This document shows positions 1-64,000 of a DNA stretch of 64,000 nt, one piece after another (positions within the stretch are counted from its first letter, which is position 1; every line of letters starts with the position of its first letter). Both the position numbers and the translations under genes were made by a program. The notes under the pieces were generated by a model. That model did no database searches and was not told where the DNA came from. It was given only the letters and a program-made list of their open reading frames with translations. The DNA comes from Caldifarciminota bacterium (lineage in GTDB: Bacteria > Hydrothermota > UBA3073 > JACQXS01 > JAGMCI01), in NCBI GenBank assembly GCA_023129325.1, contig JAGMCI010000033.1:1-64000 (forward strand), read 5' to 3'.

Positions 1-2129
1 GGGGAAGGAGGCGGAGGACCAGATACTTCATATGAATCTAATGGGGGCTCCCAGCTTATATCTGCTGGATTTCCAACTGGAAATGTACCATATCTTAATG
101 CCCAAATATATGCCTTTTTAGTATCATCATAACCCCAGGTCTCAAGTGCTAAATGGACAAGGCTATTTCCATCAACTACAATTACAGGTGGAAAGAATTC
201 CGCATCACCACTTATTGGCGAAGGAACCTGTTCTGGAATCCCGAAATCCCTTGAATACCAGAGTGTATAATAGAATCCACCACCTTTAAGCCAACAAACA
301 TTTACTTTGTCCACACCGTCTAAATCATCCAATGCAATTACTGGAAAATTGCCCTGACCAATTATTTGCTTATATTGAGTAGGCCATGTAGTTCCATTAT
401 CAATGCTCTTTGCATATCTAACTATATTATTATCATTAGCATCAGAGAATAGAAAATGAATGTTACTAGTTTCATCTATCGCCAATTTTTTCTGTGAATT
501 TGGGAATGTAGCCCCTGCTAAATCTGAAGTAAGCCAGCAAATAGAAATTGAGGTTATACCTTCATCTGAATTGTCTGCCTTATCATAAGCAACTGCTCTT
601 ATACTAACCGTAGTTGGAGAAGATGGACTTACCCAGTCGCAACTAAATATACCTGATTCAGCTTGAACATCTATTGTGGTAAAATACACACCATCTATAT
701 AGACATCAATTTTATCAACTAATACATTATCAGAGGCATCTATCTTAATTTTGCAATCCTCATCCACTTCTATCCGATTAACTTCTGCTCCTTCATCTTC
801 AATCCAGACACCCATAACCTGCGGTGGAGTTTTATCAGATATTGTAAAATCAGCATTACTTATGTCTACGGCTGAATTACTACCAGGGTCAAAAGCAATA
901 ATTTTAATCCTACAACTCGTAGATGGAGTATTTGGCACCTTCCAGGAATAAGATGAATCATTTGGCTCACTATGTGCAATTGTATCAGGATAAGTAATAC
1001 CACCATCTAAAGATAGATAAATATTGACTGAATCCACCCAAACATTATCAGTAGCAACCCATTCTATCTCCTGCCAGCTCTCACATGCCAAATCTTCACC
1101 ACCATCAGGAGAAATAACCGAATCCCATGGCGGACTTATATCTGTAACCTTTATATCATAATAACTTATAGCAGTGTCTGCTAAATCTTGAACATCATAA
1201 GCAATAACCATTACACGACCCTGCTCAGTCATCTGGTCAGCACTCGGAATCCAGACAAGTGAACTGTCCCAAGGATTAGTATAATATTCGTTTTTTTGTG
1301 TACCTAAATATATGGGGAAAGTATTACCCCAATCGAGAGACAGCCAACCATCTACATACTTTACATAATTATCATCCTCTGCAGACCATTTTACTTGATA
1401 TTCTTGTCCCACATCAAGCACAAGCCCAGATTCATTGGGCCAATTAAGAGTGATAGCTGGTGGAATTTGTGGAATGGTATAGTAGACCATAAGTGTATCT
1501 GAAATCGCATGCAGCAAGTGACCGTCTTCTTCTTCCATGCATGACATCAGTCCTAAAGCAAACCAATTCAAAGTATCCGGGAGATGTGTCTCCAAATCAC
1601 ATTCTGCATCCTCCAATTTCAAAGTGCGAGGTAAGTCGCTATAGTCAAGTGAGTCACCGTATATATAAGCATAAGCTGAACCAATTTCATCCCAAATTTC
1701 ATAATTCCAGGCGCCAAATGGTCTTATCGACATAGAGGTAATATCATAAATTATAAAATCTCCTACCATTACACCACTAAACCAAAGAAATACGGAATCA
1801 ATGGTAGCATCATTACGAATACTTGAAATATTGTATTCTAAAAAGCCTCTAAATTTTTCCTCTAATTTACCAGGATATTCACTGTCATTTCTGCCGCACA
1901 AAACTCTTGTGTCAGAATCATATTTATATGTAGAATCCCAGGTAGCATAGTAATATTCAACACTTCCGCGCCAATTTGCCTTTGTAGAATCAAGAGGTTG
2001 TGTACTCAATATGGCTTTATAATGACCGTCACCGAGATAAATAGTGCTGTCACTTCCTTTTACCTGAAAGCTCAAGCCAAGGAGCATAATTATCACTCCC
2101 ATCCCAATTTTAAAGATATTACTACTCAT
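1..2129 (-). CDS. Secreted multi-domain protein with Ig-like repeats, 3' end outside window (partial)
   Basis: Manual reverse-strand translation from ATG at 2129 (MSSNIFKIGMGVIIMLLGLSFQVKGSDSTIYLGDGHYKAIL...) preceded by GGAGGTGAGTG. Repeated motifs such as DNVWVDSVNIYLSLDGG and DNVLVDKIDVYIDGVY. Absent from the ORF track, probably because it runs off the edge. Confidence 0.75.
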   Translation of the reverse strand, partial: MSSNIFKIGMGVIIMLLGLSFQVKGSDSTIYLGDGHYKAILSTQPLDSTKANWRGSVEYYYATWDSTYKYDSDTRVLCGRNDSEYPGKLEEKFRGFLEYNISSIRNDATIDSVFLWFSGVMVGDFIIYDITSMSIRPFGAWNYEIWDEIGSAYAYIYGDSLDYSDLPRTLKLEDAECDLETHLPDTLNWFALGLMSCMEEEDGHLLHAISDTLMVYYTIPQIPPAITLNWPNESGLVLDVGQEYQVKWSAEDDNYVKYVDGWLSLDWGNTFPIYLGTQKNEYYTNPWDSSLVWIPSADQMTEQGRVMVIAYDVQDLADTAISYYDIKVTDISPPWDSVISPDGGEDLACESWQEIEWVATDNVWVDSVNIYLSLDGGITYPDTIAHSEPNDSSYSWKVPNTPSTSCRIKIIAFDPGSNSAVDISNADFTISDKTPPQVMGVWIEDEGAEVNRIEVDEDCKIKIDASDNVLVDKIDVYIDGVYFTTIDVQAESGIFSCDWVSPSSPTTVSIRAVAYDKADNSDEGITSISICWLTSDLAGATFPNSQKKLAIDETSNIHFLFSDANDNNIVRYAKSIDNGTTWPTQYKQIIGQGNFPVIALDDLDGVDKVNVCWLKGGGFYYTLWYSRDFGIPEQVPSPISGDAEFFPPVIVVDGNSLVHLALETWGYDDTKKAYIWALRYGTFPVGNPADISWEPPLDSYEVSGPPPPS

Positions 2130-2201
2130 CACTCACCTCCTTTTTTAGTTAAATGGTAACTGGTTAAATAGTTAAATAATAAGTTGTTCATCACCTGCTA
2201 C

Positions 2202-3677
2202 TCACCTAACTACTATCATCTTTTTTGTTAAAGTTATATCTCCTGTTTCTAGTCTATAAAAGTAAATTCCACTCGCTACTCTCTCCCCATTTTCATTCTT
2301 TCCATCCCAGATAACTGTATAATATCCCGGTTTTTGCCTTTTGTCAATAATTTTTTTAATAAGCCTCCCAGAAATATCATAGATTTTGAGCGATGCTTCA
2401 CTCACATCTGATATCTGATATCTGATTTCTGTCTTCTGACTAAACGGATTAGGATAAGCTTCATATAATCCCAATTCTCGCTTCTCGCTTCTCGCTTCTT
2501 CTACTCCTTGGGTCCCTTGCAATGCACAAAGAGTGTTCCCAAATCCAACAAATATCATATCCCCATAGATAATAGGCCATGCATAACCTATCCCACCAGG
2601 CTGATAATAAGCATAAATTTCCTCTCCTGTTTCCACATCCAGGGCACACAACCGATTATTTTCTGAGGTATCTGTTTTGCCAATCCATACCAATCCATTG
2701 GAAGTTATAAGTGGAGAAGAAATAATACCCTGTCCACTTAGTTCTTTTTCCCAATTAATTGAACCAGTAAATATGCTTGCACAATATACATCACATGTGT
2801 CTGGACAAAATTTTCTCTCAGCTGGTATATATAAAAAAGTATCATAAACAGCAGGAGAAGCATCAAAGAAAAGGGTCTGTTCTTCACTAATTTTCCATCT
2901 CAGTTCACCTGTTTCTGCATCAAGAACATAAAAGGTATCTCTCCATCCGAAGGTAGCAAAACAAATTATCCCCTGTGCCACCGTAGGGGGAGTCTTTATC
3001 CCAGCTTTTGCCTTAAATGCCCAGATACTATCCCCTGTTAAAGCATCTAAAGCTATCATAGTAGAGTCATCACCCCCTATATATACCTTTCCATTGTAAA
3101 CTGCAGGTGGAATATGTGAAATAAGAGAAACACTATCAGGCCAAAGCTCATAATGCCACTTCATATCGCCTTGAAAATTAAAGGCATATACATCACCTTG
3201 ACCTTCTGAGACATAGACGATACTATCTACTGGAACTGGTGGGGACTGAACTGTATGTGAAAGAGTGTCCCACTTTATCTCACCTGTTCTTGCATTAAGA
3301 CAAAAGAAAGTAGGTAATTCTACTCCTCCCCAACTTGTGCCTGCAAATAGTAATGTATCTACCAAAGCAGTTGTCCAGACATTTGCAGTAAGCTGTTGCT
3401 CCCAGATGACCTTCCCCGAATCAACGCTTAAAGCCATAAGTCTATTGCCTCCATCTCCCACATAAATCATACCATTTCCCACTGAAGCAGAGAGCATTGT
3501 AAAATCATTATAACTTGCCTCAAATGTCCACTTCAATTCTAATGGTGGCGAGAGAGGCGATGGATAATACCCTGTATGCTGTGGGTCAAACTGAAAAGTA
3601 GACCAGGGTATAGGCTCATCACTCGAAAGAGGACTTGCTACAAAGCCTAAGAGAAAAATGATTACCTTTACTCCCAT
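2202..3677 (-). CDS. PQQ-like beta-propeller repeat protein with T9SS-type C-terminal sorting domain
   Basis: Repeated LYALDAETGELRWK-type blades; C-terminus YPNPFSQKTEIRYQI...LKIYDISGRLIKK...GIYFYRLETGDITLTKKMIVVR. Confidence 0.85.
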   Translation of the reverse strand: MGVKVIIFLLGFVASPLSSDEPIPWSTFQFDPQHTGYYPSPLSPPLELKWTFEASYNDFTMLSASVGNGMIYVGDGGNRLMALSVDSGKVIWEQQLTANVWTTALVDTLLFAGTSWGGVELPTFFCLNARTGEIKWDTLSHTVQSPPVPVDSIVYVSEGQGDVYAFNFQGDMKWHYELWPDSVSLISHIPPAVYNGKVYIGGDDSTMIALDALTGDSIWAFKAKAGIKTPPTVAQGIICFATFGWRDTFYVLDAETGELRWKISEEQTLFFDASPAVYDTFLYIPAERKFCPDTCDVYCASIFTGSINWEKELSGQGIISSPLITSNGLVWIGKTDTSENNRLCALDVETGEEIYAYYQPGGIGYAWPIIYGDMIFVGFGNTLCALQGTQGVEEARSEKRELGLYEAYPNPFSQKTEIRYQISDVSEASLKIYDISGRLIKKIIDKRQKPGYYTVIWDGKNENGERVASGIYFYRLETGDITLTKKMIVVR

Positions 3678-3742
3678 TTATTTATCTCTTTATACTACAT
3701 TAAGGAACATTTGTAAAGTTTTTTAAGCATAGTAACTACTCT

Positions 3743-5236
3743 TTATCTCACAAAGACTACCTTTTTTGTTTTACATACCTTTCTTGTTTTTAAATGATAA
3801 AAATAAACACCACTTCTCACAACTTTTCCTTGCTCATCTTTTCCTCTCCAAATGAAGTTATAGACCCCGGGCTGTTTCTCTCCTTCAAAGATAGTTTTTA
3901 CTAATCTGCCCGTTACATCATAAATTTGTAGAGACGCCTTACCTGCAATCGGTAACTCGTAACTAATCACTGTCTTTTGACTGAATGGGTTTGGCTTATT
4001 CTGAAAAAGTCTTATGTCTTTGGTCTCTGGTCTTTGGTCTGTCTCTTCTTCCACTCCTTGGGTCCCTTGCAATGCATAAAGAGTATTTCCAAATCCAACA
4101 AACATCATATCTCCATAAACAATGGGCCAGGCGTAGCCAGTTGCACCAGGTTGATAATAAGTATAAATTTCTTCTCCCGTTTCTGCATCCAAGACACACA
4201 GACGACTTTCTGAGGTATCTGTTTTTCCAATCCATACCAGTCCATTAGAGGTTATGAGTGGAGAAGAAAAAAGCATCCCTCGTCCACTAAACTCCTTTAC
4301 CCAACTGACTGAACCAGTAAATATGCTGACACAATAGAGCTCGTGTGTATCCACATCAAATTTTCTATCAGTTGGTATATATAGAAAAGTATCATAAACA
4401 GCAGGTGAAGCCGAGGAGAAAGCTATTTGTTCTTTGCTCATTTTCCATATCAGTTCACCCGTTTCTGCATCAAGTGCATAAAGAGTATCTCTCCATCCGA
4501 AGGTAGCAAAACAGACTATTCCATGTGCCACCGTAGGAGGAGTCTCTATCCCAGCTTTTGCCTTGAATGCCCAAATACTATCGCCTGTTAAGGCATCTAA
4601 AGCTATCATAGTAGAGTCGTCACCTCCTATATACACTTTTCCATTGTAAATAGCAGGTGGAATACATAAATCAAGTAGTTTATACTGCCATTTTATTTCT
4701 CCTTGAAAGTTAATTGCATAAATATATCCATGAAGGTCAGAAACATAAACAATGGTATCTACTGGAACTGGTGAAAACTCAACTGTATTAAAAAGAGTGT
4801 CCCACTTTATCTCACCTGTTCTTGCATCAAGGCAAAAGAAGGTAGGTAGGTCTATTCCGCCCCAACTCGTCCCTGCGAACACAAGTGTATCTGCGAGTGC
4901 AGTTGTCCATACATTTGCAGTAAGCTGTTGCTCCCAGATGACCTTTCCCGAATCAACGCTCAAAGCCACAAGTCTCCTATCGCCTGGGTCTCCTAAATAA
5001 AGCATACCATTGCCAACTGAGGCAGAACTCATTGTTAAGACGTAACTTGCCTCAAATGTCCACTTCAATTCTAACGGTGGCGAAAGAGGCGATGGATAAT
5101 ACCCCGTATGCTGTGGGTCAAACTGAAAAGTAGACCAGGGTATAGGTTCATCACTCGAAAGAGGGCTTGCTATAAAGCATAAGAGAAAAATAATAATTGG
5201 TGACGGACTACTATTTTTCATCCCATATTTCCTCAT
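3743..5236 (-). CDS. PQQ-like beta-propeller repeat protein, tandem paralog, T9SS-type C-terminal domain
   Basis: Near-identical propeller to the neighbouring ORF; C-terminus NKPNPFSQKTVISYELP...LQIYDVTGRLVKTI...SGVYFYHLKT. Confidence 0.85.
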   Translation of the reverse strand: MRKYGMKNSSPSPIIIFLLCFIASPLSSDEPIPWSTFQFDPQHTGYYPSPLSPPLELKWTFEASYVLTMSSASVGNGMLYLGDPGDRRLVALSVDSGKVIWEQQLTANVWTTALADTLVFAGTSWGGIDLPTFFCLDARTGEIKWDTLFNTVEFSPVPVDTIVYVSDLHGYIYAINFQGEIKWQYKLLDLCIPPAIYNGKVYIGGDDSTMIALDALTGDSIWAFKAKAGIETPPTVAHGIVCFATFGWRDTLYALDAETGELIWKMSKEQIAFSSASPAVYDTFLYIPTDRKFDVDTHELYCVSIFTGSVSWVKEFSGRGMLFSSPLITSNGLVWIGKTDTSESRLCVLDAETGEEIYTYYQPGATGYAWPIVYGDMMFVGFGNTLYALQGTQGVEEETDQRPETKDIRLFQNKPNPFSQKTVISYELPIAGKASLQIYDVTGRLVKTIFEGEKQPGVYNFIWRGKDEQGKVVRSGVYFYHLKTRKVCKTKKVVFVR

Positions 5237-5366
5237 TTTAATTTATTATACTCTTAAATTTAAGTTTGTCAAACCTTTTTTAATTTTGAATTAAGTTTCT
5301 CTTAACCTATATTATTCCTTTTAAATCTGTGTTCATCTGTGGTTTAGAACGGATTAGGAACCTCTC

Positions 5367-6407
5367 TTATTCTTCAGAATATCCAAGTGAGAAGGCCATT
5401 GTTATGGCTTTAGGCTTGCAAACTTTATAACAGAGGGCACAACCAATGCATTTATCCAAAATTACCCTATGCTGTTCTCCTGTCTCTCCTTCAATTGCTT
5501 TAGTTGGGCATACTTTTTTGCACTCTTCACAACCTGTACAATTACTGCCAATCATAGCTTTTGGTCTTGCCTTCAGCTTGTCAATAATTGCACCTGTAGG
5601 ACACTTGTGAACACAAATTCCACAATTCTGACATCGCTCAAAGTTTATATACGCTAAATTATCCTTGATTTCTATCGCTTCATAAGGACAGTTTTTTTCA
5701 CATAATCCACACCCTATACAGCCTGTTTTGCAAGCACCCTTGGTAGCTTTTATATTATCAAATGAACTACAACCAACATAAATTTTTTGCGCCTTTGGAA
5801 AAAGCACAAGTATATTCTTAGGACATATTTCAACGCATTTCCCACAGCCAGTACATTTTTTATCATCTATGATTGGTAAATTACTCCGTGGTGCTCGTTC
5901 CGATTCGTCAGAGTGAAAAGGTCGTGGTGAACCATTTTCTCCAAGTTTTATAGCATCAAAAGGACATACTTCTACGCAGTCTCCAAATCCTAAACATCCA
6001 TACCGACAAGAGTTTGGTCCCTCATTTACTAAATTGGCAGCAATACAATTTTGAATACCCCTATAATTGAATTTCTCGTGAGTGTTAGATTTGCTTCCGG
6101 AACACTTTAAAACAGCCACTTTGGGTTCAAGGGCTTTTGCTTCTACGCCTAATATTTGGGCAAGTTGCTCTGCTAATTCTGCTCCACCTACTGGACATAA
6201 TCCAACTTCTGCTTCTCCTTTTGCCAGTGATGTTGCATAACCTTCACATCCCGGGAAGCTACAGGCACCACAATTACTGCCTGGCAAAACATCCATAATT
6301 TGTTTCTGGCGTTTGGATATATGGACGGCTAATTTGGCATAAGCAATGGCTAAAATTACTGAAAGTAATGCCCCAAGACCACCAAGTGAGATTAAAGCTT
6401 TTAACAT
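5367..6407 (-). CDS. rnfB: RnfB-like electron transport complex subunit B, multi 4Fe-4S ferredoxin
   Basis: N-terminal TM, DVLPGSNCGACSFPGCEGYA (Fe-S motif typical of RnfB), then several CxxCxxCxxxCP clusters. Confidence 0.85.
   Translation of the reverse strand: MLKALISLGGLGALLSVILAIAYAKLAVHISKRQKQIMDVLPGSNCGACSFPGCEGYATSLAKGEAEVGLCPVGGAELAEQLAQILGVEAKALEPKVAVLKCSGSKSNTHEKFNYRGIQNCIAANLVNEGPNSCRYGCLGFGDCVEVCPFDAIKLGENGSPRPFHSDESERAPRSNLPIIDDKKCTGCGKCVEICPKNILVLFPKAQKIYVGCSSFDNIKATKGACKTGCIGCGLCEKNCPYEAIEIKDNLAYINFERCQNCGICVHKCPTGAIIDKLKARPKAMIGSNCTGCEECKKVCPTKAIEGETGEQHRVILDKCIGCALCYKVCKPKAITMAFSLGYSEE
5887..5929. repeat. 36-bp in-frame mini-insert (with flanking CGTGGTG) inside rnfB
   Basis: CGTGGTGCTCGTTCCGATTCGTCAGAGTGAAAAGGTCGTGGTG; near-identical copies at 17571 and 21963. 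Confidence 0.9.
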
Positions 6408-6603
6408 TTAAATGAGTATATCAGGTAATCAGAATATCAGTGGGAAGGATACCAGTAAATCAGGATATCAGAAACCCCTCATACGAGTCTGCAACAATCC
6501 TAATTTGCTGATAATCTGATACCCTGCCAACTGATTCTCTGATATTCTGGTATGTTTTATATCAGCGTTAATCTGCGTCAAAAACAAACCACATTTTAAC
6601 CAT

Positions 6604-7914
6604 TTAACTATTTAACCATTTAACCAATATCTCTTCAAGGTTTGGTTTTCCAACTTCTTTTAACTCATAAGTAACTCTTGTATTAGGTTTTTTAAAATTT
6701 ACAATTTTCCTTAAGTCAATTGGCGTGGCAATAATAACTGACTCGCAAGGAGATTTCTCTATTGTAAGTTCAAGTTCCTTTATCTGTTTTGAACCATAGC
6801 CCATAGCAGGAAGTATCGAACCAATAGATGGATATTTTTTGTAAACTTCAGCTATGGAGCCAACAGCATAAGGTTTTGGGTCAATTATCTTTTTGGCACT
6901 AAATCTTTTTGCCGCTACAACTCCGGCCCCATACTGCATTCCTCCATGAGTGAGAGTCGGTCCATCTTCTATTACGAGAACAGTTTTATTTTTTATAATC
7001 TCAGGCTTGTCAACAAATATTGGAGATTCAGCCTCAATAATAGTAGCTTCTGGATTTACTTTATGGACAGTATTTCTTAATTCCTTCACATCTCTCGGTT
7101 TGGCACTATCAATTTTATTTATTACTACTACACAAGCCATCCGAAGACATGTTTCTCCTGGATGATAAAGAAGTTCATGCCCCACCCTTAATGGGTCAAC
7201 TATCACGATAAAAAGATTTGGTTCGTAAAATGGAAAATCATTATTCCCACCGTCCCAGATAATTATATCTGCCTCAAGTTCTGCTTGACACAAAATTTTC
7301 TCATAATCTACACCCGCATAGACAACAGTACCTTGAACAATATGAGATTCATACTCTTCTCTCTCTTCAATAGTGCAATTTTTTAAGTCATTATAAGTTT
7401 CAAATCTCTGAACTACCTGATGAGTCAGATTTCCATAAGGCATTGGATGGCGAACTATCACAACTTTTTTGTTTAAGTCTTTTAGAATTTTAGAAATTCG
7501 CCTCGTTGTTTGTGATTTACCACATCCTGTCCGAATAGCTCCAATGGCAATTACAGGTTTTTTTGACTTTAACATAGTTGATTTTGGACCAAGTAACATA
7601 TAATCTGCACCACAGGAGAGAATAAGTGACGCACGATGCATTACATATTCATGAGTTACATCAGAATAGGCAAATGTAATAAGGTCAACATCATGCTTTT
7701 TAATTAAATTTTTAATTTCAGCCTCAGGATATATAGGTATTCCACGAGAATATAATTTACCTGCAAGCTCGGTAGGATATCGCCTATTTTCAATATCTGG
7801 AATCTGTGTGGCAGTGAAAGCCACAACTTCATAATCTTGATTGCTCCGAAAATAGACATTAAAGTTATGAAAATCCCTTCCAGCCGCTCCCATAATTATA
7901 ACTTTCTTTCTCAT
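6604..7914 (-). CDS. Cyclic 2,3-diphosphoglycerate synthetase-like GTPase family protein
   Basis: MRKKVIIMGAAGRDFHNFNVYFR; P-loop-like AIGAIRTGCGKSQTTR; family resemblance recognised by eye. Confidence 0.7.
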   Translation of the reverse strand: MRKKVIIMGAAGRDFHNFNVYFRSNQDYEVVAFTATQIPDIENRRYPTELAGKLYSRGIPIYPEAEIKNLIKKHDVDLITFAYSDVTHEYVMHRASLILSCGADYMLLGPKSTMLKSKKPVIAIGAIRTGCGKSQTTRRISKILKDLNKKVVIVRHPMPYGNLTHQVVQRFETYNDLKNCTIEEREEYESHIVQGTVVYAGVDYEKILCQAELEADIIIWDGGNNDFPFYEPNLFIVIVDPLRVGHELLYHPGETCLRMACVVVINKIDSAKPRDVKELRNTVHKVNPEATIIEAESPIFVDKPEIIKNKTVLVIEDGPTLTHGGMQYGAGVVAAKRFSAKKIIDPKPYAVGSIAEVYKKYPSIGSILPAMGYGSKQIKELELTIEKSPCESVIIATPIDLRKIVNFKKPNTRVTYELKEVGKPNLEEILVKWLNS

Positions 7915-7949
7915 TATTTTAACCCCCTTTCTAAATTTTGTTGAACTAA

Positions 7950-9497
7950 TTACAATGCTTCTGAAATTGCTTTTGCCTGAGTAAATAGCAAGAGATAATC
8001 CCTGCCACCAGCTTTTGAATCTGTTCCTGACATATTAAAGCCACCAAATGGATGTCCGCCAACAAAAGCACCTGTGCATTTGCGATTGAGATATAAATTC
8101 CCGCAGTGAAATACTGTCTTTGCCTTCTCAAGATGAGCAGAGTTATTTGTATAAACTGAACCCGTTAATCCGTACATCGTTGAATTGGCAATTGTAAGAG
8201 CTTCATCAAAATTGCTTGCTTTAATAACTGCCAGAACCGGGCCAAATATTTCTTCTTGAGCAATTCGTGCTTCCGATGTTATATCTGCTACTATAGTTGG
8301 TTCAATAAAATAACCCGGTCCAGGAATAGCTTTGCCTCCATAAACAAGATGGCCTTCTTTTTTTCCAATTTCTATATAATTAAGAATTGCTTTAAAAGCT
8401 CTCTCGTTAATCACAGGTCCCATATAATTAGTCGGGTCGACTGGAGACCCTATTTTTATTTGCTTTCCTCTTTCTACAAGCATATCAAGGAACTTATTGT
8501 AAATTGCCTCTAATACCACTGCTCTTGAACAGGCAGAGCACTTTTGTCCCTGATAACCAAAAGCTGATGCTATAACACCATCAGCCGCAGTAGTCAAGTT
8601 CACATCTTCATCAACGATAATGGCATTCTTTCCACCCATTTCAGCAAGAACTCTTTTAATCCATATTTGCTCTTGCTGAACTTTAGAAGCAAGTTCATTG
8701 ATATGTAAACCAACAGCCATTGACCCTGTGAAGGCAATAAATCTTGTATGTGGATGAGAAACGAGTGTATCGCCAATTACACTTCCTCTGCCAGGCACAA
8801 AATTTACTACTCCTTCAGGCAATCCAGTTTCTTCAAGTAGTTCCATGAGTTTTGCCCCTGTAACAGGAGAATCGCTTGATGGCTTAAGAATAACTGTATT
8901 GCCTGTAACAAATGAAGCAGAAGTCATTCCTGTAAGAATGGACATTGGAAAATTCCATGGTGGTATTACAGCACCCACTCCAAGAGGAATATACTTGAGT
9001 TCATTCTTTTCGCCTGGTATTTTGGTCAATGGTTGCGGACCTGCATATCTTAATGCCTCTCTTCCATAAAATTCAAGAAAATCAATTGCTTCTGCAATAT
9101 CTCCATCAGCCTCAGCCCAGCTTTTTCCTACTTCATACACAAGCCAGGCTGAAAGTTTAAATTTATTTTCCCTCATAATAGAGGCTGTTTTAAATAAATA
9201 CTCTGCTCTCTTTTCAGCTGGTTCCTTGCTCCAGCCTTTAAATTTTTCAAATGCAACTTCAATAGCCTGTCTTACTTCTTTATGGGATGGTTGCTGAAGA
9301 ATGCCTATCACTTCATCCTTATTTGAGGGATTATAGGACTGAAATTTTTCCTTTGTTTTTATTTTCTTACCCCCAATTATAATCTCATATTCTTTTCCTA
9401 ATTCTTGTTTGACTTCTTTCAAAGCAAGTTCCATCTTTTGATGATTCTCTGGAACCAGAAAATCAATAAACTTTTCATTCTTGAATTCTTCAACCAT
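7950..9497 (-). CDS. L-glutamate gamma-semialdehyde (1-pyrroline-5-carboxylate) dehydrogenase
   Basis: ALDH motifs: PPWNFPMSILTGM, FTGSMAVG, EMGGKNAIIVDEDV, GYQGQKCSACSR, EIFGPVLAV. Confidence 0.88.
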   Translation of the reverse strand: MVEEFKNEKFIDFLVPENHQKMELALKEVKQELGKEYEIIIGGKKIKTKEKFQSYNPSNKDEVIGILQQPSHKEVRQAIEVAFEKFKGWSKEPAEKRAEYLFKTASIMRENKFKLSAWLVYEVGKSWAEADGDIAEAIDFLEFYGREALRYAGPQPLTKIPGEKNELKYIPLGVGAVIPPWNFPMSILTGMTSASFVTGNTVILKPSSDSPVTGAKLMELLEETGLPEGVVNFVPGRGSVIGDTLVSHPHTRFIAFTGSMAVGLHINELASKVQQEQIWIKRVLAEMGGKNAIIVDEDVNLTTAADGVIASAFGYQGQKCSACSRAVVLEAIYNKFLDMLVERGKQIKIGSPVDPTNYMGPVINERAFKAILNYIEIGKKEGHLVYGGKAIPGPGYFIEPTIVADITSEARIAQEEIFGPVLAVIKASNFDEALTIANSTMYGLTGSVYTNNSAHLEKAKTVFHCGNLYLNRKCTGAFVGGHPFGGFNMSGTDSKAGGRDYLLLFTQAKAISEAL

Positions 9498-9512
9498 TTT
9501 CCCTCCTTCCGT

Positions 9513-9584
9513 CCGTTCTTATTCCGATTTATCGGGATTTAGAACGGTGTGAATCCCGTACCCATTGGCTAACGGGTGCGGGAC
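9513..9584. repeat. Composite double-hairpin repeat
   Basis: CCGTTCTTATTCCGATTTATCGGGATTTAGAACGG followed by AATCCCGTACCCATTGGCTAACGGGTGCGGGAC. Confidence 0.85.
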
Positions 9585-9586
9585 TT

Positions 9587-12500
9587 CTACCTTGTTATCA
9601 TGAGTTTGGAAATTTTTGATGCTTCTTCCTCTGTCAAACCACTTTCTGAAATAGCCTCAATTTTATAGATGTAAATTCCATTTCCTACTCTGTTTCCAAG
9701 TTCATCTCTTGTGTTCCAATAAATTCTTTTTCCAGGACCTGGTATAAAATACTGAGCTGGTATGGTGCGAATTAGTCTCCCTGCAATAGTATAAATCTTG
9801 ACACTAACCCTTGCTGATTTGGATAAGAAAAAAGTAAATGTTGTATGCTCTCCTTTGACAGGATTCGGGTAATTCATTACATCCGTTATCTCTAATTCAG
9901 ATGAAGATGCAATTTTTAAAACAACAGATTTTACACTTCTGTTTCCCACATTGTCCGAAGCTTGTACTAAAAGTGTATCTTCCGTAGCCCATTTTTCTAA
10001 ACTAATAGGACAAGAAAAACTTCCCCTTGTACAACTACCAAGGTCATACTGAAAGTAATCTGCCAAAGGTGTTTGTTTCCCTCCATGTTGCTCAGAAAGA
10101 ATAAGATGAAGTGGCTTTACTTTATTAAAAATATTAATCCCCGATGGGTCCTCTATTATCCCTGATAGTGTAAAGTCTTCTGGTACTCTGGACCCATTTT
10201 TAAGCAAATTTCCATCAGCAAAAAGCGTAATACTTGGTCCCTCTTTATCTGTTGTATCTGGTTCTCCTTCAGTAACTATAAGTGTATCTATACCTGAACT
10301 CCCACAAGAATTATCATTCCATGCAAAAATGCTGATTTTACCTTTGGCGCCACATATCTCTGGGTCACGAGTTGTGTCTATTATAGGGATAAAGAACTCC
10401 TGGCTCCAGACACCATTTTCAACTTCACTAAGTCCTTCAAAAAGAATGTCCTTGGTTACTTGGATTACTTGATTTTCATCCACATCCATCTTGTCCATCT
10501 TGCCGCGCATCTTATAATTAGCCCCACTTGGTTCATAGTGATAAGTATATTCTGAACTCCTGACAGTTAAATAAGCAAAATTAGCTCCAGGAGCATGTCC
10601 TGTTACTTTTAATTTTTCTCCGCCCTTAAGTGTATCCGGAAAGGAATCAATTGTAACACTAATTGACCTATTTGGCAATTTTGTTGCCGGGTCGGCAAAT
10701 AAGTTTTGTGTTCCAACAAGTGGAGAAGATAAATTTTCTTTATAAACTCCCTCTCCTATTGTAGAAACACCTTCTTGTAAAAAAGTTTCTATAAGTCTAT
10801 TATCTATTCCACCTGAACCACTTGCTGCACGTGTTTCTGCAATAGTCCCAATAGAACCTTTATTTTTTATTTTTTGCATAAAATCAGCCATTCCATCTTT
10901 ATACTGACGGTCAAAACAGCCTACGCCACAAGAATAAAAAAAGGAAAATGGTAACTTTAAGCCATTATTAAGTGCATAAATATCATCCGGATTCCAAAAA
11001 ATTACTTCGTGGCAAAGCTGCTCTAAATTCCCGTGTCCACCAAAAAAAGTCATAAACATACCTTTGTTAAAATATCTTATTAAATCACTTTTTGTTGGTG
11101 AACCATCACCTCTATAATTCATTAAATAAACTTTAAATACATCAAAATTTGATGGAATTATATTAAATAAACCTTCTTCATGATTTACAAATGTATTACC
11201 ATCTGGATTTTCATCATCTGCAATAAGTAATATTCTATTTTGCCACACCCCAGGACTTTCATCGTATTTGATGACTTTTTCTATTGCATTACGAGCTCCA
11301 TCTTTTGATTTGGCAGTAATTCTGCCAAGAGCAATGTTATTTGTAAACCAACCATCCCAACAAGGATTCCCTCCATATCCAAACTCTGCAACTATATAGC
11401 CTTCTTCATGAGGAGGGATGCGATTTTTTGCTAATGAACTTTTATAATCATAAGTCCCAGCACCAAGAAGAAGACAATATCCTGATTCCCAATTATTATA
11501 AGCAAACCAAAGGAAATTCCTTATCGCATAAGGTGAGTTCTTAAGTCCCCAGGAAAAGTTGTTATAAACATCAAAAATTGAAAAAATTTCTGTGTCCATC
11601 CCTTGTGTTTCTCTATGTTTTTTAAGTCTCTCTGCATAATCAAAGAAGTCAGGATGAGTAATTATTATAAATTTTGCAAAGCTACTTCTATCTCGTAAAT
11701 TATAAGGACTTTCTTTTTTTATGCTTACAGTTTTAAATTCACTGCTTGCATAATAAGTTCTTCCCTGCCCTTGGAATTTAACTATTCCCTCTTCAAATAC
11801 AGCTCCATAAACCCTCTTTGGTTCCAGGAGATTCGTTATGTCAAAAATTACAGGAAGCTCTTGAAAATTATGAAGGTTAAATTCTAAATCTTCACTCTCT
11901 CCTTTGAACTTTAAAGTTCCGTTATAAGCCTGATATTTCTTTTTATACACAATCTCAAAATAATTAAACCAGATAATGTCTCTTATGACATCAGACTCAC
12001 CTCTATAAAGTTCTAAACTTAAAGTATTTATCCCCTCTTTGAGTCCAGCTACTGAATCTTCAAGAATATCCTGGCTTCCATCTCCTGATGGTTTTACCCA
12101 GTCAAGAAAATTGACTCCATTAAGATAAAGCCTTAACCTATGTATTTGTTCATCAAAGTCTGGGTCACTTTTATTCTTTTCACAAAATCTATATATACTT
12201 ATTTTCATTTTACAAGAGTCTTCTTTAATCCCGTAAACTGAAAAAGAATAATTTTTCCAAATAGATGGCTTTACACTTTCTCTCTCAAGTCGCTCCCATA
12301 CCCATGCCAGTCCACTTCTTGAAGGACATAAATTATCATATTCCATATGTAAAGTATCAATAAAATATTCAGGCACTGGATTTGAACCTTGGATAATACC
12401 AGAAATACTATCTCTTCTTCCTAAATCTCCTCCATAAGTAAGCCAGTAAACATTGGTGTTTGTGTAAGGATTTAAAAAAAGTTGTCCTTCTACATTTTTT

Positions 12501-13318
12501 TTCCAACCCTTAAGTGAACCTGCATAAAATAAAATAGAAGTATCTGGAAGGACATAAATTGGTATTTCTATCAAACTATCTGTGGTATCAGTTTGCATCT
12601 TGCTTCCACCATTATAGAGTTTTATTGTGTTAAGTTCTCCTGAAAGAATACCAATATTTTGAAGTTGTTCTTTAGTGATTTTATATATTCCTTCATCTTG
12701 AAGTTCAATTTTATACCACGGACCAGGATGATACATCCTGACTCGTTTCCGTCGGGGGGCTCTCCAATTTTTTGCCTGCTCGTAATTTATAAGTGCTCTC
12801 TTGAAAACATTTTCAAAGCTTGGGTCCAGGCGTGGGACCCCAGTTCCTCCCTCAAAGCTAACTTTTATTCTTATCTTTTTATAAAATAGTAAAGTTTTTC
12901 GTTTTGGATTATATCTTAATGGATTTATTCTTAGCTTCAAAACTTCTTGAGCCCGATAAAGTCTTTGTTCCTCTATAGTTACAATTTTAGGGGGCCAAAA
13001 GATATCTGAAGAATATAGTTTTTCATCCCTTGCCTTTCCTGTAAAACCTATGGTAGGTGGAATATCTATTCCCCTGAGCTCCTCAGTTATAGATTCAATG
13101 ACCTTGACTTTGACTTTTGCACCCACTGGTATCCCTATTGGAATATACTTAATTGGAACTGCTGGCTTCCCTGTTTCTGGCTGAGTGTAAGTGTTTAGAA
13201 TATGGGGGATAGGCTCAAGTGTGAGTTTTTGAGATGTATATATAAATTCTATTCCTTCTCTACCTGATTCTAAAATTTTGATGTCCTGAGCAAATAATAA
13301 AAGTATATATATCCACAT
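9587..13318 (-). CDS. C25 (gingipain-family) peptidase, PorU-like T9SS sortase candidate with own C-terminal sorting domain
   Basis: 1243 aa; WYKIELQDEGIYKITKEQL N-domain; catalytic-type His in TFFGGHGNLEQLCHE and Cys in FFYSCGVGCFDR; C-terminal YPNPVKGEHTTFTF...GNGIYIYKIE. Confidence 0.75.
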   Translation of the reverse strand: MWIYILLLFAQDIKILESGREGIEFIYTSQKLTLEPIPHILNTYTQPETGKPAVPIKYIPIGIPVGAKVKVKVIESITEELRGIDIPPTIGFTGKARDEKLYSSDIFWPPKIVTIEEQRLYRAQEVLKLRINPLRYNPKRKTLLFYKKIRIKVSFEGGTGVPRLDPSFENVFKRALINYEQAKNWRAPRRKRVRMYHPGPWYKIELQDEGIYKITKEQLQNIGILSGELNTIKLYNGGSKMQTDTTDSLIEIPIYVLPDTSILFYAGSLKGWKKNVEGQLFLNPYTNTNVYWLTYGGDLGRRDSISGIIQGSNPVPEYFIDTLHMEYDNLCPSRSGLAWVWERLERESVKPSIWKNYSFSVYGIKEDSCKMKISIYRFCEKNKSDPDFDEQIHRLRLYLNGVNFLDWVKPSGDGSQDILEDSVAGLKEGINTLSLELYRGESDVIRDIIWFNYFEIVYKKKYQAYNGTLKFKGESEDLEFNLHNFQELPVIFDITNLLEPKRVYGAVFEEGIVKFQGQGRTYYASSEFKTVSIKKESPYNLRDRSSFAKFIIITHPDFFDYAERLKKHRETQGMDTEIFSIFDVYNNFSWGLKNSPYAIRNFLWFAYNNWESGYCLLLGAGTYDYKSSLAKNRIPPHEEGYIVAEFGYGGNPCWDGWFTNNIALGRITAKSKDGARNAIEKVIKYDESPGVWQNRILLIADDENPDGNTFVNHEEGLFNIIPSNFDVFKVYLMNYRGDGSPTKSDLIRYFNKGMFMTFFGGHGNLEQLCHEVIFWNPDDIYALNNGLKLPFSFFYSCGVGCFDRQYKDGMADFMQKIKNKGSIGTIAETRAASGSGGIDNRLIETFLQEGVSTIGEGVYKENLSSPLVGTQNLFADPATKLPNRSISVTIDSFPDTLKGGEKLKVTGHAPGANFAYLTVRSSEYTYHYEPSGANYKMRGKMDKMDVDENQVIQVTKDILFEGLSEVENGVWSQEFFIPIIDTTRDPEICGAKGKISIFAWNDNSCGSSGIDTLIVTEGEPDTTDKEGPSITLFADGNLLKNGSRVPEDFTLSGIIEDPSGINIFNKVKPLHLILSEQHGGKQTPLADYFQYDLGSCTRGSFSCPISLEKWATEDTLLVQASDNVGNRSVKSVVLKIASSSELEITDVMNYPNPVKGEHTTFTFFLSKSARVSVKIYTIAGRLIRTIPAQYFIPGPGKRIYWNTRDELGNRVGNGIYIYKIEAISESGLTEEEASKISKLMITR

Positions 13319-13399
13319 AGCTTATTTCTTATTTCCGTGTTTTTCCGTGTTTATATCCCTGCCCGACGGATGGCAGGCGGGCGTGTCCTTCAGTGTTTT

Positions 13400-13567
13400 T
13401 TAATCAAGCTTCTCTGCTTCATCTATAAGCATTATTGGAATGTCATCTTTTATAGAATAAGCGAGTTTGCATTTATGACAGATAAGCTTGTTGTTTTTCC
13501 TATCATACTCCAAATCCCCTTTGCATTTAGGACAAGCTAATATCTCTAATAACTTTTCATCTAACAT
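13400..13567 (-). CDS. Trm112/YcaR-family zinc-ribbon protein (55 aa, below ORF-track cutoff)
   Basis: Manual translation MLDEKLLEILACPKCKGDLEYDRKNNKLICHKCKLAYSIKDDIPIMLIDEAEKLD; AAGGAGGT Shine-Dalgarno; upstream TTGACA-17-TAATAT. Confidence 0.85.
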   Translation of the reverse strand: MLDEKLLEILACPKCKGDLEYDRKNNKLICHKCKLAYSIKDDIPIMLIDEAEKLD

Positions 13568-13597
13568 CTTTTACCTCCTTATTCAACAATTCTTAAT

Positions 13598-13626
13598 ATA
13601 TTATCTTAAATTAATCTCTTTGTCAA
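13598..13626 (-). promoter_or_regulatory. Promoter of Trm112-like gene (TTGACA-17-TAATAT)
   Basis: Complement TGTCAA 13621-13626, ATATTA 13598-13603. Confidence 0.7.
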
Positions 13627-13686
13627 CTAAAAAATGAACATCAAAATTTTTACAAGGAAATTCTATTGCAGTTAGTAGCCAAAGTG

Positions 13687-13712
13687 ATACCTGCCTACCG
13701 TCAGGCAGGTAT
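13687..13712. repeat. Intergenic palindrome
   Basis: ATACCTGCCTaccgtcAGGCAGGTAT. Confidence 0.85.
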
Positions 13713-13717
13713 ATTAT

Positions 13718-14608
13718 TTAAACTGAATGCTTGAACCACCTTTTCAGTCTACCAAATAGACTTAATTGTCTCTTTAGTTCAGGTAAGCTTTTGAGAGCCG
13801 CATCTCTCCCCTTTTTTATGCAAAAGGCAAGCTTTGAGAAGTCTGACCAATGGACTTTATGAACTTCGGGTGAAATTATCAGGTCTACATCTAATAAGTT
13901 TAATTTGTTTAATCTATACTTTACAATCTCATCTACCCTTAAATTGATTTGAAACCCTGTGCGAAGTGAAGCAGGTTCATTAAGCTTTCTCATAAGTGAT
14001 GAAGCAATTATAAAGTTTGCTCCAAGCTCTCTTACTGCTTTAGTAGGAACAGTTGATGTGATTCCTCCATCTACTAATATTGAGCCAAAGTCTGTAATAT
14101 ATGGAAATACCCCTGGAATAGCAGAGGATGAGCGCACTGCATCTATAATTGGACCATCACGGATAATTCTGTCTTCTCCTGTTTTAAGGTCAACTGCTAC
14201 TGATGCAAATTGAATCTTTGTTTGTGAAATAAGAGCAGTTCCAAAAAGTCTATTAAAGATAGAATATAATTTTTCTCCTTTAACTATATAAGGGTTGATG
14301 AATTCTTTTATATATATATAGTGCTCTTTTATAAAATCAGCTAAGTTCCGAAACGGCTTTGGAACACGAGGATTTTCAAATAAATCAAATCCAATAGTTT
14401 TAAATTCTTCAGAAGTTATTATTTCTCTTGCGATTTTTTCCAGTAGCCTTGCATCTGGATTTAGGGCGTAAAGTCCACCAATTACTGCTCCAATTGATGT
14501 TCCGCATATTAAATGGATTGGAATTTTAGCTTCTTCAAGCACTTGAAGCACACCAATATGGGCAAGTCCGTGAGAAGCGCCACCTCCAAGGGCAAGTCCA
14601 ATTTTCAT
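13718..14608 (-). CDS. Patatin-like phospholipase family protein (RssA-like)
   Basis: LGGGASHGLAHIGVL oxyanion motif, GTSIGAVIGG nucleophile elbow, DGG motif. Confidence 0.85.
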   Translation of the reverse strand: MKIGLALGGGASHGLAHIGVLQVLEEAKIPIHLICGTSIGAVIGGLYALNPDARLLEKIAREIITSEEFKTIGFDLFENPRVPKPFRNLADFIKEHYIYIKEFINPYIVKGEKLYSIFNRLFGTALISQTKIQFASVAVDLKTGEDRIIRDGPIIDAVRSSSAIPGVFPYITDFGSILVDGGITSTVPTKAVRELGANFIIASSLMRKLNEPASLRTGFQINLRVDEIVKYRLNKLNLLDVDLIISPEVHKVHWSDFSKLAFCIKKGRDAALKSLPELKRQLSLFGRLKRWFKHSV

Positions 14609-14610
14609 TA

Positions 14611-15891
14611 CTAATCAATAGTTTTAACCTTGCACGGTAAAGGAAATTTTATTTTTAGATAGGTCTCTTTATCACCAGTTAACTCTAAAGTTTTTCCCCA
14701 TACTTCTGGGAAGAGTTTAAGGACTTTATCATCTACTACAAGGACAATTATTGTTTTTTGAGGCAAATCTTTGTCAAATGTAAGTTCAATGGTATGAGAG
14801 CCAAAGGCACCGGGTTTGAAATCCACATCTATAAGTTTACCTGTCCCGATGGAATCGGGATAAGATAGTTTTTCCTTTAACAATATAGGTTTTGTAGAAT
14901 CATTGTTGACAAACCATACTTCTTTAAGTTCATAAACAGGTTGTTTAGGATATTCTGCTTTATAAAGCTCTATTTTTCCAATTTGGGTTAACTTGTTCAC
15001 TAACTGATAAAGCGAATCCTCTAAAAGAAAGGACGACGAGAAATATAGAGTTACAAAGTCTTTTTTAAATTTATATTTTACATCCTTGAATCCATAAAGT
15101 TTAAATCTCTTTGTCAATATTTGTGCTATTTTTTGAAATTCTTGCATAGTAGTCTCTTGCACAGCGGTTATTTTCAAGGCTTGGATTTTAGCTAAAGGAT
15201 TAAGAATCTTAATTGGTTTACCAATATTCTTTGCTTCAAATTTCCAAAATAGTTCCTCTTTGTCATCACTCGGAGAGGCAGGTTGTGTAACAATAACTTT
15301 TTCAGGAAGTTCAGACTTTTGATTAATCCACAGTTCACCCTGTGCTTCAAATGCAGTTGGAGACATAAAGAGTAAATTGGGTTTAAATTCATAGATTAAG
15401 AAACCGTTTTTAATATTTTTAAATTTATATTCTTCAACTGCAAGCACCAATGAGAGAAAAGATATGGGTCTTGTCTCAGAAGTCCTCTCTTGTGCTTTCC
15501 ATTTCCCATGTATCCACCTATATTCTCTGTCTCCTATGCCAATTGCTTTAAATTTTTCTTTCTCTGCTTGCCTCGCTGGAGCTTCGGCGAAGCGGGAACC
15601 AAATTTCCAGCAACCTTCAATTTTTACTCTATCATTAACCTTTTCTCCCTTAAAAGTACCTTTAACTTCTGGTTTAGAGAATTCGAGTCTGAATTCAAAA
15701 TTCTGAGAGATAAGTCTATCTATGGATTGTTTGACTTCTTGTGGATTTAATGGTTGGATGGGTTTTTCTGTGCTTTCCCGCCCGACGGGTGGCAGACGAG
15801 TTTGGGCACAGCTACAGATAAACAGAGAACAGAAGACAGAAAACAGATAACAGATTCTTCTGACTTCTATCTGTGTAATCCGCGGCTCCAT
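14611..15891 (-). CDS. Hypothetical lipoprotein
   Basis: Hydrophobic N-terminus ending in lipobox-like FICSCAQ; no recognised domain. Confidence 0.6.
   Translation of the reverse strand: MEPRITQIEVRRICYLFSVFCSLFICSCAQTRLPPVGRESTEKPIQPLNPQEVKQSIDRLISQNFEFRLEFSKPEVKGTFKGEKVNDRVKIEGCWKFGSRFAEAPARQAEKEKFKAIGIGDREYRWIHGKWKAQERTSETRPISFLSLVLAVEEYKFKNIKNGFLIYEFKPNLLFMSPTAFEAQGELWINQKSELPEKVIVTQPASPSDDKEELFWKFEAKNIGKPIKILNPLAKIQALKITAVQETTMQEFQKIAQILTKRFKLYGFKDVKYKFKKDFVTLYFSSSFLLEDSLYQLVNKLTQIGKIELYKAEYPKQPVYELKEVWFVNNDSTKPILLKEKLSYPDSIGTGKLIDVDFKPGAFGSHTIELTFDKDLPQKTIIVLVVDDKVLKLFPEVWGKTLELTGDKETYLKIKFPLPCKVKTID
14844..14860. repeat. Palindrome in lipoprotein gene
   Basis: TCCCGATggaATCGGGA. Confidence 0.75.
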
Positions 15892-15898
15892 CGGTGTT

Positions 15899-18800
15899 TC
15901 AAAATTCGGGCCCTAATGAGAAATACCAATAAGTCTTTGATAAACTCAAGAAGTCAGTGTTTTTAGCAATATCAAATTTTAATATAAAATATGGAAATCT
16001 AATCCTTATCCCGGTACCAAAGTCAAACTTTAATCCATTAGCTGATGAATTTAATCCTCCATTCTTAAAAGGTTTAAATTTTCGTGGGTCAGGAACTGCA
16101 TATCCAAAGTCACAAAATAGAGCACCTCTCACTCCTCCAATAGATAAAGATATGGGAAAGGCAATTTTAAGTTTATCAATAAATGGATAGCGCAGTTCTA
16201 AATTTAATATACCAACATTTTTACCCTTAAATTCATGAATCTCGTAACCTCGTAAATCATCAGGTCCCCCAATTAGTAGATTGACCGACTCTTTATCCTT
16301 TCCCCATATACCTGCATTAATAAACCTTATTGCAAACGAGTATCTTGGAGCAATTCTTATATATTTACGGAAATCCAATTCATAAAAATTATAAAGTAAA
16401 GTTGGTGATATGAGAGGAAGGGTGGCTCGAAGCATAAGTTTTCCTCTTTCGCCATTTTGTGGTCCCGTAGCTCCCCACCTGGTATTATCAATTACATAAG
16501 AAAGAGATGGCGAAAATAAGTAAAAAGTCTCCTTTGGCGAAAGGGGTTTTTCCTCGGGCCAGGAATATATTACTGTTTCCCAAAGAGAACCATTAAGTTC
16601 TAAATCAAAACGATGAAATTTATCTAATGGATATTCAAATAATAGTCCACATCCCTTGTATTTTTGTTGCTCTAATGTATCTCCAATTAAAAACCAATGT
16701 TCTTCTTTAAAAATAGCTCCTCCAAAATCTAATCTTTTAGGAAGATATAAATAACTTAGATAATAATTGGCAGCAAGATTTTCAGGCGAATTAGTTTCAA
16801 GATAAAATCTATGGTTTCCAAGTAAGTCAGAAACTGCCAGTCTTAAATTTCCTAATATTCCGCATCCAGAAACATAAGAGATAGCCCCACCTCCCCAGTC
16901 AGGTGTAAAACGAATTCCTAATTTCTTTACTTTAAGAATAGAAGTATCAGTTTTTACCTCAACATATTGTCTATCAAATTCTGATTTCATTGAAAGAGGT
17001 CTATACTCAAAACCTTTCTGGAATGGTTTTTTGATAAGATATACATCCCAACCCCCATTTGTGTAAAGACTGAAAGCTAAATATTTTCCATTTTTTGAAA
17101 TTGAAGGTGTAAACACTCCTCCAACAACATTAGTAAGTTGAATAATATCAGAAGATTCAATATCCAATATATAGAGGTTATTAGCTCCTGTTTGATTAGA
17201 TACAAATAAAATTTTATCCTGAAACCAGATAGGCGAAGCTACATAAGTAGCTCGTGTTTTGATAAGAGGCACAGGCTTTTGTAGGAGCAATTCATGTGCC
17301 CCTACCTTAAAGATAGTATAATACCCATAGTGCCAGTTTTCACCCTCTAAAGGTCTATCAGATGTAAAAACAATAAACTTTCCATCAGGTAACCAGCTTG
17401 GAGTTAGGTCATCATATTCATCTGATGTGAGCTGTTTGAGATTCCCAGTATTAATATTTAATACATAGATATCCGCCTTTCCATCTTTTAATCCCCTGAA
17501 AGCAATTTCTTGACCGCTTGGTGAAAAAGAAGGAGAGGAAATTTGGTCAAGTTCAACCTGCCTGCCACTCCGTGGTGCTCGTTCCGATTCGTCAGAGTGA
17601 AAAGTTCGTGGTGAACCATCAGTTAGACAGAAGGGAATTTTCTTTATTATTTTTCTTTGATGCACATTCATAATGTATAATATATCTTTACCCGCTCCTT
17701 TTGCCACAAAAGCAAGGTTTTTGCCATCAGGACTCCAACTAATTCCTCCCTGCATAATATGCAAGGATTCAAATCCTTTTGATTTTCCTCCTTTTAATAG
17801 TCTATCCTTTATTCTTCCGTTAATACTTGACATAAGCCACAAACTTTCATATTCGTCTCTGTCAGATAGAAAAGCAATCTCAGTTCCATCAGGGGAAATA
17901 CTTGGTGCAGTATTGAAGGTATAGTTCTTATGATTTGTTAGCTTTTTGGAATTAACTGGACTCTCTTCAAGCTCAGCACATTGGAGCCAATATCTCTTTT
18001 TTAAGTCGTTCATCCATAATCTATTTAACTCTTCTGTATCTACTCCAATTACAGCCTGCAATGCCTTATTTAATCCCCCAGCAGCTCCAATTTTGTGAAA
18101 TATTTCTCCTATTTTCCTTTCACCATACCTATCGGCAATAAATTTCAAAATAGATTGTCCTTCTTTATACATAAGATAAGACCCTGCTATAAGCTCAAGT
18201 TGTTGAATTGGCTTTAGCCGACTATAGTATAAAGCATCTCTGATAACCATATCAGATTCAGCATCCCAGTCAAGTGAGAAATATTCAGCCATCCCTTCTA
18301 TAAACCAGAGTGGAACAGCAAATAAATTAATTTTTGGTAATATAGATGCAATTCCTGTCCCTTGTGATATGGCAAATTGAAACGCATGTACAAGTTCGTG
18401 AGCTAAAACATGTCTAAATTTCTCATAAGAACCATCAAAGGGAATAACAACACGATTTTTAAATATCTCTGTAAATCCACCAGTAGCTTCATCAATTAAA
18501 GAGAGAGTAATGTTTGTTTGTTCAAAATCATTGTGAGATTTATAGATAATAACAGGAATTGGCTCTTTTGGAGTATAAGAAAGAATTTGAGAGTATCTTT
18601 TATAAGAATCAAGTAATACCTGGTTAGCAAATTTTGCTAATCTTTCTCCACCTGAATAATAAATGATACTAAACTCATCTGTATCTATTACTTTCCAATC
18701 AAAATTCTTGTATTGAACCTTATTTTGTCCAAATTCCCAATATTGAGCATTTGCAACTGCAGGAATAAAAAGCAAGACCAAAAATAAACCACTCCATGGT

Positions 18801-18982
18801 AAAGGTCGTAATGAACCACGAATTACATTTACCCCGTACTTATGTATAAGTGCGGGGCGAATTGAACGAATAAATGTGTAAATAAGGGAAAATGGAAAGG
18901 TTGGGAAAAGGGGATATATTAAATTTCTCCCTTCTTCCCTGTTTCCCCTTTTTCCTTTCATTACACAAATCTGGGGTTTCAT
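15899..18982 (-). CDS. TolB-like beta-propeller protein with N-terminal gluzincin-like domain and C-terminal BamA/TamA-like outer-membrane barrel; true start probably internal
   Basis: HVLAHELVHAFQF (HExxH), repeated FSPSGQEIAF/WSPDGKNLAF blades, C-terminal LLIGGPDDLRGYE, LRYPFIDKLKIAFPI and SLGPEF terminus. Confidence 0.7.
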   Translation of the reverse strand: MKPQICVMKGKRGNREEGRNLIYPLFPTFPFSLIYTFIRSIRPALIHKYGVNVIRGSLRPLPWSGLFLVLLFIPAVANAQYWEFGQNKVQYKNFDWKVIDTDEFSIIYYSGGERLAKFANQVLLDSYKRYSQILSYTPKEPIPVIIYKSHNDFEQTNITLSLIDEATGGFTEIFKNRVVIPFDGSYEKFRHVLAHELVHAFQFAISQGTGIASILPKINLFAVPLWFIEGMAEYFSLDWDAESDMVIRDALYYSRLKPIQQLELIAGSYLMYKEGQSILKFIADRYGERKIGEIFHKIGAAGGLNKALQAVIGVDTEELNRLWMNDLKKRYWLQCAELEESPVNSKKLTNHKNYTFNTAPSISPDGTEIAFLSDRDEYESLWLMSSINGRIKDRLLKGGKSKGFESLHIMQGGISWSPDGKNLAFVAKGAGKDILYIMNVHQRKIIKKIPFCLTDGSPRTFHSDESERAPRSGRQVELDQISSPSFSPSGQEIAFRGLKDGKADIYVLNINTGNLKQLTSDEYDDLTPSWLPDGKFIVFTSDRPLEGENWHYGYYTIFKVGAHELLLQKPVPLIKTRATYVASPIWFQDKILFVSNQTGANNLYILDIESSDIIQLTNVVGGVFTPSISKNGKYLAFSLYTNGGWDVYLIKKPFQKGFEYRPLSMKSEFDRQYVEVKTDTSILKVKKLGIRFTPDWGGGAISYVSGCGILGNLRLAVSDLLGNHRFYLETNSPENLAANYYLSYLYLPKRLDFGGAIFKEEHWFLIGDTLEQQKYKGCGLLFEYPLDKFHRFDLELNGSLWETVIYSWPEEKPLSPKETFYLFSPSLSYVIDNTRWGATGPQNGERGKLMLRATLPLISPTLLYNFYELDFRKYIRIAPRYSFAIRFINAGIWGKDKESVNLLIGGPDDLRGYEIHEFKGKNVGILNLELRYPFIDKLKIAFPISLSIGGVRGALFCDFGYAVPDPRKFKPFKNGGLNSSANGLKFDFGTGIRIRFPYFILKFDIAKNTDFLSLSKTYWYFSLGPEF
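17281..17305. repeat. GTAGGGGC-type palindrome inside CDS
   Basis: GTAGGAGCAATTCATGTGCCCCTAC. Confidence 0.75.
17571..17613. repeat. 36-bp in-frame mini-insert inside the propeller/barrel gene
   Basis: CGTGGTGCTCGTTCCGATTCGTCAGAGTGAAAAGTTCGTGGTG; one mismatch to the rnfB copy. Confidence 0.9.
18832..18857. repeat. Palindrome near 5' end of the propeller/barrel gene
   Basis: CCCCGTACTTATGTATAAGTGCGGGG. Confidence 0.75.
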
Positions 18983-20700
18983 TTTATCAACAATATTTTC
19001 TTTACTATTTTGTATTCTCCTGATTTAAGCTTAATGAAATATATACCAGATGGATAATTGCTTGCATCCCAAGTAACGGCAGTGGTTAGTGGTAAGTGGT
19101 TAGTGGTAAGTGGGAAAGACTTAACCAATCTCCCGCTTAAATCGTAAATTTTTAAACTGACTTTCTGTCCTTCACTAATCCCTAAGCACTGAACCCTAAC
19201 CACTGTAGTAAAGGGGTTTGGATAACACTCTAAACTCTGAACTCTAAACTCTGGACTCTTTGCTTCTTCCACACCTGGGGTAGCACGATAACCGATACTG
19301 AAACTTTTTAAACTGTCCATATTTGCAGTTATTGTAATTGTATCTCCTGATGAATTAACTCTTATTGTTTGATAAATATCATCTACGCGAATATTACCTG
19401 TTCCTGTAGAAGTTTTAACTATTGCTTTACCCTCATATATTCCTGAATTTGTATCAGTCTCAATTAAAGCAACAGCAATACCTCCAGTATAGATACTTGA
19501 TTTTACAATTGCTATTGCCGCTTCCCAAATAGAAGAGAGTCTATCAGTTCCATAGATACAGAGATATAAAGTGTCAGGGTCATTACCTATAGAATCTATT
19601 ATTGTAGAATAAGTATTATCGTAGTTCCTAACAGAATCTATAGATGTAGGTTCCCCAGGGACACCTGGAATAAAATCATTCTTAAAAGGCATAATATCTG
19701 CAGGTCCTTCAATCAAATTCTGAATAGTAGTGGTATCTTTAAACCACCAAAAGTTATTCTCAAGTGGAATAGTAATACTTGTATTGTTGTCAATTTCTGC
19801 ATCTGGTTGGAAGGTGTTATAATAAAGATGGGAGTGGTTTATTTTAAGTGTATCAGCATCGTCTGGCAAATAAGCCAATCCTGTTTCTGAAAAATATCTT
19901 GCTCCATTATCTGTGATAAAGCACGAGTCAATAAATATCTTGTCATATACTCCAACGCGTATAGCACCACTTTCCCACCAAGCTTGATTTCCACATATTA
20001 CACAACCTCGAATAATAGGTGAGGACCAATAATCACAGTAAATCCCTCCCCCGTAGTCTGATGAGTTATCACATATGAGGTTATACTTGATAAAAGGTGA
20101 GGAAATGCTACAGTAAATTCCACCGCCGTGATTAGCCCAGTTGCCCTGAATGATATTCTGCTGAATAACAGGAGATGAGAAATAACAATAAATTCCCCCT
20201 CCTGACTTATTTTGGATGATATTCTGTTTAATAGTAGGTGAGGAATAGCTACAGCGAATGACTCCACTTCCTTTTGAACCCTGCAAAGTAAGCCCTTGAA
20301 TCACTGCTTCACGAGAAGAATTATCATCAAATGAACAGCAGATAACATGAAAGGCAGTACCGGATGTATCAGCAGCATCGAGTGTGCAGGCGGATGCGCC
20401 GTGCTCACTCATCAAACAGATTGAATCACGCATAATAAGACCAATATAACCTTTATCAGTGGCAGTATTTATAGTTACAAAATATCTTCCATCCTGAACC
20501 ATCACAGTATCATAGGCATTACAGATATTTATTGAATCCTGAATTGCCTGCCCTGAAGAGCCTGACTCAACTACCCTAATTTCCCCAAATACAGATGTAG
20601 CAATTAAAAGACTTAAAACAGCACACAGACCTGCCTGCAGCCAAAATAAAGATTTTTCTCTGTGTCCTCTGTGGTTCATTTTTAATTTTTGATTTGTCAT
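18979..20700 (-). CDS. Right-handed beta-helix repeat protein with T9SS-type C-terminal sorting domain
   Basis: Repeats SPTIKQNIIQNKSGGGIYCYFSSPVIQQNIIQGN; C-terminal CYPNPFTTVVRVQC...LKIYDLSGRLVKSF...GIYFIKLKSGEYKIVKKILLIK. Confidence 0.8.
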   Translation of the reverse strand: MTNQKLKMNHRGHREKSLFWLQAGLCAVLSLLIATSVFGEIRVVESGSSGQAIQDSINICNAYDTVMVQDGRYFVTINTATDKGYIGLIMRDSICLMSEHGASACTLDAADTSGTAFHVICCSFDDNSSREAVIQGLTLQGSKGSGVIRCSYSSPTIKQNIIQNKSGGGIYCYFSSPVIQQNIIQGNWANHGGGIYCSISSPFIKYNLICDNSSDYGGGIYCDYWSSPIIRGCVICGNQAWWESGAIRVGVYDKIFIDSCFITDNGARYFSETGLAYLPDDADTLKINHSHLYYNTFQPDAEIDNNTSITIPLENNFWWFKDTTTIQNLIEGPADIMPFKNDFIPGVPGEPTSIDSVRNYDNTYSTIIDSIGNDPDTLYLCIYGTDRLSSIWEAAIAIVKSSIYTGGIAVALIETDTNSGIYEGKAIVKTSTGTGNIRVDDIYQTIRVNSSGDTITITANMDSLKSFSIGYRATPGVEEAKSPEFRVQSLECYPNPFTTVVRVQCLGISEGQKVSLKIYDLSGRLVKSFPLTTNHLPLTTAVTWDASNYPSGIYFIKLKSGEYKIVKKILLIK

Positions 20701-20745
20701 TTTGATATTTTATTTTTGATATTTAATATTATGTTCATCTGTGGC

Positions 20746-21129
20746 TCATAATAGTTTGCCTAAAATAAAACCCAAAACTATTCCTATTAGTAATGCCGTG
20801 ATAAGAACTCTTGATTTAAATATATCTATCTTGTGTCCCCTTCTCAAGACTAAAAGAGTCACTACATAAGCAAATCCATTTGCAATCCAAATAAGGGGAA
20901 GAGAGACTATTTTTACTATAAATGGACCTACCACAGGAATAAGGTTAATAGTGCTCAAGAGTCCAGAAAAAGCTTGAGTAAAGAATCCAAACACAATTAC
21001 ACCAAAAGCCATAATCTTCTTATCCAGCCCAAAATGTAAAAATATAAATATGACAATACCAATAATAACCCAGCTAATCAAAAGCTTCTTATTCCGAACA
21101 AAAAATTGTCTCATTATTAGTAAGTGCAA
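20746..21129 (-). CDS. Small multi-span membrane protein, unknown function
   Basis: 127 aa with several hydrophobic segments. Confidence 0.55.
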   Translation of the reverse strand: MHLLIMRQFFVRNKKLLISWVIIGIVIFIFLHFGLDKKIMAFGVIVFGFFTQAFSGLLSTINLIPVVGPFIVKIVSLPLIWIANGFAYVVTLLVLRRGHKIDIFKSRVLITALLIGIVLGFILGKLL

Positions 21130-21266
21130 AAATATGCCACAGATTGCACAGATTAAAATGTTTTTTTCTAATCAATGAAATCCGTGGCTCTTCTTAAATT
21201 TTGATTTGACATTTCAATATTTGCATTTTAATTTTTACATTTGCATAGTTTGTGGCTTCATAGTTA

Positions 21267-22019
21267 CTATTTTAATGTAAAAAAGACTTTGAATCCGTTG
21301 GGTTTTATTATTAATCCATATCTTGGTGGTTCGTGGGAAGCAATTATTGCACTTATAAGGCGGTTTAATATGGCGGCTCCTACACAATAACTTGCTCTTT
21401 GAAGAACTTCTCTCTTCTCTTTTCTTAAGTTCCGATAGCCTTTCCATTTTCCGTTTGAGATAGACCAATCCCACTTTAAACTTTCAGGCATACTGTTTTC
21501 TTCAATATATTTGAGTTGACGTTCTCTGGCATCTTCTGGATACTTATCTTTAGGATAAATTTCTCTTGCTTCTTGTCTAATATATTCATTATAGTCATCT
21601 AAACTTTCATACCATTCAACTGTATCGTAATAATCTCCACCTTCTCCCATTTTAGCTCCTGAATTTGCATGAGCATAGAGCATATAATCATTTTTAAGAA
21701 CTCCAGCATACCACCTGAAGCCAAAATAAGTGAACCATATACTGCCTTCTATCAAATAAGCTCTTATAGCATCTTTCTTGTTTCCCATATATTGTTCTCC
21801 AAGTCCTGGAACCAATAAAGATAAAGCTATTGCTTTCTTATGAGATTTAGGCTCAAGTACAATTTCGGGTGGAAAATCCAGAGGCTTTAATTCCTCTACT
21901 CCATAAACTGCAGTGCTTAAAAATATTAACATTATTTGTATAATCTGTGTTAATCTGTGGTTCACCACGACCTTTTCACTCTGACGAATCGGAACGAGCA
22001 CCACCGAGTGGTTCTTCAT
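21267..22019 (-). CDS. Exported protein of unknown function (DUF5683-like appearance)
   Basis: SLLVPGLGEQYMGNKKDAIRAYLIEGSIWFTYFGFRWY; likely true start at MLIFLSTAVYGVEE, with upstream codons derived from repeats. Confidence 0.55.
   Translation of the reverse strand: MKNHSVVLVPIRQSEKVVVNHRLTQIIQIMLIFLSTAVYGVEELKPLDFPPEIVLEPKSHKKAIALSLLVPGLGEQYMGNKKDAIRAYLIEGSIWFTYFGFRWYAGVLKNDYMLYAHANSGAKMGEGGDYYDTVEWYESLDDYNEYIRQEAREIYPKDKYPEDARERQLKYIEENSMPESLKWDWSISNGKWKGYRNLRKEKREVLQRASYCVGAAILNRLISAIIASHEPPRYGLIIKPNGFKVFFTLK
21963..22005. repeat. 36-bp mini-insert at gene start (reverse orientation relative to window)
   Basis: CACCACGACCTTTTCACTCTGACGAATCGGAACGAGCACCACC. Confidence 0.9.
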
Positions 22020-25000
22020 TTTACGACTGCGAATTTCTTAAACCTTACAAAATTCTCACTCCCTGCCTTGACTTCAATACGGCATATATAAATGCCACTC
22101 ACAAGGTCAGGAAGTGGAACTTCTATAGAGCCCTTTTCCCCAATTTTACCCTCAAAATCTTTTACTATTTCACCTGCTATATTGATTATTTTTATGTTCA
22201 CCGAGCTCGCAGAGCCGCTGAAATATTTTATCCTTCCCCAACTGTGGACTGGATTTGGATATATATAAAAAGGACTTTCTTTGAATACATTAGTTGGAAT
22301 TATTGGAGGTGTTGGAGTAAGCTTGTAGATACCGTTATTACACTCATCACAATGAAGCATGGCCCAAGGTAAAGCACCATAATTTCCAAGACTCCAGGCA
22401 TAAAGTTTGCCGTCATCACAACCTACAATAATTTCAAGTAACTCATCACCATCAATGTCAACAAGAACTGGGGTTGAATAAATTTTACCCCCAACTGATA
22501 ATGGAAATCCAGAGGCAAGGTCTCCTTTATTAGTATAAGCAAGAAGTTCACCATCTGGAGAACCAATTACAATTTCAAGTCTTCCATCTCCGTTTATATC
22601 CCCAACCACAGGAGATGACTGAAAGGACTCACTAACTTTTGTTTCGATTGGAAAACCAGGCAAATTTGCCCCATTATTATTAAAGGCGTAAATCTTATTT
22701 CCTGCGGCTAATATTATGTCTAAAAGAGAATCACCGTCAATATCAGCTAAAGCTGGTGATGAATAAAAAGAAGTATCTTTTAAACTGCGACTCCAGATAG
22801 TCTTACCACTGTTATTTATACAGTAAACTTCACCTATTCCAGTAGATATAATAATTTCTGATTTTCCATCTCCATTTATATCACCGACTACAGGAGATGA
22901 AGTAGTAGGGGGGAGGTGTGGCTCAAGTGCAGTCCATAATGTGTCACCATTTGGTTTTATTGCCCATATTCTGCCATCAAAAGAAACAGCATAAATTACC
23001 GTATCACAAGAATCATAAACAGGTGTTGTCCATATATATTGATGTAAATTTTTAGGAAACCCAGCCAATGAATTCCCATTACCATCCCAGGCATAAAGTT
23101 TGCCATCATCTGAGCCTATAAAAATTTCTTTACCTTCAATAGTATCAATATTTGCCAAAAGAGGTGCAGAAATTATTGCATCTCGTATTGTATCAGTGGT
23201 TGGAAATCCAGGAAGTATATTTCCAGATAATATATCCCATGCATATACTTTGCTCCATACCTCAAGTACACTATCTTTTGCCATTTTGAAAGAAGATGTA
23301 GCCGAAGGCTTTAGCCTTCGTGAATAAAAAGTCTTCTTACTTTCTCGCCAACGTCCAAAATATGCACCACAAACAACATCTGGAATGCCATCCCCATTTA
23401 TATCACCTATTGCCGGTGATGAAAAAATATTTGCACCATATCCAGCATCCACAGGTTGATAACTCCACTTAATTCCACCGCTATCATTGCATACAAATGT
23501 ATAACCACCATTGAGAGTATCCATAACATTACAGGCAATTAGCTTTTTGCCATTAACCTCTATAATATTTGGTGAGTTTACATCAAAAAAGTCACCACAT
23601 TTTACTGGAAAACTTGCATATCTCCAGTCAAATTTAAGAGAAAAGCTCATCACAGTATCTGATTTGCTAATATTATAAATAGAGATATGTGACATTGAAC
23701 CTTTATTATTATTTGTATTTGGTTTTGTAATTGGTGTAAACTTATCTAAGTTCCCTTCGTAAAAAACATCCCATGGTGTGCCATAGAAAAAAGCCTCCAT
23801 ATTTGTTGCCAACCACCAAGGAGTCTCGAAATCTTGAATCCCATCTGCTTCTTCCATATCTACACCTTTTGGGGAACCAACATTTATTTCATTCATCAAG
23901 GAATCACGGGCAACTTTATCCTCATCTATATGCCATATTGCAAGCCCACCAGCCATTGTATCACAGGGTGTCCCCCAATCATAATCATCAAATCTTATAA
24001 GAACTCCGTCCTTCCATACCCTTATACCAGTGGAATCAAAATGAAAAATGGAATCCGGGGAAACCCAGAACGAGTCTACTGATGTATCAGGTGAATGATA
24101 TGCAAATCTCTCGGTTACTAAAAAATACTCTTTTGTATTTATTGGCACTTTATAAAGTTTAGTCCTTGTGGTGTCATTACCTCCCATTCTGTAGACTTTT
24201 ATATCAGTAGTGTCTTTATCAAGAATTTCTGGCTTTATCCAGCCAAGTTTTTCTGTATGCCATGCTGAAGTATGCGGAGGCAATAATCCATTTAAATTCC
24301 AGTTTCCTGTTCCCATTAAAGCCCAGCCTCCACAACCCATTGTCTCACCCCAAGTGTCATATAAGTCATATAGCCCTAATTGATGCCCAAACTCATGAGC
24401 TAATCCGCCCTGCAGATAACCTGACATACCATCTTGAAATGCAGTCTCTGGATAAATTATACCCTCTGTAATTGCGACTGTGCCATCATCCACCCAGACA
24501 GGAGTTCCAAAATATTCATCAATATTAGCTACAAAACAAGCAATAATATCACAAGGAGAATCCCAGAAATAATCCGTCTGCCACATTGAACCAGCATGAA
24601 AAAGGATAACAGCATCATAATTTTTGAACTTTACCAAAGTATCTTCATCACAAGTAAGAACTGCATCTCTAAAAAGAGTAAGTAAACCTTGAACATAATT
24701 TTCAGGGTCGCCATAATAAGTCATTTTATAAGGGAGTTTATAACTTGCATTGTCTCCATCAGGAACAACATCAAACTTTATATATAATTTACCTCCAGAG
24801 TTATCCCACCAATAATTTCTTAAAGATTCCATCAGATGCTCAAAATATCTTTTGGTATGTGGTGGGTCGTAGTAAAGATTATGATAGCCCTTATTCCCAG
24901 ATATGGAATCAAATGGAGAATCTCTTTTCCCGTTTATATAGCCAAGCGAATCATAAGGAAACTCATTGCCCTCAATATCCATTAATCCATTTCCAGTGGT

Positions 25001-25312
25001 TAGTGAAGTCGTATCTTCTTGAAATTCAATCCTTATAGCAAGAACATAAAGAGTATCAGGCCCAGGACCCAATTTTCTTTTCTTTATCCCTTCAAGTAAA
25101 TTTCTTTTTGATGGTTGACGAATATATCTTTTAAGTTCAGGTTTCTCTTTAAAGAGCTTGTCAAATTTTTGATTTACAAATTTTACCCTCTTTGTTCCAA
25201 GCTCCTTTAATTTCTTAAATTGAGCCCGCTCACTTGCCCAACTTGAAAAACTCAAAACAGCACACAGATTTACACAGATTAAAAAGATAAACACAGATTT
25301 GAATTTTTTCAT
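22016..25312 (-). CDS. M6-family metalloprotease domain protein with FG-GAP/VCBS-type propeller and T9SS-type C-terminal domain
   Basis: HEFGHQLGLYDLYD zinc motif; repeated VVGDINGDGRLEIVIGS; C-terminal YPNPVHSWGRIKYF...GIYICRIEV. Confidence 0.85.
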   Translation of the reverse strand: MKKFKSVFIFLICVNLCAVLSFSSWASERAQFKKLKELGTKRVKFVNQKFDKLFKEKPELKRYIRQPSKRNLLEGIKKRKLGPGPDTLYVLAIRIEFQEDTTSLTTGNGLMDIEGNEFPYDSLGYINGKRDSPFDSISGNKGYHNLYYDPPHTKRYFEHLMESLRNYWWDNSGGKLYIKFDVVPDGDNASYKLPYKMTYYGDPENYVQGLLTLFRDAVLTCDEDTLVKFKNYDAVILFHAGSMWQTDYFWDSPCDIIACFVANIDEYFGTPVWVDDGTVAITEGIIYPETAFQDGMSGYLQGGLAHEFGHQLGLYDLYDTWGETMGCGGWALMGTGNWNLNGLLPPHTSAWHTEKLGWIKPEILDKDTTDIKVYRMGGNDTTRTKLYKVPINTKEYFLVTERFAYHSPDTSVDSFWVSPDSIFHFDSTGIRVWKDGVLIRFDDYDWGTPCDTMAGGLAIWHIDEDKVARDSLMNEINVGSPKGVDMEEADGIQDFETPWWLATNMEAFFYGTPWDVFYEGNLDKFTPITKPNTNNNKGSMSHISIYNISKSDTVMSFSLKFDWRYASFPVKCGDFFDVNSPNIIEVNGKKLIACNVMDTLNGGYTFVCNDSGGIKWSYQPVDAGYGANIFSSPAIGDINGDGIPDVVCGAYFGRWRESKKTFYSRRLKPSATSSFKMAKDSVLEVWSKVYAWDILSGNILPGFPTTDTIRDAIISAPLLANIDTIEGKEIFIGSDDGKLYAWDGNGNSLAGFPKNLHQYIWTTPVYDSCDTVIYAVSFDGRIWAIKPNGDTLWTALEPHLPPTTSSPVVGDINGDGKSEIIISTGIGEVYCINNSGKTIWSRSLKDTSFYSSPALADIDGDSLLDIILAAGNKIYAFNNNGANLPGFPIETKVSESFQSSPVVGDINGDGRLEIVIGSPDGELLAYTNKGDLASGFPLSVGGKIYSTPVLVDIDGDELLEIIVGCDDGKLYAWSLGNYGALPWAMLHCDECNNGIYKLTPTPPIIPTNVFKESPFYIYPNPVHSWGRIKYFSGSASSVNIKIINIAGEIVKDFEGKIGEKGSIEVPLPDLVSGIYICRIEVKAGSENFVRFKKFAVVK
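23303..23320. repeat. Palindrome in M6 protease gene
   Basis: CGAAGGCTttAGCCTTCG. Confidence 0.75.
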
Positions 25313-25367
25313 AATTCGTATAATTTATATTGAACTTTTTAATTTTTTATTTGTCGTTTTAATATTT

Positions 25368-25410
25368 CCTGCCCGCCGTCCCGATTTTATCGGGACTTTA
25401 GCAGGCGGGG
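25368..25410. repeat. Nested intergenic hairpin
   Basis: CCTGCCCGCCGTCCCGATTTTATCGGGACTTTAGCAGGCGGGG; inner GTCCCGATtttATCGGGAC. Confidence 0.85.
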
Positions 25411-25464
25411 ATTTTTGATATTTAATATTACCTATATTTATCAGTATTCTCATCTGTGTTCGCA

Positions 25465-25549
25465 CGGAGGGAGAGGGATTCGAACCCCCGTCCCCATAAA
25501 GGGAACACGATTTCGAGTCGTGCGCCTTCGTCCACTCGGCCACCCCTCC
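25465..25549 (-). tRNA. tRNA-Ser (anticodon CGA), CCA not encoded
   Basis: Minus strand GGAGGGGTGGCCGAGTGGACGAAGGCGCACGACTCGAAATCGTGTTCCCTTTATGGGGACGGGGGTTCGAATCCCTCTCCCTCCG; CACGA/TCGTG anticodon stem, loop CTCGAAA, long variable arm, GGTTCGAATCC T-arm. Confidence 0.93.
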
Positions 25550-25562
25550 AAAGAGATTTTAA

Positions 25563-25591
25563 ATTATATCCTAATAAATTCTATCTGTCAA
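25563..25591 (-). promoter_or_regulatory. Promoter of tRNA-Ser (TTGACA-17-TATAAT)
   Basis: Complement TGTCAA 25586-25591, ATTATA 25563-25568. Confidence 0.8.
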
Positions 25592-25782
25592 GAAAAAAAG
25601 AACCACGGATTTCACAGATTATACGGATTAAAGATATACTTTAAAAAAATGTTCATAGATTACGCAGAACTTACAGGAATAGAAAGGATATTTTATTCTA
25701 AATCTGTATTATCTGGATAATCCGTGAACTTGTCTTTTCATAATACATCCCCGCCTTGACTCGCAGGTAAGGCAGGAAATAG

Positions 25783-26217
25783 TTAAACTCGTTTGTTTTT
25801 AAAAAAAGATTTTAATAATTTTTTGCACTCAGATTCAAGAACTCCAGAAATAATCTTTATCTCAGGACTTTTAATTTCATAAACACTGCCCAAACTCCCA
25901 AGTTTTGGGTCCTTTGCTCCAAATACACATCTTGAGATTCTTGATAAAAAGATTGCTCCCGCACACATAGGGCAGGGCTCCAAAGTTACATATAAGGTTG
26001 CATTATTCAATCGCCAATTATTAATAGAATGAGAAGCACTTGTTATGGCAATTATTTCTGCATGTGCTGTTGGGTCTTTAAGGGATTCAACTTGATTATG
26101 CCCACGCCCTATTATTCTGTCGTTGAGGACAATAACTGCACCTATAGGAACTTCCTTTTCTTCTTTTGCTAATTCAGCTTCTTTAAGTGCTTCTTTCATC
26201 CAGTGCGTATGTTCCAT
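25783..26217 (-). CDS. tadA: tRNA-specific adenosine deaminase
   Basis: HAEIIAI and PCPMCAGAIFLSRI zinc deaminase motifs; 144 aa. Confidence 0.88.
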   Translation of the reverse strand: MEHTHWMKEALKEAELAKEEKEVPIGAVIVLNDRIIGRGHNQVESLKDPTAHAEIIAITSASHSINNWRLNNATLYVTLEPCPMCAGAIFLSRISRCVFGAKDPKLGSLGSVYEIKSPEIKIISGVLESECKKLLKSFFKNKRV

Positions 26218-26396
26218 TGCTACAGTTTTTACAAGGTTTTGGGATAAGCATTTTCCCTTGTCCCAATCTCTTTATCATTTTAGGCGGAATATCAACTATT
26301 TTTGGTAATCCCTGCTCTTTTTCCAATTTCTCTCGCCAACTCTTGCGTGTTTGCATAATTCAAATTTCAAATCTTCAATCTGTATAATCCGTGGTT

Positions 26397-27596
26397 TTAT
26401 ATGACGCCGTATTTTTTGCCTACCTTTGTGAAGGCATCTACTGCACGGTCTACTTGGTCAAATGTATGAGCAGCTGATAATTGAACCCTGATGCGAGCCT
26501 GACCCCGTGGAACTACAGGATAATAAAAGCCTATAACATATATGCCATCATCCAATAAGTCTTTTGCCATATCCTGAGAGAGTTTAGCGTCATTCTCAAA
26601 CTTACCTAACATTATGGGAACAATAGGATGAATGCCCGGCTTAATATCAAAACCAGCATCTGTCATCTTTTGTCTAAACCTCATTGTATTTGCTTCAAGT
26701 TTATCTCTTAGTTCGGTTGTTTTTGACAAAAGGTCAAATACAGCTATATAAGCACCTACAACTGATGAAGCTAAAGTGTTTGAAAAGAGATACGGGCGAC
26801 TTCTCTGGCGATAAAGTTCAATTATCTCCTTGCGTCCTGTTGCGAAGCCTCCTGAAGCACCACCAAGTGCTTTGCCAAGAGTTGATGTAATAATATCAAT
26901 CCTTCCCATAACACCACGATATTCTGGGGTGCCACGACCGGTCTTCCCCATGAATCCAGTGGCATGAGCATCATCAACCATCACCATAGAACCATATTTA
27001 TCAGCTAAGTCACATATTTCATCTAATTTGGCAATATCGCCATCCATAGAAAAGACTCCATCAGTAGCTATTAACCGATATTTCATATTTTGTGTTTCCT
27101 TCAATCTTGCTTCCAAATCGTCCATATCTGCATGATTAAATATGAATCTCTGTGCCTTGCATAGACGAATACCGTCAATCACAGATGCATGATTGAGCTG
27201 GTCAGTAATTATGGCACACTCTTTATCAAGCAGAGGTTCAAATGCTCCTCCATTGGCATCAAGACAAGCAGCGTATAGTATTGTATCTTCTGTTTCAAGA
27301 AAGTCAGATATCTTTTTCTCTAATATTTTGTGTATGTCTTGAGTACCACATATAAAACGAACTGAGCTCATCCCAAATCCCCATTCATCAAGAGTTTTAT
27401 GAGCTGACTCAATTACCTTTGGATGACTTGAAAGTCCAAGATAATTGTTAGCACAAAAATTAAGAACCTTCTTGCCACCCTTAACCTCAATCTCTGTTCC
27501 CTGAGGAGTCATTATGATTCTCTCCTCCTTGTATAATCCTGCATCACGGATTGATTGAAGTTCCTTTTGCAGGTCTTGCTTAATTTTTCCGTACAT
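26397..27596 (-). CDS. kbl: Glycine C-acetyltransferase (2-amino-3-ketobutyrate CoA ligase)
   Basis: [44 protein letters not shown] (PLP lysine). Confidence 0.88.
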
Positions 27597-27620
27597 AATA
27601 ATACCCTCCTTTTATTTTGA

Positions 27621-27648
27621 ATTACATGTTTTGTTTATTTTATGTCAA
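27621..27648 (-). promoter_or_regulatory. Promoter of kbl (TTGACA-16-TGTAAT)
   Basis: Complement TGTCAA 27643-27648, ATTACA 27621-27626. Confidence 0.6.
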
Positions 27649-27681
27649 GAAAAAAATGACCTTCCTATTTTCCAAATAGCC

Positions 27682-28293
27682 TTAAATAGAAAAACCAAGA
27701 AGAAAGGCTTTTTTGTTCACTTTCCAGGTCTTTTCAGGTAGTCTTTGCTCAATTACTTGAAAATATTTTTCTTTTGGAAAATTAAGTTTTTGGGCAAGTG
27801 CTCCCAAGAGAACAATATTAACAGTCCTTGGATTACCAGCTTGCCTCGCAAGAGATAGTCCGTCTACAAGAATAACTTCCTTAGCTACTTTTTTAAGTTG
27901 TGGAATAATGTTTGTTGGATATTCTATTTCACCAGCTGAAACGCATAGGGGAGGAAGTTCATAATTATTTATAATGTATATACCACCTTGTTTTAAATGC
28001 TTAATTGTTCTTAAAGCTTCAAGTTTTTCAAATGCAAGTATTATATCCGCTTCGTTTTCACTTATGAGTGGAGAATAAACTTTGGCTCCAAATCTAACAG
28101 CAGATGTAACAGCTCCTCCTCGTTGTGCCATTCCGTGAACTTCGCTCTTCTTAACATCAAATCCAGATTTTAGTGCTGTAAGAGCAAGGATATCGGATGC
28201 AAGTAATATTCCCTGCCCACCAACACCACAAATAAGAATAGATTTAGTCATTTTATAGCGTTTTTGACACATACTTGTTTGCACATTCCACAT
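27682..28293 (-). CDS. iorB: Indolepyruvate:ferredoxin oxidoreductase beta subunit; real start probably internal (MTKSILICG)
   Basis: ILICGVGGQGILLASDILA, SEVHGMAQRGGAVTSAVRFG. Confidence 0.85.
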   Translation of the reverse strand: MWNVQTSMCQKRYKMTKSILICGVGGQGILLASDILALTALKSGFDVKKSEVHGMAQRGGAVTSAVRFGAKVYSPLISENEADIILAFEKLEALRTIKHLKQGGIYIINNYELPPLCVSAGEIEYPTNIIPQLKKVAKEVILVDGLSLARQAGNPRTVNIVLLGALAQKLNFPKEKYFQVIEQRLPEKTWKVNKKAFLLGFSI

Positions 28294-29966
28294 CCGTCAC
28301 ATAGTAATAGGTCTATCCAGGCTTTGTCGTCGCGCATAGTAATTGCTGGGCAGCCGAGTCTAATGCAAAGCATGCAACCGGTGCATTTATCTGGAATTAC
28401 CTTAAGAGGTGGTTCAGGTTTTACTCTTAATGCACAGGGATGTCTGGCAATTATGACCGATGGCTCTTCTCGCTTAACTTCCCTTTTTATTAATTCTTTT
28501 GTAGCTTTCAAATCGTATGGGTCAACTATATAAACATGGTTGATTCCACAACCCTTAGCTACTTCCTCAATCTTTACTATGCGTGCCTTTTCTCCTTTAA
28601 GTGTTTTACCTGTTCCTGGATGGGCTTGATGTCCTGTCATGGCAGTTGTTTGGTTATCAAGCACGATTATAGTAGATATTCCTTTATTATAGACAACATT
28701 TATAAGTGTGGGTATACCTGCATGAAAGAATGTTGAATCCCCGATTACTGCAACGACTTTGCCCTTTATTTTATCTTTAAGAGCTATTTCAAGTCCGTGA
28801 GCATGTCCAATTGATGCTCCCATACAAATACAGGTATCCATAGCATTCAGTGGTGGTAGTGCTCCTAAAGTATAACAACCAATATCACCCGTTACATGAA
28901 GTTTAAGCTGATTTATGACATAAAAAACACCACGATGTGAACAGCCAGGACAAAGAACAGGGGGTCTAGGTGGAGGCTTAGGAATCTGATGTTTGGTCGC
29001 TTGATGGCTTGATGGCTTGATAGCTTCTCTAACTATAAATTGATTGAGTTCACCGCACACAGGAATTTTTTCTTTACCTATAACTTTTATTCCTAACATT
29101 TTTATCTCATTTTCCAGAAATGGGTCTCCTTCTTCTATTACATATAATTTATTAACTTGAGAGGCAAATTTCTTTATCAATTTCTCAGGAGTTGGATAAG
29201 TCATAGACAGTTTAAGAAAAGATGCATTTGGAAATATCTCTTTCGCATATTGATAAGCTATAGCTGATGTAATAATACCTGTCTGAGATTTTACTGACTC
29301 AATCTGATTCCCAGGAAATTTTTCACTATATTTTTTAAGTTCTTTTAGCCGTTTTTCAATAATTGTGTGCCTTATTCTGGCATTTACTGGAAGGAATAAA
29401 CGCTTTTGTGAGTCTTTTTTATAACCTGTAGGTCGATGTTCTCTCCTTTCTCCAAGCTTAACTAAAGTTTTAGAGTGACATATTCTTGTGGTCAACCTAA
29501 TCAACACAGGGGTATCAAATTTTTCAGAAATTTCAAATCCTATACGTGCAAAATCTTTTGCTTCTTGCGAATCTGAAGGTTCAAGCATTGGGACTTTAGC
29601 GGCAAGTGCATACCAGCGATTGTCTTGTTCATTTTGGGATGACCACATACCAGGGTCATCGGCAGAAATAACAACAAGTCCTCCAGTTACTCCAGAATAA
29701 CTCATTGTAAAGAATGTGTCTGCGGCAACATTAAGTCCAACATGTTTCATCGCAACGAGGGCTCGTGCTCCAGCAAATGAGGCTCCTGATGCTACATCAA
29801 AAGCTACCTTTTCATTTGTAGACCACTCAGCATAAATTTCTTTGTATTTTGCTATATTTTCAAGTATCTCGGTTGATGGAGTTCCTGGATATGCGCAGGC
29901 TACTGTGCATCCAGCTTCCCACGCACCTCTGGCTATCGCCTCATTACCTGATAACAATACTTTCAC
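28248..29966 (-). CDS. iorA: Indolepyruvate:ferredoxin oxidoreductase alpha subunit
   Basis: GNEAIARGAWEAGCTVACAYPGTPSTEI, CPGCSHRGVFYV, GDIGCYTLG, C-terminal 4Fe-4S clusters. Confidence 0.9.
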   Translation of the reverse strand: MKVLLSGNEAIARGAWEAGCTVACAYPGTPSTEILENIAKYKEIYAEWSTNEKVAFDVASGASFAGARALVAMKHVGLNVAADTFFTMSYSGVTGGLVVISADDPGMWSSQNEQDNRWYALAAKVPMLEPSDSQEAKDFARIGFEISEKFDTPVLIRLTTRICHSKTLVKLGERREHRPTGYKKDSQKRLFLPVNARIRHTIIEKRLKELKKYSEKFPGNQIESVKSQTGIITSAIAYQYAKEIFPNASFLKLSMTYPTPEKLIKKFASQVNKLYVIEEGDPFLENEIKMLGIKVIGKEKIPVCGELNQFIVREAIKPSSHQATKHQIPKPPPRPPVLCPGCSHRGVFYVINQLKLHVTGDIGCYTLGALPPLNAMDTCICMGASIGHAHGLEIALKDKIKGKVVAVIGDSTFFHAGIPTLINVVYNKGISTIIVLDNQTTAMTGHQAHPGTGKTLKGEKARIVKIEEVAKGCGINHVYIVDPYDLKATKELIKREVKREEPSVIIARHPCALRVKPEPPLKVIPDKCTGCMLCIRLGCPAITMRDDKAWIDLLLCDGCGMCKQVCVKNAIK

Positions 29967-30051
29967 AATATTAAATTATAAATGCCTTTTTCTTTCTTTG
30001 TAAACTCTGTGTCCTCCCTACCTACGGCAGGCAGGTGTGGTTATTTTTTTG

Positions 30052-30537
30052 TTAACTCTTCTTGACTGGAATTTGTATTTCTGTAACAAGTTCTTCTTCC
30101 TTTTCTGTCATGCCAGGGCATTTGATATAAACTTCTCTCCCTGGACCAGCCCAATTATAACCTTCCCTGTCAATCCATTCGCAGAGTTTTCCCCATACGG
30201 GACCTATTTTAGAATAAGAGCCATAATGAGCAATACAAGCCATCTCTGCACCAGGGATATCCTTGAGCTTCACTCTCTCATCTCCTGCAATTTCCCCGCC
30301 TGTCGGCGAGACAGGAATTTCAATTGGAAAACATATCTTGTATCTACATTTCTCTGGTGGGACCTCATCCGGATTATCATAATATATTCCAAAGGATGGT
30401 CCTGCTGGTTTTAGACCTTTTTTTGATAGCCATTCAAAGAGTTCTCTAAAGATAGGACCTACCTTATCATATGGTCCCTGACCCTCAATAACTACAGCTT
30501 TACAAGGAGCTACCTTTTTAAGCATTATTTCTGCCAT
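30052..30537 (-). CDS. GyrI-like / AraC effector-binding domain protein
   Basis: Two-fold repeat GPYDKVGPIFRELFEWLSKKGLKPAGPSFGIYYD...GSYSKIGPVWGKLCEWIDREGYNWAGPGREVYI. Confidence 0.75.
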   Translation of the reverse strand: MAEIMLKKVAPCKAVVIEGQGPYDKVGPIFRELFEWLSKKGLKPAGPSFGIYYDNPDEVPPEKCRYKICFPIEIPVSPTGGEIAGDERVKLKDIPGAEMACIAHYGSYSKIGPVWGKLCEWIDREGYNWAGPGREVYIKCPGMTEKEEELVTEIQIPVKKS

Positions 30538-30549
30538 TTCTTCCCCTAT

Positions 30550-31848
30550 TTATTTTAGCCCAAGCACTTTCTCATAGCCTGGCATATCCAGGAATCCATG
30601 TCCTGATATATTGAAGGCAATTACCTTTTTCTCACCTGATTCTTTGCATTTCAATGCCTCATCTATAGCACAAGCGACTGAATAAGCAGACTCAGGTGCA
30701 GGTAGCCAACCTTCTACTTGAGTGAAAAGTTGTGCCTTCTCAAAAACATATCTCTCATCTGCAGGATAAGCTATCGTGTTTATGTAGCCCTTATCTCTTA
30801 GTAGACTAATTATAGGAGAAGCTCCATGATAGCGTAACCCATCTCCCCATATAGGTTTCATCTCTATCTTATGTCCAAGGGTATACATCTTCAGGAGTGG
30901 AGTATATTCAGCATAATCTGCGAAATTAAATCTGTATTCACCTTGAAGATTCTTAGCTACCTCAGATTGAGCAGCGATGAACTTTATCTTCTTCCCCTTT
31001 GTGAGGACATCTCCAACAAATGGTAGTGCAAAACCACCAAAATTTGACCCGCCCCCAAAACAAGAGATTACAATATCGGGATAATCATCAAAGATTTTAA
31101 ACTGTTTTTGCGTTTCAAGCCCAATTATTGTTTGGTGCATGAGAACATGGTTTAACACAGAACCAAGACAATACACTGCTTTTGGGTCGCGCATTGAGTC
31201 TTCTAATCCTTCTGAGATAGCAATTCCAAGAGAACCGACATGTTCGTGATTCTTTTCCCATATTTTTTTCCCGCTCTCGGTTTTAGGTGATGGAGAGGCA
31301 AATACTTCTGCACCTAATAGTTCCATAAACCTTCTACGGTCTTGTTTCCAGTTGTATACACTACGGACCCAGAATACGGTGCATTTAAGTCCAACCACCG
31401 CTGACCCATAAGCAAGAGCAGTTCCCCATTGACCGGCACCTGTTTCAGTGGTAACACGTTCAAATCCTTGCTTTTTGGCATAATAGCACTGTGCTAATGC
31501 AGTATTCGCTTTATGGCTCCCTGTAGGCGAAAAAAATTCGCTTTTATAATACAGCCTTGCTGGAGTATCAAGCTTTTTTTCGAGATTCAAAGCTCTAAAA
31601 AGGGGTCTTGGTCTCCCTGCTTGAGCATAAATATCAATTAGTTCCTCGGGTATATCAATCCATCTTTCCTGAGATGCCTCTTGTTTCAAGCATTCACCTA
31701 TCATAAGTTTAGGTAGACTTGCAAGTCGTGACGGACCTTCATCCGGGTCCTTAGGTGGTGGTAAAGGCACTGGTAAATCCGGGAGTATGTTATACCACTG
31801 GTGTGGCATATCTTTTAAGGGAATATTCACCTGTCTTAACTTCTTCAT
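30550..31848 (-). CDS. TrpB2-type tryptophan synthase beta-like PLP enzyme
   Basis: SPTGSHKANTALAQCYYAKKQG, ETGAGQWGTALAYGSA, CFGGGSNFGGFALPF; TrpB2-type extended N-terminus. Confidence 0.85.
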   Translation of the reverse strand: MKKLRQVNIPLKDMPHQWYNILPDLPVPLPPPKDPDEGPSRLASLPKLMIGECLKQEASQERWIDIPEELIDIYAQAGRPRPLFRALNLEKKLDTPARLYYKSEFFSPTGSHKANTALAQCYYAKKQGFERVTTETGAGQWGTALAYGSAVVGLKCTVFWVRSVYNWKQDRRRFMELLGAEVFASPSPKTESGKKIWEKNHEHVGSLGIAISEGLEDSMRDPKAVYCLGSVLNHVLMHQTIIGLETQKQFKIFDDYPDIVISCFGGGSNFGGFALPFVGDVLTKGKKIKFIAAQSEVAKNLQGEYRFNFADYAEYTPLLKMYTLGHKIEMKPIWGDGLRYHGASPIISLLRDKGYINTIAYPADERYVFEKAQLFTQVEGWLPAPESAYSVACAIDEALKCKESGEKKVIAFNISGHGFLDMPGYEKVLGLK

Positions 31849-31867
31849 CTTTCCTCCTTAAGCTACT

Positions 31868-31916
31868 GTCCCGCACATAATTGTCAAATTCCAATTCTTG
31901 AATTTATGTGCGGGAC
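31868..31916. repeat. Intergenic hairpin of TCCCGCACATAA family
   Basis: GTCCCGCACATAATTGTCAAATTCCAATTCTTGAATTTATGTGCGGGAC. Confidence 0.85.
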
Positions 31917-31931
31917 TGTGGCTTCTGAATA

Positions 31932-32609
31932 TCATCTTATCATACAATTTGGTAATAGTTGAGCCAGTTCTTTTAATTCGGAATCTGTATAAAGTTTTGC
32001 TTTTTTAAGTTTTCCATTAAGTGTTTTAATTACACGAGGCTTTTGAAGGACATACCTATTTGCTCCTTTAAGCCATTTACTAATTTGTTCGGCATCTTTT
32101 TCTCCAAAGAACTGCGGAAATACTGTTGTCCTGAATTCGTAGTCTATTTTATTTCTCATTATTACTTCTATGCTTTTTTCAATTTCAGAGATATTGACTT
32201 TTACACCTACTACTTCCTCATATTTTTCTGGAGTTGCTTTTATATCCATTGCTATATAATCAACGAGCCTTTTCTCTATAACATAAGAGAGCATTTCTGA
32301 ATTTGTTCCATTTGTGTCTAATTTTATAAGAAAACCAAGTTTTTTTATTTTGCTCATAAATTGAGAAAGAGATTGATGAAGTGTAGGCTCTCCACCTGTA
32401 ATACTAAGCCCATCTAATAAGCCCTTTCTTTTTTGCATAAAATCTATTACTTCTGCTTCGGCTATATCAGGTAACTTTTCCCATCCTATTACTAATTCCG
32501 GGTTATGGCAATAATGACATCTAAAGTTGCAACCACCGGTAAATCCAATAGCACAAAGGTTTTCAGAATAATCAATTACTGATAGTTTTTGCAATCCCTT
32601 AAATTTCAT
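31932..32609 (-). CDS. Anaerobic ribonucleotide reductase activating protein-like radical SAM protein
   Basis: CAIGFTGGCNFRCHYCHNPELV (CxxxCxxC), GGEPTLHQSL. Confidence 0.85.
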   Translation of the reverse strand: MKFKGLQKLSVIDYSENLCAIGFTGGCNFRCHYCHNPELVIGWEKLPDIAEAEVIDFMQKRKGLLDGLSITGGEPTLHQSLSQFMSKIKKLGFLIKLDTNGTNSEMLSYVIEKRLVDYIAMDIKATPEKYEEVVGVKVNISEIEKSIEVIMRNKIDYEFRTTVFPQFFGEKDAEQISKWLKGANRYVLQKPRVIKTLNGKLKKAKLYTDSELKELAQLLPNCMIR

Positions 32610-34450
32610 TTTGACAGTCTTTTTGCAAGTATTACAGTTGCTTTTTTATTTATAAGTTTTTCTGATGTTTGGTCTTTTGCTTCTAAGTAAACTATATAAA
32701 CCCCAATAGGCGAAAGATTTCCTTTATCATTGTAGCCATCCCATATTTGTTCTGAACTTGCTCCTGAAGGAGAATTATCTACAAGTTTACGGACGCATCT
32801 ACCACACCTGTCATATATATAAAGTCTAACATAAGCCTTTGTGAAAGGGAGAGTGTAAGATATGACTGCTTTATCTGCACCTAAAGTTTCGGGAGAGAAA
32901 ACCTTTGGGCTCACAGAAAGGATAACTTTTTCTGGTGTATGTTCAGCATAAATAGAGTTAGTGTTCCCTGGAGTTCCTCCAGAAGCTGTAACACAAGACC
33001 CCCAATTGGCAGAGATATTGGTATAAATATTAGGGTTGATTCGCTCAAGAGATACTCCTTTTTCTTTATTTCCCCAGCTATCTTTATATCTTATAATATC
33101 TTGGATTTCGCCATCCTTATCCTTTATTATAATAGTATCACCTTCGTTGTTTAAACTTGGAAATTTACTTCCGAGACAAAAGACTGTCCCTGGAGAATAA
33201 CTATAAATTGAACTCAAGACTTCACTTGTAGATTCTGCAATTGTCGCAAGATTATAAGGTTCAATAAAATAATCTTCTGAAGCAATAGGACATTTAGTTT
33301 TAGTATCTTCAATTGTCCAGTTTTTAATATTTATTGTGTTCAGACATCTATTTATAATTTCTATCCATTCACCTGAATTTGTGGGTTTATACATAATTTC
33401 ATTAAAGACAATATCACCTAATGGTTCCCCAATTCTCAGATAGTTAATCCTTTCAATGTTAAATTCATCTGTTTTGGCCAAAACTTTGATTTTATAGTTT
33501 CCTTTTTTTAGATGATGCCATGCTATTTTCACAGAAGAATAACTGTATGCTGGTAAGCTATCTAACATAACAGTTCCTATTTCACTACTTTCTTGATTCT
33601 TTTCATAAGTAGCAATTACTTCCATATTATGTATCACTTTTGCTGGATTATAAAGGGTAATATTAACCATCACGCTGTTTCCTGGTTGTGGGTTCTCGGG
33701 TGTAAATGTTAAATCTTTAATTAAAAAAGGGTCAACCCATGTTGTCTCACCAGGAGTAATTTCCCATGGGGACGAAATCCCAGTATATCCTGCAATTGGG
33801 TTACCTTCCATATCCTGAAATTCTAAAGAATTTATATGACCATTAGGAACTGCAATACAGAAATATCCCGGTATATTTGAATTCTCTTCATCAATTCCAT
33901 TATTTTCAGTCACATAAGCACCGACGATATGATTTTCAGAATTTTTTGCAAGAATATTTACATTTGGATAAGGGGTGGTGAGGGTCAAATCCCTAAAAAC
34001 TATTCCTGCAAGCCAGCCTCCCTCAGAATTCATATTGATAATCTGAAATCCTTCGGATAAATGGACAGCAGATTCAAAAATATCCGTAGTTTCTTTTTTT
34101 ACTTTAAATTTTATATAATAATTATATTCTTCCAATGGTTTTTTAACAATCCTTAATGGAGCCCATCCACACCAATTTCCTGTTTCATAAGGTGTGAAAT
34201 CAGTGTAAGCATACCCTCCTTTCCAGTCTTCATCTGCCCATCTTTGAGAAATAGCACCAGGACTTGGATATCCACCATAAACATACACTCCAAATCTATA
34301 AATGCTATCTGGTTCAAGTCCAAAGGCTGTTACTTTTATAACAAAAGGGGTACTATCAGATGCGGCCATTGGTAATATAGAAAATTCTCCTTGAGTTGCA
34401 AAAACAAATTCTGTTATAAAAAAGGATATAGCTGCAAAGCTATTCTTCAA
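32606..34450 (-). CDS. Lamin-tail-domain containing exported protein with C-terminal sorting-like domain
   Basis: LGDIVFNEIMYKPTNSGEWIEIINRCLNTINIKNW; C-terminal VRLYIYDRCGRCVRKLVD...PIGVYIVYLEAKD. Confidence 0.75.
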   Translation of the reverse strand: MKNSFAAISFFITEFVFATQGEFSILPMAASDSTPFVIKVTAFGLEPDSIYRFGVYVYGGYPSPGAISQRWADEDWKGGYAYTDFTPYETGNWCGWAPLRIVKKPLEEYNYYIKFKVKKETTDIFESAVHLSEGFQIINMNSEGGWLAGIVFRDLTLTTPYPNVNILAKNSENHIVGAYVTENNGIDEENSNIPGYFCIAVPNGHINSLEFQDMEGNPIAGYTGISSPWEITPGETTWVDPFLIKDLTFTPENPQPGNSVMVNITLYNPAKVIHNMEVIATYEKNQESSEIGTVMLDSLPAYSYSSVKIAWHHLKKGNYKIKVLAKTDEFNIERINYLRIGEPLGDIVFNEIMYKPTNSGEWIEIINRCLNTINIKNWTIEDTKTKCPIASEDYFIEPYNLATIAESTSEVLSSIYSYSPGTVFCLGSKFPSLNNEGDTIIIKDKDGEIQDIIRYKDSWGNKEKGVSLERINPNIYTNISANWGSCVTASGGTPGNTNSIYAEHTPEKVILSVSPKVFSPETLGADKAVISYTLPFTKAYVRLYIYDRCGRCVRKLVDNSPSGASSEQIWDGYNDKGNLSPIGVYIVYLEAKDQTSEKLINKKATVILAKRLSK

Positions 34451-35678
34451 ATCTCTTCAATACTATTGCTGCATTATGTCCACCAAATCCAAAGGAATCA
34501 GAAATAGCCACTCTTACAGGCATTTTTCTTGCCTTATTGGGAACATAATCAAGGTCACATTCTGGGTCAGGATACTCAAGATTTATTGTAGGATGGACAA
34601 TAGAATCCCGTATAGAAAGAATAGTAGCAATAATTTCCACAGCTCCTGCCGCTCCTAATAAATGTCCAATCATAGATTTAGTAGATGATATTGCTACTTT
34701 TCTTGCTTGTTTACCAATGGCAAGTTTCACAGCTTGAGTTTCCATTTTATCATTTAAAGGTGTTGATGTTCCATGAGCATTTATGTAATCTACTTCCTCA
34801 GGTAATATTTTCGCTTCAGACAATGCGACTTTAATAGCTCTGGCTGCTTCTGCCCCATTAGGGTCAGGAGCTGTAATATGATGTGAGTCACAAGTCATCC
34901 CGCAACCTACAATTTCGCAATACACTTTTGCATCTCTTTTTTTTGCATGATTTGCTTCTTCAAGAATAATTATTCCAGCGCCTTCACCTACAACGAATCC
35001 ATCCCTCTTAAGGTCAAAAGGTCTTGAGGCTTTTTCTGGTTCGTCATTCCTTGCAGAGATAGCCCTCATATTGGCAAACCCAGAAATTGCAAGAGGAGTT
35101 ACAGATGCCTCAGAACCTCCAGTTATAATTATGTCTGCATCACCATATTTTATGAGTCTATAAGCTTCGCCAATTGCATGAGCTGCTGTGGCACAAGCAG
35201 AGACTATTGCAAAATTTGGTCCCTTTGCCTTAGCTCTTATCGCAACTTCTGCTGAAACTGAATTTATTATCATCATAGGGATAAAAAGAGGGGAAACTCT
35301 TTTTGGAGATTGTTCAAGATGTTTAAATTCTCTTTCCCAAGTCTCTATTCCTCCTATCCCAGAACCCACAATAACACCAAACTTAGATGAATCTTCAACT
35401 TCACATTTTAGATTTGCATCTCTTATCGCTTCAAGTGATGAAACTATGGCGAATTGGACAAACCTGTCGGTTCTCCTAATTTCTTTAGGAGATAAAAATT
35501 GACTTGGGGCAAAATCTTTAACTTCTGCGGCTATTTTTACAGAAAAGTCAGTTGTGTCAAATCTTGTGATGCGTGATACTCCTGAAACTCCTGAGAGCAA
35601 AGATTGCCAAAAAGACTTGACTGATACCCCTACAGGCGTAACTGCTCCTAATCCTGTAATAAGGACACGACGTCCCAT
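34440..35678 (-). CDS. fabF: Beta-ketoacyl-ACP synthase II
   Basis: RRVLITGLGAVTPVG, SACATAAHAIGEA active-site Cys, AHGTSTPLND, SFGFGGHNAAIVLK. Confidence 0.95.
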   Translation of the reverse strand: MGRRVLITGLGAVTPVGVSVKSFWQSLLSGVSGVSRITRFDTTDFSVKIAAEVKDFAPSQFLSPKEIRRTDRFVQFAIVSSLEAIRDANLKCEVEDSSKFGVIVGSGIGGIETWEREFKHLEQSPKRVSPLFIPMMIINSVSAEVAIRAKAKGPNFAIVSACATAAHAIGEAYRLIKYGDADIIITGGSEASVTPLAISGFANMRAISARNDEPEKASRPFDLKRDGFVVGEGAGIIILEEANHAKKRDAKVYCEIVGCGMTCDSHHITAPDPNGAEAARAIKVALSEAKILPEEVDYINAHGTSTPLNDKMETQAVKLAIGKQARKVAISSTKSMIGHLLGAAGAVEIIATILSIRDSIVHPTINLEYPDPECDLDYVPNKARKMPVRVAISDSFGFGGHNAAIVLKRFEE

Positions 35679-35693
35679 AATCTCCTCTTATTT

Positions 35694-35746
35694 ATCCGTC
35701 TCCGTCAGTTGACGGATTCACTGTAGGGCAGGGCTTCAAGCCCTGC
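35694..35746. repeat. Two adjacent hairpins between acpP and fabF
   Basis: ATCCGTC...GACGGAT and GCAGGGCTTcAAGCCCTGC. Confidence 0.8.
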
Positions 35747-35755
35747 TAATATTAA

Positions 35756-35998
35756 TTATCTTTTAGTCGTTTTTTCCTCAATATATTTGATTGCTGCACC
35801 AACAGTGGTAAGTTTTTCTGCTTCTTCGTCTGAAATTTCTAAGCCAAATTTTTCCTCAAGGTCCATTACAAGTTCAACCGTATCAAGAGAATCTGCTCCC
35901 AAATCATCAATAAAGTGTGCTTCGTCAGTGACTTTTTTCTCGTCCACTCCAAGTTTTTCAATAATTAGTTTTCTTATATCTTCTCTTGCTCCCATCAC
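35756..35998 (-). CDS. acpP: Acyl carrier protein
   Basis: [25 protein letters not shown]. Confidence 0.96.
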
Positions 35999-36094
35999 AT
36001 ACCTCCCTTTCTAAACAAATTCCAAATCCCAAGTACCAAATTCCAAACAGTTTGTAATTTAGAATTTAGATATTGTGATTTATTCATTAATGCT

Positions 36095-36122
36095 ATTATA
36101 GATAGAATTTTTAATTTGTCAA
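36095..36122 (-). promoter_or_regulatory. Promoter upstream of acpP (TTGACA-16-TATAAT)
   Basis: Complement TGTCAA 36117-36122, ATTATA 36095-36100. Confidence 0.75.
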
Positions 36123-37312
36123 GTTTTTATTTTTAGAAATTTGCGCTTCCCGACTTTTAAAATCAAGTCTTTTGTGAGTTTAAGTTCAAGGTTTACATCT
36201 TTTACACGAACTTCATTTATTTTTACTCCACCTTGCCCAATTAATCGTCGAGCTTCACTGCGAGTCGAGACAAGCCCTGAATCTACAAGTAACTTTATTA
36301 TCCAGATTTTTCTTGCCCTTGGCTTATACTCTGGAATTTCTTTCGGAAATTTCCTTTTGCTAAAAACCTGCAAAAATTCTTCTTGGGTTTTTAATGCTTC
36401 TTGAGATGAGTGATACATTGAAACAACCTCGCGAGCCAGTCTTAATTTTATATCCATTGGGTTAGCACGAGAATCTTTTAAATCTTTTTCTATAGATTTT
36501 ATTTCCTGAACTGGAAGGTTGGTTGTCAATTTAAAATAATTAATGATTGAAGTATCAGGAATTGACATAAGCTTGCCAAACATTTGCTTTGAGGATTCAG
36601 TTATGCCCACATAATTATTATAACTTGAACTCATCTTTTTAACTCCATCAATGCCTTCAAGTAATGGCATTGTAATAGTAACTTGTGGCGGTTGCCTAAA
36701 TTCTCTTTGCAATTCTCTACCAAGAAGGAGATTCCATTTTTGGTCAGTTCCTCCAAGTTCAATGTCTGCTTCTGTTGCAACTGAGTCATATGCTTGAAAC
36801 AATGCGTAAAGCAACTCATGAATTGCAATTGGAATGTTATTTGAATATCTTTTTGAAAAATCATCACGCTTAAGCATTTGAGCAACAGTATAATTAGAGG
36901 CAATTTTTATTATGTTTTCTGGAGTGAGTTTGCTTAACCATTCTGAGTTGTGTTTGAATTCTACATGCTTTTCCAATAAAATTTTAAATATCTGTGGTCT
37001 ATAGTTTTCCATATTCTTTTTAATCTGCTCATTAGTTAATTGAGGCCTTGTTTTAGACCTTCCAGATGGGTCGCCAATTTTAGCAGTGAAATTTCCTACA
37101 ATAAGTATAGCTTTGTGACCAAGCTCTTGAAATTGTCTTAATTTTCGGAGAACCACTGCAGACCCAAGGTGAATATCTGGTCCGGTGGCATCTATTCCAA
37201 GTTTAACTCTTAAAGGTCTGTTTTCTCTTAACTTATTAATTAATTCCTCTTCAGGAATAATTTCATAAGTTCCTTTCTTTATTAATTTTAAAATTTCTTT
37301 TAACTTATCCAC
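36119..37312 (-). CDS. tyrS: Tyrosyl-tRNA synthetase
   Basis: GPDIHLGSAVVL (HIGH), GGTDQKWNLLLGRELQRE, GVKKMSSSYNN (KMSKS-like), C-terminal S4 domain. Confidence 0.93.
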   Translation of the reverse strand: MDKLKEILKLIKKGTYEIIPEEELINKLRENRPLRVKLGIDATGPDIHLGSAVVLRKLRQFQELGHKAILIVGNFTAKIGDPSGRSKTRPQLTNEQIKKNMENYRPQIFKILLEKHVEFKHNSEWLSKLTPENIIKIASNYTVAQMLKRDDFSKRYSNNIPIAIHELLYALFQAYDSVATEADIELGGTDQKWNLLLGRELQREFRQPPQVTITMPLLEGIDGVKKMSSSYNNYVGITESSKQMFGKLMSIPDTSIINYFKLTTNLPVQEIKSIEKDLKDSRANPMDIKLRLAREVVSMYHSSQEALKTQEEFLQVFSKRKFPKEIPEYKPRARKIWIIKLLVDSGLVSTRSEARRLIGQGGVKINEVRVKDVNLELKLTKDLILKVGKRKFLKIKT

Positions 37313-37332
37313 TTATGGCTTTTTATCTCTTA

Positions 37333-37357
37333 TCCCGCACATAATCTATGTGCGGGA
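37333..37357. repeat. Intergenic hairpin of TCCCGCACATAA family
   Basis: TCCCGCACATAatcTATGTGCGGGA. Confidence 0.85.
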
Positions 37358-37403
37358 CTCTTTCTATCCTTGGTAACTTTATAAAAGATGATTTTTTGAA
37401 TTG

Positions 37404-38369
37404 TCAGACAGCCTCCCGTCTCCTGAAGAAACTTTCTATGTGCTCGTTTACGCCCGATTTTACATATTTTGCTGCAGTGTAAATAGCATTCCTTATGGCT
37501 TTTGAAGTAGACCTTCCATGACATATTATGGTTACGCCTTTAGTTCCGAGAAGTAATGCTCCTCCATATTCCTCGTAATTCATTTTCGAGAAGAACTTTT
37601 TGAGTGAAGGAACAAGAAGAACTCCACCAATTTTTGCTTTAAAGGAACTCTTTATAGCTTCTTTTATTGAATCATAAGTCACTGCAATTATACTTTCGCC
37701 AAATTTAAGTAGTGTATTTCCCACCACGCCTTCACATATTACAACATCACTTACCCCATCTAAAATCTTATGTCCCTCAATATTGCCTATAAAATTTAAA
37801 TGCGAATCTTGTAACAGCTTAAAAGCTTCACGGGTTAATGTATTCCCTTTTATATCTTCTTCACCTATTGAAAGAAGCGCTACTGATGGATTCTTCTTGC
37901 CAGTAAGTCCTTCTATACATAAAACTCCCATTATTCCAAATTGGAATAAATCTTCGGGTTTTACCAAGATGGTTGCCCCTACATCAAGAATGAAAGTAGA
38001 ACCATTTTTTGTTGGGAAAAAAGTACCCAGAGCTGGACGTCTCACTCCTTTAAGTCTCCCTAATTGAAGGGAAGCAAATATCATGTAAGCGCCTGTATTT
38101 CCAGCCCCCACAAAAGCGTCAATCTGTCCAGTTTTTTGGAGTTGAGTGCCAATTGCTATGCTTGAGTCTTTTTTCCTAAGTGCTTTTTGAGGAAGCTCAT
38201 CCATACTTATAGTAGTTGGGGCATGAATAATCTTGCTTGAATCAATTTTATCTTCAAGCTGAGTTTTATCTCCTATCAACCTTAAATTTAAATCAGTTAT
38301 ATCCTTTACAGCGTCTATAACAACTTGGGGGGCATAATCGCCCCCCATAGCATCAATTCCTATAATCAT
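37404..38369 (-). CDS. plsX: Phosphate acyltransferase
   Basis: IIGIDAMGGDYAPQVVIDA; AFVGAGNTGAYM. Confidence 0.93.
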   Translation of the reverse strand: MIIGIDAMGGDYAPQVVIDAVKDITDLNLRLIGDKTQLEDKIDSSKIIHAPTTISMDELPQKALRKKDSSIAIGTQLQKTGQIDAFVGAGNTGAYMIFASLQLGRLKGVRRPALGTFFPTKNGSTFILDVGATILVKPEDLFQFGIMGVLCIEGLTGKKNPSVALLSIGEEDIKGNTLTREAFKLLQDSHLNFIGNIEGHKILDGVSDVVICEGVVGNTLLKFGESIIAVTYDSIKEAIKSSFKAKIGGVLLVPSLKKFFSKMNYEEYGGALLLGTKGVTIICHGRSTSKAIRNAIYTAAKYVKSGVNEHIESFFRRREAV

Positions 38370-40468
38370 TTAGATAAGATGCGGAACTCTATTCTTCTAT
38401 TTTGGGCACGTCCTTCTTTAGTTTTGTTACTTGCAATTGGCTGAGTTTTGCCGTATCCGCAGGCAGTGAGTCTATCGTATGAAATGCCATGTGTTCCAAG
38501 ATATTTCCTCACCGCTTCAGCCCGAAGTTGAGAGAGCTTGAGATTATATGAATCATCTCCCACAGAGTCCGTATGCCCTGCAATCTCAATCTTTACAGTA
38601 GGATGTTCTTCAAGAAGCTCCACAGCATGGCCTAAAATGGGGTAAGAAGATGATAAAATAGTAGCTTTACCACTTGCAAAGTTTATACCTTTAAGGACAA
38701 TTTTTTCCTCTTTTTTAAAGAGTGTAAAATTCTTTATCATTGTGGCTTCCGGCTCGCAGACTATTACTGCTCCCTCTGAAGTATAGCCCTCAGCTTCTAC
38801 TTTTATTGTATAAGTACCTGGGGGAATTTCTGTCTTGTAAGTTCCTGTTTCAGGATCAGTTTTAATACTTGGAAGTCCAGTTTCTGGGAACTTAATTTCA
38901 GCAAGAATACCTTTATGAATAGAATAATCTGTTATCTTGCCAGCAAGAATAGCCCTTCGTTCTATAGGAATAAGTTCTATATTCAAAAGTGTTGTTTCAT
39001 CAATCTTGCAAACAATAGGCTGTGTGAATGTTGCGTAACCTGTTTTCTTAACCTCAACTGCATAAGTGCCTGGAGGTAATTCTGTCTTGTAGACTCCTGA
39101 TATATCACTTCTTATCTCTGGCAACTGAGTTTCAGGAAAAGAAATTGTTGCCATACACGGTGTTTCAGTAACTTTATCTATAATCCGTCCTGTTAAAATA
39201 GAGATGGGAACTTTCTTACGCTCAAGTGCAAAATTAACAATATTCTTCTGGTCAGGTTCTATTGAGACAGCAACAGTTGGAGCCGGCTCGTATTCTCCTT
39301 CCTGAAGTGGAGAAGCTTGAATCATAGTTTTTCCAACAGGAAGTTCAATTTTATAATATCCAGACTCATCAGTTATTACTGTGGTATCAAACTCTATAAA
39401 GGAAAGTATCGCTTCAATTGGTTTTTCAGTGGCTTTATCAACAACCTTCCCAGCAATTATTCCTTTCTCTATGGGAGGTCTTATGAAATCAAATCCTTTT
39501 GAGATAGCTAAATTAATTGCCCAAGGAGGATTAGCCCCAAATCCACTTTGGATATTTATAGGAGGAGAAGAACTAAAGTTAGTATCAGCTCCTGCTAACT
39601 TAAAATCCATTGAAAGAGTAATCCATGAATTTTTACCAGTCTCAAATCTTAAACCAGGTGATAAACAAAAACCTCCATCATTATAAATATTATTTACTCG
39701 TTTTTCTCCATAGACCTCCACAAACGGCGTAAACCTATAATAGTCAAACTCTATTCCTGCACCATAACTTAACTTATTACAGGTATCAGGATGAGGATAA
39801 ATCATATATCCACCATTAATATGGACTTTTATAGATGGATAAGTTGGAAAGTTAATAGTGAGAAGCCCTTTACCTCCATATGTATAACCTCCGGCAGTAA
39901 AGAACCTGTGTATCCCACCTTTATTAAATCTGTAAGACTTACCAAAAAGAGAATTAATAGCTGGAGTTGTTGAAATATCCTCCCGTTCATCACCCAAAGG
40001 GATAGTAATTACAGGATGGACACCTAAGTCAAATAGTTTTGTGAATCCCGGACTTGCTAATCGTATAGCTTGAGTGGGGCTAAATTTCATTCCTAACTCT
40101 ATGTCTGAAAATCCATAACTTAAGCATACTGAGCCAGTGACCTCTTTATTTGTTTCCATTACATCAAGAAGATATCTGGAATTTAAATTTAAAGATAGAT
40201 AATTAGTAAACGAAAATCCAATTCCAAGCGAGATATCTAAAATTGCACATCTATTCATTGGTAAAGCACTATCCGAAGGGATTAAATACCCTATCTTTTC
40301 CGTTCTTTTACCCGTATAACCCCAAATTCCTAAACTATAACTAAGTCTACCAAGCTTCTCTGGACTTGCTGATATTATCTTATTAAGTCCACTTGTTCCT
40401 GTTGAAGTAGGAGCTCCTGATAAAGAGTACCCTAAAAATATACCGATAATAAATAATAACTTTTTCAT
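38366..40468 (-). CDS. OmpA-family outer membrane protein with carboxypeptidase-regulatory-like repeats
   Basis: Three repeats of GKITDYSIHKGILAEIKFPETGLPSIKTDPETGTYKTEIPPGTYTI type; C-terminal IEIAGHTDSVGDDSYNLKLSQLRAEAVRKYL. Confidence 0.85.
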   Translation of the reverse strand: MKKLLFIIGIFLGYSLSGAPTSTGTSGLNKIISASPEKLGRLSYSLGIWGYTGKRTEKIGYLIPSDSALPMNRCAILDISLGIGFSFTNYLSLNLNSRYLLDVMETNKEVTGSVCLSYGFSDIELGMKFSPTQAIRLASPGFTKLFDLGVHPVITIPLGDEREDISTTPAINSLFGKSYRFNKGGIHRFFTAGGYTYGGKGLLTINFPTYPSIKVHINGGYMIYPHPDTCNKLSYGAGIEFDYYRFTPFVEVYGEKRVNNIYNDGGFCLSPGLRFETGKNSWITLSMDFKLAGADTNFSSSPPINIQSGFGANPPWAINLAISKGFDFIRPPIEKGIIAGKVVDKATEKPIEAILSFIEFDTTVITDESGYYKIELPVGKTMIQASPLQEGEYEPAPTVAVSIEPDQKNIVNFALERKKVPISILTGRIIDKVTETPCMATISFPETQLPEIRSDISGVYKTELPPGTYAVEVKKTGYATFTQPIVCKIDETTLLNIELIPIERRAILAGKITDYSIHKGILAEIKFPETGLPSIKTDPETGTYKTEIPPGTYTIKVEAEGYTSEGAVIVCEPEATMIKNFTLFKKEEKIVLKGINFASGKATILSSSYPILGHAVELLEEHPTVKIEIAGHTDSVGDDSYNLKLSQLRAEAVRKYLGTHGISYDRLTACGYGKTQPIASNKTKEGRAQNRRIEFRILSK

Positions 40469-40486
40469 TGTTTACCTCCTACTGAC

Positions 40487-40514
40487 AAAATAGCACTAAA
40501 TATAATTTTGTCAA
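40487..40514 (-). promoter_or_regulatory. Promoter of OmpA-family gene (TTGACA-16-TATTTT), divergent from prfA promoter
   Basis: Complement TGTCAA 40509-40514, AAAATA 40487-40492. Confidence 0.65.
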
Positions 40515-40523
40515 GAAAAAAAG

Positions 40524-40551
40524 TTGACATTTATAATGATTAGAATATAAT
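40524..40551 (+). promoter_or_regulatory. Promoter of prfA (TTGACA-16-TATAAT)
   Basis: TTGACA 40524-40529, TATAAT 40546-40551, ATG at 40559. Confidence 0.75.
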
Positions 40552-40558
40552 AAAATAT

Positions 40559-41689
40559 ATGGCTAAAGAATTGGCTCATAGGATTGGAGATTTGGAAAAA
40601 AGGCTTAAGGAGTTAAATCAGCTTCTTGCTTCCAACCTGCCCGACAACACGCAGGTGGGTAGCTTAAAGGATAGAAAAAAGTTCATAGAGTTATCTCAAG
40701 AGCATCACGAGATTTCTAAACTCCTAATCCTTTGGAATAAACATTGTGATTTAATGATTCGAATTTCTGAAGATGAACATATTTTGCATTCCGGACCTGC
40801 CTCGCCGTCAGGCGGGGACGAAGAGCTAAAATCCGTCGCCATAGAAGAACTTACTGAGCTTAAAACAGAAAAAGAAAAGTTGGAAAAGGAGATTTCGGCT
40901 TTTTTTGCTCCAAATGACCTGAACGATAGTCGGAATGTAATAATGGAGGTAAGGCAGAGTGCTGGTGGAGATGAAGCTTCTCTCTTTGCCCGTGACCTAT
41001 TCCGAATGTATTCAAAATATGCTGAGCAAAATCACTGGAAAATTGAAATTTTGAATTCTCACACTACCTCAATTGGGGGTTTTAAAGAAATTGTATACTA
41101 TGTGAAAGGAAAGGATGTTTACAAAAAACTAAAGTATGAAAGTGGAGTTCACAGAGTTCAGCGAGTTCCAATAACAGAATCTGGAGGCAGAATTCATACT
41201 TCTACAGTTACTGTGTGTGTTCTTCCCGAAGCTTCGCCAGTTGATATAAAAGTTAACCCCAATGACATAAAAACCGAAACTTTTAGAGCAGGTGGACATG
41301 GAGGACAAAATGTAAATAAAGTCTCTACTGCTGTTAGGCTTATTCATATCCCAACTAATATAACCGTAGTTTGTCAGGATGAGCGTTCTCAATATCAAAA
41401 CAAAGTAAAGGCAATGCGCATCTTACTTGCCAGACTTTATGAACTTAAAAGAAGAAAACAAGAGGAAAAAATCCAATCTACCCGCAAAGAACAAATAAAA
41501 GACGGTGAAAGAGCTGAAAAAATAAGAACTTATAACTACCCACAACAAAGAATCACTGACCATCGTATAAATATTAGGCTTTATAAACTTGATTCCATAC
41601 TTAATGGAAATCTTGATGAATTAATAAATGCAATAGAAAATGCAAGTAAAGGAAGTTCTCAAATATACAACTCAATCCCTGCAAAATAA
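40559..41689 (+). CDS. prfA: Peptide chain release factor 1
   Basis: [25 protein letters not shown] motif [20 protein letters not shown]. Confidence 0.95.
40635..40656. repeat. Palindrome in prfA
   Basis: ACCTGCccgacaacacGCAGGT. Confidence 0.75.
40796..40817. repeat. Palindrome in prfA
   Basis: CCTGCCTCGCCGTCAGGCGGGG. Confidence 0.7.
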
Positions 41690-42509
41690 GGGAATTGATA
41701 AGCCAGAACTTGAGGCAGAAATTCTTATCTCTCAAGTTTTGAAATTCAATAGAGTTTCTCTTTATTCTAAAGATAGAAAAAATTTATCTGACTTTGAACT
41801 TGATAATATATTTAAAACTATAAAAAGGAGACTTAATCATGAACCTTTACAATATTTGACTCATAAGGTAAATTTTCTTGGTTTTGATTTTCTAATTGAT
41901 GCTCCTACTTTTATCCCAAGACCCGAAACCGAAATCATTGTTCAAACTCTTCTGAAACAGGTAGGGGCGTATCGCCTGTCTCGCCGAGCCAAGGCAGACA
42001 ATACGCCCCTACTAATTTTTGACATAGGCACAGGATGTGGTGTGATTGCAATAGCCTGCCTGAAATTATTGCCACAAGCTACAGCTTATGTCTCTGATAT
42101 AATTGACCTTAAACTCGCTAAACAAAATGCAGAAATGCTTGGAGTTAGTAATAGAATAAATTTTATATGCGGCAATTTACTTGACCCATTTAAATTAAAT
42201 GAAAAAGCGGATTTTATAGTTTCTAATCCTCCTTATATACCAATATCACTTATTTCAACTCTCCAGCCAGAGATAAGATTATTTGAATCCCGTAGTTCAA
42301 TAGATGGTGGTGAGGAAGGATTGGTTTTTATTTATAATTTAATAAAAGAGACTCCTTTATATCTTAAACCATCAGGGATACTCTTGTTAGAAATTTCACC
42401 TGAACAGAAATCTAAAGTGGAAAATAAAGCTTTAGACTATTTTAAAGAAGTGGACTTTATTAGAGATTTTTCTAATAATTTTCGTGTTCTTGTAGCAAAA
42501 TGCATATAG
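41640..42509 (+). CDS. prmC: Release factor glutamine methyltransferase
   Basis: [35 protein letters not shown] (NPPY). Confidence 0.95.
41961..42012. repeat. Nested palindrome with perfect 12-bp terminal inverted repeats inside prmC
   Basis: GTAGGGGCGTAT ... ATACGCCCCTAC. Confidence 0.9.
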
Positions 42510-43366
42510 GAATTATTGCAAATCCTGAAAAAAAACTTGTCTATTCAATTGTTCCTGAGCTTATTCAATGGTTGCTACAAAATAGGCAACAAGTCTTTAT
42601 AGGCGAAGCGATACAACCTGTAAATCAACAGATTAGTCTTGGAGAAAAATGTCCTAAAGCCACTGTATGCAAACTTGAAGAACTGCCTCGTCTATGCGAT
42701 GTCATTTTTGCCATAGGTGGGGATGGCACCCTGTTAAAAACAGCCAGAGTTGTGGGAAGCTCAGGAGTTCCTATTCTTGGAATTAATCTCGGAGGACTTG
42801 GATTCCTAACAGAAGTAGCTCTTGATACCCTGTATCCTGCACTTGCTAAATTGCTTAAATCAGATTATAAAATAGAGTCAAGAATGGTCTTGGAAACCAG
42901 TGTGAGAGACTGCAAGTTTTATTCTCTAAATGATACAGTCATCACAGGAACTGGTGCAGGCAGAATGCTCCAATTTATGATTTACATAAATGGTAGCTAT
43001 GTCTCGGAGTTTTCATCTGATGGTTTAATAATCTCAACCCCGACTGGCTCTACTGCTTATTCTCTTGCTGCTCTTGGACCTATCCTGCATCCAGAAGTAG
43101 AGGCGATTGTGCTTAATTTAATATGTCCTCATACATTGGGAGCAAGGCCAATAGTTATGTCAAATGATTCAATTATAGAAGTAGAATGTAAAAGTAGTAA
43201 TACAGCTCTTGTAATAGATGGACAGGAAAGCGTTCCGTTAAAACAAGGAGAAAAAGTTGTTTTTCGTAAGGCAGACTACAAAATTAAATTAATAAAGTCA
43301 TCTGCCCGTGATTTTTATGAAATCCTTAGAACTAAATTAAAGTGGGGGGGAGGCAAGGAAAGATAA
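42500..43366 (+). CDS. nadK: NAD kinase
   Basis: FAIGGDGTLLKTAR, GINLGGLGFLTE, TPTGSTAYSLAALGPILHP. Confidence 0.93.
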   Translation: MHIGIIANPEKKLVYSIVPELIQWLLQNRQQVFIGEAIQPVNQQISLGEKCPKATVCKLEELPRLCDVIFAIGGDGTLLKTARVVGSSGVPILGINLGGLGFLTEVALDTLYPALAKLLKSDYKIESRMVLETSVRDCKFYSLNDTVITGTGAGRMLQFMIYINGSYVSEFSSDGLIISTPTGSTAYSLAALGPILHPEVEAIVLNLICPHTLGARPIVMSNDSIIEVECKSSNTALVIDGQESVPLKQGEKVVFRKADYKIKLIKSSARDFYEILRTKLKWGGGKER

Positions 43367-43436
43367 ACTCATTTGGGGCATCTTTAAGTGATGGTTACAA
43401 TATTTAAGTGAAAGAGCAAAATCATGGAAGCTGTGA

Positions 43437-43556
43437 ATAAAGAGAAGAACATTTCGCACAAGAGATGAAGCTATTCGGTCTGGTCGTAGACCTTGCAAAA
43501 TGTTCGTTGTTATATTATTTCTGTTGACTTTCTTGGGAGTAAGTGTAATTTTTTAA
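43437..43556 (+). pseudogene. Possible remnant of an Ada-type metal-binding (xGYRPCKxC-like) domain
   Basis: Short open stretch after a stop: IKRRTFRTRDEAIRSGRRPCKMFVVILFLLTFLGVSVIF; RTRDEAIRSGRRPCK resembles the C-terminal part of Ada-like Zn-binding domains; upstream frame contains stops. Confidence 0.3.
43524..43551 (+). promoter_or_regulatory. Candidate promoter of the J/GrpE-like/Hsp70/kinase-AAA operon (TTGACT-16-TAATTT)
   Basis: TTGACT 43524-43529, TAATTT 43546-43551; GTG start at 43590. Confidence 0.5.
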
Positions 43557-43589
43557 AATAGAAGTCAGTTTGAAAGAAAGTAGTTAAAA

Positions 43590-45197
43590 GTGGATATTTT
43601 AAGAAAGAATGCTTTTCGTATATTAGGTCTACCCGTCACAGCTTCAAGAAAGGAGATTGTTGGCAGGGTGGATGAGATACAAGCTCACATTACAATTGGG
43701 CAAACTATTCATTACGATACTGATTTCCCTTGGATTGGCGAACTCCAGCGAAATGGGGAAACAGCAAAAGAAGCATCACAAGTGTTAGAGAATCCAAGTG
43801 CAAAACTTGAGCATCTGCTCTCCTGGTTTTGGGTTATCGATGAATTTGATAATCTGGCGATTGATGCTCTGAAAAATGAAGATGTAGACAAGGCGGTTGA
43901 AATTTGGTCTGCGGCGGCACAACAAAAAGGTAGTCATCATAAAAAGAATTTAGCCACGCTTCAACAGATTTTAGCCTTTCAAGAATCTGATTCTGACTAT
44001 CAACATCTAAAAGGCACTATAAGGTTTTGGGCTGAACTTACTTCATCAAACCAACTATTTCATTTGATTGAAAATATTACCCCTAAGTTGTCAAAGCTCG
44101 TCACTAATGGTCAAATTACTCGATTCGTTGGAAGTCATATAAGTCAGACAGCAAAATTGTTTCTCTTCAGATGGATTGATGAGAACCGATTGGACAGAAT
44201 TGGACAATTCTTTGACGATTTAAGTGAGAGTGATTTGTCACCAAAAATCGTTACTTCTATTAAAGAAGACTATGTGAAACCACTATCCGAAGAGATCGAT
44301 AAAATGTGTGGTAAATTTTCAGATATGAAGGGTGATTATGAGAAGATATATACTAAAACAAAAAAGTTTTTTAAAAAGGTCAATCCCTATTTAGAAAAGA
44401 TTAAACAAACTGGTGACTCCTTCTTAATAGAGAATTATGGTGATAAGATTGGTGAAGTCATACTCGATAATGCGATTAAGTATTGGAACAATACATATAA
44501 CTGGGAGAAGTGTGAGGAACTTTGTGAAATGGCTGAAACTGTTATTACCGGGCTTTTACTAAAAGAGAGGTTAGAAAAAACCATAAATACCATTTCAGAC
44601 TATGCAGAACCAGAGGAGATGTGGGAAAATGCTGAACAAGAAGAGATATTGGAAAATCTTGAGCCTATTAATCGGAGCACATCACACTTTCAGACAATAA
44701 AGGTCGTAGGAGGCATACTTTTAGGCTTGGTGGCGTTGGCTGTTATGATTTGGTTGTTTAGTCCTGATAGGGATTTTTACTCGGGAACAAATTTGAATCA
44801 GGACTATTCCAGTTCTTCATTATCTTATTCAAGTTCTCACGAGGCAAGTTCAAGTTCCCAAGAGATTGCTATGCTGAGGCAAAAAATTGATGACACCAAA
44901 CTGAAACTGAATAAAATGGAATCAGGATTTCCATTATTGGAAAGTACTCTTGAGAGGCATGAGAATCAGTTAAAAAGACTTAAGGAAGATATTAACGACG
45001 CAGAAAGAAAATTGGAACGAGGGCTATACGTAAATAAAGCTACCTACCACAGCAATATTGATAGTTACAACAATCTTCTTCAGAAACACGAGTCTATTTT
45101 AACAGACTACCAAACGAAATATGACGAATACAAGAGACTTTTAGATGCAACAAATGCCGATATTGCGCGATATAATCGCTTAACTGGAGCTAAATAA
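43590..45197 (+). CDS. Degenerate J-domain-like membrane protein with C-terminal coiled coil (GTG start)
   Basis: NAFRILGLPVTASRKEIVGRVDEIQAHI...FPWIGELQRNGETAKEASQVLENPSAKLEHLLSWFW, J-like helices without HPD; TM VVGGILLGLVALAVMIWLF; Ser-rich linker then coiled coil. Confidence 0.7.
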   Translation: MDILRKNAFRILGLPVTASRKEIVGRVDEIQAHITIGQTIHYDTDFPWIGELQRNGETAKEASQVLENPSAKLEHLLSWFWVIDEFDNLAIDALKNEDVDKAVEIWSAAAQQKGSHHKKNLATLQQILAFQESDSDYQHLKGTIRFWAELTSSNQLFHLIENITPKLSKLVTNGQITRFVGSHISQTAKLFLFRWIDENRLDRIGQFFDDLSESDLSPKIVTSIKEDYVKPLSEEIDKMCGKFSDMKGDYEKIYTKTKKFFKKVNPYLEKIKQTGDSFLIENYGDKIGEVILDNAIKYWNNTYNWEKCEELCEMAETVITGLLLKERLEKTINTISDYAEPEEMWENAEQEEILENLEPINRSTSHFQTIKVVGGILLGLVALAVMIWLFSPDRDFYSGTNLNQDYSSSSLSYSSSHEASSSSQEIAMLRQKIDDTKLKLNKMESGFPLLESTLERHENQLKRLKEDINDAERKLERGLYVNKATYHSNIDSYNNLLQKHESILTDYQTKYDEYKRLLDATNADIARYNRLTGAK

Positions 45198-45199
45198 GA

Positions 45200-46201
45200 A
45201 TGAAAAAGATACAACTTAAAGAAATAACCATAATTTTTCTATGTCTATTAAGCACGGTTTGTTACAGCCAGCCACAAAATACCCTTAAGGAAAAATCCAG
45301 GATAGAGAAACTTGAAGCCAGAATAGATAGTGTAAGCTCGTCGATAGTTAATATTATAAAGATGCTAGAATCAAATTTCAAAGTTCTGTCAAATAGACTC
45401 TCAGAGGTAGAAACAAGAACCCAGCGAGAAATCAAGATTATTACATCCAGGCAAGCTTCAATTCAGACGGAATTCAAGAACCTCTCAGAAAACCAAATAG
45501 CTATTAAAAGCCAACTTCAAAGCCTGAATAACAAACTCGATTCACTGAGAATTGCACAGGATGCATTAAAAGCTAATGTGATTAACTTAAATCAAAAGAC
45601 GGGCAGAGAAATAACAAGTATCAAAAAAGATACGTTAACCAGATTCCTTGTAGTTAGCTTAGCAGTTCTATTTACATTATTGGTAATTATTGTAGTAGTA
45701 GTGGTATTCCAGAAGAAGTTCAAGAAGGTCAATGTTGTTGAGGAAAGCATCAAGCTTGATGCCAAGATGAGTGAGATACTTGAAAACCAATTAGTTCTTA
45801 TGAAGAAAGAAGCAATTGAAAAAAAACCACCAAAAATAGATATAGAGATTGACCATTCTTTGCCAATACGGGTTGGTGCCGAAATTTTTAGAATGCGCAA
45901 GAGAATTGAGAATATGGATGAAAACACTAAGGGAATTCATGCGTTGAAGAATGCGTTGACCCGTTTGGAGGATGAGTTCAACAGTCAGGGATATGTGATA
46001 AAAGACCTCACTGACCAACCATTTGTGGATGGACTTATTAATATAAAAGTGGTTAACTATATTACACGAGATGACATTGAGACGGGAAAAGAAATTATTC
46101 AAAAGATGATGACGCCACTAATTCTCCACAATGGCGTTGTGGTAAATATTGGAGAAATAGAGGTGGCAGTGTCTTCTAAAGATGTAGAAAAATCTAAATA
46201 G
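45200..46201 (+). CDS. Membrane-anchored coiled-coil protein with GrpE-like C-terminal region
   Basis: N-terminal hydrophobic segment; long coiled coil; TM FLVVSLAVLFTLLVIIVVVVVF; C-terminal LTRLEDEFNSQGYVIKDLTDQPFVDGLINIKVV...IIQKMMTPLILHNGVVVNIGEIEVAVS resembles GrpE four-helix/beta-wing pattern. Confidence 0.55.
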   Translation: MKKIQLKEITIIFLCLLSTVCYSQPQNTLKEKSRIEKLEARIDSVSSSIVNIIKMLESNFKVLSNRLSEVETRTQREIKIITSRQASIQTEFKNLSENQIAIKSQLQSLNNKLDSLRIAQDALKANVINLNQKTGREITSIKKDTLTRFLVVSLAVLFTLLVIIVVVVVFQKKFKKVNVVEESIKLDAKMSEILENQLVLMKKEAIEKKPPKIDIEIDHSLPIRVGAEIFRMRKRIENMDENTKGIHALKNALTRLEDEFNSQGYVIKDLTDQPFVDGLINIKVVNYITRDDIETGKEIIQKMMTPLILHNGVVVNIGEIEVAVSSKDVEKSK

Positions 46202-46209
46202 GAGGAACT

Positions 46210-48747
46210 ATGTCAAAACAAAAAATTAATTACGGTATAGACTTGGGTACTACTAATTCTTCAATTGCCCGTGTAGAAGATGATGGGAATATACGTGTTT
46301 TTCAAATTGGAATGTCCTTCATAATGCCTTCTTGTATTCATTTCCCCAAAAATCGTCCGGAGTTGGTTGGGCTTGAAGCGTATAATAAACTTGGCAATCC
46401 AAAAGAGGAAATTAGAGAGAATACTTTTACAAAATTTAAGATAATGATGGGGACAAACCGTATTTATCACTGCTCTCATACAAACAAATCTTATACTCCT
46501 GAAAAACTCTCAGCAGAAGTGCTAAAGGAACTAAAAAGCTGGATAAGGGACGATAACGTTACATCTGCTGTGATTACTGTCCCAGCTGCTTTTGATCAGC
46601 CACAGATTGAAGCAACTCAGAGAGCTGCAGAGTTGGCGGGTTTTGAACATTGCGAACTGCTTCAAGAACCCATAGCGGCATCTTATGCTTATTTTCAAAG
46701 TCAGAAAAAAGTAGATGGAGTATGGTTGGTATTTGATTTAGGTGGTGGAACATTTGATGCTGCTCTTGTTAAAATGGAAGATGGAATCATATCTGTGCTT
46801 GACCATGAGGGGGATAACTTTTTGGGTGGCAGTAATATGGATTCGCTTATTGTAGATGAAGTTGTTATTCCTCATTTAGAACAAAATTTTTCTATTCAAA
46901 AAATATTAGCTAATGAAAAACGTCGAAAAAGTTTTCACCGTGCATGGGAGTATTATGCTGAGCAATCCAAAATTAAATTATCTGATAAGACTGCTTGGGA
47001 CATTGCACCTGACGATCCAATCTTTACGGATGATAGTGGTGATAAGATAGATACGGCAATCAAGTTGAAACGTTCAGAATTAGAAAAAATCATTTCCCCA
47101 ATAGTTGACAGAGCAATCAATATCTCTAAAGACCTGATGACACGGAATAATCTAAGTCCTTCTGGCCTGGCAACAGTATTAATGGTTGGAGGTTGTACTT
47201 ATATGCCCACAATTAGGGAAAAAGTTAAGGACGAAATATGTCCAAGAATAAATATTTCCATTGATCCAATGACTGTTGTAGCTAAAGGAGCTGCGCTATA
47301 TGCTTCAACTAAAACCATTCCGATAGAAAAACAACCACGGGATTATTCAAAAATACAGTTGACCTTAGGAGATGTTGGCACAACAGTGGAGACAGAGATA
47401 GCACTTGGGATTAAGGTTGATAAGAAAAAGACTAAGGGTACTGTTCCATCAAAAGTCTTTGCGGAGATAACAAGAAACGATAAGCTGTGGACAACGGGTA
47501 GAATTGAACTTGAAGGCGGTGCCGGTGTTGTGCGTCTCCATTTAATAGAAAATACAACGAATGGGTTCTCAGTTCAGCTTTTCGATGAATCAGGTGGCAA
47601 ACTGGAATGTGAACCGAATTCTATTTCTATTTTACAAGGGATTAAACTATCACAGACTCCTTTACCACTCGATATTGGTATTTTTGCTACTGAAATAAAG
47701 GAAATGAAGGGTGAAGAGCTGATGGTGGCTATACTAAAGAAAGGAACTTCTATACCTGCTGTTCATGAGAAGACTTTCCTTGCTCCAAAGGATTTAAGGC
47801 CGGGTAATAGTTCAGATGTTTTGAAAATCATTGTTTTGGGAGGTAAGGCAGGGACGAAACTGATTAGAAATACCTGTATGGGTAAAATAATTATTAGTGG
47901 AGATAATCTGCCATCTTTATTGCCCGAAGGAAGTGAAGTAAAAATAAAAATTAGAATGGATGAATCACGGAGAATCAGGGTTATCGCCTACCTACCATAT
48001 CTGGATAAAACCATAGACGAGGTCATGGATACGGGTTACACGGATTCTATCTTAAGCACAGAGGAACTTGCCAGCGAAATTGAAGCTGAAAAAACCAGAT
48101 TGGAGGACATACAGAATAAAACCCAGCAAGTTGGAGAGTTTACTGGGCCTGACCCGAATGAATTAGAAAAGACTTTAACAGAAATTGATGACCTAAATCA
48201 AAAGGGGTGTGGTGACGAGGCCCGTAGTAAAGAGGTTCAAAATAGACTAAATGAAATTGCTGCAAAAATAGATGAGATTGAAAGAAGTATAAAATGGCCG
48301 CAGGTTGAAAATGAGCTTGCCGAAGAATTGGACGCAACGGAACAAGCTGTTGATAGGTACGGAAAGGATAGAGACGAGCAAATCCTATCACAATTAAGAC
48401 CAGAAGTTGAAAAAACAATTGAATTAAAGAATGTCAAGCGTGCAAACGATGTATTAAACAAGCTACGCCAGTTGAAATGGAACATCTGGTCTGATAACCT
48501 TAGATGGTGGGCTGCCATATTATACAATATAAATGAATCGTTTGATGAAATTCAGTGGAGTGACCGGTCAAAAGCCATGAGTCTTGTTGATAAGGGAAGC
48601 TCGTTACTTGCAAGTGGTCAGCTTTCTGATGAGATTAAGGATATTGTCCGGGAGCTTTGGGACCTCATGCCTGAAACAGGCCCGGGCCAGGTAGAGACAA
48701 AAGAACCAAATACCGGTATTCCAATTTATAGACCCAAATATGAGTAA
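46210..48747 (+). CDS. Divergent Hsp70 (DnaK-like) with extended C-terminal region
   Basis: NYGIDLGTTNSSIARV, AVITVPAAFDQPQIEATQRAAELAGF, LVFDLGGGTFDAALV, VLMVGGCTYMPTIREKV; strong Shine-Dalgarno AGGAGG. Confidence 0.92.
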   Translation: MSKQKINYGIDLGTTNSSIARVEDDGNIRVFQIGMSFIMPSCIHFPKNRPELVGLEAYNKLGNPKEEIRENTFTKFKIMMGTNRIYHCSHTNKSYTPEKLSAEVLKELKSWIRDDNVTSAVITVPAAFDQPQIEATQRAAELAGFEHCELLQEPIAASYAYFQSQKKVDGVWLVFDLGGGTFDAALVKMEDGIISVLDHEGDNFLGGSNMDSLIVDEVVIPHLEQNFSIQKILANEKRRKSFHRAWEYYAEQSKIKLSDKTAWDIAPDDPIFTDDSGDKIDTAIKLKRSELEKIISPIVDRAINISKDLMTRNNLSPSGLATVLMVGGCTYMPTIREKVKDEICPRINISIDPMTVVAKGAALYASTKTIPIEKQPRDYSKIQLTLGDVGTTVETEIALGIKVDKKKTKGTVPSKVFAEITRNDKLWTTGRIELEGGAGVVRLHLIENTTNGFSVQLFDESGGKLECEPNSISILQGIKLSQTPLPLDIGIFATEIKEMKGEELMVAILKKGTSIPAVHEKTFLAPKDLRPGNSSDVLKIIVLGGKAGTKLIRNTCMGKIIISGDNLPSLLPEGSEVKIKIRMDESRRIRVIAYLPYLDKTIDEVMDTGYTDSILSTEELASEIEAEKTRLEDIQNKTQQVGEFTGPDPNELEKTLTEIDDLNQKGCGDEARSKEVQNRLNEIAAKIDEIERSIKWPQVENELAEELDATEQAVDRYGKDRDEQILSQLRPEVEKTIELKNVKRANDVLNKLRQLKWNIWSDNLRWWAAILYNINESFDEIQWSDRSKAMSLVDKGSSLLASGQLSDEIKDIVRELWDLMPETGPGQVETKEPNTGIPIYRPKYE

Positions 48748-50482
48748 GAGAATCCCTCAAAACATACTGCTTACTGCAGGTGAAGTGATTAAGGACACAT
48801 ACACTGTTGATTGCTTCGTTGGTGCAGGTGCCTTTGCCGAGGTCTACCGAGTCAAGCACAAATTCTTAGGCTTGCAGGCTCTAAAGGTCTTAAAGCCAGA
48901 TGTTTTTAAAAGAGAAGAACAGTCAAATTTTATTTCAGAAGCTACAATCCTTTCCCATATAACTCATCCCAATGTAGTTAGAGTTTTTGAGGCAAATTCC
49001 TTCAAAAAGGACGGCAAGGAGTTGTTTTTTATCTCTATGGAGTATGTGTCTGGTGAAACTTTATTCCAAATGCTAAAGAGGAAGATTAGAATTGTACTTC
49101 CACTCGCTCTTTCTCTTCAGAGAGATATATGTGCGGGGCTTTCAATTGCACATAGGCAGGAGCCTCCTGTAATTCACCGAGATATCAAGCCCCAAAATAT
49201 CTTGCTTTCGTATGACACATCAACGCCAATTGGAAAAGTCTCAGACTTTGGCGTTGCTAAAGCGGTAAATCCCAAGACTCGCATGACTGATGCAGCTGGC
49301 ACCGTTACCTATCTACCACCAGAGGGCTCCTGGGGCTTCCATACTCCAGCAAGCGATGTATTTTCAGCCGGTATTGTGTTCTATCAAATGGTAACAGGGA
49401 TTGCTCCGTGGACTTACGATTTTACCGGAGTTGAAGACGATATAGATACAATGGAGACCGCAGTGCTTAAAGCAAGAAAACAAAAGCCTCAAAAACCATC
49501 ATTTATCAATGACCAATGTGACAGCCAATTAGACGAGATAATTTTGAAAGCCATTGAAGATGATCAATCACAGCGGTTTAAGGATGGCACGGAATTTTTG
49601 GGTGCTTTACTTGATTATGAAAATAGGAAAAAGAGACCGATAGTTCAAAAGACAGGTATGCGTGAACCTGAATCAATTAAAGAAATCAAGAAAGGAAGCG
49701 GTTTCTCTGGGGTCGCTGGGATGGACGAGCTCAAGGAACTGCTCTATTCTGAAATTATTCTACCCTTACAACAAAAAGATTTGTATGACAAATATAGAAT
49801 TTCTCTTCCTAATGGGATTCTTCTTTACGGACCTCCTGGATGTGGTAAAACCTTTATATCAACAAAGTTATCTGAAGAAATTAACTACACTTTTATAGAA
49901 GTCAAGCCATCTGACCTGGCAAGTACTTATGTTCACGGCACACAACAAAAAATCGGAAGACTATTCCGACGAGCCAGAGAAAAAGTGCCATCGATAATAT
50001 TTATTGATGAAATTGATGCGATGATTCCGAAGCGCAGTGATAAACTAGATCATCACTATTCATCGGAGGTTAATGAGTTCTTGAGTCAATTAGGTGAATG
50101 TAGTAGAGAAGGTATCGTTGTAATTGCAACTACTAACCGACCGGACAGGATAGATTCGGCAGCACTACGTACAGGACGGTTTGATAAATTGATCTACGTG
50201 CCTCCTCCAGATTATGATGCTCGTGTTGCATTATTTGATATGTTCCTTAGTGGTCGCCCCACTTCATCTGATATAAAAACTAATGCTCTTGCTTCTGCTA
50301 CTGAAAACTACGTGGCGAGTGATATAGAAATGATCGTCAATGAAGCAGCAAGGTCTGCACTTAAGAAAAAAGGTGATATCACATTTAAGATTCTATCCGA
50401 TACAATTAGTACCATTTCTCCTTCTGTTTCCAGAGAAATGATTGAATATTATAATAATTTTAAAAACAAACGGAGCTTTTAA
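48740..50482 (+). CDS. Ser/Thr protein kinase fused to Cdc48/FtsH-type AAA+ ATPase
   Basis: Kinase: VGAGAFAEVYRVKH, QALKVLKP, VIHRDIKPQNILL, DFGVAK. AAA+: ILLYGPPGCGKTFIS (Walker A), SIIFIDEIDAM (Walker B), pore-loop-like TYVHGTQQKIGRLF, ATTNRPDRIDSAALRTGRFDK. One continuous ORF. Confidence 0.92.
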   Translation: MSKRIPQNILLTAGEVIKDTYTVDCFVGAGAFAEVYRVKHKFLGLQALKVLKPDVFKREEQSNFISEATILSHITHPNVVRVFEANSFKKDGKELFFISMEYVSGETLFQMLKRKIRIVLPLALSLQRDICAGLSIAHRQEPPVIHRDIKPQNILLSYDTSTPIGKVSDFGVAKAVNPKTRMTDAAGTVTYLPPEGSWGFHTPASDVFSAGIVFYQMVTGIAPWTYDFTGVEDDIDTMETAVLKARKQKPQKPSFINDQCDSQLDEIILKAIEDDQSQRFKDGTEFLGALLDYENRKKRPIVQKTGMREPESIKEIKKGSGFSGVAGMDELKELLYSEIILPLQQKDLYDKYRISLPNGILLYGPPGCGKTFISTKLSEEINYTFIEVKPSDLASTYVHGTQQKIGRLFRRAREKVPSIIFIDEIDAMIPKRSDKLDHHYSSEVNEFLSQLGECSREGIVVIATTNRPDRIDSAALRTGRFDKLIYVPPPDYDARVALFDMFLSGRPTSSDIKTNALASATENYVASDIEMIVNEAARSALKKKGDITFKILSDTISTISPSVSREMIEYYNNFKNKRSF

Positions 50483-50515
50483 TGAAACTGATTGGTGAAT
50501 AAGTAGAGTATCTTA

Positions 50516-50656
50516 ATGGGAAAAAGGAAGCCAAAAAGGAAATCAAGTAGAATAAAAAGAGAAAAATTTTCCAAACATCGTAGAGCAAGTGATTTTATCA
50601 AAATAGGAAGTGAAAAAGAGGAGGTTCTGGCATGTCAGATCGTAACTATCTCTTAA
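50516..50656 (+). CDS. Possible 46-aa highly basic peptide, unknown function
   Basis: Manual translation MGKRKPKRKSSRIKREKFSKHRRASDFIKIGSEKEEVLACQIVTIS*; directly downstream of kinase-AAA gene. Confidence 0.3.
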   Translation: MGKRKPKRKSSRIKREKFSKHRRASDFIKIGSEKEEVLACQIVTIS

Positions 50657-50688
50657 AGCCAGGACAACTCATTCATTGCAAATTAAAA

Positions 50689-50754
50689 GTCCCGCACCAC
50701 ACGGTGCGCGGGATACACGCTGTTCTAAATCCCGATAAATCGGGATAAGAACGG
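50689..50754. repeat. Composite double-hairpin repeat, opposite orientation to 9513 copy
   Basis: GTCCCGCACCACACGGTGCGCGGGAT ... CTGTTCTAAATCCCGATAAATCGGGATAAGAACGG. Confidence 0.85.
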
Positions 50755-50769
50755 TCAGCAGGAGGAAAG

Positions 50770-51585
50770 ATGAAAAGATGTGTTTGGATAAGCATTTCAA
50801 TTTTTATAGTTTTATTGTTTATACTCTTTGCTATCTTTGGCAAAAGAACTACTTTTGGAAAATCAATTGGACTCGTTGAAGTAAAGGGTATAATTAAATC
50901 ATCTGAAGAAGTTATCAAAAACCTCAACAAATGCAAGAAAAATCCCAATATTCGTGCTGTTGTTATAAGTATTAATTCTCCGGGAGGCACGGTTGTTCCC
51001 TGTCAGGAAATGTATAAAGCCATAAAAGAGCTTCAAAAACCCACTGTTGCTTCTTTAGGGATATCTGCTGCTTCTGGTGGGTATTATGTTGCCTGTGCCT
51101 GTGACCGCATAGTAAGTAATCCAGGAACAATGACAGGCTCTATCGGCGTGATAATGGAACTTCCAAATGTGGCTGAGTTGATAAAAAAGTTAGGAGTCAA
51201 ATTTAATGTTATTAAATCAAAACCCCACAAAGACATAGGTTCTCCATATAGAGAAATGACTCCTGGTGAGAAACAACTTTTAAAAGGTGTAGTAGATGAT
51301 GTTTATAATCAGTTTGTAGATGCAGTGATAGAAGGAAGAAAATTACCTCGCAATAAAGTCCTTGAAATTGCAGATGGTAGAATATTATCTGGTAGACAGG
51401 CACTTAAACTCGGACTTGTGGATACACTTGGCACTTTACATGATGCTAAGCTTATTGCCGGTGCACTCGCTGGTATCCCTGGTGAGCCAAAAATAATAAC
51501 ATTTCGCAGACCCCGCCCATTATTAACCCGTCTACTTAAAGGAATTATTGAGGAGAAACAAGAAATCAAGTTAGAATACAGGTAA
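50770..51585 (+). CDS. sppA: Signal peptide peptidase SppA-type serine protease
   Basis: VVISINSPGGTVVPCQEMYKAI, SLGISAASGGYYVACACDRI, TGSIGVI; AGGAGG Shine-Dalgarno. Confidence 0.9.
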   Translation: MKRCVWISISIFIVLLFILFAIFGKRTTFGKSIGLVEVKGIIKSSEEVIKNLNKCKKNPNIRAVVISINSPGGTVVPCQEMYKAIKELQKPTVASLGISAASGGYYVACACDRIVSNPGTMTGSIGVIMELPNVAELIKKLGVKFNVIKSKPHKDIGSPYREMTPGEKQLLKGVVDDVYNQFVDAVIEGRKLPRNKVLEIADGRILSGRQALKLGLVDTLGTLHDAKLIAGALAGIPGEPKIITFRRPRPLLTRLLKGIIEEKQEIKLEYR

Positions 51586-51675
51586 TTACTATAAAAATGC
51601 AAAATGTAAAATTAACTAAAAAGGGAGCCACACCTGTCCACCTTTGTCAACTGACGGATTGATTTTTAAATTCTT

Positions 51676-52923
51676 ATGAGAGTTAGTTTTGAGACTTTGG
51701 GTTGTAGATTGAATCAATATGATACGCAGTTGTTAACTGAAGGGTTTAAAGAAGCGGGATTTAAAATTGTTGACCATAAAGAGAAGGCAGATGTTCGTGT
51801 AGTTAATACTTGTATTGTAACTTCAAAAGCGGCGAGAGAATCAAAAAATATAGCAAAAAACTATTCTCGTGACTCTAATCGCCCTTTTATTATCGTGACT
51901 GGCTGTTATGCTAAAATTGGCATAGAGGAAATAAAAGCAATTCCTGGGGTCGGAATCATTGAACCAAACCTCAATAAAATAGCTCTTAAGTTTTTGCATA
52001 CATCTTTGCCTATGACAATTAAAAGTTTTGAAAAGCATATTAAAGCATTTGTAAAAATTCAATCAGGATGTGACCAATTTTGTAGTTACTGCATAGTCCC
52101 TTATGCAAGAGGAACTCCACAGTCAAGACCACTTGAAGAAATAATTTCTGAGATTAAGGCTCTAATTGCTAATGGATATGAAGAATTTGTCCTCACAGGA
52201 ACAAACATTGGTAAATGCAATTTATTAAATATAGTTAAAGCTATTGAAAAAATACCTGGTATCCGCAGGTTTGGGTTTAGTTCAATTGAGCCTCCCAACC
52301 CATCAGCTAACGGGTTGGGAATTTCTGATGAATTATTAGAATTTATTAGCGAGTCTCAAAAGTTTTCTAAATATTTTCACATACCTCTTCAGAGTGGAGA
52401 TAATAAAATTCTTGAGTTAATGGGACGCTGGTATACTGCCGAGGAATACGAAGAACTTATCTGTAAAATTAAGGAAAAAATTCCTGATGTTGCCATAGGA
52501 GCGGATGTAATTGTTGGATTCCCCGGAGAAGGAGAACAAGAGTTTTTAAATACCTATAATTTGATTTCCCAGTCTCCAATTTCTCGGTTACATGTATTTA
52601 GATATTCCAAAAGACCAAGAACTAAAGCATTGGATTTAATCCGTCAGCCGACGGATGAAGTCTCCGAAGGAATCAAGAAAGAGAGAAGCAAGATTCTCAG
52701 AGAACTGAGTAAAAGGAAATGGCAAGAATTTAGGAACCAATTCATAGACAAAATTCTTGAAGCACACATAGAATCAAAACCAAAAAATGGGTATCAAGTT
52801 GGAGTGACTTCAAATTACATAAAAGTCCTATTTAAGTCTCCTTTTGAACTTGGAAATAAGTTTGTCAAACTTAAAATTAAAGATGTTAATAACTCTTATA
52901 GTCACGGACAATTAGTGATATGA
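51676..52923 (+). CDS. mtaB: tRNA (N6-threonylcarbamoyladenosine(37)-C2)-methylthiotransferase
   Basis: ETLGCRLNQYDTQ, VNTCIVTSKA, QSGCDQFCSYCIVPYARG radical SAM motif. Confidence 0.88.
   Translation: MRVSFETLGCRLNQYDTQLLTEGFKEAGFKIVDHKEKADVRVVNTCIVTSKAARESKNIAKNYSRDSNRPFIIVTGCYAKIGIEEIKAIPGVGIIEPNLNKIALKFLHTSLPMTIKSFEKHIKAFVKIQSGCDQFCSYCIVPYARGTPQSRPLEEIISEIKALIANGYEEFVLTGTNIGKCNLLNIVKAIEKIPGIRRFGFSSIEPPNPSANGLGISDELLEFISESQKFSKYFHIPLQSGDNKILELMGRWYTAEEYEELICKIKEKIPDVAIGADVIVGFPGEGEQEFLNTYNLISQSPISRLHVFRYSKRPRTKALDLIRQPTDEVSEGIKKERSKILRELSKRKWQEFRNQFIDKILEAHIESKPKNGYQVGVTSNYIKVLFKSPFELGNKFVKLKIKDVNNSYSHGQLVI
52293..52320. repeat. Palindrome in mtaB
   Basis: TCCCAACCCatcagctaacGGGTTGGGA. 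Confidence 0.8.
52639..52656. repeat. Palindrome in mtaB
   Basis: ATCCGTCagccGACGGAT. Confidence 0.75.
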
Positions 52924-54626
52924 TTTCAATTTTGTGGTTAATTTTAGCCACAGTAGGAGCATATAGCAATACGCCCCTGCAAATATTTCTTTCTGAGAAA
53001 CCTGTTCAAGTATTTAAAGAACATAAAACTAATATTTATTCGGTTGCCTTTAATCCTTCATCTGAACTATTAGCCTCGGGAAGTAAAGATGGGATTATAA
53101 ATGTATGGCGTATAAAAGATGGCTCATTGCTGCATACTCTTAATCATGGTTCTCAGGTGCGTTCGGTTTGCTTTTCGCCTGATAATTTGTGGATTGTTTC
53201 AAGTGGAAGAAACGGATTGATAAAAATTTGGGATTTCAAATCGGACAGGAGCAAGCCCTGTCCCTACTTTACAATTGATACCCATCAAGAGAGGGTTTAT
53301 TCAGTTTGTTTCGACCCTGCTGGTGAATGGTTAGCTTCAGCTGGAAAAAACCACACCATTAAAATCTGGAGTATTCCAGATTTCAACCTTCTACGAACTC
53401 TTCCCGGTCATGAAGACCTCATTTACTCTCTTTTTCTCTCATTAGATGGTTCACCACGAAGTGGTAATTTTTTAATATCAGGCAGCAAGGATAAAACAGT
53501 GAGAATATGGAGGACTTCTGATTGGGGATATGTCGGTGTTTTAAAGAGTCATAAGGGACGAGTATATTCTGTATCAATATCTCCTGATGACAAAATTATA
53601 GCCTCTGGGAGTGAAGATAATACTATAAAGCTCTGGGACACAGATAGTTTAAAGCTTTTTAAGACATTAAAAACACATCAAAATTATGTAAGAACTTTAG
53701 CTTTTAGCCCGGAATACCCTATCTTAGCATCAGGCAGTCTTGATAGGACTTTAAGACTCTGGAATTTAGAAGGTAAACTATTAGCTACAAGAAATTTTGA
53801 ATCTGGGTTATGGGATGTGAAGTTTTCACCTAACAGCGAATGGCTGGCAGTCGCTTCAGGGACTGAAATTTATATTTTTACAGTCTTTACACCTGGTAGG
53901 AAAATAGCTTCAGAGGGTCCACCGAAGCTCACATTTACCTCTACTATTCAAGATGAGAATAGCAATAAAATTCTTGAAGCAGGTGAACTCGTCAACTTAA
54001 TTATTGAAATTATTAATGAAGGTAAAGGTTACGCAGATGAGGTAAAAGTATTTGTGGAAACAGAGGAAACTGATTTAGCCGCATTTGAGCAAAGTAAATT
54101 TCTTGGAATGATTGCTCCCGGGGATACAAAGGTTGTAGACTTTAAAGCTTTAATTCCATATTCAATCAGAAATTGGGATAGTTATATCCATATTAAGGTC
54201 TGTAGTCCAGAACTTCAGTCCTTGAAAGAGAAGATTTTTGTCAAAACAAAAGCGTTACTTCCGCCCAATTTTAATATAGTTTATAACATAGATGATTCTG
54301 ATGGAAATGCTAACGGCATAATAGACCGTGGAGAACCTGTGAAACTCAGAGTAAAAGTTCAAAACCTGGGTGAAGCAATAGCAAGAGATGTAAAAGTATT
54401 ATTAAGTACTGAGACTGAAGGCCTAAGTTTAACGAAGACCGAACAAAATCTTGGTGCTATACTTGCTAAATCAAGTCAGATTACCAATTTTATTTTCAAA
54501 GTTAGTAAAGACTTCAAGGAAGAAAGCTTTATATTCTTTCTCAAGGTAAAAGAAAAGTCAGGTTTTTTTACTGCCAAGAAAGAGATTACTTTATTCATAG
54601 CTAAACCTAAAATACCTATCAAATAA
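52920..54626 (+). CDS. WD40-repeat exported protein with C-terminal CARDB-like domains
   Basis: Seven or so blades of VYSVSISPDDKIIASGSEDNTIKLWD type; C-terminal DENSNKILEAGELVNLIIEIINEGKGYADEV. Confidence 0.85.
   Translation: MISILWLILATVGAYSNTPLQIFLSEKPVQVFKEHKTNIYSVAFNPSSELLASGSKDGIINVWRIKDGSLLHTLNHGSQVRSVCFSPDNLWIVSSGRNGLIKIWDFKSDRSKPCPYFTIDTHQERVYSVCFDPAGEWLASAGKNHTIKIWSIPDFNLLRTLPGHEDLIYSLFLSLDGSPRSGNFLISGSKDKTVRIWRTSDWGYVGVLKSHKGRVYSVSISPDDKIIASGSEDNTIKLWDTDSLKLFKTLKTHQNYVRTLAFSPEYPILASGSLDRTLRLWNLEGKLLATRNFESGLWDVKFSPNSEWLAVASGTEIYIFTVFTPGRKIASEGPPKLTFTSTIQDENSNKILEAGELVNLIIEIINEGKGYADEVKVFVETEETDLAAFEQSKFLGMIAPGDTKVVDFKALIPYSIRNWDSYIHIKVCSPELQSLKEKIFVKTKALLPPNFNIVYNIDDSDGNANGIIDRGEPVKLRVKVQNLGEAIARDVKVLLSTETEGLSLTKTEQNLGAILAKSSQITNFIFKVSKDFKEESFIFFLKVKEKSGFFTAKKEITLFIAKPKIPIK
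52953..52980. repeat. Degenerate GTAGGGGC-type palindrome at signal-peptide end of WD40 gene
   Basis: GTAGGAGCATATAGCAATACGCCCCTGC. Confidence 0.6.
53243..53263. repeat. Palindrome in WD40 gene
   Basis: GGACAGGagcaagCCCTGTCC. Confidence 0.8.
53447..53464. repeat. Solo/empty form of the 36-bp insert in the WD40 gene
   Basis: GATGGTTCACCACGAAGTGG equals the flanks of the 17571 copy with one 36-bp unit removed (one mismatch). Confidence 0.7.
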
Positions 54627-54636
54627 TTTCCAAAAA

Positions 54637-55581
54637 ATGTTTCTTGACCAAATAAGAATAAGAGTTGAGGGGGGTAAAGGTGGAGATGGTTGTGTAAGTT
54701 TTAGAAGAGAAAAATATGTGCCTCGGGGTGGCCCTGACGGTGGTGAAGGAGGTAAAGGTGGAGATGTAATTTTGGAGGCATGTGAAAATCTCAATAGTTT
54801 ATATCATCTTTATTACACTCCTTATTTAAAAGCAAAACATGGAGGTCATGGGAAAGGTAAAAACAGTCGTGGCAAAGATAGAGAAAATTTAATAGTTAAA
54901 GTTCCTCCTGGAACTATTGTGTATGAACAGAACGATTCCAAGAAATTACTCATAGACCTTAATCTCGGTGATAGCTTTATAGTAGCAAAGGGAGGAAAAG
55001 GTGGCAGGGGAAATACTGCGTTCAAAAGTTCAACCAATAGAGTACCGAGGATTAGAGAATTAGGCGAAGAAGGAGAAAAGAAAACTTTATTACTTGAACT
55101 CAAATTAATTGCTGATGTTGGATTTGTAGGTTATCCAAACGCTGGAAAATCTACTTTACTTGCCAGAATTTCAAATGCTAAACCTAAAATTGCTTCTTAC
55201 CCCTTTACAACTCTTACTCCAAATTTAGGAGTCAGGTATATAAACAATCAAAAAGTTACTTTTGCTGATATTCCTGGCATAATAGAAGATGCACACAAAG
55301 GGAAAGGGTTAGGGCTTGACTTTTTACGGCATATAGAACGTACTGGAATCTTAATTTTTATACTTGATATCACTAAAAACCCTTTAAGTGATTATAAGAC
55401 TTTGAAGAACGAAATAAAGGAACATAATCCCTTTATTTTAAAGAAACCTCAAGTTATTGTGTTAAATAAGATAGACCTTATAAAAAAGAAAATACCCATT
55501 GAGGATGCAATTTACATTTCTGCCTTAAAGGGAGATGGGATTGAAAATCTTTTATCAAGATTAAAAGAGAAATTAAAATGA
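54637..55581 (+). CDS. obgE: GTPase Obg
   Basis: Gly-rich N-domain GGKGGDGCVSFRREKYVPRGGPDGG; GYPNAGKSTLL, DIPGIIEDAHKGKGLGLDFLRHIER. Confidence 0.95.
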   Translation: MFLDQIRIRVEGGKGGDGCVSFRREKYVPRGGPDGGEGGKGGDVILEACENLNSLYHLYYTPYLKAKHGGHGKGKNSRGKDRENLIVKVPPGTIVYEQNDSKKLLIDLNLGDSFIVAKGGKGGRGNTAFKSSTNRVPRIRELGEEGEKKTLLLELKLIADVGFVGYPNAGKSTLLARISNAKPKIASYPFTTLTPNLGVRYINNQKVTFADIPGIIEDAHKGKGLGLDFLRHIERTGILIFILDITKNPLSDYKTLKNEIKEHNPFILKKPQVIVLNKIDLIKKKIPIEDAIYISALKGDGIENLLSRLKEKLK

Positions 55582-55976
55582 AATTAGAAGATAGAGATTG
55601 GTGCTTTGGATGTGGGAAAAAGAACCCAATTGGACTTAAACTTAAATTTACTCAAATCCCTGATGGTGTCAAAACTATTTTTATTCCCAAGAAAGAGCAC
55701 GAGGGCTATAAGGATATTGTTCATGGCGGGGTCATTGCAACTTTACTTGATGAATCTCTTGCCTGGGCTTGCAAATCATATACTAACAAACTTACAACTA
55801 TGACTACCTCATTGGAAATCAAATTTAAAAAACCAGCAATAGTAGGTAAACCTATTTTAGTAGAAGCCAGTATGACAAAAAATTCAAGAAAGATTATACA
55901 AGGCAAAGCTTTGGCAAAAAACTCTGCTAATCAAATATTAGCTGAAGCTCAAGGCAAATTTATAAAGGTTGTTTGA
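55578..55976 (+). CDS. Hotdog-fold PaaI-family thioesterase
   Basis: DIVHGGVIATLLDESLAWA; 132 aa. Confidence 0.85.
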   Translation: MKLEDRDWCFGCGKKNPIGLKLKFTQIPDGVKTIFIPKKEHEGYKDIVHGGVIATLLDESLAWACKSYTNKLTTMTTSLEIKFKKPAIVGKPILVEASMTKNSRKIIQGKALAKNSANQILAEAQGKFIKVV

Positions 55977-57696
55977 GGTAGGCTTGAATTATTTTGCCTG
56001 CTATAGGAGCAGCAACACTTCCTCCCATTCCTCCATTTTCAACAAATACAACTACACAAATTTGTGGATTCTCATAAGGAGCAAAAGCTACAAACCAAGC
56101 ATGGTCTTCTCCTTCAGGGTTTTGAGCTGTTCCTGTTTTGCCGGCTACGGATATTTCAGGGACATTTGCCAGTCTACCAGTTCCTTTGTCATCTTGCACT
56201 ACACCTAACATACCTTCCCTTAAAATTTCAATTGTGTTTGGACTCAGTGAAAGATTATGGGAATTAGGAGTAAAAGAGAAAACTTCTTCTCCATTCGGGT
56301 TTGTTATTTTTTTAACAAGTGCTGGAGTATATAAAACTCCATTATTAGCAATTCCTGAGACGAAATATAAGATTTGGAGTGGAGTAACTAATATCTCTCC
56401 CTGTCCTATAGCTAAATTTGCGGATATTCCTTTACCCCATCGTCCTTTGCCATATTTTTTATCATACCATTCCTCGGTTGGTATAAAACCCTTAGATTCT
56501 CCAGGTATATCTATTCCTACTTTTTTTCCAAATCCTAATTTTTTTGCAAGTTCGCAAATTGGGTCAACACCAAGTTCCATCCCAACTTGATAAAAATAAA
56601 CATCACAAGACTGAATAATAGCGTCTATAAGATTTAAAGAACCATGTGTCTCCCAGCACTTATATTTTCGTCTTCCAATTGTAATACTTCCTTTACAAGG
56701 AATCGGCTCTTTAGTTGCAGGATTTAATATTCCTTTTTCAATCCCACAAGCACAGGTAACGAGTTTAAAAACTGAGGCTGGAGGATAAGTGGCATTTTTT
56801 ACTCTATCCCAAAGAGGGAATAGCGAATCCTTTGAAATTTTTTCCCAGTCTTCAGAAGAAATCCCAGCAACAAAAGAGTTAGGGTCAAATCCAGGTTTTG
56901 ATACCCATGTGAGGATTTCCCCTGTCTTTGGGTCTATTGCAATACAAGCTCCTCTACTTGGCAAAATGTCATATACAAGAGCTTGAAGTTCTGCATCAAT
57001 GGTGAGCCAAACATCGCATCCTGGTTCTGGTGATACATAAGATAAGGGTTCAAGCTCATACCCCCGAGCATCTACTTCTACATATCGGGTTCCATCTTTC
57101 CCTTTTAAAAATTTTTCATATTCTTTTTCTATACCTGATTTACCGATAAATATTCCAAGTCTATATTCTGGATAGATTTTAAGCTCTTTTTTTGAAATTT
57201 CACCTATGTAACCTATAGGATGTGAAAAAATTTTATCCTGATGATACCTTCTTAAGGGTTGGATTTTTATACATATATTTGGAAATCTTTCCTTTTTTTC
57301 TTCTAATTTGCAAACAATTTCAAAAGGCACTTTTCTTATTGTGTATTGTGTAAAATTAGGATTTAATTTCCTGTTTGCCGTCTCCGTCCCGCTTCGCTTG
57401 TCGGAGCGGGGCAGGCAAGATAAGAGAGAGGAAAACTCTACCTTCTCTTTTTGAGTAACTGAATTGGAATCTATAATAATTGTATAACTTGGGATATTAT
57501 CAACTAAAACTTTTTTATTTCTATCATATATTATACCCCTGGGAGCATCCACAGGGTCTGGTCTTACATAATTTTCTTTTGCCAGTTTCCTGTATTTTTG
57601 TGCACTTACTAATTGAAGTGAAGCTAATCTTACCACAAGAATTAAAAACATTGTTGAAATTAAGATAAAGAGAAAGGTAATTCTTTTTTCCTTCAT
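55960..57696 (-). CDS. mrdA: Penicillin-binding protein 2
   Basis: APRGIIYDRNKKVL, YPPASVFKLVT (SxxK), SCDVYFYQVG (SxN-like), AGKTGTAQNP (KTG). Confidence 0.92.
   Translation of the reverse strand: MKEKRITFLFILISTMFLILVVRLASLQLVSAQKYRKLAKENYVRPDPVDAPRGIIYDRNKKVLVDNIPSYTIIIDSNSVTQKEKVEFSSLLSCLPRSDKRSGTETANRKLNPNFTQYTIRKVPFEIVCKLEEKKERFPNICIKIQPLRRYHQDKIFSHPIGYIGEISKKELKIYPEYRLGIFIGKSGIEKEYEKFLKGKDGTRYVEVDARGYELEPLSYVSPEPGCDVWLTIDAELQALVYDILPSRGACIAIDPKTGEILTWVSKPGFDPNSFVAGISSEDWEKISKDSLFPLWDRVKNATYPPASVFKLVTCACGIEKGILNPATKEPIPCKGSITIGRRKYKCWETHGSLNLIDAIIQSCDVYFYQVGMELGVDPICELAKKLGFGKKVGIDIPGESKGFIPTEEWYDKKYGKGRWGKGISANLAIGQGEILVTPLQILYFVSGIANNGVLYTPALVKKITNPNGEEVFSFTPNSHNLSLSPNTIEILREGMLGVVQDDKGTGRLANVPEISVAGKTGTAQNPEGEDHAWFVAFAPYENPQICVVVFVENGGMGGSVAAPIAGKIIQAYLKQPL
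57371..57419. repeat. GC-rich hairpin insert in mrdA
   Basis: CTGTTTGCCGTCTCCGTCCCGCTTCGCTTGTCGGAGCGGGGCAGGCAAG. Confidence 0.8.
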
Positions 57697-57727
57697 ACTA
57701 CTTGCCCTGAACCGTTTCGGTTCGGGG

Positions 57728-60700
57728 TTAAAAACGGAACTCTACGGAAAATCCCATACCTATAGTTCTTGTATTTGCTTTAGGAACCTTATTCCATTGG
57801 TGACTATATGAAACGTTAGCTCCACCAGTAATGTTTGTAGAGAAATTATAACTTAGTTGAGAGGTCACAGAAAGGCTATTTGAATCGCTATTTTTAATAT
57901 TTTTTGTAGTACTTTGGTTAATTGAATAAGTTGCAACTAAAGAAGTATTGAGGTCACTGGTCCATCTTATATGCTTGAAGAATGGAAGTTTAATTCCTGT
58001 TGGAGCTCGGAAAGAGTAACTTGATGAAAGACTGTAATCAATTCTTTTACTCTCAGTTAAAGCATTAAGGGTCTTATTTTCACCAAGAGTCAGACTACCT
58101 GAAAATCCAGTGCTTATGCCTTTTTTCCACTGAACTTGCAAATCGCCTCTTAAATTTCTATCTTTTGAAATATTCTCTGGTTCCCCCAATTCTGGGCCAG
58201 ATTCACTTTGGCCTGTTGAATAGGAAGAAGAAAGACTTAAGGAATTAAATAACTTTGATAAGAAAAACCATTTTTCAAGCCCTGGTATTCTTAGAGAAAG
58301 ATTTGGATGCCGGGTGCTTACAGATTTCACTCTATTATCACCTCCTATACTGATAGTTTTGTTATAAGAGTCAGAAAGAGAAATATTTCCAATAGATATT
58401 CCCATACTACTCAGGGAATAGGTTCTTGTAATCCCGGTGCTTGATATATAAGGATTATCAGGGTCTATAACCATTTTTACCTCAGGCTCATCTACAATCC
58501 CAAATCTATATTTAAAGCATGGTCTTTCTAATAAAGAAGCAACTTGATTTGAACGACGAATTGAATATGAGAAAGAAGGAAAGCTTATTTTATTCACAAT
58601 ATGCTCAATTTGCATCAAAACCCAGTGTGGGCTTCCAACAGGAGTCTCAGAATCAAGTTTTTCATCCCTGAGACCAGTAATAAGCTTTATTATTTTATCT
58701 ATAACAATTGGAGTCCTAAAAGAAGTATTACTTCCGACACCAACATTTCTTAATGAATCAAGATTAGCCGCATGGTCTTCCTGATAACCCACTGAATAAC
58801 TTACACTTGGAGATATGAAATTAAAGAAAGAGGGTGAAAAAGTGGCATTCATATTTTCACTTCTGCTTGTCTCTTTATCAGGTCTATCAATATTTAAATC
58901 GCCAGACATACGCATAGAATAATTAAAAGAAAGTGGCCGTATAGGGTTATAAGAAAAACTCCCTTGTGCACCTACGCTTCGTGCAGAAGGAGTAGAGGTA
59001 GGGTGAGTCCAAATTGTATCTACTTTTTCATATCTTGTTGACCAGGAATAGGAATAACTGCCAGTAACACTTATATTTTCTGGATAATATTTAATCTCAA
59101 ATCCTTTAATTTTAATGCTTGGTAAAGGGGGAGAATAGCGATAACCAAGAGAAGCTGAATGAGAAAGGGACGAATCAATTTTAATAGGTGAGCGAGAATG
59201 GCCATCATTGTATCTAAAAGAAGCTGATATATTGTCAAGTGTAAGGCGGAGGAGTGGATTTTTTGAGGGCGATTTTGAAAAACTAATACTTCCACTTCTT
59301 TGAAGATTATAATTTTTTTGAGCTTTTGATTCTTCTTCAGTAAGTTTAACATCTGAATCTGTCTCATATTTTGGAAAACTTGAACTCGTCGTATAGCTAA
59401 GAGCTAAAGGCAAAGATATACCCCAGTTTTGAGGTAAAAGCTTATTTAATGAAAAACCCCTAATGCCTAACCTTAAAATTCTATTAGAATTTGTTGCAAG
59501 ACTTTGGTATGGATTCATAAAAGTGCCCAAATCTTTAAAGTAAGGATTATTAGCCGCATAAGATAAGTCTATTGTGGCAAGGTCTGCCAATCCACAGGAA
59601 AGACTGACCATCCCCATTATCCCTCCTTCTCGCCTTACATCTGATAATTTAAGCTCATCAAGCCACACTTCGCCTGATATTGACTGAATTGAGTCTTCAT
59701 TCGAGACGCCAAGCTCTATTCGCATTATCTTTGTGAGAGAGGGATTGCCTAAAATTCTATAATTCTCTTTACTAAATATAATAGTATCTGCTCCAGTTCT
59801 CTCTGATTTCAGACGGGTTATTTCATCAAGGTCTATTTCAATTTCATCCCATCCAGTTGGAATTTGAGTTCTGTGTTCATAATAATTTTTTGCATCGCAT
59901 ACAAGTCTTACAGATAGATTAGCTTTCCCAATCATATTTACACCTTTAACCCATATTTTTAGCTTCTTGTATTGGATAAAATCCTTTGCCTTTGTATATG
60001 GGGTATAACAACCACCTTCATCATTAGGTGGAAGATTATACTCTAATGCAAGTGATTGTTCACGCTCAGTCCTGCCATAAGCATCTTTTTCAAGCTCAAT
60101 TGGGGGAGAAGCATAATCAGGGTTTTCATCAGTATTCTTAGCACTTATTTTGACACCATCGGAACCCATATGCTTCCACCGACTCCCTGCTATATCAAGT
60201 GCCGCAATGTTAATTTCATTGTCTTTAGAAATTTCATCCACCCAGATTCTTGCATATTTTATGCATTCCCATTGAGGAGTTCCTTCTTTTTTGTTAAACT
60301 CATCAAGAGGAATTCTAAAAAGTTTCCAACCATTAGCTCTTGAAATAGTTGGAGATGTATTGGCAAGGTCAATCTTGAATGAAAAATAATCGTTTTGCTT
60401 ATTTAAGAAGCCATCAAGGTCTAAATCTTCTGTGTTCAGTCTTCCGTCATTTTCGGTCCCATTTATCCTTAAATAGTCATCTGGTTTGTTCGTATCATAG
60501 TGATAATCATCATTCCCATCATCTCCAGTAACATTTTTTCCATCTTCTCCTGCAATACCATCAAGTCCAGTATCTTCGCCCTCATCTAATTTATTATTCT
60601 TGTTTATTTTATCCTCAGTGGTAGGCTTATCTGAGTCACGAAAACCACAGATTTCTCCTCCTGCATTTCTTCTTGGGGCATCTTCTTCAATATTTGTTCC

Positions 60701-63274
60701 AATATCTATATGCAATATTCCTGTCTCTCCTTTTGCCCATATTTCAAGATATTCACTTTCTGATAAGTCCATACCCCTTCTTGAAATACAAGTTAAAAGA
60801 CTTGTCCAATAAGAAGAGCATTGAGCAGGATATCGCCAATCTTGGTCTGGAAGGTCTGGAAGTTCAAGGGTTAAAACATTTCTTTTTTCATTTCTTTTAT
60901 GTTCTGGAAGCTCAGGATAAAGGTCTTCCGCCTTTATACCATTTCTTGGATTATACCACAAGACCTGTGCAAAAGAAAGTATATCTTCATCTGAATCTGA
61001 CATAACAGCAGGCATACTACCATAGGACCAGTTTGCTCTTGAAATACCAAGTGAAGTCGTTGTTTTTACCCCTTCCATATCATCAAGCCAAACTTCACCT
61101 TTTGTGTTTGGATTGGGAAGGGAAAAACCTACATTACCGCCAATACTAAAAGATGAAGGAGCTTCTGTTTCAATTAGCGGAAGCTTATCAATCCAGCGAG
61201 TGAGAAATTCAGGCTTGGTTGATATATTGCCTACAAGTTCACCAAGTATTATTCTTTTTGGTTCTGTTCCAAGTTTGGGTCTAAAGTCAAGAGTTGAAGT
61301 GGAGTGATAAATAAGAGCGGACGAGAGGTAACCCGTTTCTCCAATTTTTGAGTCTCCTTTGATACCAATTAAATTTTTGCCTACTGGCTGGAAAAAGGGA
61401 ACATATTGAAAGTTAACTTTGATGTTTGCATTTGGGTCTTCAGCTTCACGAGTTAGGAATTTTATCCATCCTCTTTCGTAATCTATTTCATAATCTTCCC
61501 CCTTTTTCATAGACCTCCCATTGATTGTTACAACTTCAGAGTTTGGAACAATATTAATCATATCAAGAGAATATTCTGTTGCCATTCCTTTATATTGAAC
61601 CCAGATGTAATACTTAGGCTGAATTTCAGAACTTAAAAGCTTTGGATTATTATAAATTGAGTCTGGCTCAGGATACAATTGAGGAAGTGAATCTGTGAAT
61701 AATGTATCAAATAAAAAAGGATAAGATAAGGGAAATATGATAAGTCCCCTTCCTGCATCTAAAACTCCAAGATTTAATCTTCCAATACTGCTTTTTAATC
61801 CTAATAATTCTTGATAAGTTTTGCCTGTGTTTATATCTACATCAATATCTTCCCCGCCTCCTCTATTATATTTAAATACCTTAACATCAAAGTTTGCCTG
61901 TTCAATATTCGTTGCGCCAATTGAGTAAATGTTCTTTAATTCATACCACCAGGAAACATAAGAAGTATCTTCTGAACTCCAATGCCTTTCCCTTTTTATT
62001 ATCTGTAGCCCCTGGAATGAAACTTCCTTAAGAGTATCAATAATTCCAACTGTTATTGTACTATCATTCCAATTTACATATTTCCATTGGATAGCAAGGA
62101 CAGCCTCTTTAGATAAAGGATAGTTTAATTCAAGAACCGGAGGATAGTATAATTTAAGTAATGTTGTATCTATTTCTCTGTAAAACTCATCGCTTCTACC
62201 CTTTTCCAGAAATAAACCATTAACTGTATCTACTGGCTGAGTTAAATCAATAGGTATATCAATACCCTGCCCTTCTGTTCTTTCACCAACGGCATATCCT
62301 TTTTCATCAACAAAAACTCGTATATTACCAATGATTTGTTTAGGAAGTAAAGCAGGGTTTCCAGAACCCAAATTATGACGGTCTGTAAGAGACTTTATGT
62401 ATTCTGGAGGCAATAACACAAAGAATCTTGATTTTGTAAAGTCTGTATCCTTTATCTCTACTTCCCGAACGACGCTTTTTCCTACCCAATCTCTGGTCTG
62501 GTTTTCAGTTTGCTCTTTTGAAGCAATGGCAGTTATATTAATAGGCCCTATTTTGGCTTGTGTCTTTATCCCAAAAAGACCTTGATGAGAAACACCCCCA
62601 CCAATTAATTCTATCCTAGGAAGAGAGAGTTCTGTATTCCCGGCTTTTATTGATTGGATTATTTCATCCTCATCGCCATTATATTCAAGCTTAATTGTGT
62701 TTTCAAGGTCAAATTCACGCTCCGAATCATGGTCAATAAAGACATTAATCTTCTCGCCAATAGTTCCTTTAAGATTAACTCCAAGATGTTGCTTCATATC
62801 AAGGGTAGGAAACCAACTTTCGTGGGTGGTCTCAGTTTCCTTTTTTAAAAGATTTTGCGTCTTGCTGCCACCAAATTTAATGCTCTGAACCCCAGAAACA
62901 TCAAGCTTTCCTCCCTGCCCTATAATTCCAGCAACAGGGGCGGGAAATTTTATCGGTAATTGAATAATAGGAAGTAAACCTTGAGGTCCTCGTTGAGAAG
63001 AGCTAATTTCCTTGAATTCTTTTTTCCAGCTGTCTTTAATTATTGATTCAGTCAGATAAGATAAAAAATCAGAAAAGAAACAGACTTCAAAGTCCACAAT
63101 CACGCCATTCTTTGTTTTGTAATAAGTAATGAATTTCTTATCCCACGAAATATCTAAATTAGAAGTGAGGGTAGATTGTAGGGGCAGACTACCCTGCCTG
63201 CCCAAAAACTGTAGGGGCAGACCCTCGCGGCTGCCCAAAAAAAGTAAAGTCAGCAAAAAGGAACAAATATTCAT
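57728..63274 (-). CDS. SprA-like T9SS outer-membrane translocon protein (1848 aa)
   Basis: IPIDLTQPVDTVNGLF, NGRSMKKGEDYEIDYERGWIKFL, GEVWLDDMEGVKTTTSLGI, GEVWLDELKLSDVRREGG, repetitive beta-barrel C-terminus ending GMGFSVEFRF. Confidence 0.85.
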   Translation of the reverse strand: MNICSFLLTLLFLGSREGLPLQFLGRQGSLPLQSTLTSNLDISWDKKFITYYKTKNGVIVDFEVCFFSDFLSYLTESIIKDSWKKEFKEISSSQRGPQGLLPIIQLPIKFPAPVAGIIGQGGKLDVSGVQSIKFGGSKTQNLLKKETETTHESWFPTLDMKQHLGVNLKGTIGEKINVFIDHDSEREFDLENTIKLEYNGDEDEIIQSIKAGNTELSLPRIELIGGGVSHQGLFGIKTQAKIGPINITAIASKEQTENQTRDWVGKSVVREVEIKDTDFTKSRFFVLLPPEYIKSLTDRHNLGSGNPALLPKQIIGNIRVFVDEKGYAVGERTEGQGIDIPIDLTQPVDTVNGLFLEKGRSDEFYREIDTTLLKLYYPPVLELNYPLSKEAVLAIQWKYVNWNDSTITVGIIDTLKEVSFQGLQIIKRERHWSSEDTSYVSWWYELKNIYSIGATNIEQANFDVKVFKYNRGGGEDIDVDINTGKTYQELLGLKSSIGRLNLGVLDAGRGLIIFPLSYPFLFDTLFTDSLPQLYPEPDSIYNNPKLLSSEIQPKYYIWVQYKGMATEYSLDMINIVPNSEVVTINGRSMKKGEDYEIDYERGWIKFLTREAEDPNANIKVNFQYVPFFQPVGKNLIGIKGDSKIGETGYLSSALIYHSTSTLDFRPKLGTEPKRIILGELVGNISTKPEFLTRWIDKLPLIETEAPSSFSIGGNVGFSLPNPNTKGEVWLDDMEGVKTTTSLGISRANWSYGSMPAVMSDSDEDILSFAQVLWYNPRNGIKAEDLYPELPEHKRNEKRNVLTLELPDLPDQDWRYPAQCSSYWTSLLTCISRRGMDLSESEYLEIWAKGETGILHIDIGTNIEEDAPRRNAGGEICGFRDSDKPTTEDKINKNNKLDEGEDTGLDGIAGEDGKNVTGDDGNDDYHYDTNKPDDYLRINGTENDGRLNTEDLDLDGFLNKQNDYFSFKIDLANTSPTISRANGWKLFRIPLDEFNKKEGTPQWECIKYARIWVDEISKDNEINIAALDIAGSRWKHMGSDGVKISAKNTDENPDYASPPIELEKDAYGRTEREQSLALEYNLPPNDEGGCYTPYTKAKDFIQYKKLKIWVKGVNMIGKANLSVRLVCDAKNYYEHRTQIPTGWDEIEIDLDEITRLKSERTGADTIIFSKENYRILGNPSLTKIMRIELGVSNEDSIQSISGEVWLDELKLSDVRREGGIMGMVSLSCGLADLATIDLSYAANNPYFKDLGTFMNPYQSLATNSNRILRLGIRGFSLNKLLPQNWGISLPLALSYTTSSSFPKYETDSDVKLTEEESKAQKNYNLQRSGSISFSKSPSKNPLLRLTLDNISASFRYNDGHSRSPIKIDSSLSHSASLGYRYSPPLPSIKIKGFEIKYYPENISVTGSYSYSWSTRYEKVDTIWTHPTSTPSARSVGAQGSFSYNPIRPLSFNYSMRMSGDLNIDRPDKETSRSENMNATFSPSFFNFISPSVSYSVGYQEDHAANLDSLRNVGVGSNTSFRTPIVIDKIIKLITGLRDEKLDSETPVGSPHWVLMQIEHIVNKISFPSFSYSIRRSNQVASLLERPCFKYRFGIVDEPEVKMVIDPDNPYISSTGITRTYSLSSMGISIGNISLSDSYNKTISIGGDNRVKSVSTRHPNLSLRIPGLEKWFFLSKLFNSLSLSSSYSTGQSESGPELGEPENISKDRNLRGDLQVQWKKGISTGFSGSLTLGENKTLNALTESKRIDYSLSSSYSFRAPTGIKLPFFKHIRWTSDLNTSLVATYSINQSTTKNIKNSDSNSLSVTSQLSYNFSTNITGGANVSYSHQWNKVPKANTRTIGMGFSVEFRF
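63178..63243. repeat. Two tandem 33-bp GTAGGGGCAGAC units in the 5' end of the sprA-like gene
   Basis: GTAGGGGCAGACTACCCTGCCTGCCCAAAAACT / GTAGGGGCAGACCCTCGCGGCTGCCCAAAAAAA. Confidence 0.85.
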
Positions 63275-63325
63275 TCAAACTATAATATCTCATACTTTAA
63301 ATTTCCTATTGACCCTCCTTTAATT

Positions 63326-63353
63326 AATATAACTTAAAAATATCATTTGTCAA
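63326..63353 (-). promoter_or_regulatory. Promoter of sprA-like gene (TTGACA-16-TATATT)
   Basis: Complement TGTCAA 63348-63353, AATATA 63326-63331; AAAGGAGG downstream. Confidence 0.65.
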
Positions 63354-63424
63354 GAAAAAAATGATTTAACCACGGCGTGTAATTAGTAATCTGTTCTCAT
63401 TTTTTGGGCTTGAAAGAAAATATG

Positions 63425-63453
63425 TTGACAAATTTTAAATTTTAGTATATTAT
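63425..63453 (+). promoter_or_regulatory. Promoter of alaS (TTGACA-17-TATTAT)
   Basis: TTGACA 63425-63430, TATTAT 63448-63453, ATG at 63461. Confidence 0.75.
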
Positions 63454-63460
63454 AGTTTTA

Positions 63461-64000
63461 ATGCTTAACACACAAGAATTACGAGAAGTATTTCTTGATT
63501 TTTTTAAAGAACGAAAACACACCATAGTTCCTTCTTCTTCCCTTACCCCAAAAGGAGACCCCACTCTTCTGTTTACAAGTGCCGGGATGGTTCAATTTAA
63601 GAAATTATGGGCTGGTGAAGTCCCACTTCCTTATAAAAGGGCAGTAAGTATCCAAAAATGCTTAAGAGCTACTGATATTGGTGAAGTGGGAAAGAGTGCC
63701 AAGTATAATACATTTTTTGAAATGTTGGGTAACTTTTCATTTGGCGATTATTTTAAGCAGGAGGCGATTAAATGGGCATGGGAATTTATAACAAAAGTTG
63801 TTAAGTTGTCGGAAGATAATTTGTGTGTCTCAGTCCTGAATGAAGATAAAGAATCATATAAAATATGGAAAGATGAAATAGGATTGGCTAAAGATAAGAT
63901 ATATAAACTTGGAAAAGAAGATAATTTCTGGAAGCCTGTTGGTGGAAGTGGGGCTTGCGGGCCTTGTTCTGAAATATTTTATGATTTGGGTAAAGATGTT
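63461..64000 (+). CDS. alaS: Alanyl-tRNA synthetase, 5' part (continues beyond window)
   Basis: Manual translation MLNTQELREVFLDFFKERKHTIVPSSSLTPKGDPTLLFTSAGMVQFKKLWAGE...EMLGNFSFGDYFKQEAI...GACGPCSEIFYDLG. Confidence 0.95.
   Translation, partial: MLNTQELREVFLDFFKERKHTIVPSSSLTPKGDPTLLFTSAGMVQFKKLWAGEVPLPYKRAVSIQKCLRATDIGEVGKSAKYNTFFEMLGNFSFGDYFKQEAIKWAWEFITKVVKLSEDNLCVSVLNEDKESYKIWKDEIGLAKDKIYKLGKEDNFWKPVGGSGACGPCSEIFYDLGKDV

Follow-up and report, generated by a model that had tools for sequence, protein, structure and literature searches.

An in-frame insertion in rnfB of a WOR-3-like bacterium consists of a 27-nucleotide repeat and a 24-nucleotide repeat nested within it, the latter recurring in other phyla

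The DNA analyzed here (the window) is a 64,000-nucleotide stretch from a Caldifarciminota genome of 2.02 Mb in 57 contigs, designated G000. Within it lies a minus-strand gene for an RnfB-like Fe-S protein, which scored 140.6 bits against the TIGR01944 model (cut-off 68.7) in a family-model scan. Alignment with six orthologues from the same order revealed a net gain of 17 residues, SPRPFHSDESERAPRSN, between GENG and LP. The protein reads GENG-SPRPFHSDESERAPRSN-LPIIDDKK at this point, and the six orthologues read GENG-LPVIDDKK or similar. The added residues are flanked by Fer4 clusters and directly precede the one starting at residue 178, and at the DNA level the gap is a clean in-frame 51 bp. 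The initial annotation had proposed a 36-bp mini-element inserted in frame in rnfB and bounded by CGTGGTG direct repeats. In-frame insertion was borne out, and none of the six orthologues has the insert, unlike what ancestral residues would predict; the 36-bp stretch of 12 residues is not the unit but a part of the larger insertion. The 51-mer is a 27-mer, termed here the carrier, split between GTG and AAGG by a 24-mer, termed unit B (CTCGTTCCGATTCGTCAGAGTGAA in rnfB), and both CGTGGTG repeats belong to the interior of the carrier rather than marking the edges of the insert. What had been taken for a single unit is thus two nested repeats, each with its own dispersed copies, and the multiple of three noted initially holds for the carrier (27), for B (24), and for the composite (51). 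In a separate part of the window (2202-5236), two long paralogues of 491 and 497 aa lie side by side and share stretches that are 81-95% identical; BamB-like and type IX sorting-domain models match the second of them.

As had been claimed, the window holds the repeat three times, against an expectation of none from shuffled sequences. Over 34 nt, the copies at 5887 (+) and 17571 (+) have no mismatch and the copy at 21972 (-) has one (Table 1). The second is read in the same frame in another protein, as stated initially, this being a TolB-like propeller/Omp85 protein. The third exists, on the minus strand, but either is intergenic or falls in a 250-aa ORF, at an N-terminus that is doubtful, and its frame is different (LVPIRQSEK). 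Compared with four orthologues, the TolB-like gene is longer by 75 nt at its copy; the composite makes up 51 of them and 24 are unexplained. These 24 nt (CLTD...GRQV, window 17550-17640) are possibly a third nested repeat.

Table 1. Positions of the repeat units and the rnfB gene in the window
Feature	Position	Strand	Remarks
RnfB-like Fe-S protein carrying the insert	5367..6407	-	TIGR01944 rnfB above cut-off; Fer4 clusters
Composite element (27-nt carrier + 24-nt unit B)	5884..5934	+	In frame in rnfB (minus-strand gene); 51 bp absent from 6 orthologues
Unit B of the rnfB composite	5894..5917	+	Exact 24-mer; minus-strand reading FHSDESER
Composite in TolB-like propeller/Omp85 gene (15899-18982, minus)	17568..17618	+	In frame; orthologues without 75 nt here
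Unit B in second composite	17578..17601	+	
Degenerate carrier without B, 4 mismatches, after CCA, in frame in TolB-like gene (15899-18982)	18792..18818	+	0 matches in 20 shuffles
Third composite	21958..22008	-	Between genes 21267-22019 and 22016-25312, or doubtful N-terminus
Unit B in third composite	21975..21998	-	

Searching G000 with the outer halves of the composite, without the inner part, recovered the carrier by itself. The carrier, CTCCGTGGTGAAGGTCGTGGTGAACCA, comprises 24 nt followed by CCA, starting with CTCC and ending with ACCA. Without B it has 17 exact-ended matches in G000 and 34 at up to three mismatches; a few were also found in genomes G001, G005, G007, and G008, and none at up to three mismatches in G002-G004, G006, or two genomes from other phyla. 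In G000, the trinucleotide CCA precedes 39 of the 41 carriers and composites, the two exceptions being TTA (the rnfB composite) and TCA; in relatives it precedes all 8. Carriers arranged in tandem in G000 with a period of 27 confirm the unit length. At G000:C9:141835-141900 (L203, L204), a tandem carrier is also internally expanded in 12-nt steps (GGTGAAGGTCGT) and forms part of a 435-codon open frame with LRGEGRGEP repeats. Seven composites were counted in G000, all with B at one fixed position inside the carrier, together with five further copies of B standing alone in unrelated flanks. The inner core, GCTCGTTCCGATTCGTCAGAGTG, occurs at 12 places on 9 contigs and is not confined to the contig studied. 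Draft genomes may conceal copies.

Unit B has the form CTCGTTCCGAT-NN-GTCAGAGTGAA, with two 11-nt arms around a spacer of 0-4 nt, and it starts with CTCG and ends with TGAA. The arms are invariant in most copies across genomes, and sequence variation was seen at loop positions only, with no compensatory pair changes. The spacers found were TC, TT, AA, AT, GC, and GA, with TATC in a Dehalococcoidales MAG (G100) and no spacer in one Zixibacteria copy. Identical arms are present in G100 (54 copies) and in Zixibacteria RBG-1 (5 copies). An exact scan for B (one loop type) of 85,462 species genomes returned only WOR-3 RS_17_16, a Dehalococcoidales MAG, and Zixibacteria RBG-1. By simple arithmetic with equal base frequencies, a 24-mer with one two-fold position would have approximately 0.004 chance occurrences in 264 Gb. 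Within the WOR-3 phylum, B is limited to the order of G000; it is found in 1 of 246 genomes of the class of the Dehalococcoidales MAG and in 1 of 134 of the Zixibacteria phylum. We considered contamination as a source of the cross-phylum matches and judged it unlikely: in Zixibacteria the contig is one sequence of 2.12 Mb, and in Dehalococcoidales the copies are spread over many contigs with different flanks. No credible match to the repeat was obtained among phages (best E 0.9), and plasmids yielded no B and carrier matches at chance level only. An Rfam scan of the window detected a tRNA only, and a literature search by sequence string returned nothing relevant.

In G100, B adjoins itself with a 24-nt period (L063), which confirmed its length as well. 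It also resides at one position inside a different carrier, CCTCGA^CAAGCTCGGAG, which is found without B in the same genome, indicating that nesting happened independently in a second phylum. The intergenic DNA of G100 (L053-L075) is a mosaic of short words, among them CTCGTTCCGACTTGCCTCGA, CAAGCTCGGAGCAGGTTA, and TTCAGGCCGAGCCTTCAG, reused in varying order.

Orthologous sites with and without the units were then compared. For B, the IspE gene (G008 versus G002), the UGD gene (G007 and G008 versus G002), and a site upstream of a membrane protease gene (G008 versus G002) each differed by exactly 24 bp, the flanks not being duplicated, and a sorting-domain gene is also longer by 24 bp in G008. 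No target rule was seen among the insertion sites of B. For the carrier, exactly 27 bp had been gained at CCA in RibD (filled in G008, empty in G007, G002, and G000), in PheT (filled in G008, empty in G007), and in an ABC gene (filled in G007, empty in G002), and the CCA is already there in the empty sites. Either the CCA target was duplicated or a carrier ending in CCA was joined beside a CCA, the data being compatible with both. G007 and G008 belong to the same genus as separate species and differ at several of the sites, indicating that these insertions are recent. At the exact bond upstream of the membrane protease gene where B lies in G008 (L025), its sister G007 (L123) has a different insert of 34 nt, TCCGAAGGATTCTGTCGCAGACTCTGTAAGTGAA, which also ends in GTGAA and occurs just once among the loci retrieved.

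Of the 41 carriers and composites in G000, at least 23 lie within ORFs of 200 aa or longer and in frame with them, counting a copy as intragenic when it lies at least 10 codons past a possible start. Five of the six frames of the carrier and four of the six of B are free of stops. Since the units are multiples of three and most frames are open, most insertions lengthen the protein by 8, 9, or 17 residues; an insertion adds a short loop, and the gene is not killed. Besides RnfB and the TolB-like/Omp85 protein, host genes named by sequence inspection rather than by family scans encode IspE, LpxB, MutS, UGD, RibD, and PheT, as well as MurE-like, homoserine-dehydrogenase-like, and response-regulator proteins. 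In a bactofilin-like gene, the frame in which the composite is read would hold a TGA, but that copy has CGA at this position in B; of its two T-to-C changes, one removes the stop and the other is synonymous in that frame. Other apparent in-frame inserts were observed in LpxB of G001 (NNVGGATLAVAQNERVGTRPTST, L091), RpoB of G000 (GGPRSEEARHGIPSEGANEQRSRGAKKQSG, L002), and a MurE-like protein of G000 (SPCLPTRQVG, L202), and G000 and G001 may harbor several families of such units.

Most intragenic copies of B, in five different proteins, read HSDxSER, as would be expected of a functional peptide motif kept by selection. Other copies, however, read LVPISQSE (in MutS) or FTLTNRNE (at the end of CinA), carriers use four frames, many copies lie between genes, and conservation is at the DNA level in every context. 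The other frames and the non-coding copies have already largely refuted selection for a peptide, which we regard as highly improbable.

The small dispersed repeats of cyanobacteria are the closest precedent, and the units found here would work in a similar manner. The cyanobacterial repeats, which Elhai and colleagues are said to have described in 2008, are reportedly 21-27 nt long, recently mobile, and often nested in other repeats. Some families have a shared secondary structure with compensatory changes; the changes seen in B are in the loop. The present units, measured from empty sites and tandem periods, are within the size range so described; they are cleanly present or absent at orthologous sites (IspE, UGD, RibD, PheT, and RnfB), and B is nested in the 27-nt carrier of G000 and in the other carrier of G100. 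They differ in their hosts, which are a WOR-3-like order, Dehalococcoidales, and Zixibacteria, in having identical arms across phyla, in their many in-frame copies in conserved genes, and in the location of the carrier at CCA.

Rickettsia palindromic elements, with which the repeat had been compared at the outset, are approximately 150 bp long and insert in frame in unrelated protein genes, the encoded peptide being tolerated (PMC10969869). The comparison is apt in concept, in that a dispersed mini-element enters genes in frame (23 of 41 copies here). The units of 24, 27, and 51 nt are, however, not the palindromes of about 100-150 bp that define such elements. Their predicted hairpins are no more stable than those of shuffled sequences, and for this reason we do not call them palindromic elements. 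MITEs differ as well, as neither unit has terminal inverted repeats with a variable duplication; B inserts without duplication and the carrier at a CCA that the empty sites already have.

Taken together, the rnfB insert is probably a pair of nested, non-autonomous small dispersed repeats for which an enzyme or copying process is supplied in trans. That the units move is what we infer from filled and empty sites. The carrier, with its 24 nt and CCA, adds 27 bp at a CCA already in place, and B adds 24 bp without target duplication. On the simplest reading, B entered one copy of the carrier, and the composite then spread to seven places. The enzyme or process acting in trans may copy a short single strand, either hairpin DNA or RNA, and B may have passed between phyla by horizontal transfer. 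The joining of the carrier at a fixed trinucleotide suggests strand transfer with a fixed target. No mobilizing gene was identified.

Several other routes could have dispersed the units. REP and REPIN sequences are dispersed repeats of approximately 20-40 nt that are assumed to be non-autonomous and are associated with RAYT transposases (PMC3116915, PMC3733652), and REPs have a GTAG or CGTC tag at one end (PMC3733652). Spread of REP-like hairpins in trans by a Y1 (RAYT/TnpA-REP) transposase would agree with the size of the units and their dispersal, and both the clean insertion of B and the fixed left flank and right end of the carrier are consistent with single-strand HUH transposition. Genes for Y1_Tnp are indeed present in G000 (4) and several relatives. 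Yet of 25 Y1_Tnp hits (PF01797) in 11 genomes, none had B or the carrier as a neighbor at up to about 1.5 kb; G100, the richest genome in B, had no such hit, whereas G002 had 6 and contains neither unit. With no GTAG or CGTC tag, hairpins no better than shuffles, largely intragenic copies where REPs would be extragenic, and units that cross phyla unchanged, we consider this route quite improbable. Short repeats might instead be the templates of microhomology-primed switching during replication or repair, requiring no dedicated enzyme. The tandem and expanded copies, the repeats nested in repeats, the CCA at both ends of the carrier serving as microhomology, and the word mosaic of G100 are all in keeping with this. 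A random process would not be expected to keep the unit ends exact and constant from one unrelated site to the next, where B has no common flank, nor to give exact identity across three phyla, and template switching as the cause appears doubtful. Copying of the units from RNA by a reverse transcriptase, a route reportedly proposed for the cyanobacterial repeats, could account for the clean insertions of B and its arm-loop layout with a loop of 0, 2, or 4 nt, but the hairpin energies are unremarkable, and we hold it to be unlikely.

A bolder interpretation makes B, whose two 11-nt arms are invariant, a mobile element in its own right, one that has crossed between at least three phyla and inserts precisely, with its target left unduplicated, by a recombination system yet to be described. 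We entertain this tentatively, as a speculation with a modest chance of being right; if true, few known DNA units with horizontal mobility would be as small as B.

What is new is that B is identical across phyla, that the nesting has been mapped, that the carrier follows a CCA rule, and that conserved genes show in-frame gains. The filled and empty sites indicate that 24-bp and 27-bp insertions each spread as a discrete unit and are carried inside one another, adding loops to proteins as conserved as RnfB, LpxB, IspE, MutS, PheT, and RibD with the reading frame kept. The crossing of phyla by a 24-nt unit is not predicted by any comparison with Rickettsia-like elements, and some enzyme or process must recognize the two 11-nt arms of B. 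With B identical in three phyla, the way in which such tiny repeats move becomes a question that can be tested directly. The findings also advise caution, in that small lineage-specific inserts in conserved proteins can be mobile DNA and not adaptive sequence.

Follow-up and report, generated by a model that had tools for sequence, protein, structure and literature searches.

Dispersed repeats code for parts of predicted signal peptides in a Caldifarciminota bacterium genome

Signal peptides evolve fast and are readily satisfied by near-random sequence, and the origin of a new signal sequence is rarely visible. The window, a 64,000-nucleotide stretch of DNA, contains several genes for exported proteins whose 5' ends overlap dispersed repeats. 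Here the source can be identified, as intergenic repeat arms match signal peptide codons. This raises the question of whether such repeats create export signals, as a preliminary description of the locus had proposed, or occupy signals that were already in place.

By alignment, this genome falls near Ca. Stahlbacteria/candidate division WOR-3. Sampled stretches covered ~47% of this genome (G000) and ~60% of that of a relative, G001. Signal peptides were called by a simple hydropathy rule and not by SignalP; as predictions, they were judged by their n/h/c architecture and their conservation in orthologs. Because an 11-mer repeat mask was noisy, with a background of 5–8% in protein bodies, it was superseded by tests based on 12-mers, TRF arrays and codon shuffling.

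The palindromic element and its coding polarity

The repeat is genuine and dispersed, occurring far above chance and above reversed controls. Over 939 kb of this genome the family has 287 sites, whereas the nearest relative has 26 over 1,126 kb; CACAGA sites are few in G001. In a 683-kb sample, GATTACACAGAT was found 21 times versus 0.18 expected. Genome-wide, CACAGATTNACACAGATT occurs 8 times and near-full arm copies number 5, including that in gene 22016, as compared to 0 in the reversed control for each; two-core sites in reversed sequence were likewise 0. The arms of the element are inverted copies of CACAGATT with a spacing of ~10 nt, and full copies are hairpins of ~110 nt (about 110–130 nt) that fold strongly (-31 to -41 kcal/mol). 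The paired arms of the full copies (n = 7) are nearly invariant, and covariation was not demonstrable among them (1/28 pairs). The majority of CACAGATT sites (229/287) are intergenic, and those within genes lie at gene ends or in signal peptides. Two intergenic copies in the window match the R1 model, a short form at 21123..21205 (E 3e-4) and a long form at 25589..25743 (E 7e-6). No match to the element was found in Rfam at gathering thresholds, and a literature search by repeat sequence returned only unrelated papers.

Translation of the repeat depends on the strand that is read. Open frames of the CACAGA family were hydrophobic in 36.5% of cases in reverse and 0% forward, as compared to 6.3% for random intergenic DNA. 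The reverse reading is hydrophobic, as the preliminary description had it, and resembles an h-region; the forward reading is polar and mildly basic and gives n-regions. Codons with a middle A are polar and their reverse complements, with a middle T, are hydrophobic; the inverted element therefore tends, whichever strand is read, to give a polar n-region and then a hydrophobic h-region. Arm 2 was the more hydrophobic arm in 95 of 126 strand-frames, and neighbouring repeats were inverted in 23 instances versus everted in 5. Taken overall, the generic repeat mask is no more hydrophobic than other intergenic DNA (3.5% vs 3.2%); the exceptions are the arrays (8.5%) and the CACAGA family in reverse.

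Repeat-coded N-termini in the window

The four genes quoted in the preliminary description (22016, 18979, 14611 and 21267) and their repeat overlaps were all recovered at the positions given there, and in each of them repeat DNA encodes the n-region, the h-region or both in the predicted signal peptide. Gene 22016 (22016..25312, minus strand) encodes an exported M6 metalloprotease/FG-GAP protein with a C-terminal sorting domain (Pfam Peptidase_M6, FG-GAP and Por_Secre_tail) and the predicted signal peptide MKKFKSVFIFLICVNLCAVLSFSSWAS. A CACAGATT element arm at 25251..25301 codes for the h-region and by itself supplies all of it; this 51-nt arm matches the left arm of an intergenic element (L018 1975-2025) at 94%, with an E value of 9e-17.

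Gene 18979 (18979..20700, minus strand), for an exported right-handed beta-helix protein (Pfam Beta_helix and Por_Secre_tail), has the predicted signal peptide (M)NHRGHREKSLFWLQAGLCAVLSLLIATSVFG. Its n-region, MNHRGHREK, is coded by a CACAGAGG repeat match that contains the ATG (20656..20679). The GLCAVLS of its h-region also comes from the repeat, being coded at 20607..20629 by 23 nt from the base end of the arm that also serves 22016 (91% over 23 nt). CTGTGTGCTGTTTTRAGT is found in 8 places at ≤2 mismatches, versus 0 in the control.

The signal peptide of the lipoprotein-like gene 14611 (14611..15891, minus strand), predicted as MEPRITQIEVRRICYLFSVFCSLFICSC, is nearly all repeat-coded; inspection of the array at 15812..15889 showed CCGCGGATTACACAGATA, CAGAAG and (TTCTGT)n, with inverted arms. 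Gene 21267 (21267..22019, minus strand), for an exported protein without a Pfam match, is a weaker case, as the repeat accounts only for the n-region and the opening stretch of the h-region. Its signal peptide probably starts at the GTG at 21965 (MNHRLTQIIQIMLIFLSTAVYG), with a CACAGATTAACACAGATT repeat match at 21940..21965 coding for NHRLTQI. A 54-nt dispersed repeat at 21958..22011 (96–98% to 5883-5935 and 17565-17618) forms a further N-terminal extension of this open reading frame.

Repeats also lie outside signal peptides in the window. The Peptidase_MA/PD40/Omp85 protein (Pfam) of gene 15899 (15899..18982, minus strand) carries ~60 residues of repeat-made extension ahead of a conserved signal peptide. 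It also has an in-frame insert of 27 residues (residues 450–476; 17555..17635) that contains the 54-nt repeat and is absent from orthologs. Palindromes other than CACAGATT insert inside proteins, with in-frame inserts in both 15899 and 14611.

Genome-wide overlap with signal peptides

The preliminary description had suggested looking for enrichment of the repeat at exported N-termini genome-wide, and this was present by 12-mer mask, TRF and codon shuffle alike. TRF arrays overlap 24/176 signal peptide regions, compared to 21/510 cytosolic N-termini (p=5e-5) and 38/2,069 windows within the bodies of the same proteins (p=5e-12). With the 12-mer mask the overlap was 30/176 for signal peptides versus 29/510 for cytosolic proteins (p=1.5e-5). 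The difference remained when an identical start rule was applied to both classes (OR 2.5–2.9, p 0.0026–6e-5) and when signal peptide status was instead read from the ortholog in the relative (13/63 vs 12/195, p=0.002). Array coverage was highest at the h-core (7–9%) and ~0–1% in the mature part. In G001 the effect was weak (p 0.02–0.34 depending on mask and start rule).

The cacagat repeat is involved but is not the exclusive source, as at least five other word families act likewise in signal peptides; several of the families involved are unrelated. Periods of 6–9 prevail among all TRF arrays, and in 32 of the 33 listed genes with signal peptide arrays an 11-mer recurs at least 4 times elsewhere in the sample. 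One signal peptide is made of different words in G000 and G001 (a341/b417), and likewise in G004 and G005 (L090/L089). An excess of inverted repeats in signal peptides is suggestive only (9 vs a mean of ~2.8 and a maximum of 7 in 12 shuffles). Repeat-made N-terminal extensions were also seen in cytosolic genes (a548, a684).

Repeat density 120–180 nt upstream is alike in the two classes (signal peptide genes 6.5–7.4%, cytosolic 5.4–7.0%), whereas inside or adjoining the N-terminal codons it is 4.1–4.7% versus 1.5%. Because the contrast appears only at the N-terminal codons, a retention filter is favoured. A regulatory role, as a leader RNA hairpin, a protein binding site or phase variation driven by slippage, could instead set the position of the repeats, with signal peptide coding as a by-product. 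The strong hairpins of the full copies agree with such a role, as does the one proposed for TAACTGA heptamers located just upstream of starts in Beggiatoaceae (PMC4679880). However, CACAGATT sites lie upstream of genes in both orientations, many are distant from any gene start, and signal peptide genes show no excess beyond 120 nt upstream, so we consider this explanation unlikely.

Local replication slippage in T-rich hydrophobic codons might also make arrays whose likeness to dispersed repeats is incidental. Signal peptide DNA is T-rich, several array families could arise in situ and not by insertion, some arrays look local (TATTTTTGTATTTTTGTA in the G007 ortholog, for example), and arrays a47, a193 and a587 have few copies elsewhere. 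However, a codon shuffle that keeps composition abolishes the signal (25 observed vs 2.3 shuffled), and multi-TM N-termini are not enriched (4/81). The coding of polar n-regions by repeats and the copy of an intergenic arm in 22016 also argue against slippage, which appears quite unlikely as the general source.

It is very unlikely that the real starts lie beyond the repeats, leaving these as untranslated 5' DNA. The forward-orientation cases 21267, a63 and a9 could in principle start later, and the extensions of a548 and a684 are in keeping with such an artefact. However, the stretch from the repeat to the mature protein lacks in-frame ATG, GTG and TTG codons in both 14611 and 18979. The later in-frame starts of 22016 are a GTG at codon 7, which leaves a signal peptide that is still repeat-coded, and a TTG, the only one that avoids the repeat, which abolishes the signal peptide. 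An independent signal peptide from a downstream start is thereby contradicted for these three genes; for 21267 the evidence is weaker, as starting at a downstream ATG would yield a stub of 11 residues where the nearest orthologs have 18–19 residues. Orthologs, moreover, carry a signal peptide at that place.

Conversion of non-exported proteins into exported ones, the original proposal, is highly improbable and largely refuted for the window genes: although reverse-strand frames are often hydrophobic and the arm in 22016 is a complete h-region, all five proteins of the region have orthologs in which a signal peptide or lipobox occupies that position but is encoded by other DNA, and enrichment is found in signal peptide genes defined by ortholog.

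Retention in signal peptides and known systems

For all the listed proteins the orthologs have a signal peptide or lipobox, which means that repeats took the place of parts of signals that already existed. From these comparisons, export appears to predate the repeats, and repeat DNA appears to be raw material for rebuilding signal peptides. We think it probable that dispersed repeats spread and were then kept in signal peptides, where they took over n- and h-regions, most likely through neutral invasion and then a tolerance filter. The ~110-nt palindromic CACAGATT element and several arrays of 6–9-nt words would have spread through intergenic DNA in the WOR-3/Stahlbacteria lineage, with some copies extending into the 5' ends of genes. 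Copies would seldom be kept in cytosolic and multi-pass membrane proteins, and would be retained in signal peptides because these tolerate nearly any polar-then-hydrophobic sequence. The n- and h-regions would come to be repeat-coded, with the c-region and the cleavage site still native. The genetic code may aid this, an A-rich arm giving polar and mildly basic residues where the reverse complement gives Leu, Val, Ile, Cys and Phe. We infer that the repeat-coded signal peptides are functional, that the insertions are neutral and that the tolerance filter is the cause. As a more speculative extension, palindromic A-rich repeats could be portable signal peptide precursors, their recurrent insertion being a standing supply that rebuilds export signals, with species differing in the word families used for the signal of one protein. 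Signal peptide turnover becomes traceable by comparative genomics, and annotators of candidate-phylum genomes are cautioned against taking every repeat-coded N-terminus for a mis-called start.

Like REP/RAYT elements, the repeats are short, mainly intergenic palindromes, and this genome has 4 Y1_Tnp genes. A link to the Y1 transposases was not clearly supported; CACAGATT elements generally do not flank these genes (6 sites within 1.5 kb of one, 0–2 at the others, background mean 1.3). With regard to MITEs, which have terminal inverted repeats with target-site duplications and a parent transposase, inverted arms were observed in the element. Dispersed arrays of 6–9-nt words near gene starts have a patchy distribution across taxa, including the heptamers TAACTGA in Beggiatoaceae, cyanobacteria and Bacteroidetes (PMC4679880) and GGGAATC in Xanthomonas and Nostoc (PMC4692102). 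These are described as mainly intergenic and possibly regulatory, and signal peptides are unmentioned (PMC4679880, PMC4692102). The short-word arrays near gene starts here are similar; STRR-like heptamer arrays are tandem, with 7-nt units head to tail, while the principal element here is a palindrome whose arms are inverted at a spacing of ~10 nt.

Rickettsia palindromic elements are often inserted in frame in coding genes (review PMC10969869). By description, the seven full copies fall within their size range (~110–130 nt as against ~100–150 bp), and the in-frame inserts of 15899 and 14611 are similar. However, those elements, of ~150 bp, code for a conserved internal peptide and are frequent in mature domains, whereas CACAGATT elements are mostly intergenic and, within genes, lie at signal peptides or ends; their host is also a member of the Rickettsiales, which the present host is not.

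One earlier precedent for a repeat-derived signal peptide was found, the small mobile repeat RU-2, which supplies YPO1552 of Yersinia with its signal peptide (Delihas 2007, PMC2759123). In both instances a dispersed repeat codes for the start of a predicted signal peptide and the signal peptides of orthologs are unrelated to the repeat. The RU-2 case is that of a long mobile repeat in one gene, whereas many genes and several ultra-short word families are involved here; the measured enrichment and the polarity of the palindrome are further differences.

Repeat-coded signal peptides in the window

Contig C27, which carries the window, belongs to a draft genome of 2.02 Mb (G000; 57 contigs, 89% complete). 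The five genes considered here are all on the minus strand. By Pfam matches, 22016-25312 encodes an M6 protease that has FG-GAP repeats, 18979-20700 a beta-helix protein and 15899-18982 a Peptidase_MA/PD40/Omp85 protein; the protease and the beta-helix protein share a C-terminal sorting domain. No Pfam match was found for the proteins at 14611-15891 and 21267-22019. The protease has named relatives in MAGs of Candidatus Stahlbacteria and of candidate division WOR-3. Elsewhere in the window, ORFs 2202-3677 and 3743-5221 are tandem duplicates with DNA blocks 81-95% identical.

The repeat overlaps that a preliminary description had quoted at 22016, 18979, 21267 and 14611 are present. The signal peptide (SP) codons of 22016 (FKSVFIFLICVNLCAVLS) are a 51-nt copy, 94% identical, of the left arm of an element found between genes on contig C18 (E 9e-17). 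In 18979, the base end of that arm encodes the hydrophobic (h) region sequence GLCAVLS. The polar (n) region of 18979, MNHRGHREK, is encoded by a forward CACAGAGG copy, which also supplies the ATG. In 14611, repeats make up nearly the entire SP: a CACAGAT copy in forward orientation is accompanied by a CAGAAG word and by an array of TTCTGT units in inverted orientation. In 21267 the repeat covers only the n-region and the start of the h-region. The 15899 protein has a ~60-residue extension from several repeat families (18800-18982) ahead of an otherwise conserved SP. No in-frame ATG, GTG or TTG separates the two, save one TTG within the hydrophobic core, where a start would leave the signal too short; the ancestral start codon seems to have been lost.

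Repeats were also observed within mature proteins. A 54-nt dispersed repeat (TGGTTCACCACGACC...CCACTCCGTGG) occurs at 5883-5935, 17565-17618 and 21958-22011 in copies 96-98% identical, and one copy forms a 27-residue in-frame insert, absent from orthologs, in the PD40 propeller of 15899-18982. Palindromes inside 14611-15891 (~14840-14866 and ~15570-15600) encode SYPDSIGTG and RFAEAPARQA, both missing from the ortholog in the nearest relative, G001.

Repeat enrichment at signal peptides

In 939 kb of G000 (~47% of the draft assembly) and 1,126 kb of G001, hexamer scores were used to call genes and a hydropathy rule to predict SPs. The genome-wide comparison of SPs with other N-termini, suggested in the preliminary description, revealed enrichment in G000, where a 12-mer repeat mask overlapped 30/176 SP regions and 29/510 cytosolic N-termini (p=1.5e-5). 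A single start rule for both classes gave odds ratios of 2.5-2.9 (p 0.0026 to 6e-5). The repeat itself makes an N-terminus hydrophobic; assigning SP status by the G001 ortholog avoids this circularity and gave overlaps of 13/63 versus 12/195 (p=0.002; 0.02-0.12 with other start rules or masks). Tandem arrays detected independently with TRF (score at least 36) occurred in 24/176 SPs, 21/510 cytosolic N-termini, 4/81 multi-pass membrane proteins and 38/2,069 internal windows of SP proteins; codon shuffling reduced the SP arrays from 25 to 2.3. The G001 effect was weaker, with far fewer sites (TRF 12/198 versus 22/761, p=0.049; codon shuffle 11 versus 1.7). Across relatives and named genomes, 11/147 orthologous SPs contained arrays, compared to 18/1,468 body windows (p=2e-5), although a few loci represent one genome under two names and the cases are not fully independent. 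The CACAGA family accounts for about nine of the ~176 SPs; others carry the words TTCTGT/CAGAAGT, ACTTCCT, TACTG, TTTTGCA and ATTTTTGATTTT.

Repeat supply looks equal for SP and cytosolic genes: densities 120-180 nt upstream are the same and diverge only near or inside the first codons. This pattern favours retention where the protein tolerates the repeat. SPs would be tolerant because of the hydropathy of the repeat reading frames. As the preliminary description had claimed, the reverse reading is hydrophobic (36.5% of open TCTGTG frames; random intergenic DNA, 6.3%). The CACAGA reading gave 0% and a mean net charge of +0.59, compared to +0.43 for random intergenic DNA. Within SP genes, all nine forward cores fall in n-regions; of the reverse cores, four are in n-regions, three in h-regions and one in c/mature sequence.

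The palindromic element

The family far exceeds chance expectation: GATTACACAGAT was observed 21 times versus 0.18 expected, and a genome-wide count of exact CACAGATTNACACAGATT gave 8, against none in the reversed control. CACAGA-family sites number 287 in the G000 sample, including some chance coding matches (e.g. 13 within a single gene whose ICVNPNTN motif recurs), versus 26 in that of G001. Intergenic copies have the consensus AACCACAGATTACACAGATT, and adjacent copies are inverted, with arms facing, in 23 cases versus 5 everted (binomial p ~0.001). Alignment of seven full copies defined a ~110-nt palindrome, GCACACAGATTnACACAGATTGAAnAGATAAnCACAGATTTG - loop - TTCTGTGnnAATCTGTTTTATCTGTGAnAATCTGTGTGC, in which covariation is not demonstrable because paired positions are nearly invariant. 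A covariance model, counting the palindrome on both strands, gave abundant matches in G000 and the relatives G002, G007 and G008 and weak ones in G001; G004 and G005 had none. A related 19-mer, CCACAGATTNACACAGATT, is patchily distributed in 14/147 genomes of the phylum (survey loci L291-L301); several of these loci also contain arrays of GAGGTTGAGG, GACAGGAGG and TACTACTTAC.

Because the palindrome arms are reverse complements, arm 2 was the more hydrophobic in 95/126 strand-frames of 21 intergenic elements; 37/46 fully open frames have n-to-h order. This inverted arrangement was found in the SPs of 14611 and G000 genes a9, a102, a109 and a517. Inverted repeats in SPs numbered 9 against a shuffled mean of ~2.8 (maximum 7, 12 shuffles), an overall excess that is only suggestive.

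G000 has four Y1_Tnp genes, yet the CACAGA element does not generally flank them. RAYT-like Y1_Tnp genes at L134 2690-3550 and L018 6540-7000 are flanked on both sides by other palindromes (GGCACGATTTCAAATCGTGC; GCCGAGG..CCTCGGC), resembling REP-RAYT pairs. Further strong palindromic families in the G000 sample are CGTCAGCTGACGG, CGCCTCAGGCGG, CCCGCCTTGACTCG and CGCACTTATGCATAAGTGCGGG, some within coding regions.

Replacement of older signals and known systems

Repeats had been proposed to create export signals. However, orthologs of the five proteins (up to 40 relatives) have an SP or lipobox at the same position, mostly encoded by unrelated DNA, and the closest share the c-region (SSWAS/CRTWAS, TAVYG/TAIYG, SVFGE). 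The signals therefore already existed, and repeats replaced their n/h sequence. Other word arrays build the same signal in relatives: TTCTGTC in G005 and TTACTTG in G004 for 15899, and TTCTG arrays in G001 for 14611. The SP pair a341/b417 uses ACTTCCT in G000 versus inverted CACAGA-like copies in G001. That the repeat-coded signals are functional is suggested by their intact reading frames, by the orthologs and by the conservation of the c-regions.

No prior account of a genome-wide, multi-family takeover of SPs by repeats was found in the openly searchable literature. Heptamer arrays close to gene starts have been described in Beggiatoaceae and in Xanthomonas/Nostoc (PMC4679880, PMC4692102), and a Schistosoma gene family has a common signal sequence dispersed with the aid of flanking repetitive elements (PMC3434034). 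The Rickettsia palindromic elements are the classic example of repeats inserted in frame (PMC10969869), and the palindromes inside 14611 resemble such inserts. In Yersinia, the RU-2 repeat forms part of the predicted SP of YPO1552, and related proteins elsewhere have unrelated SPs (Delihas 2007, PMC2759123); this is an event of the same kind as those described here, but a single one.
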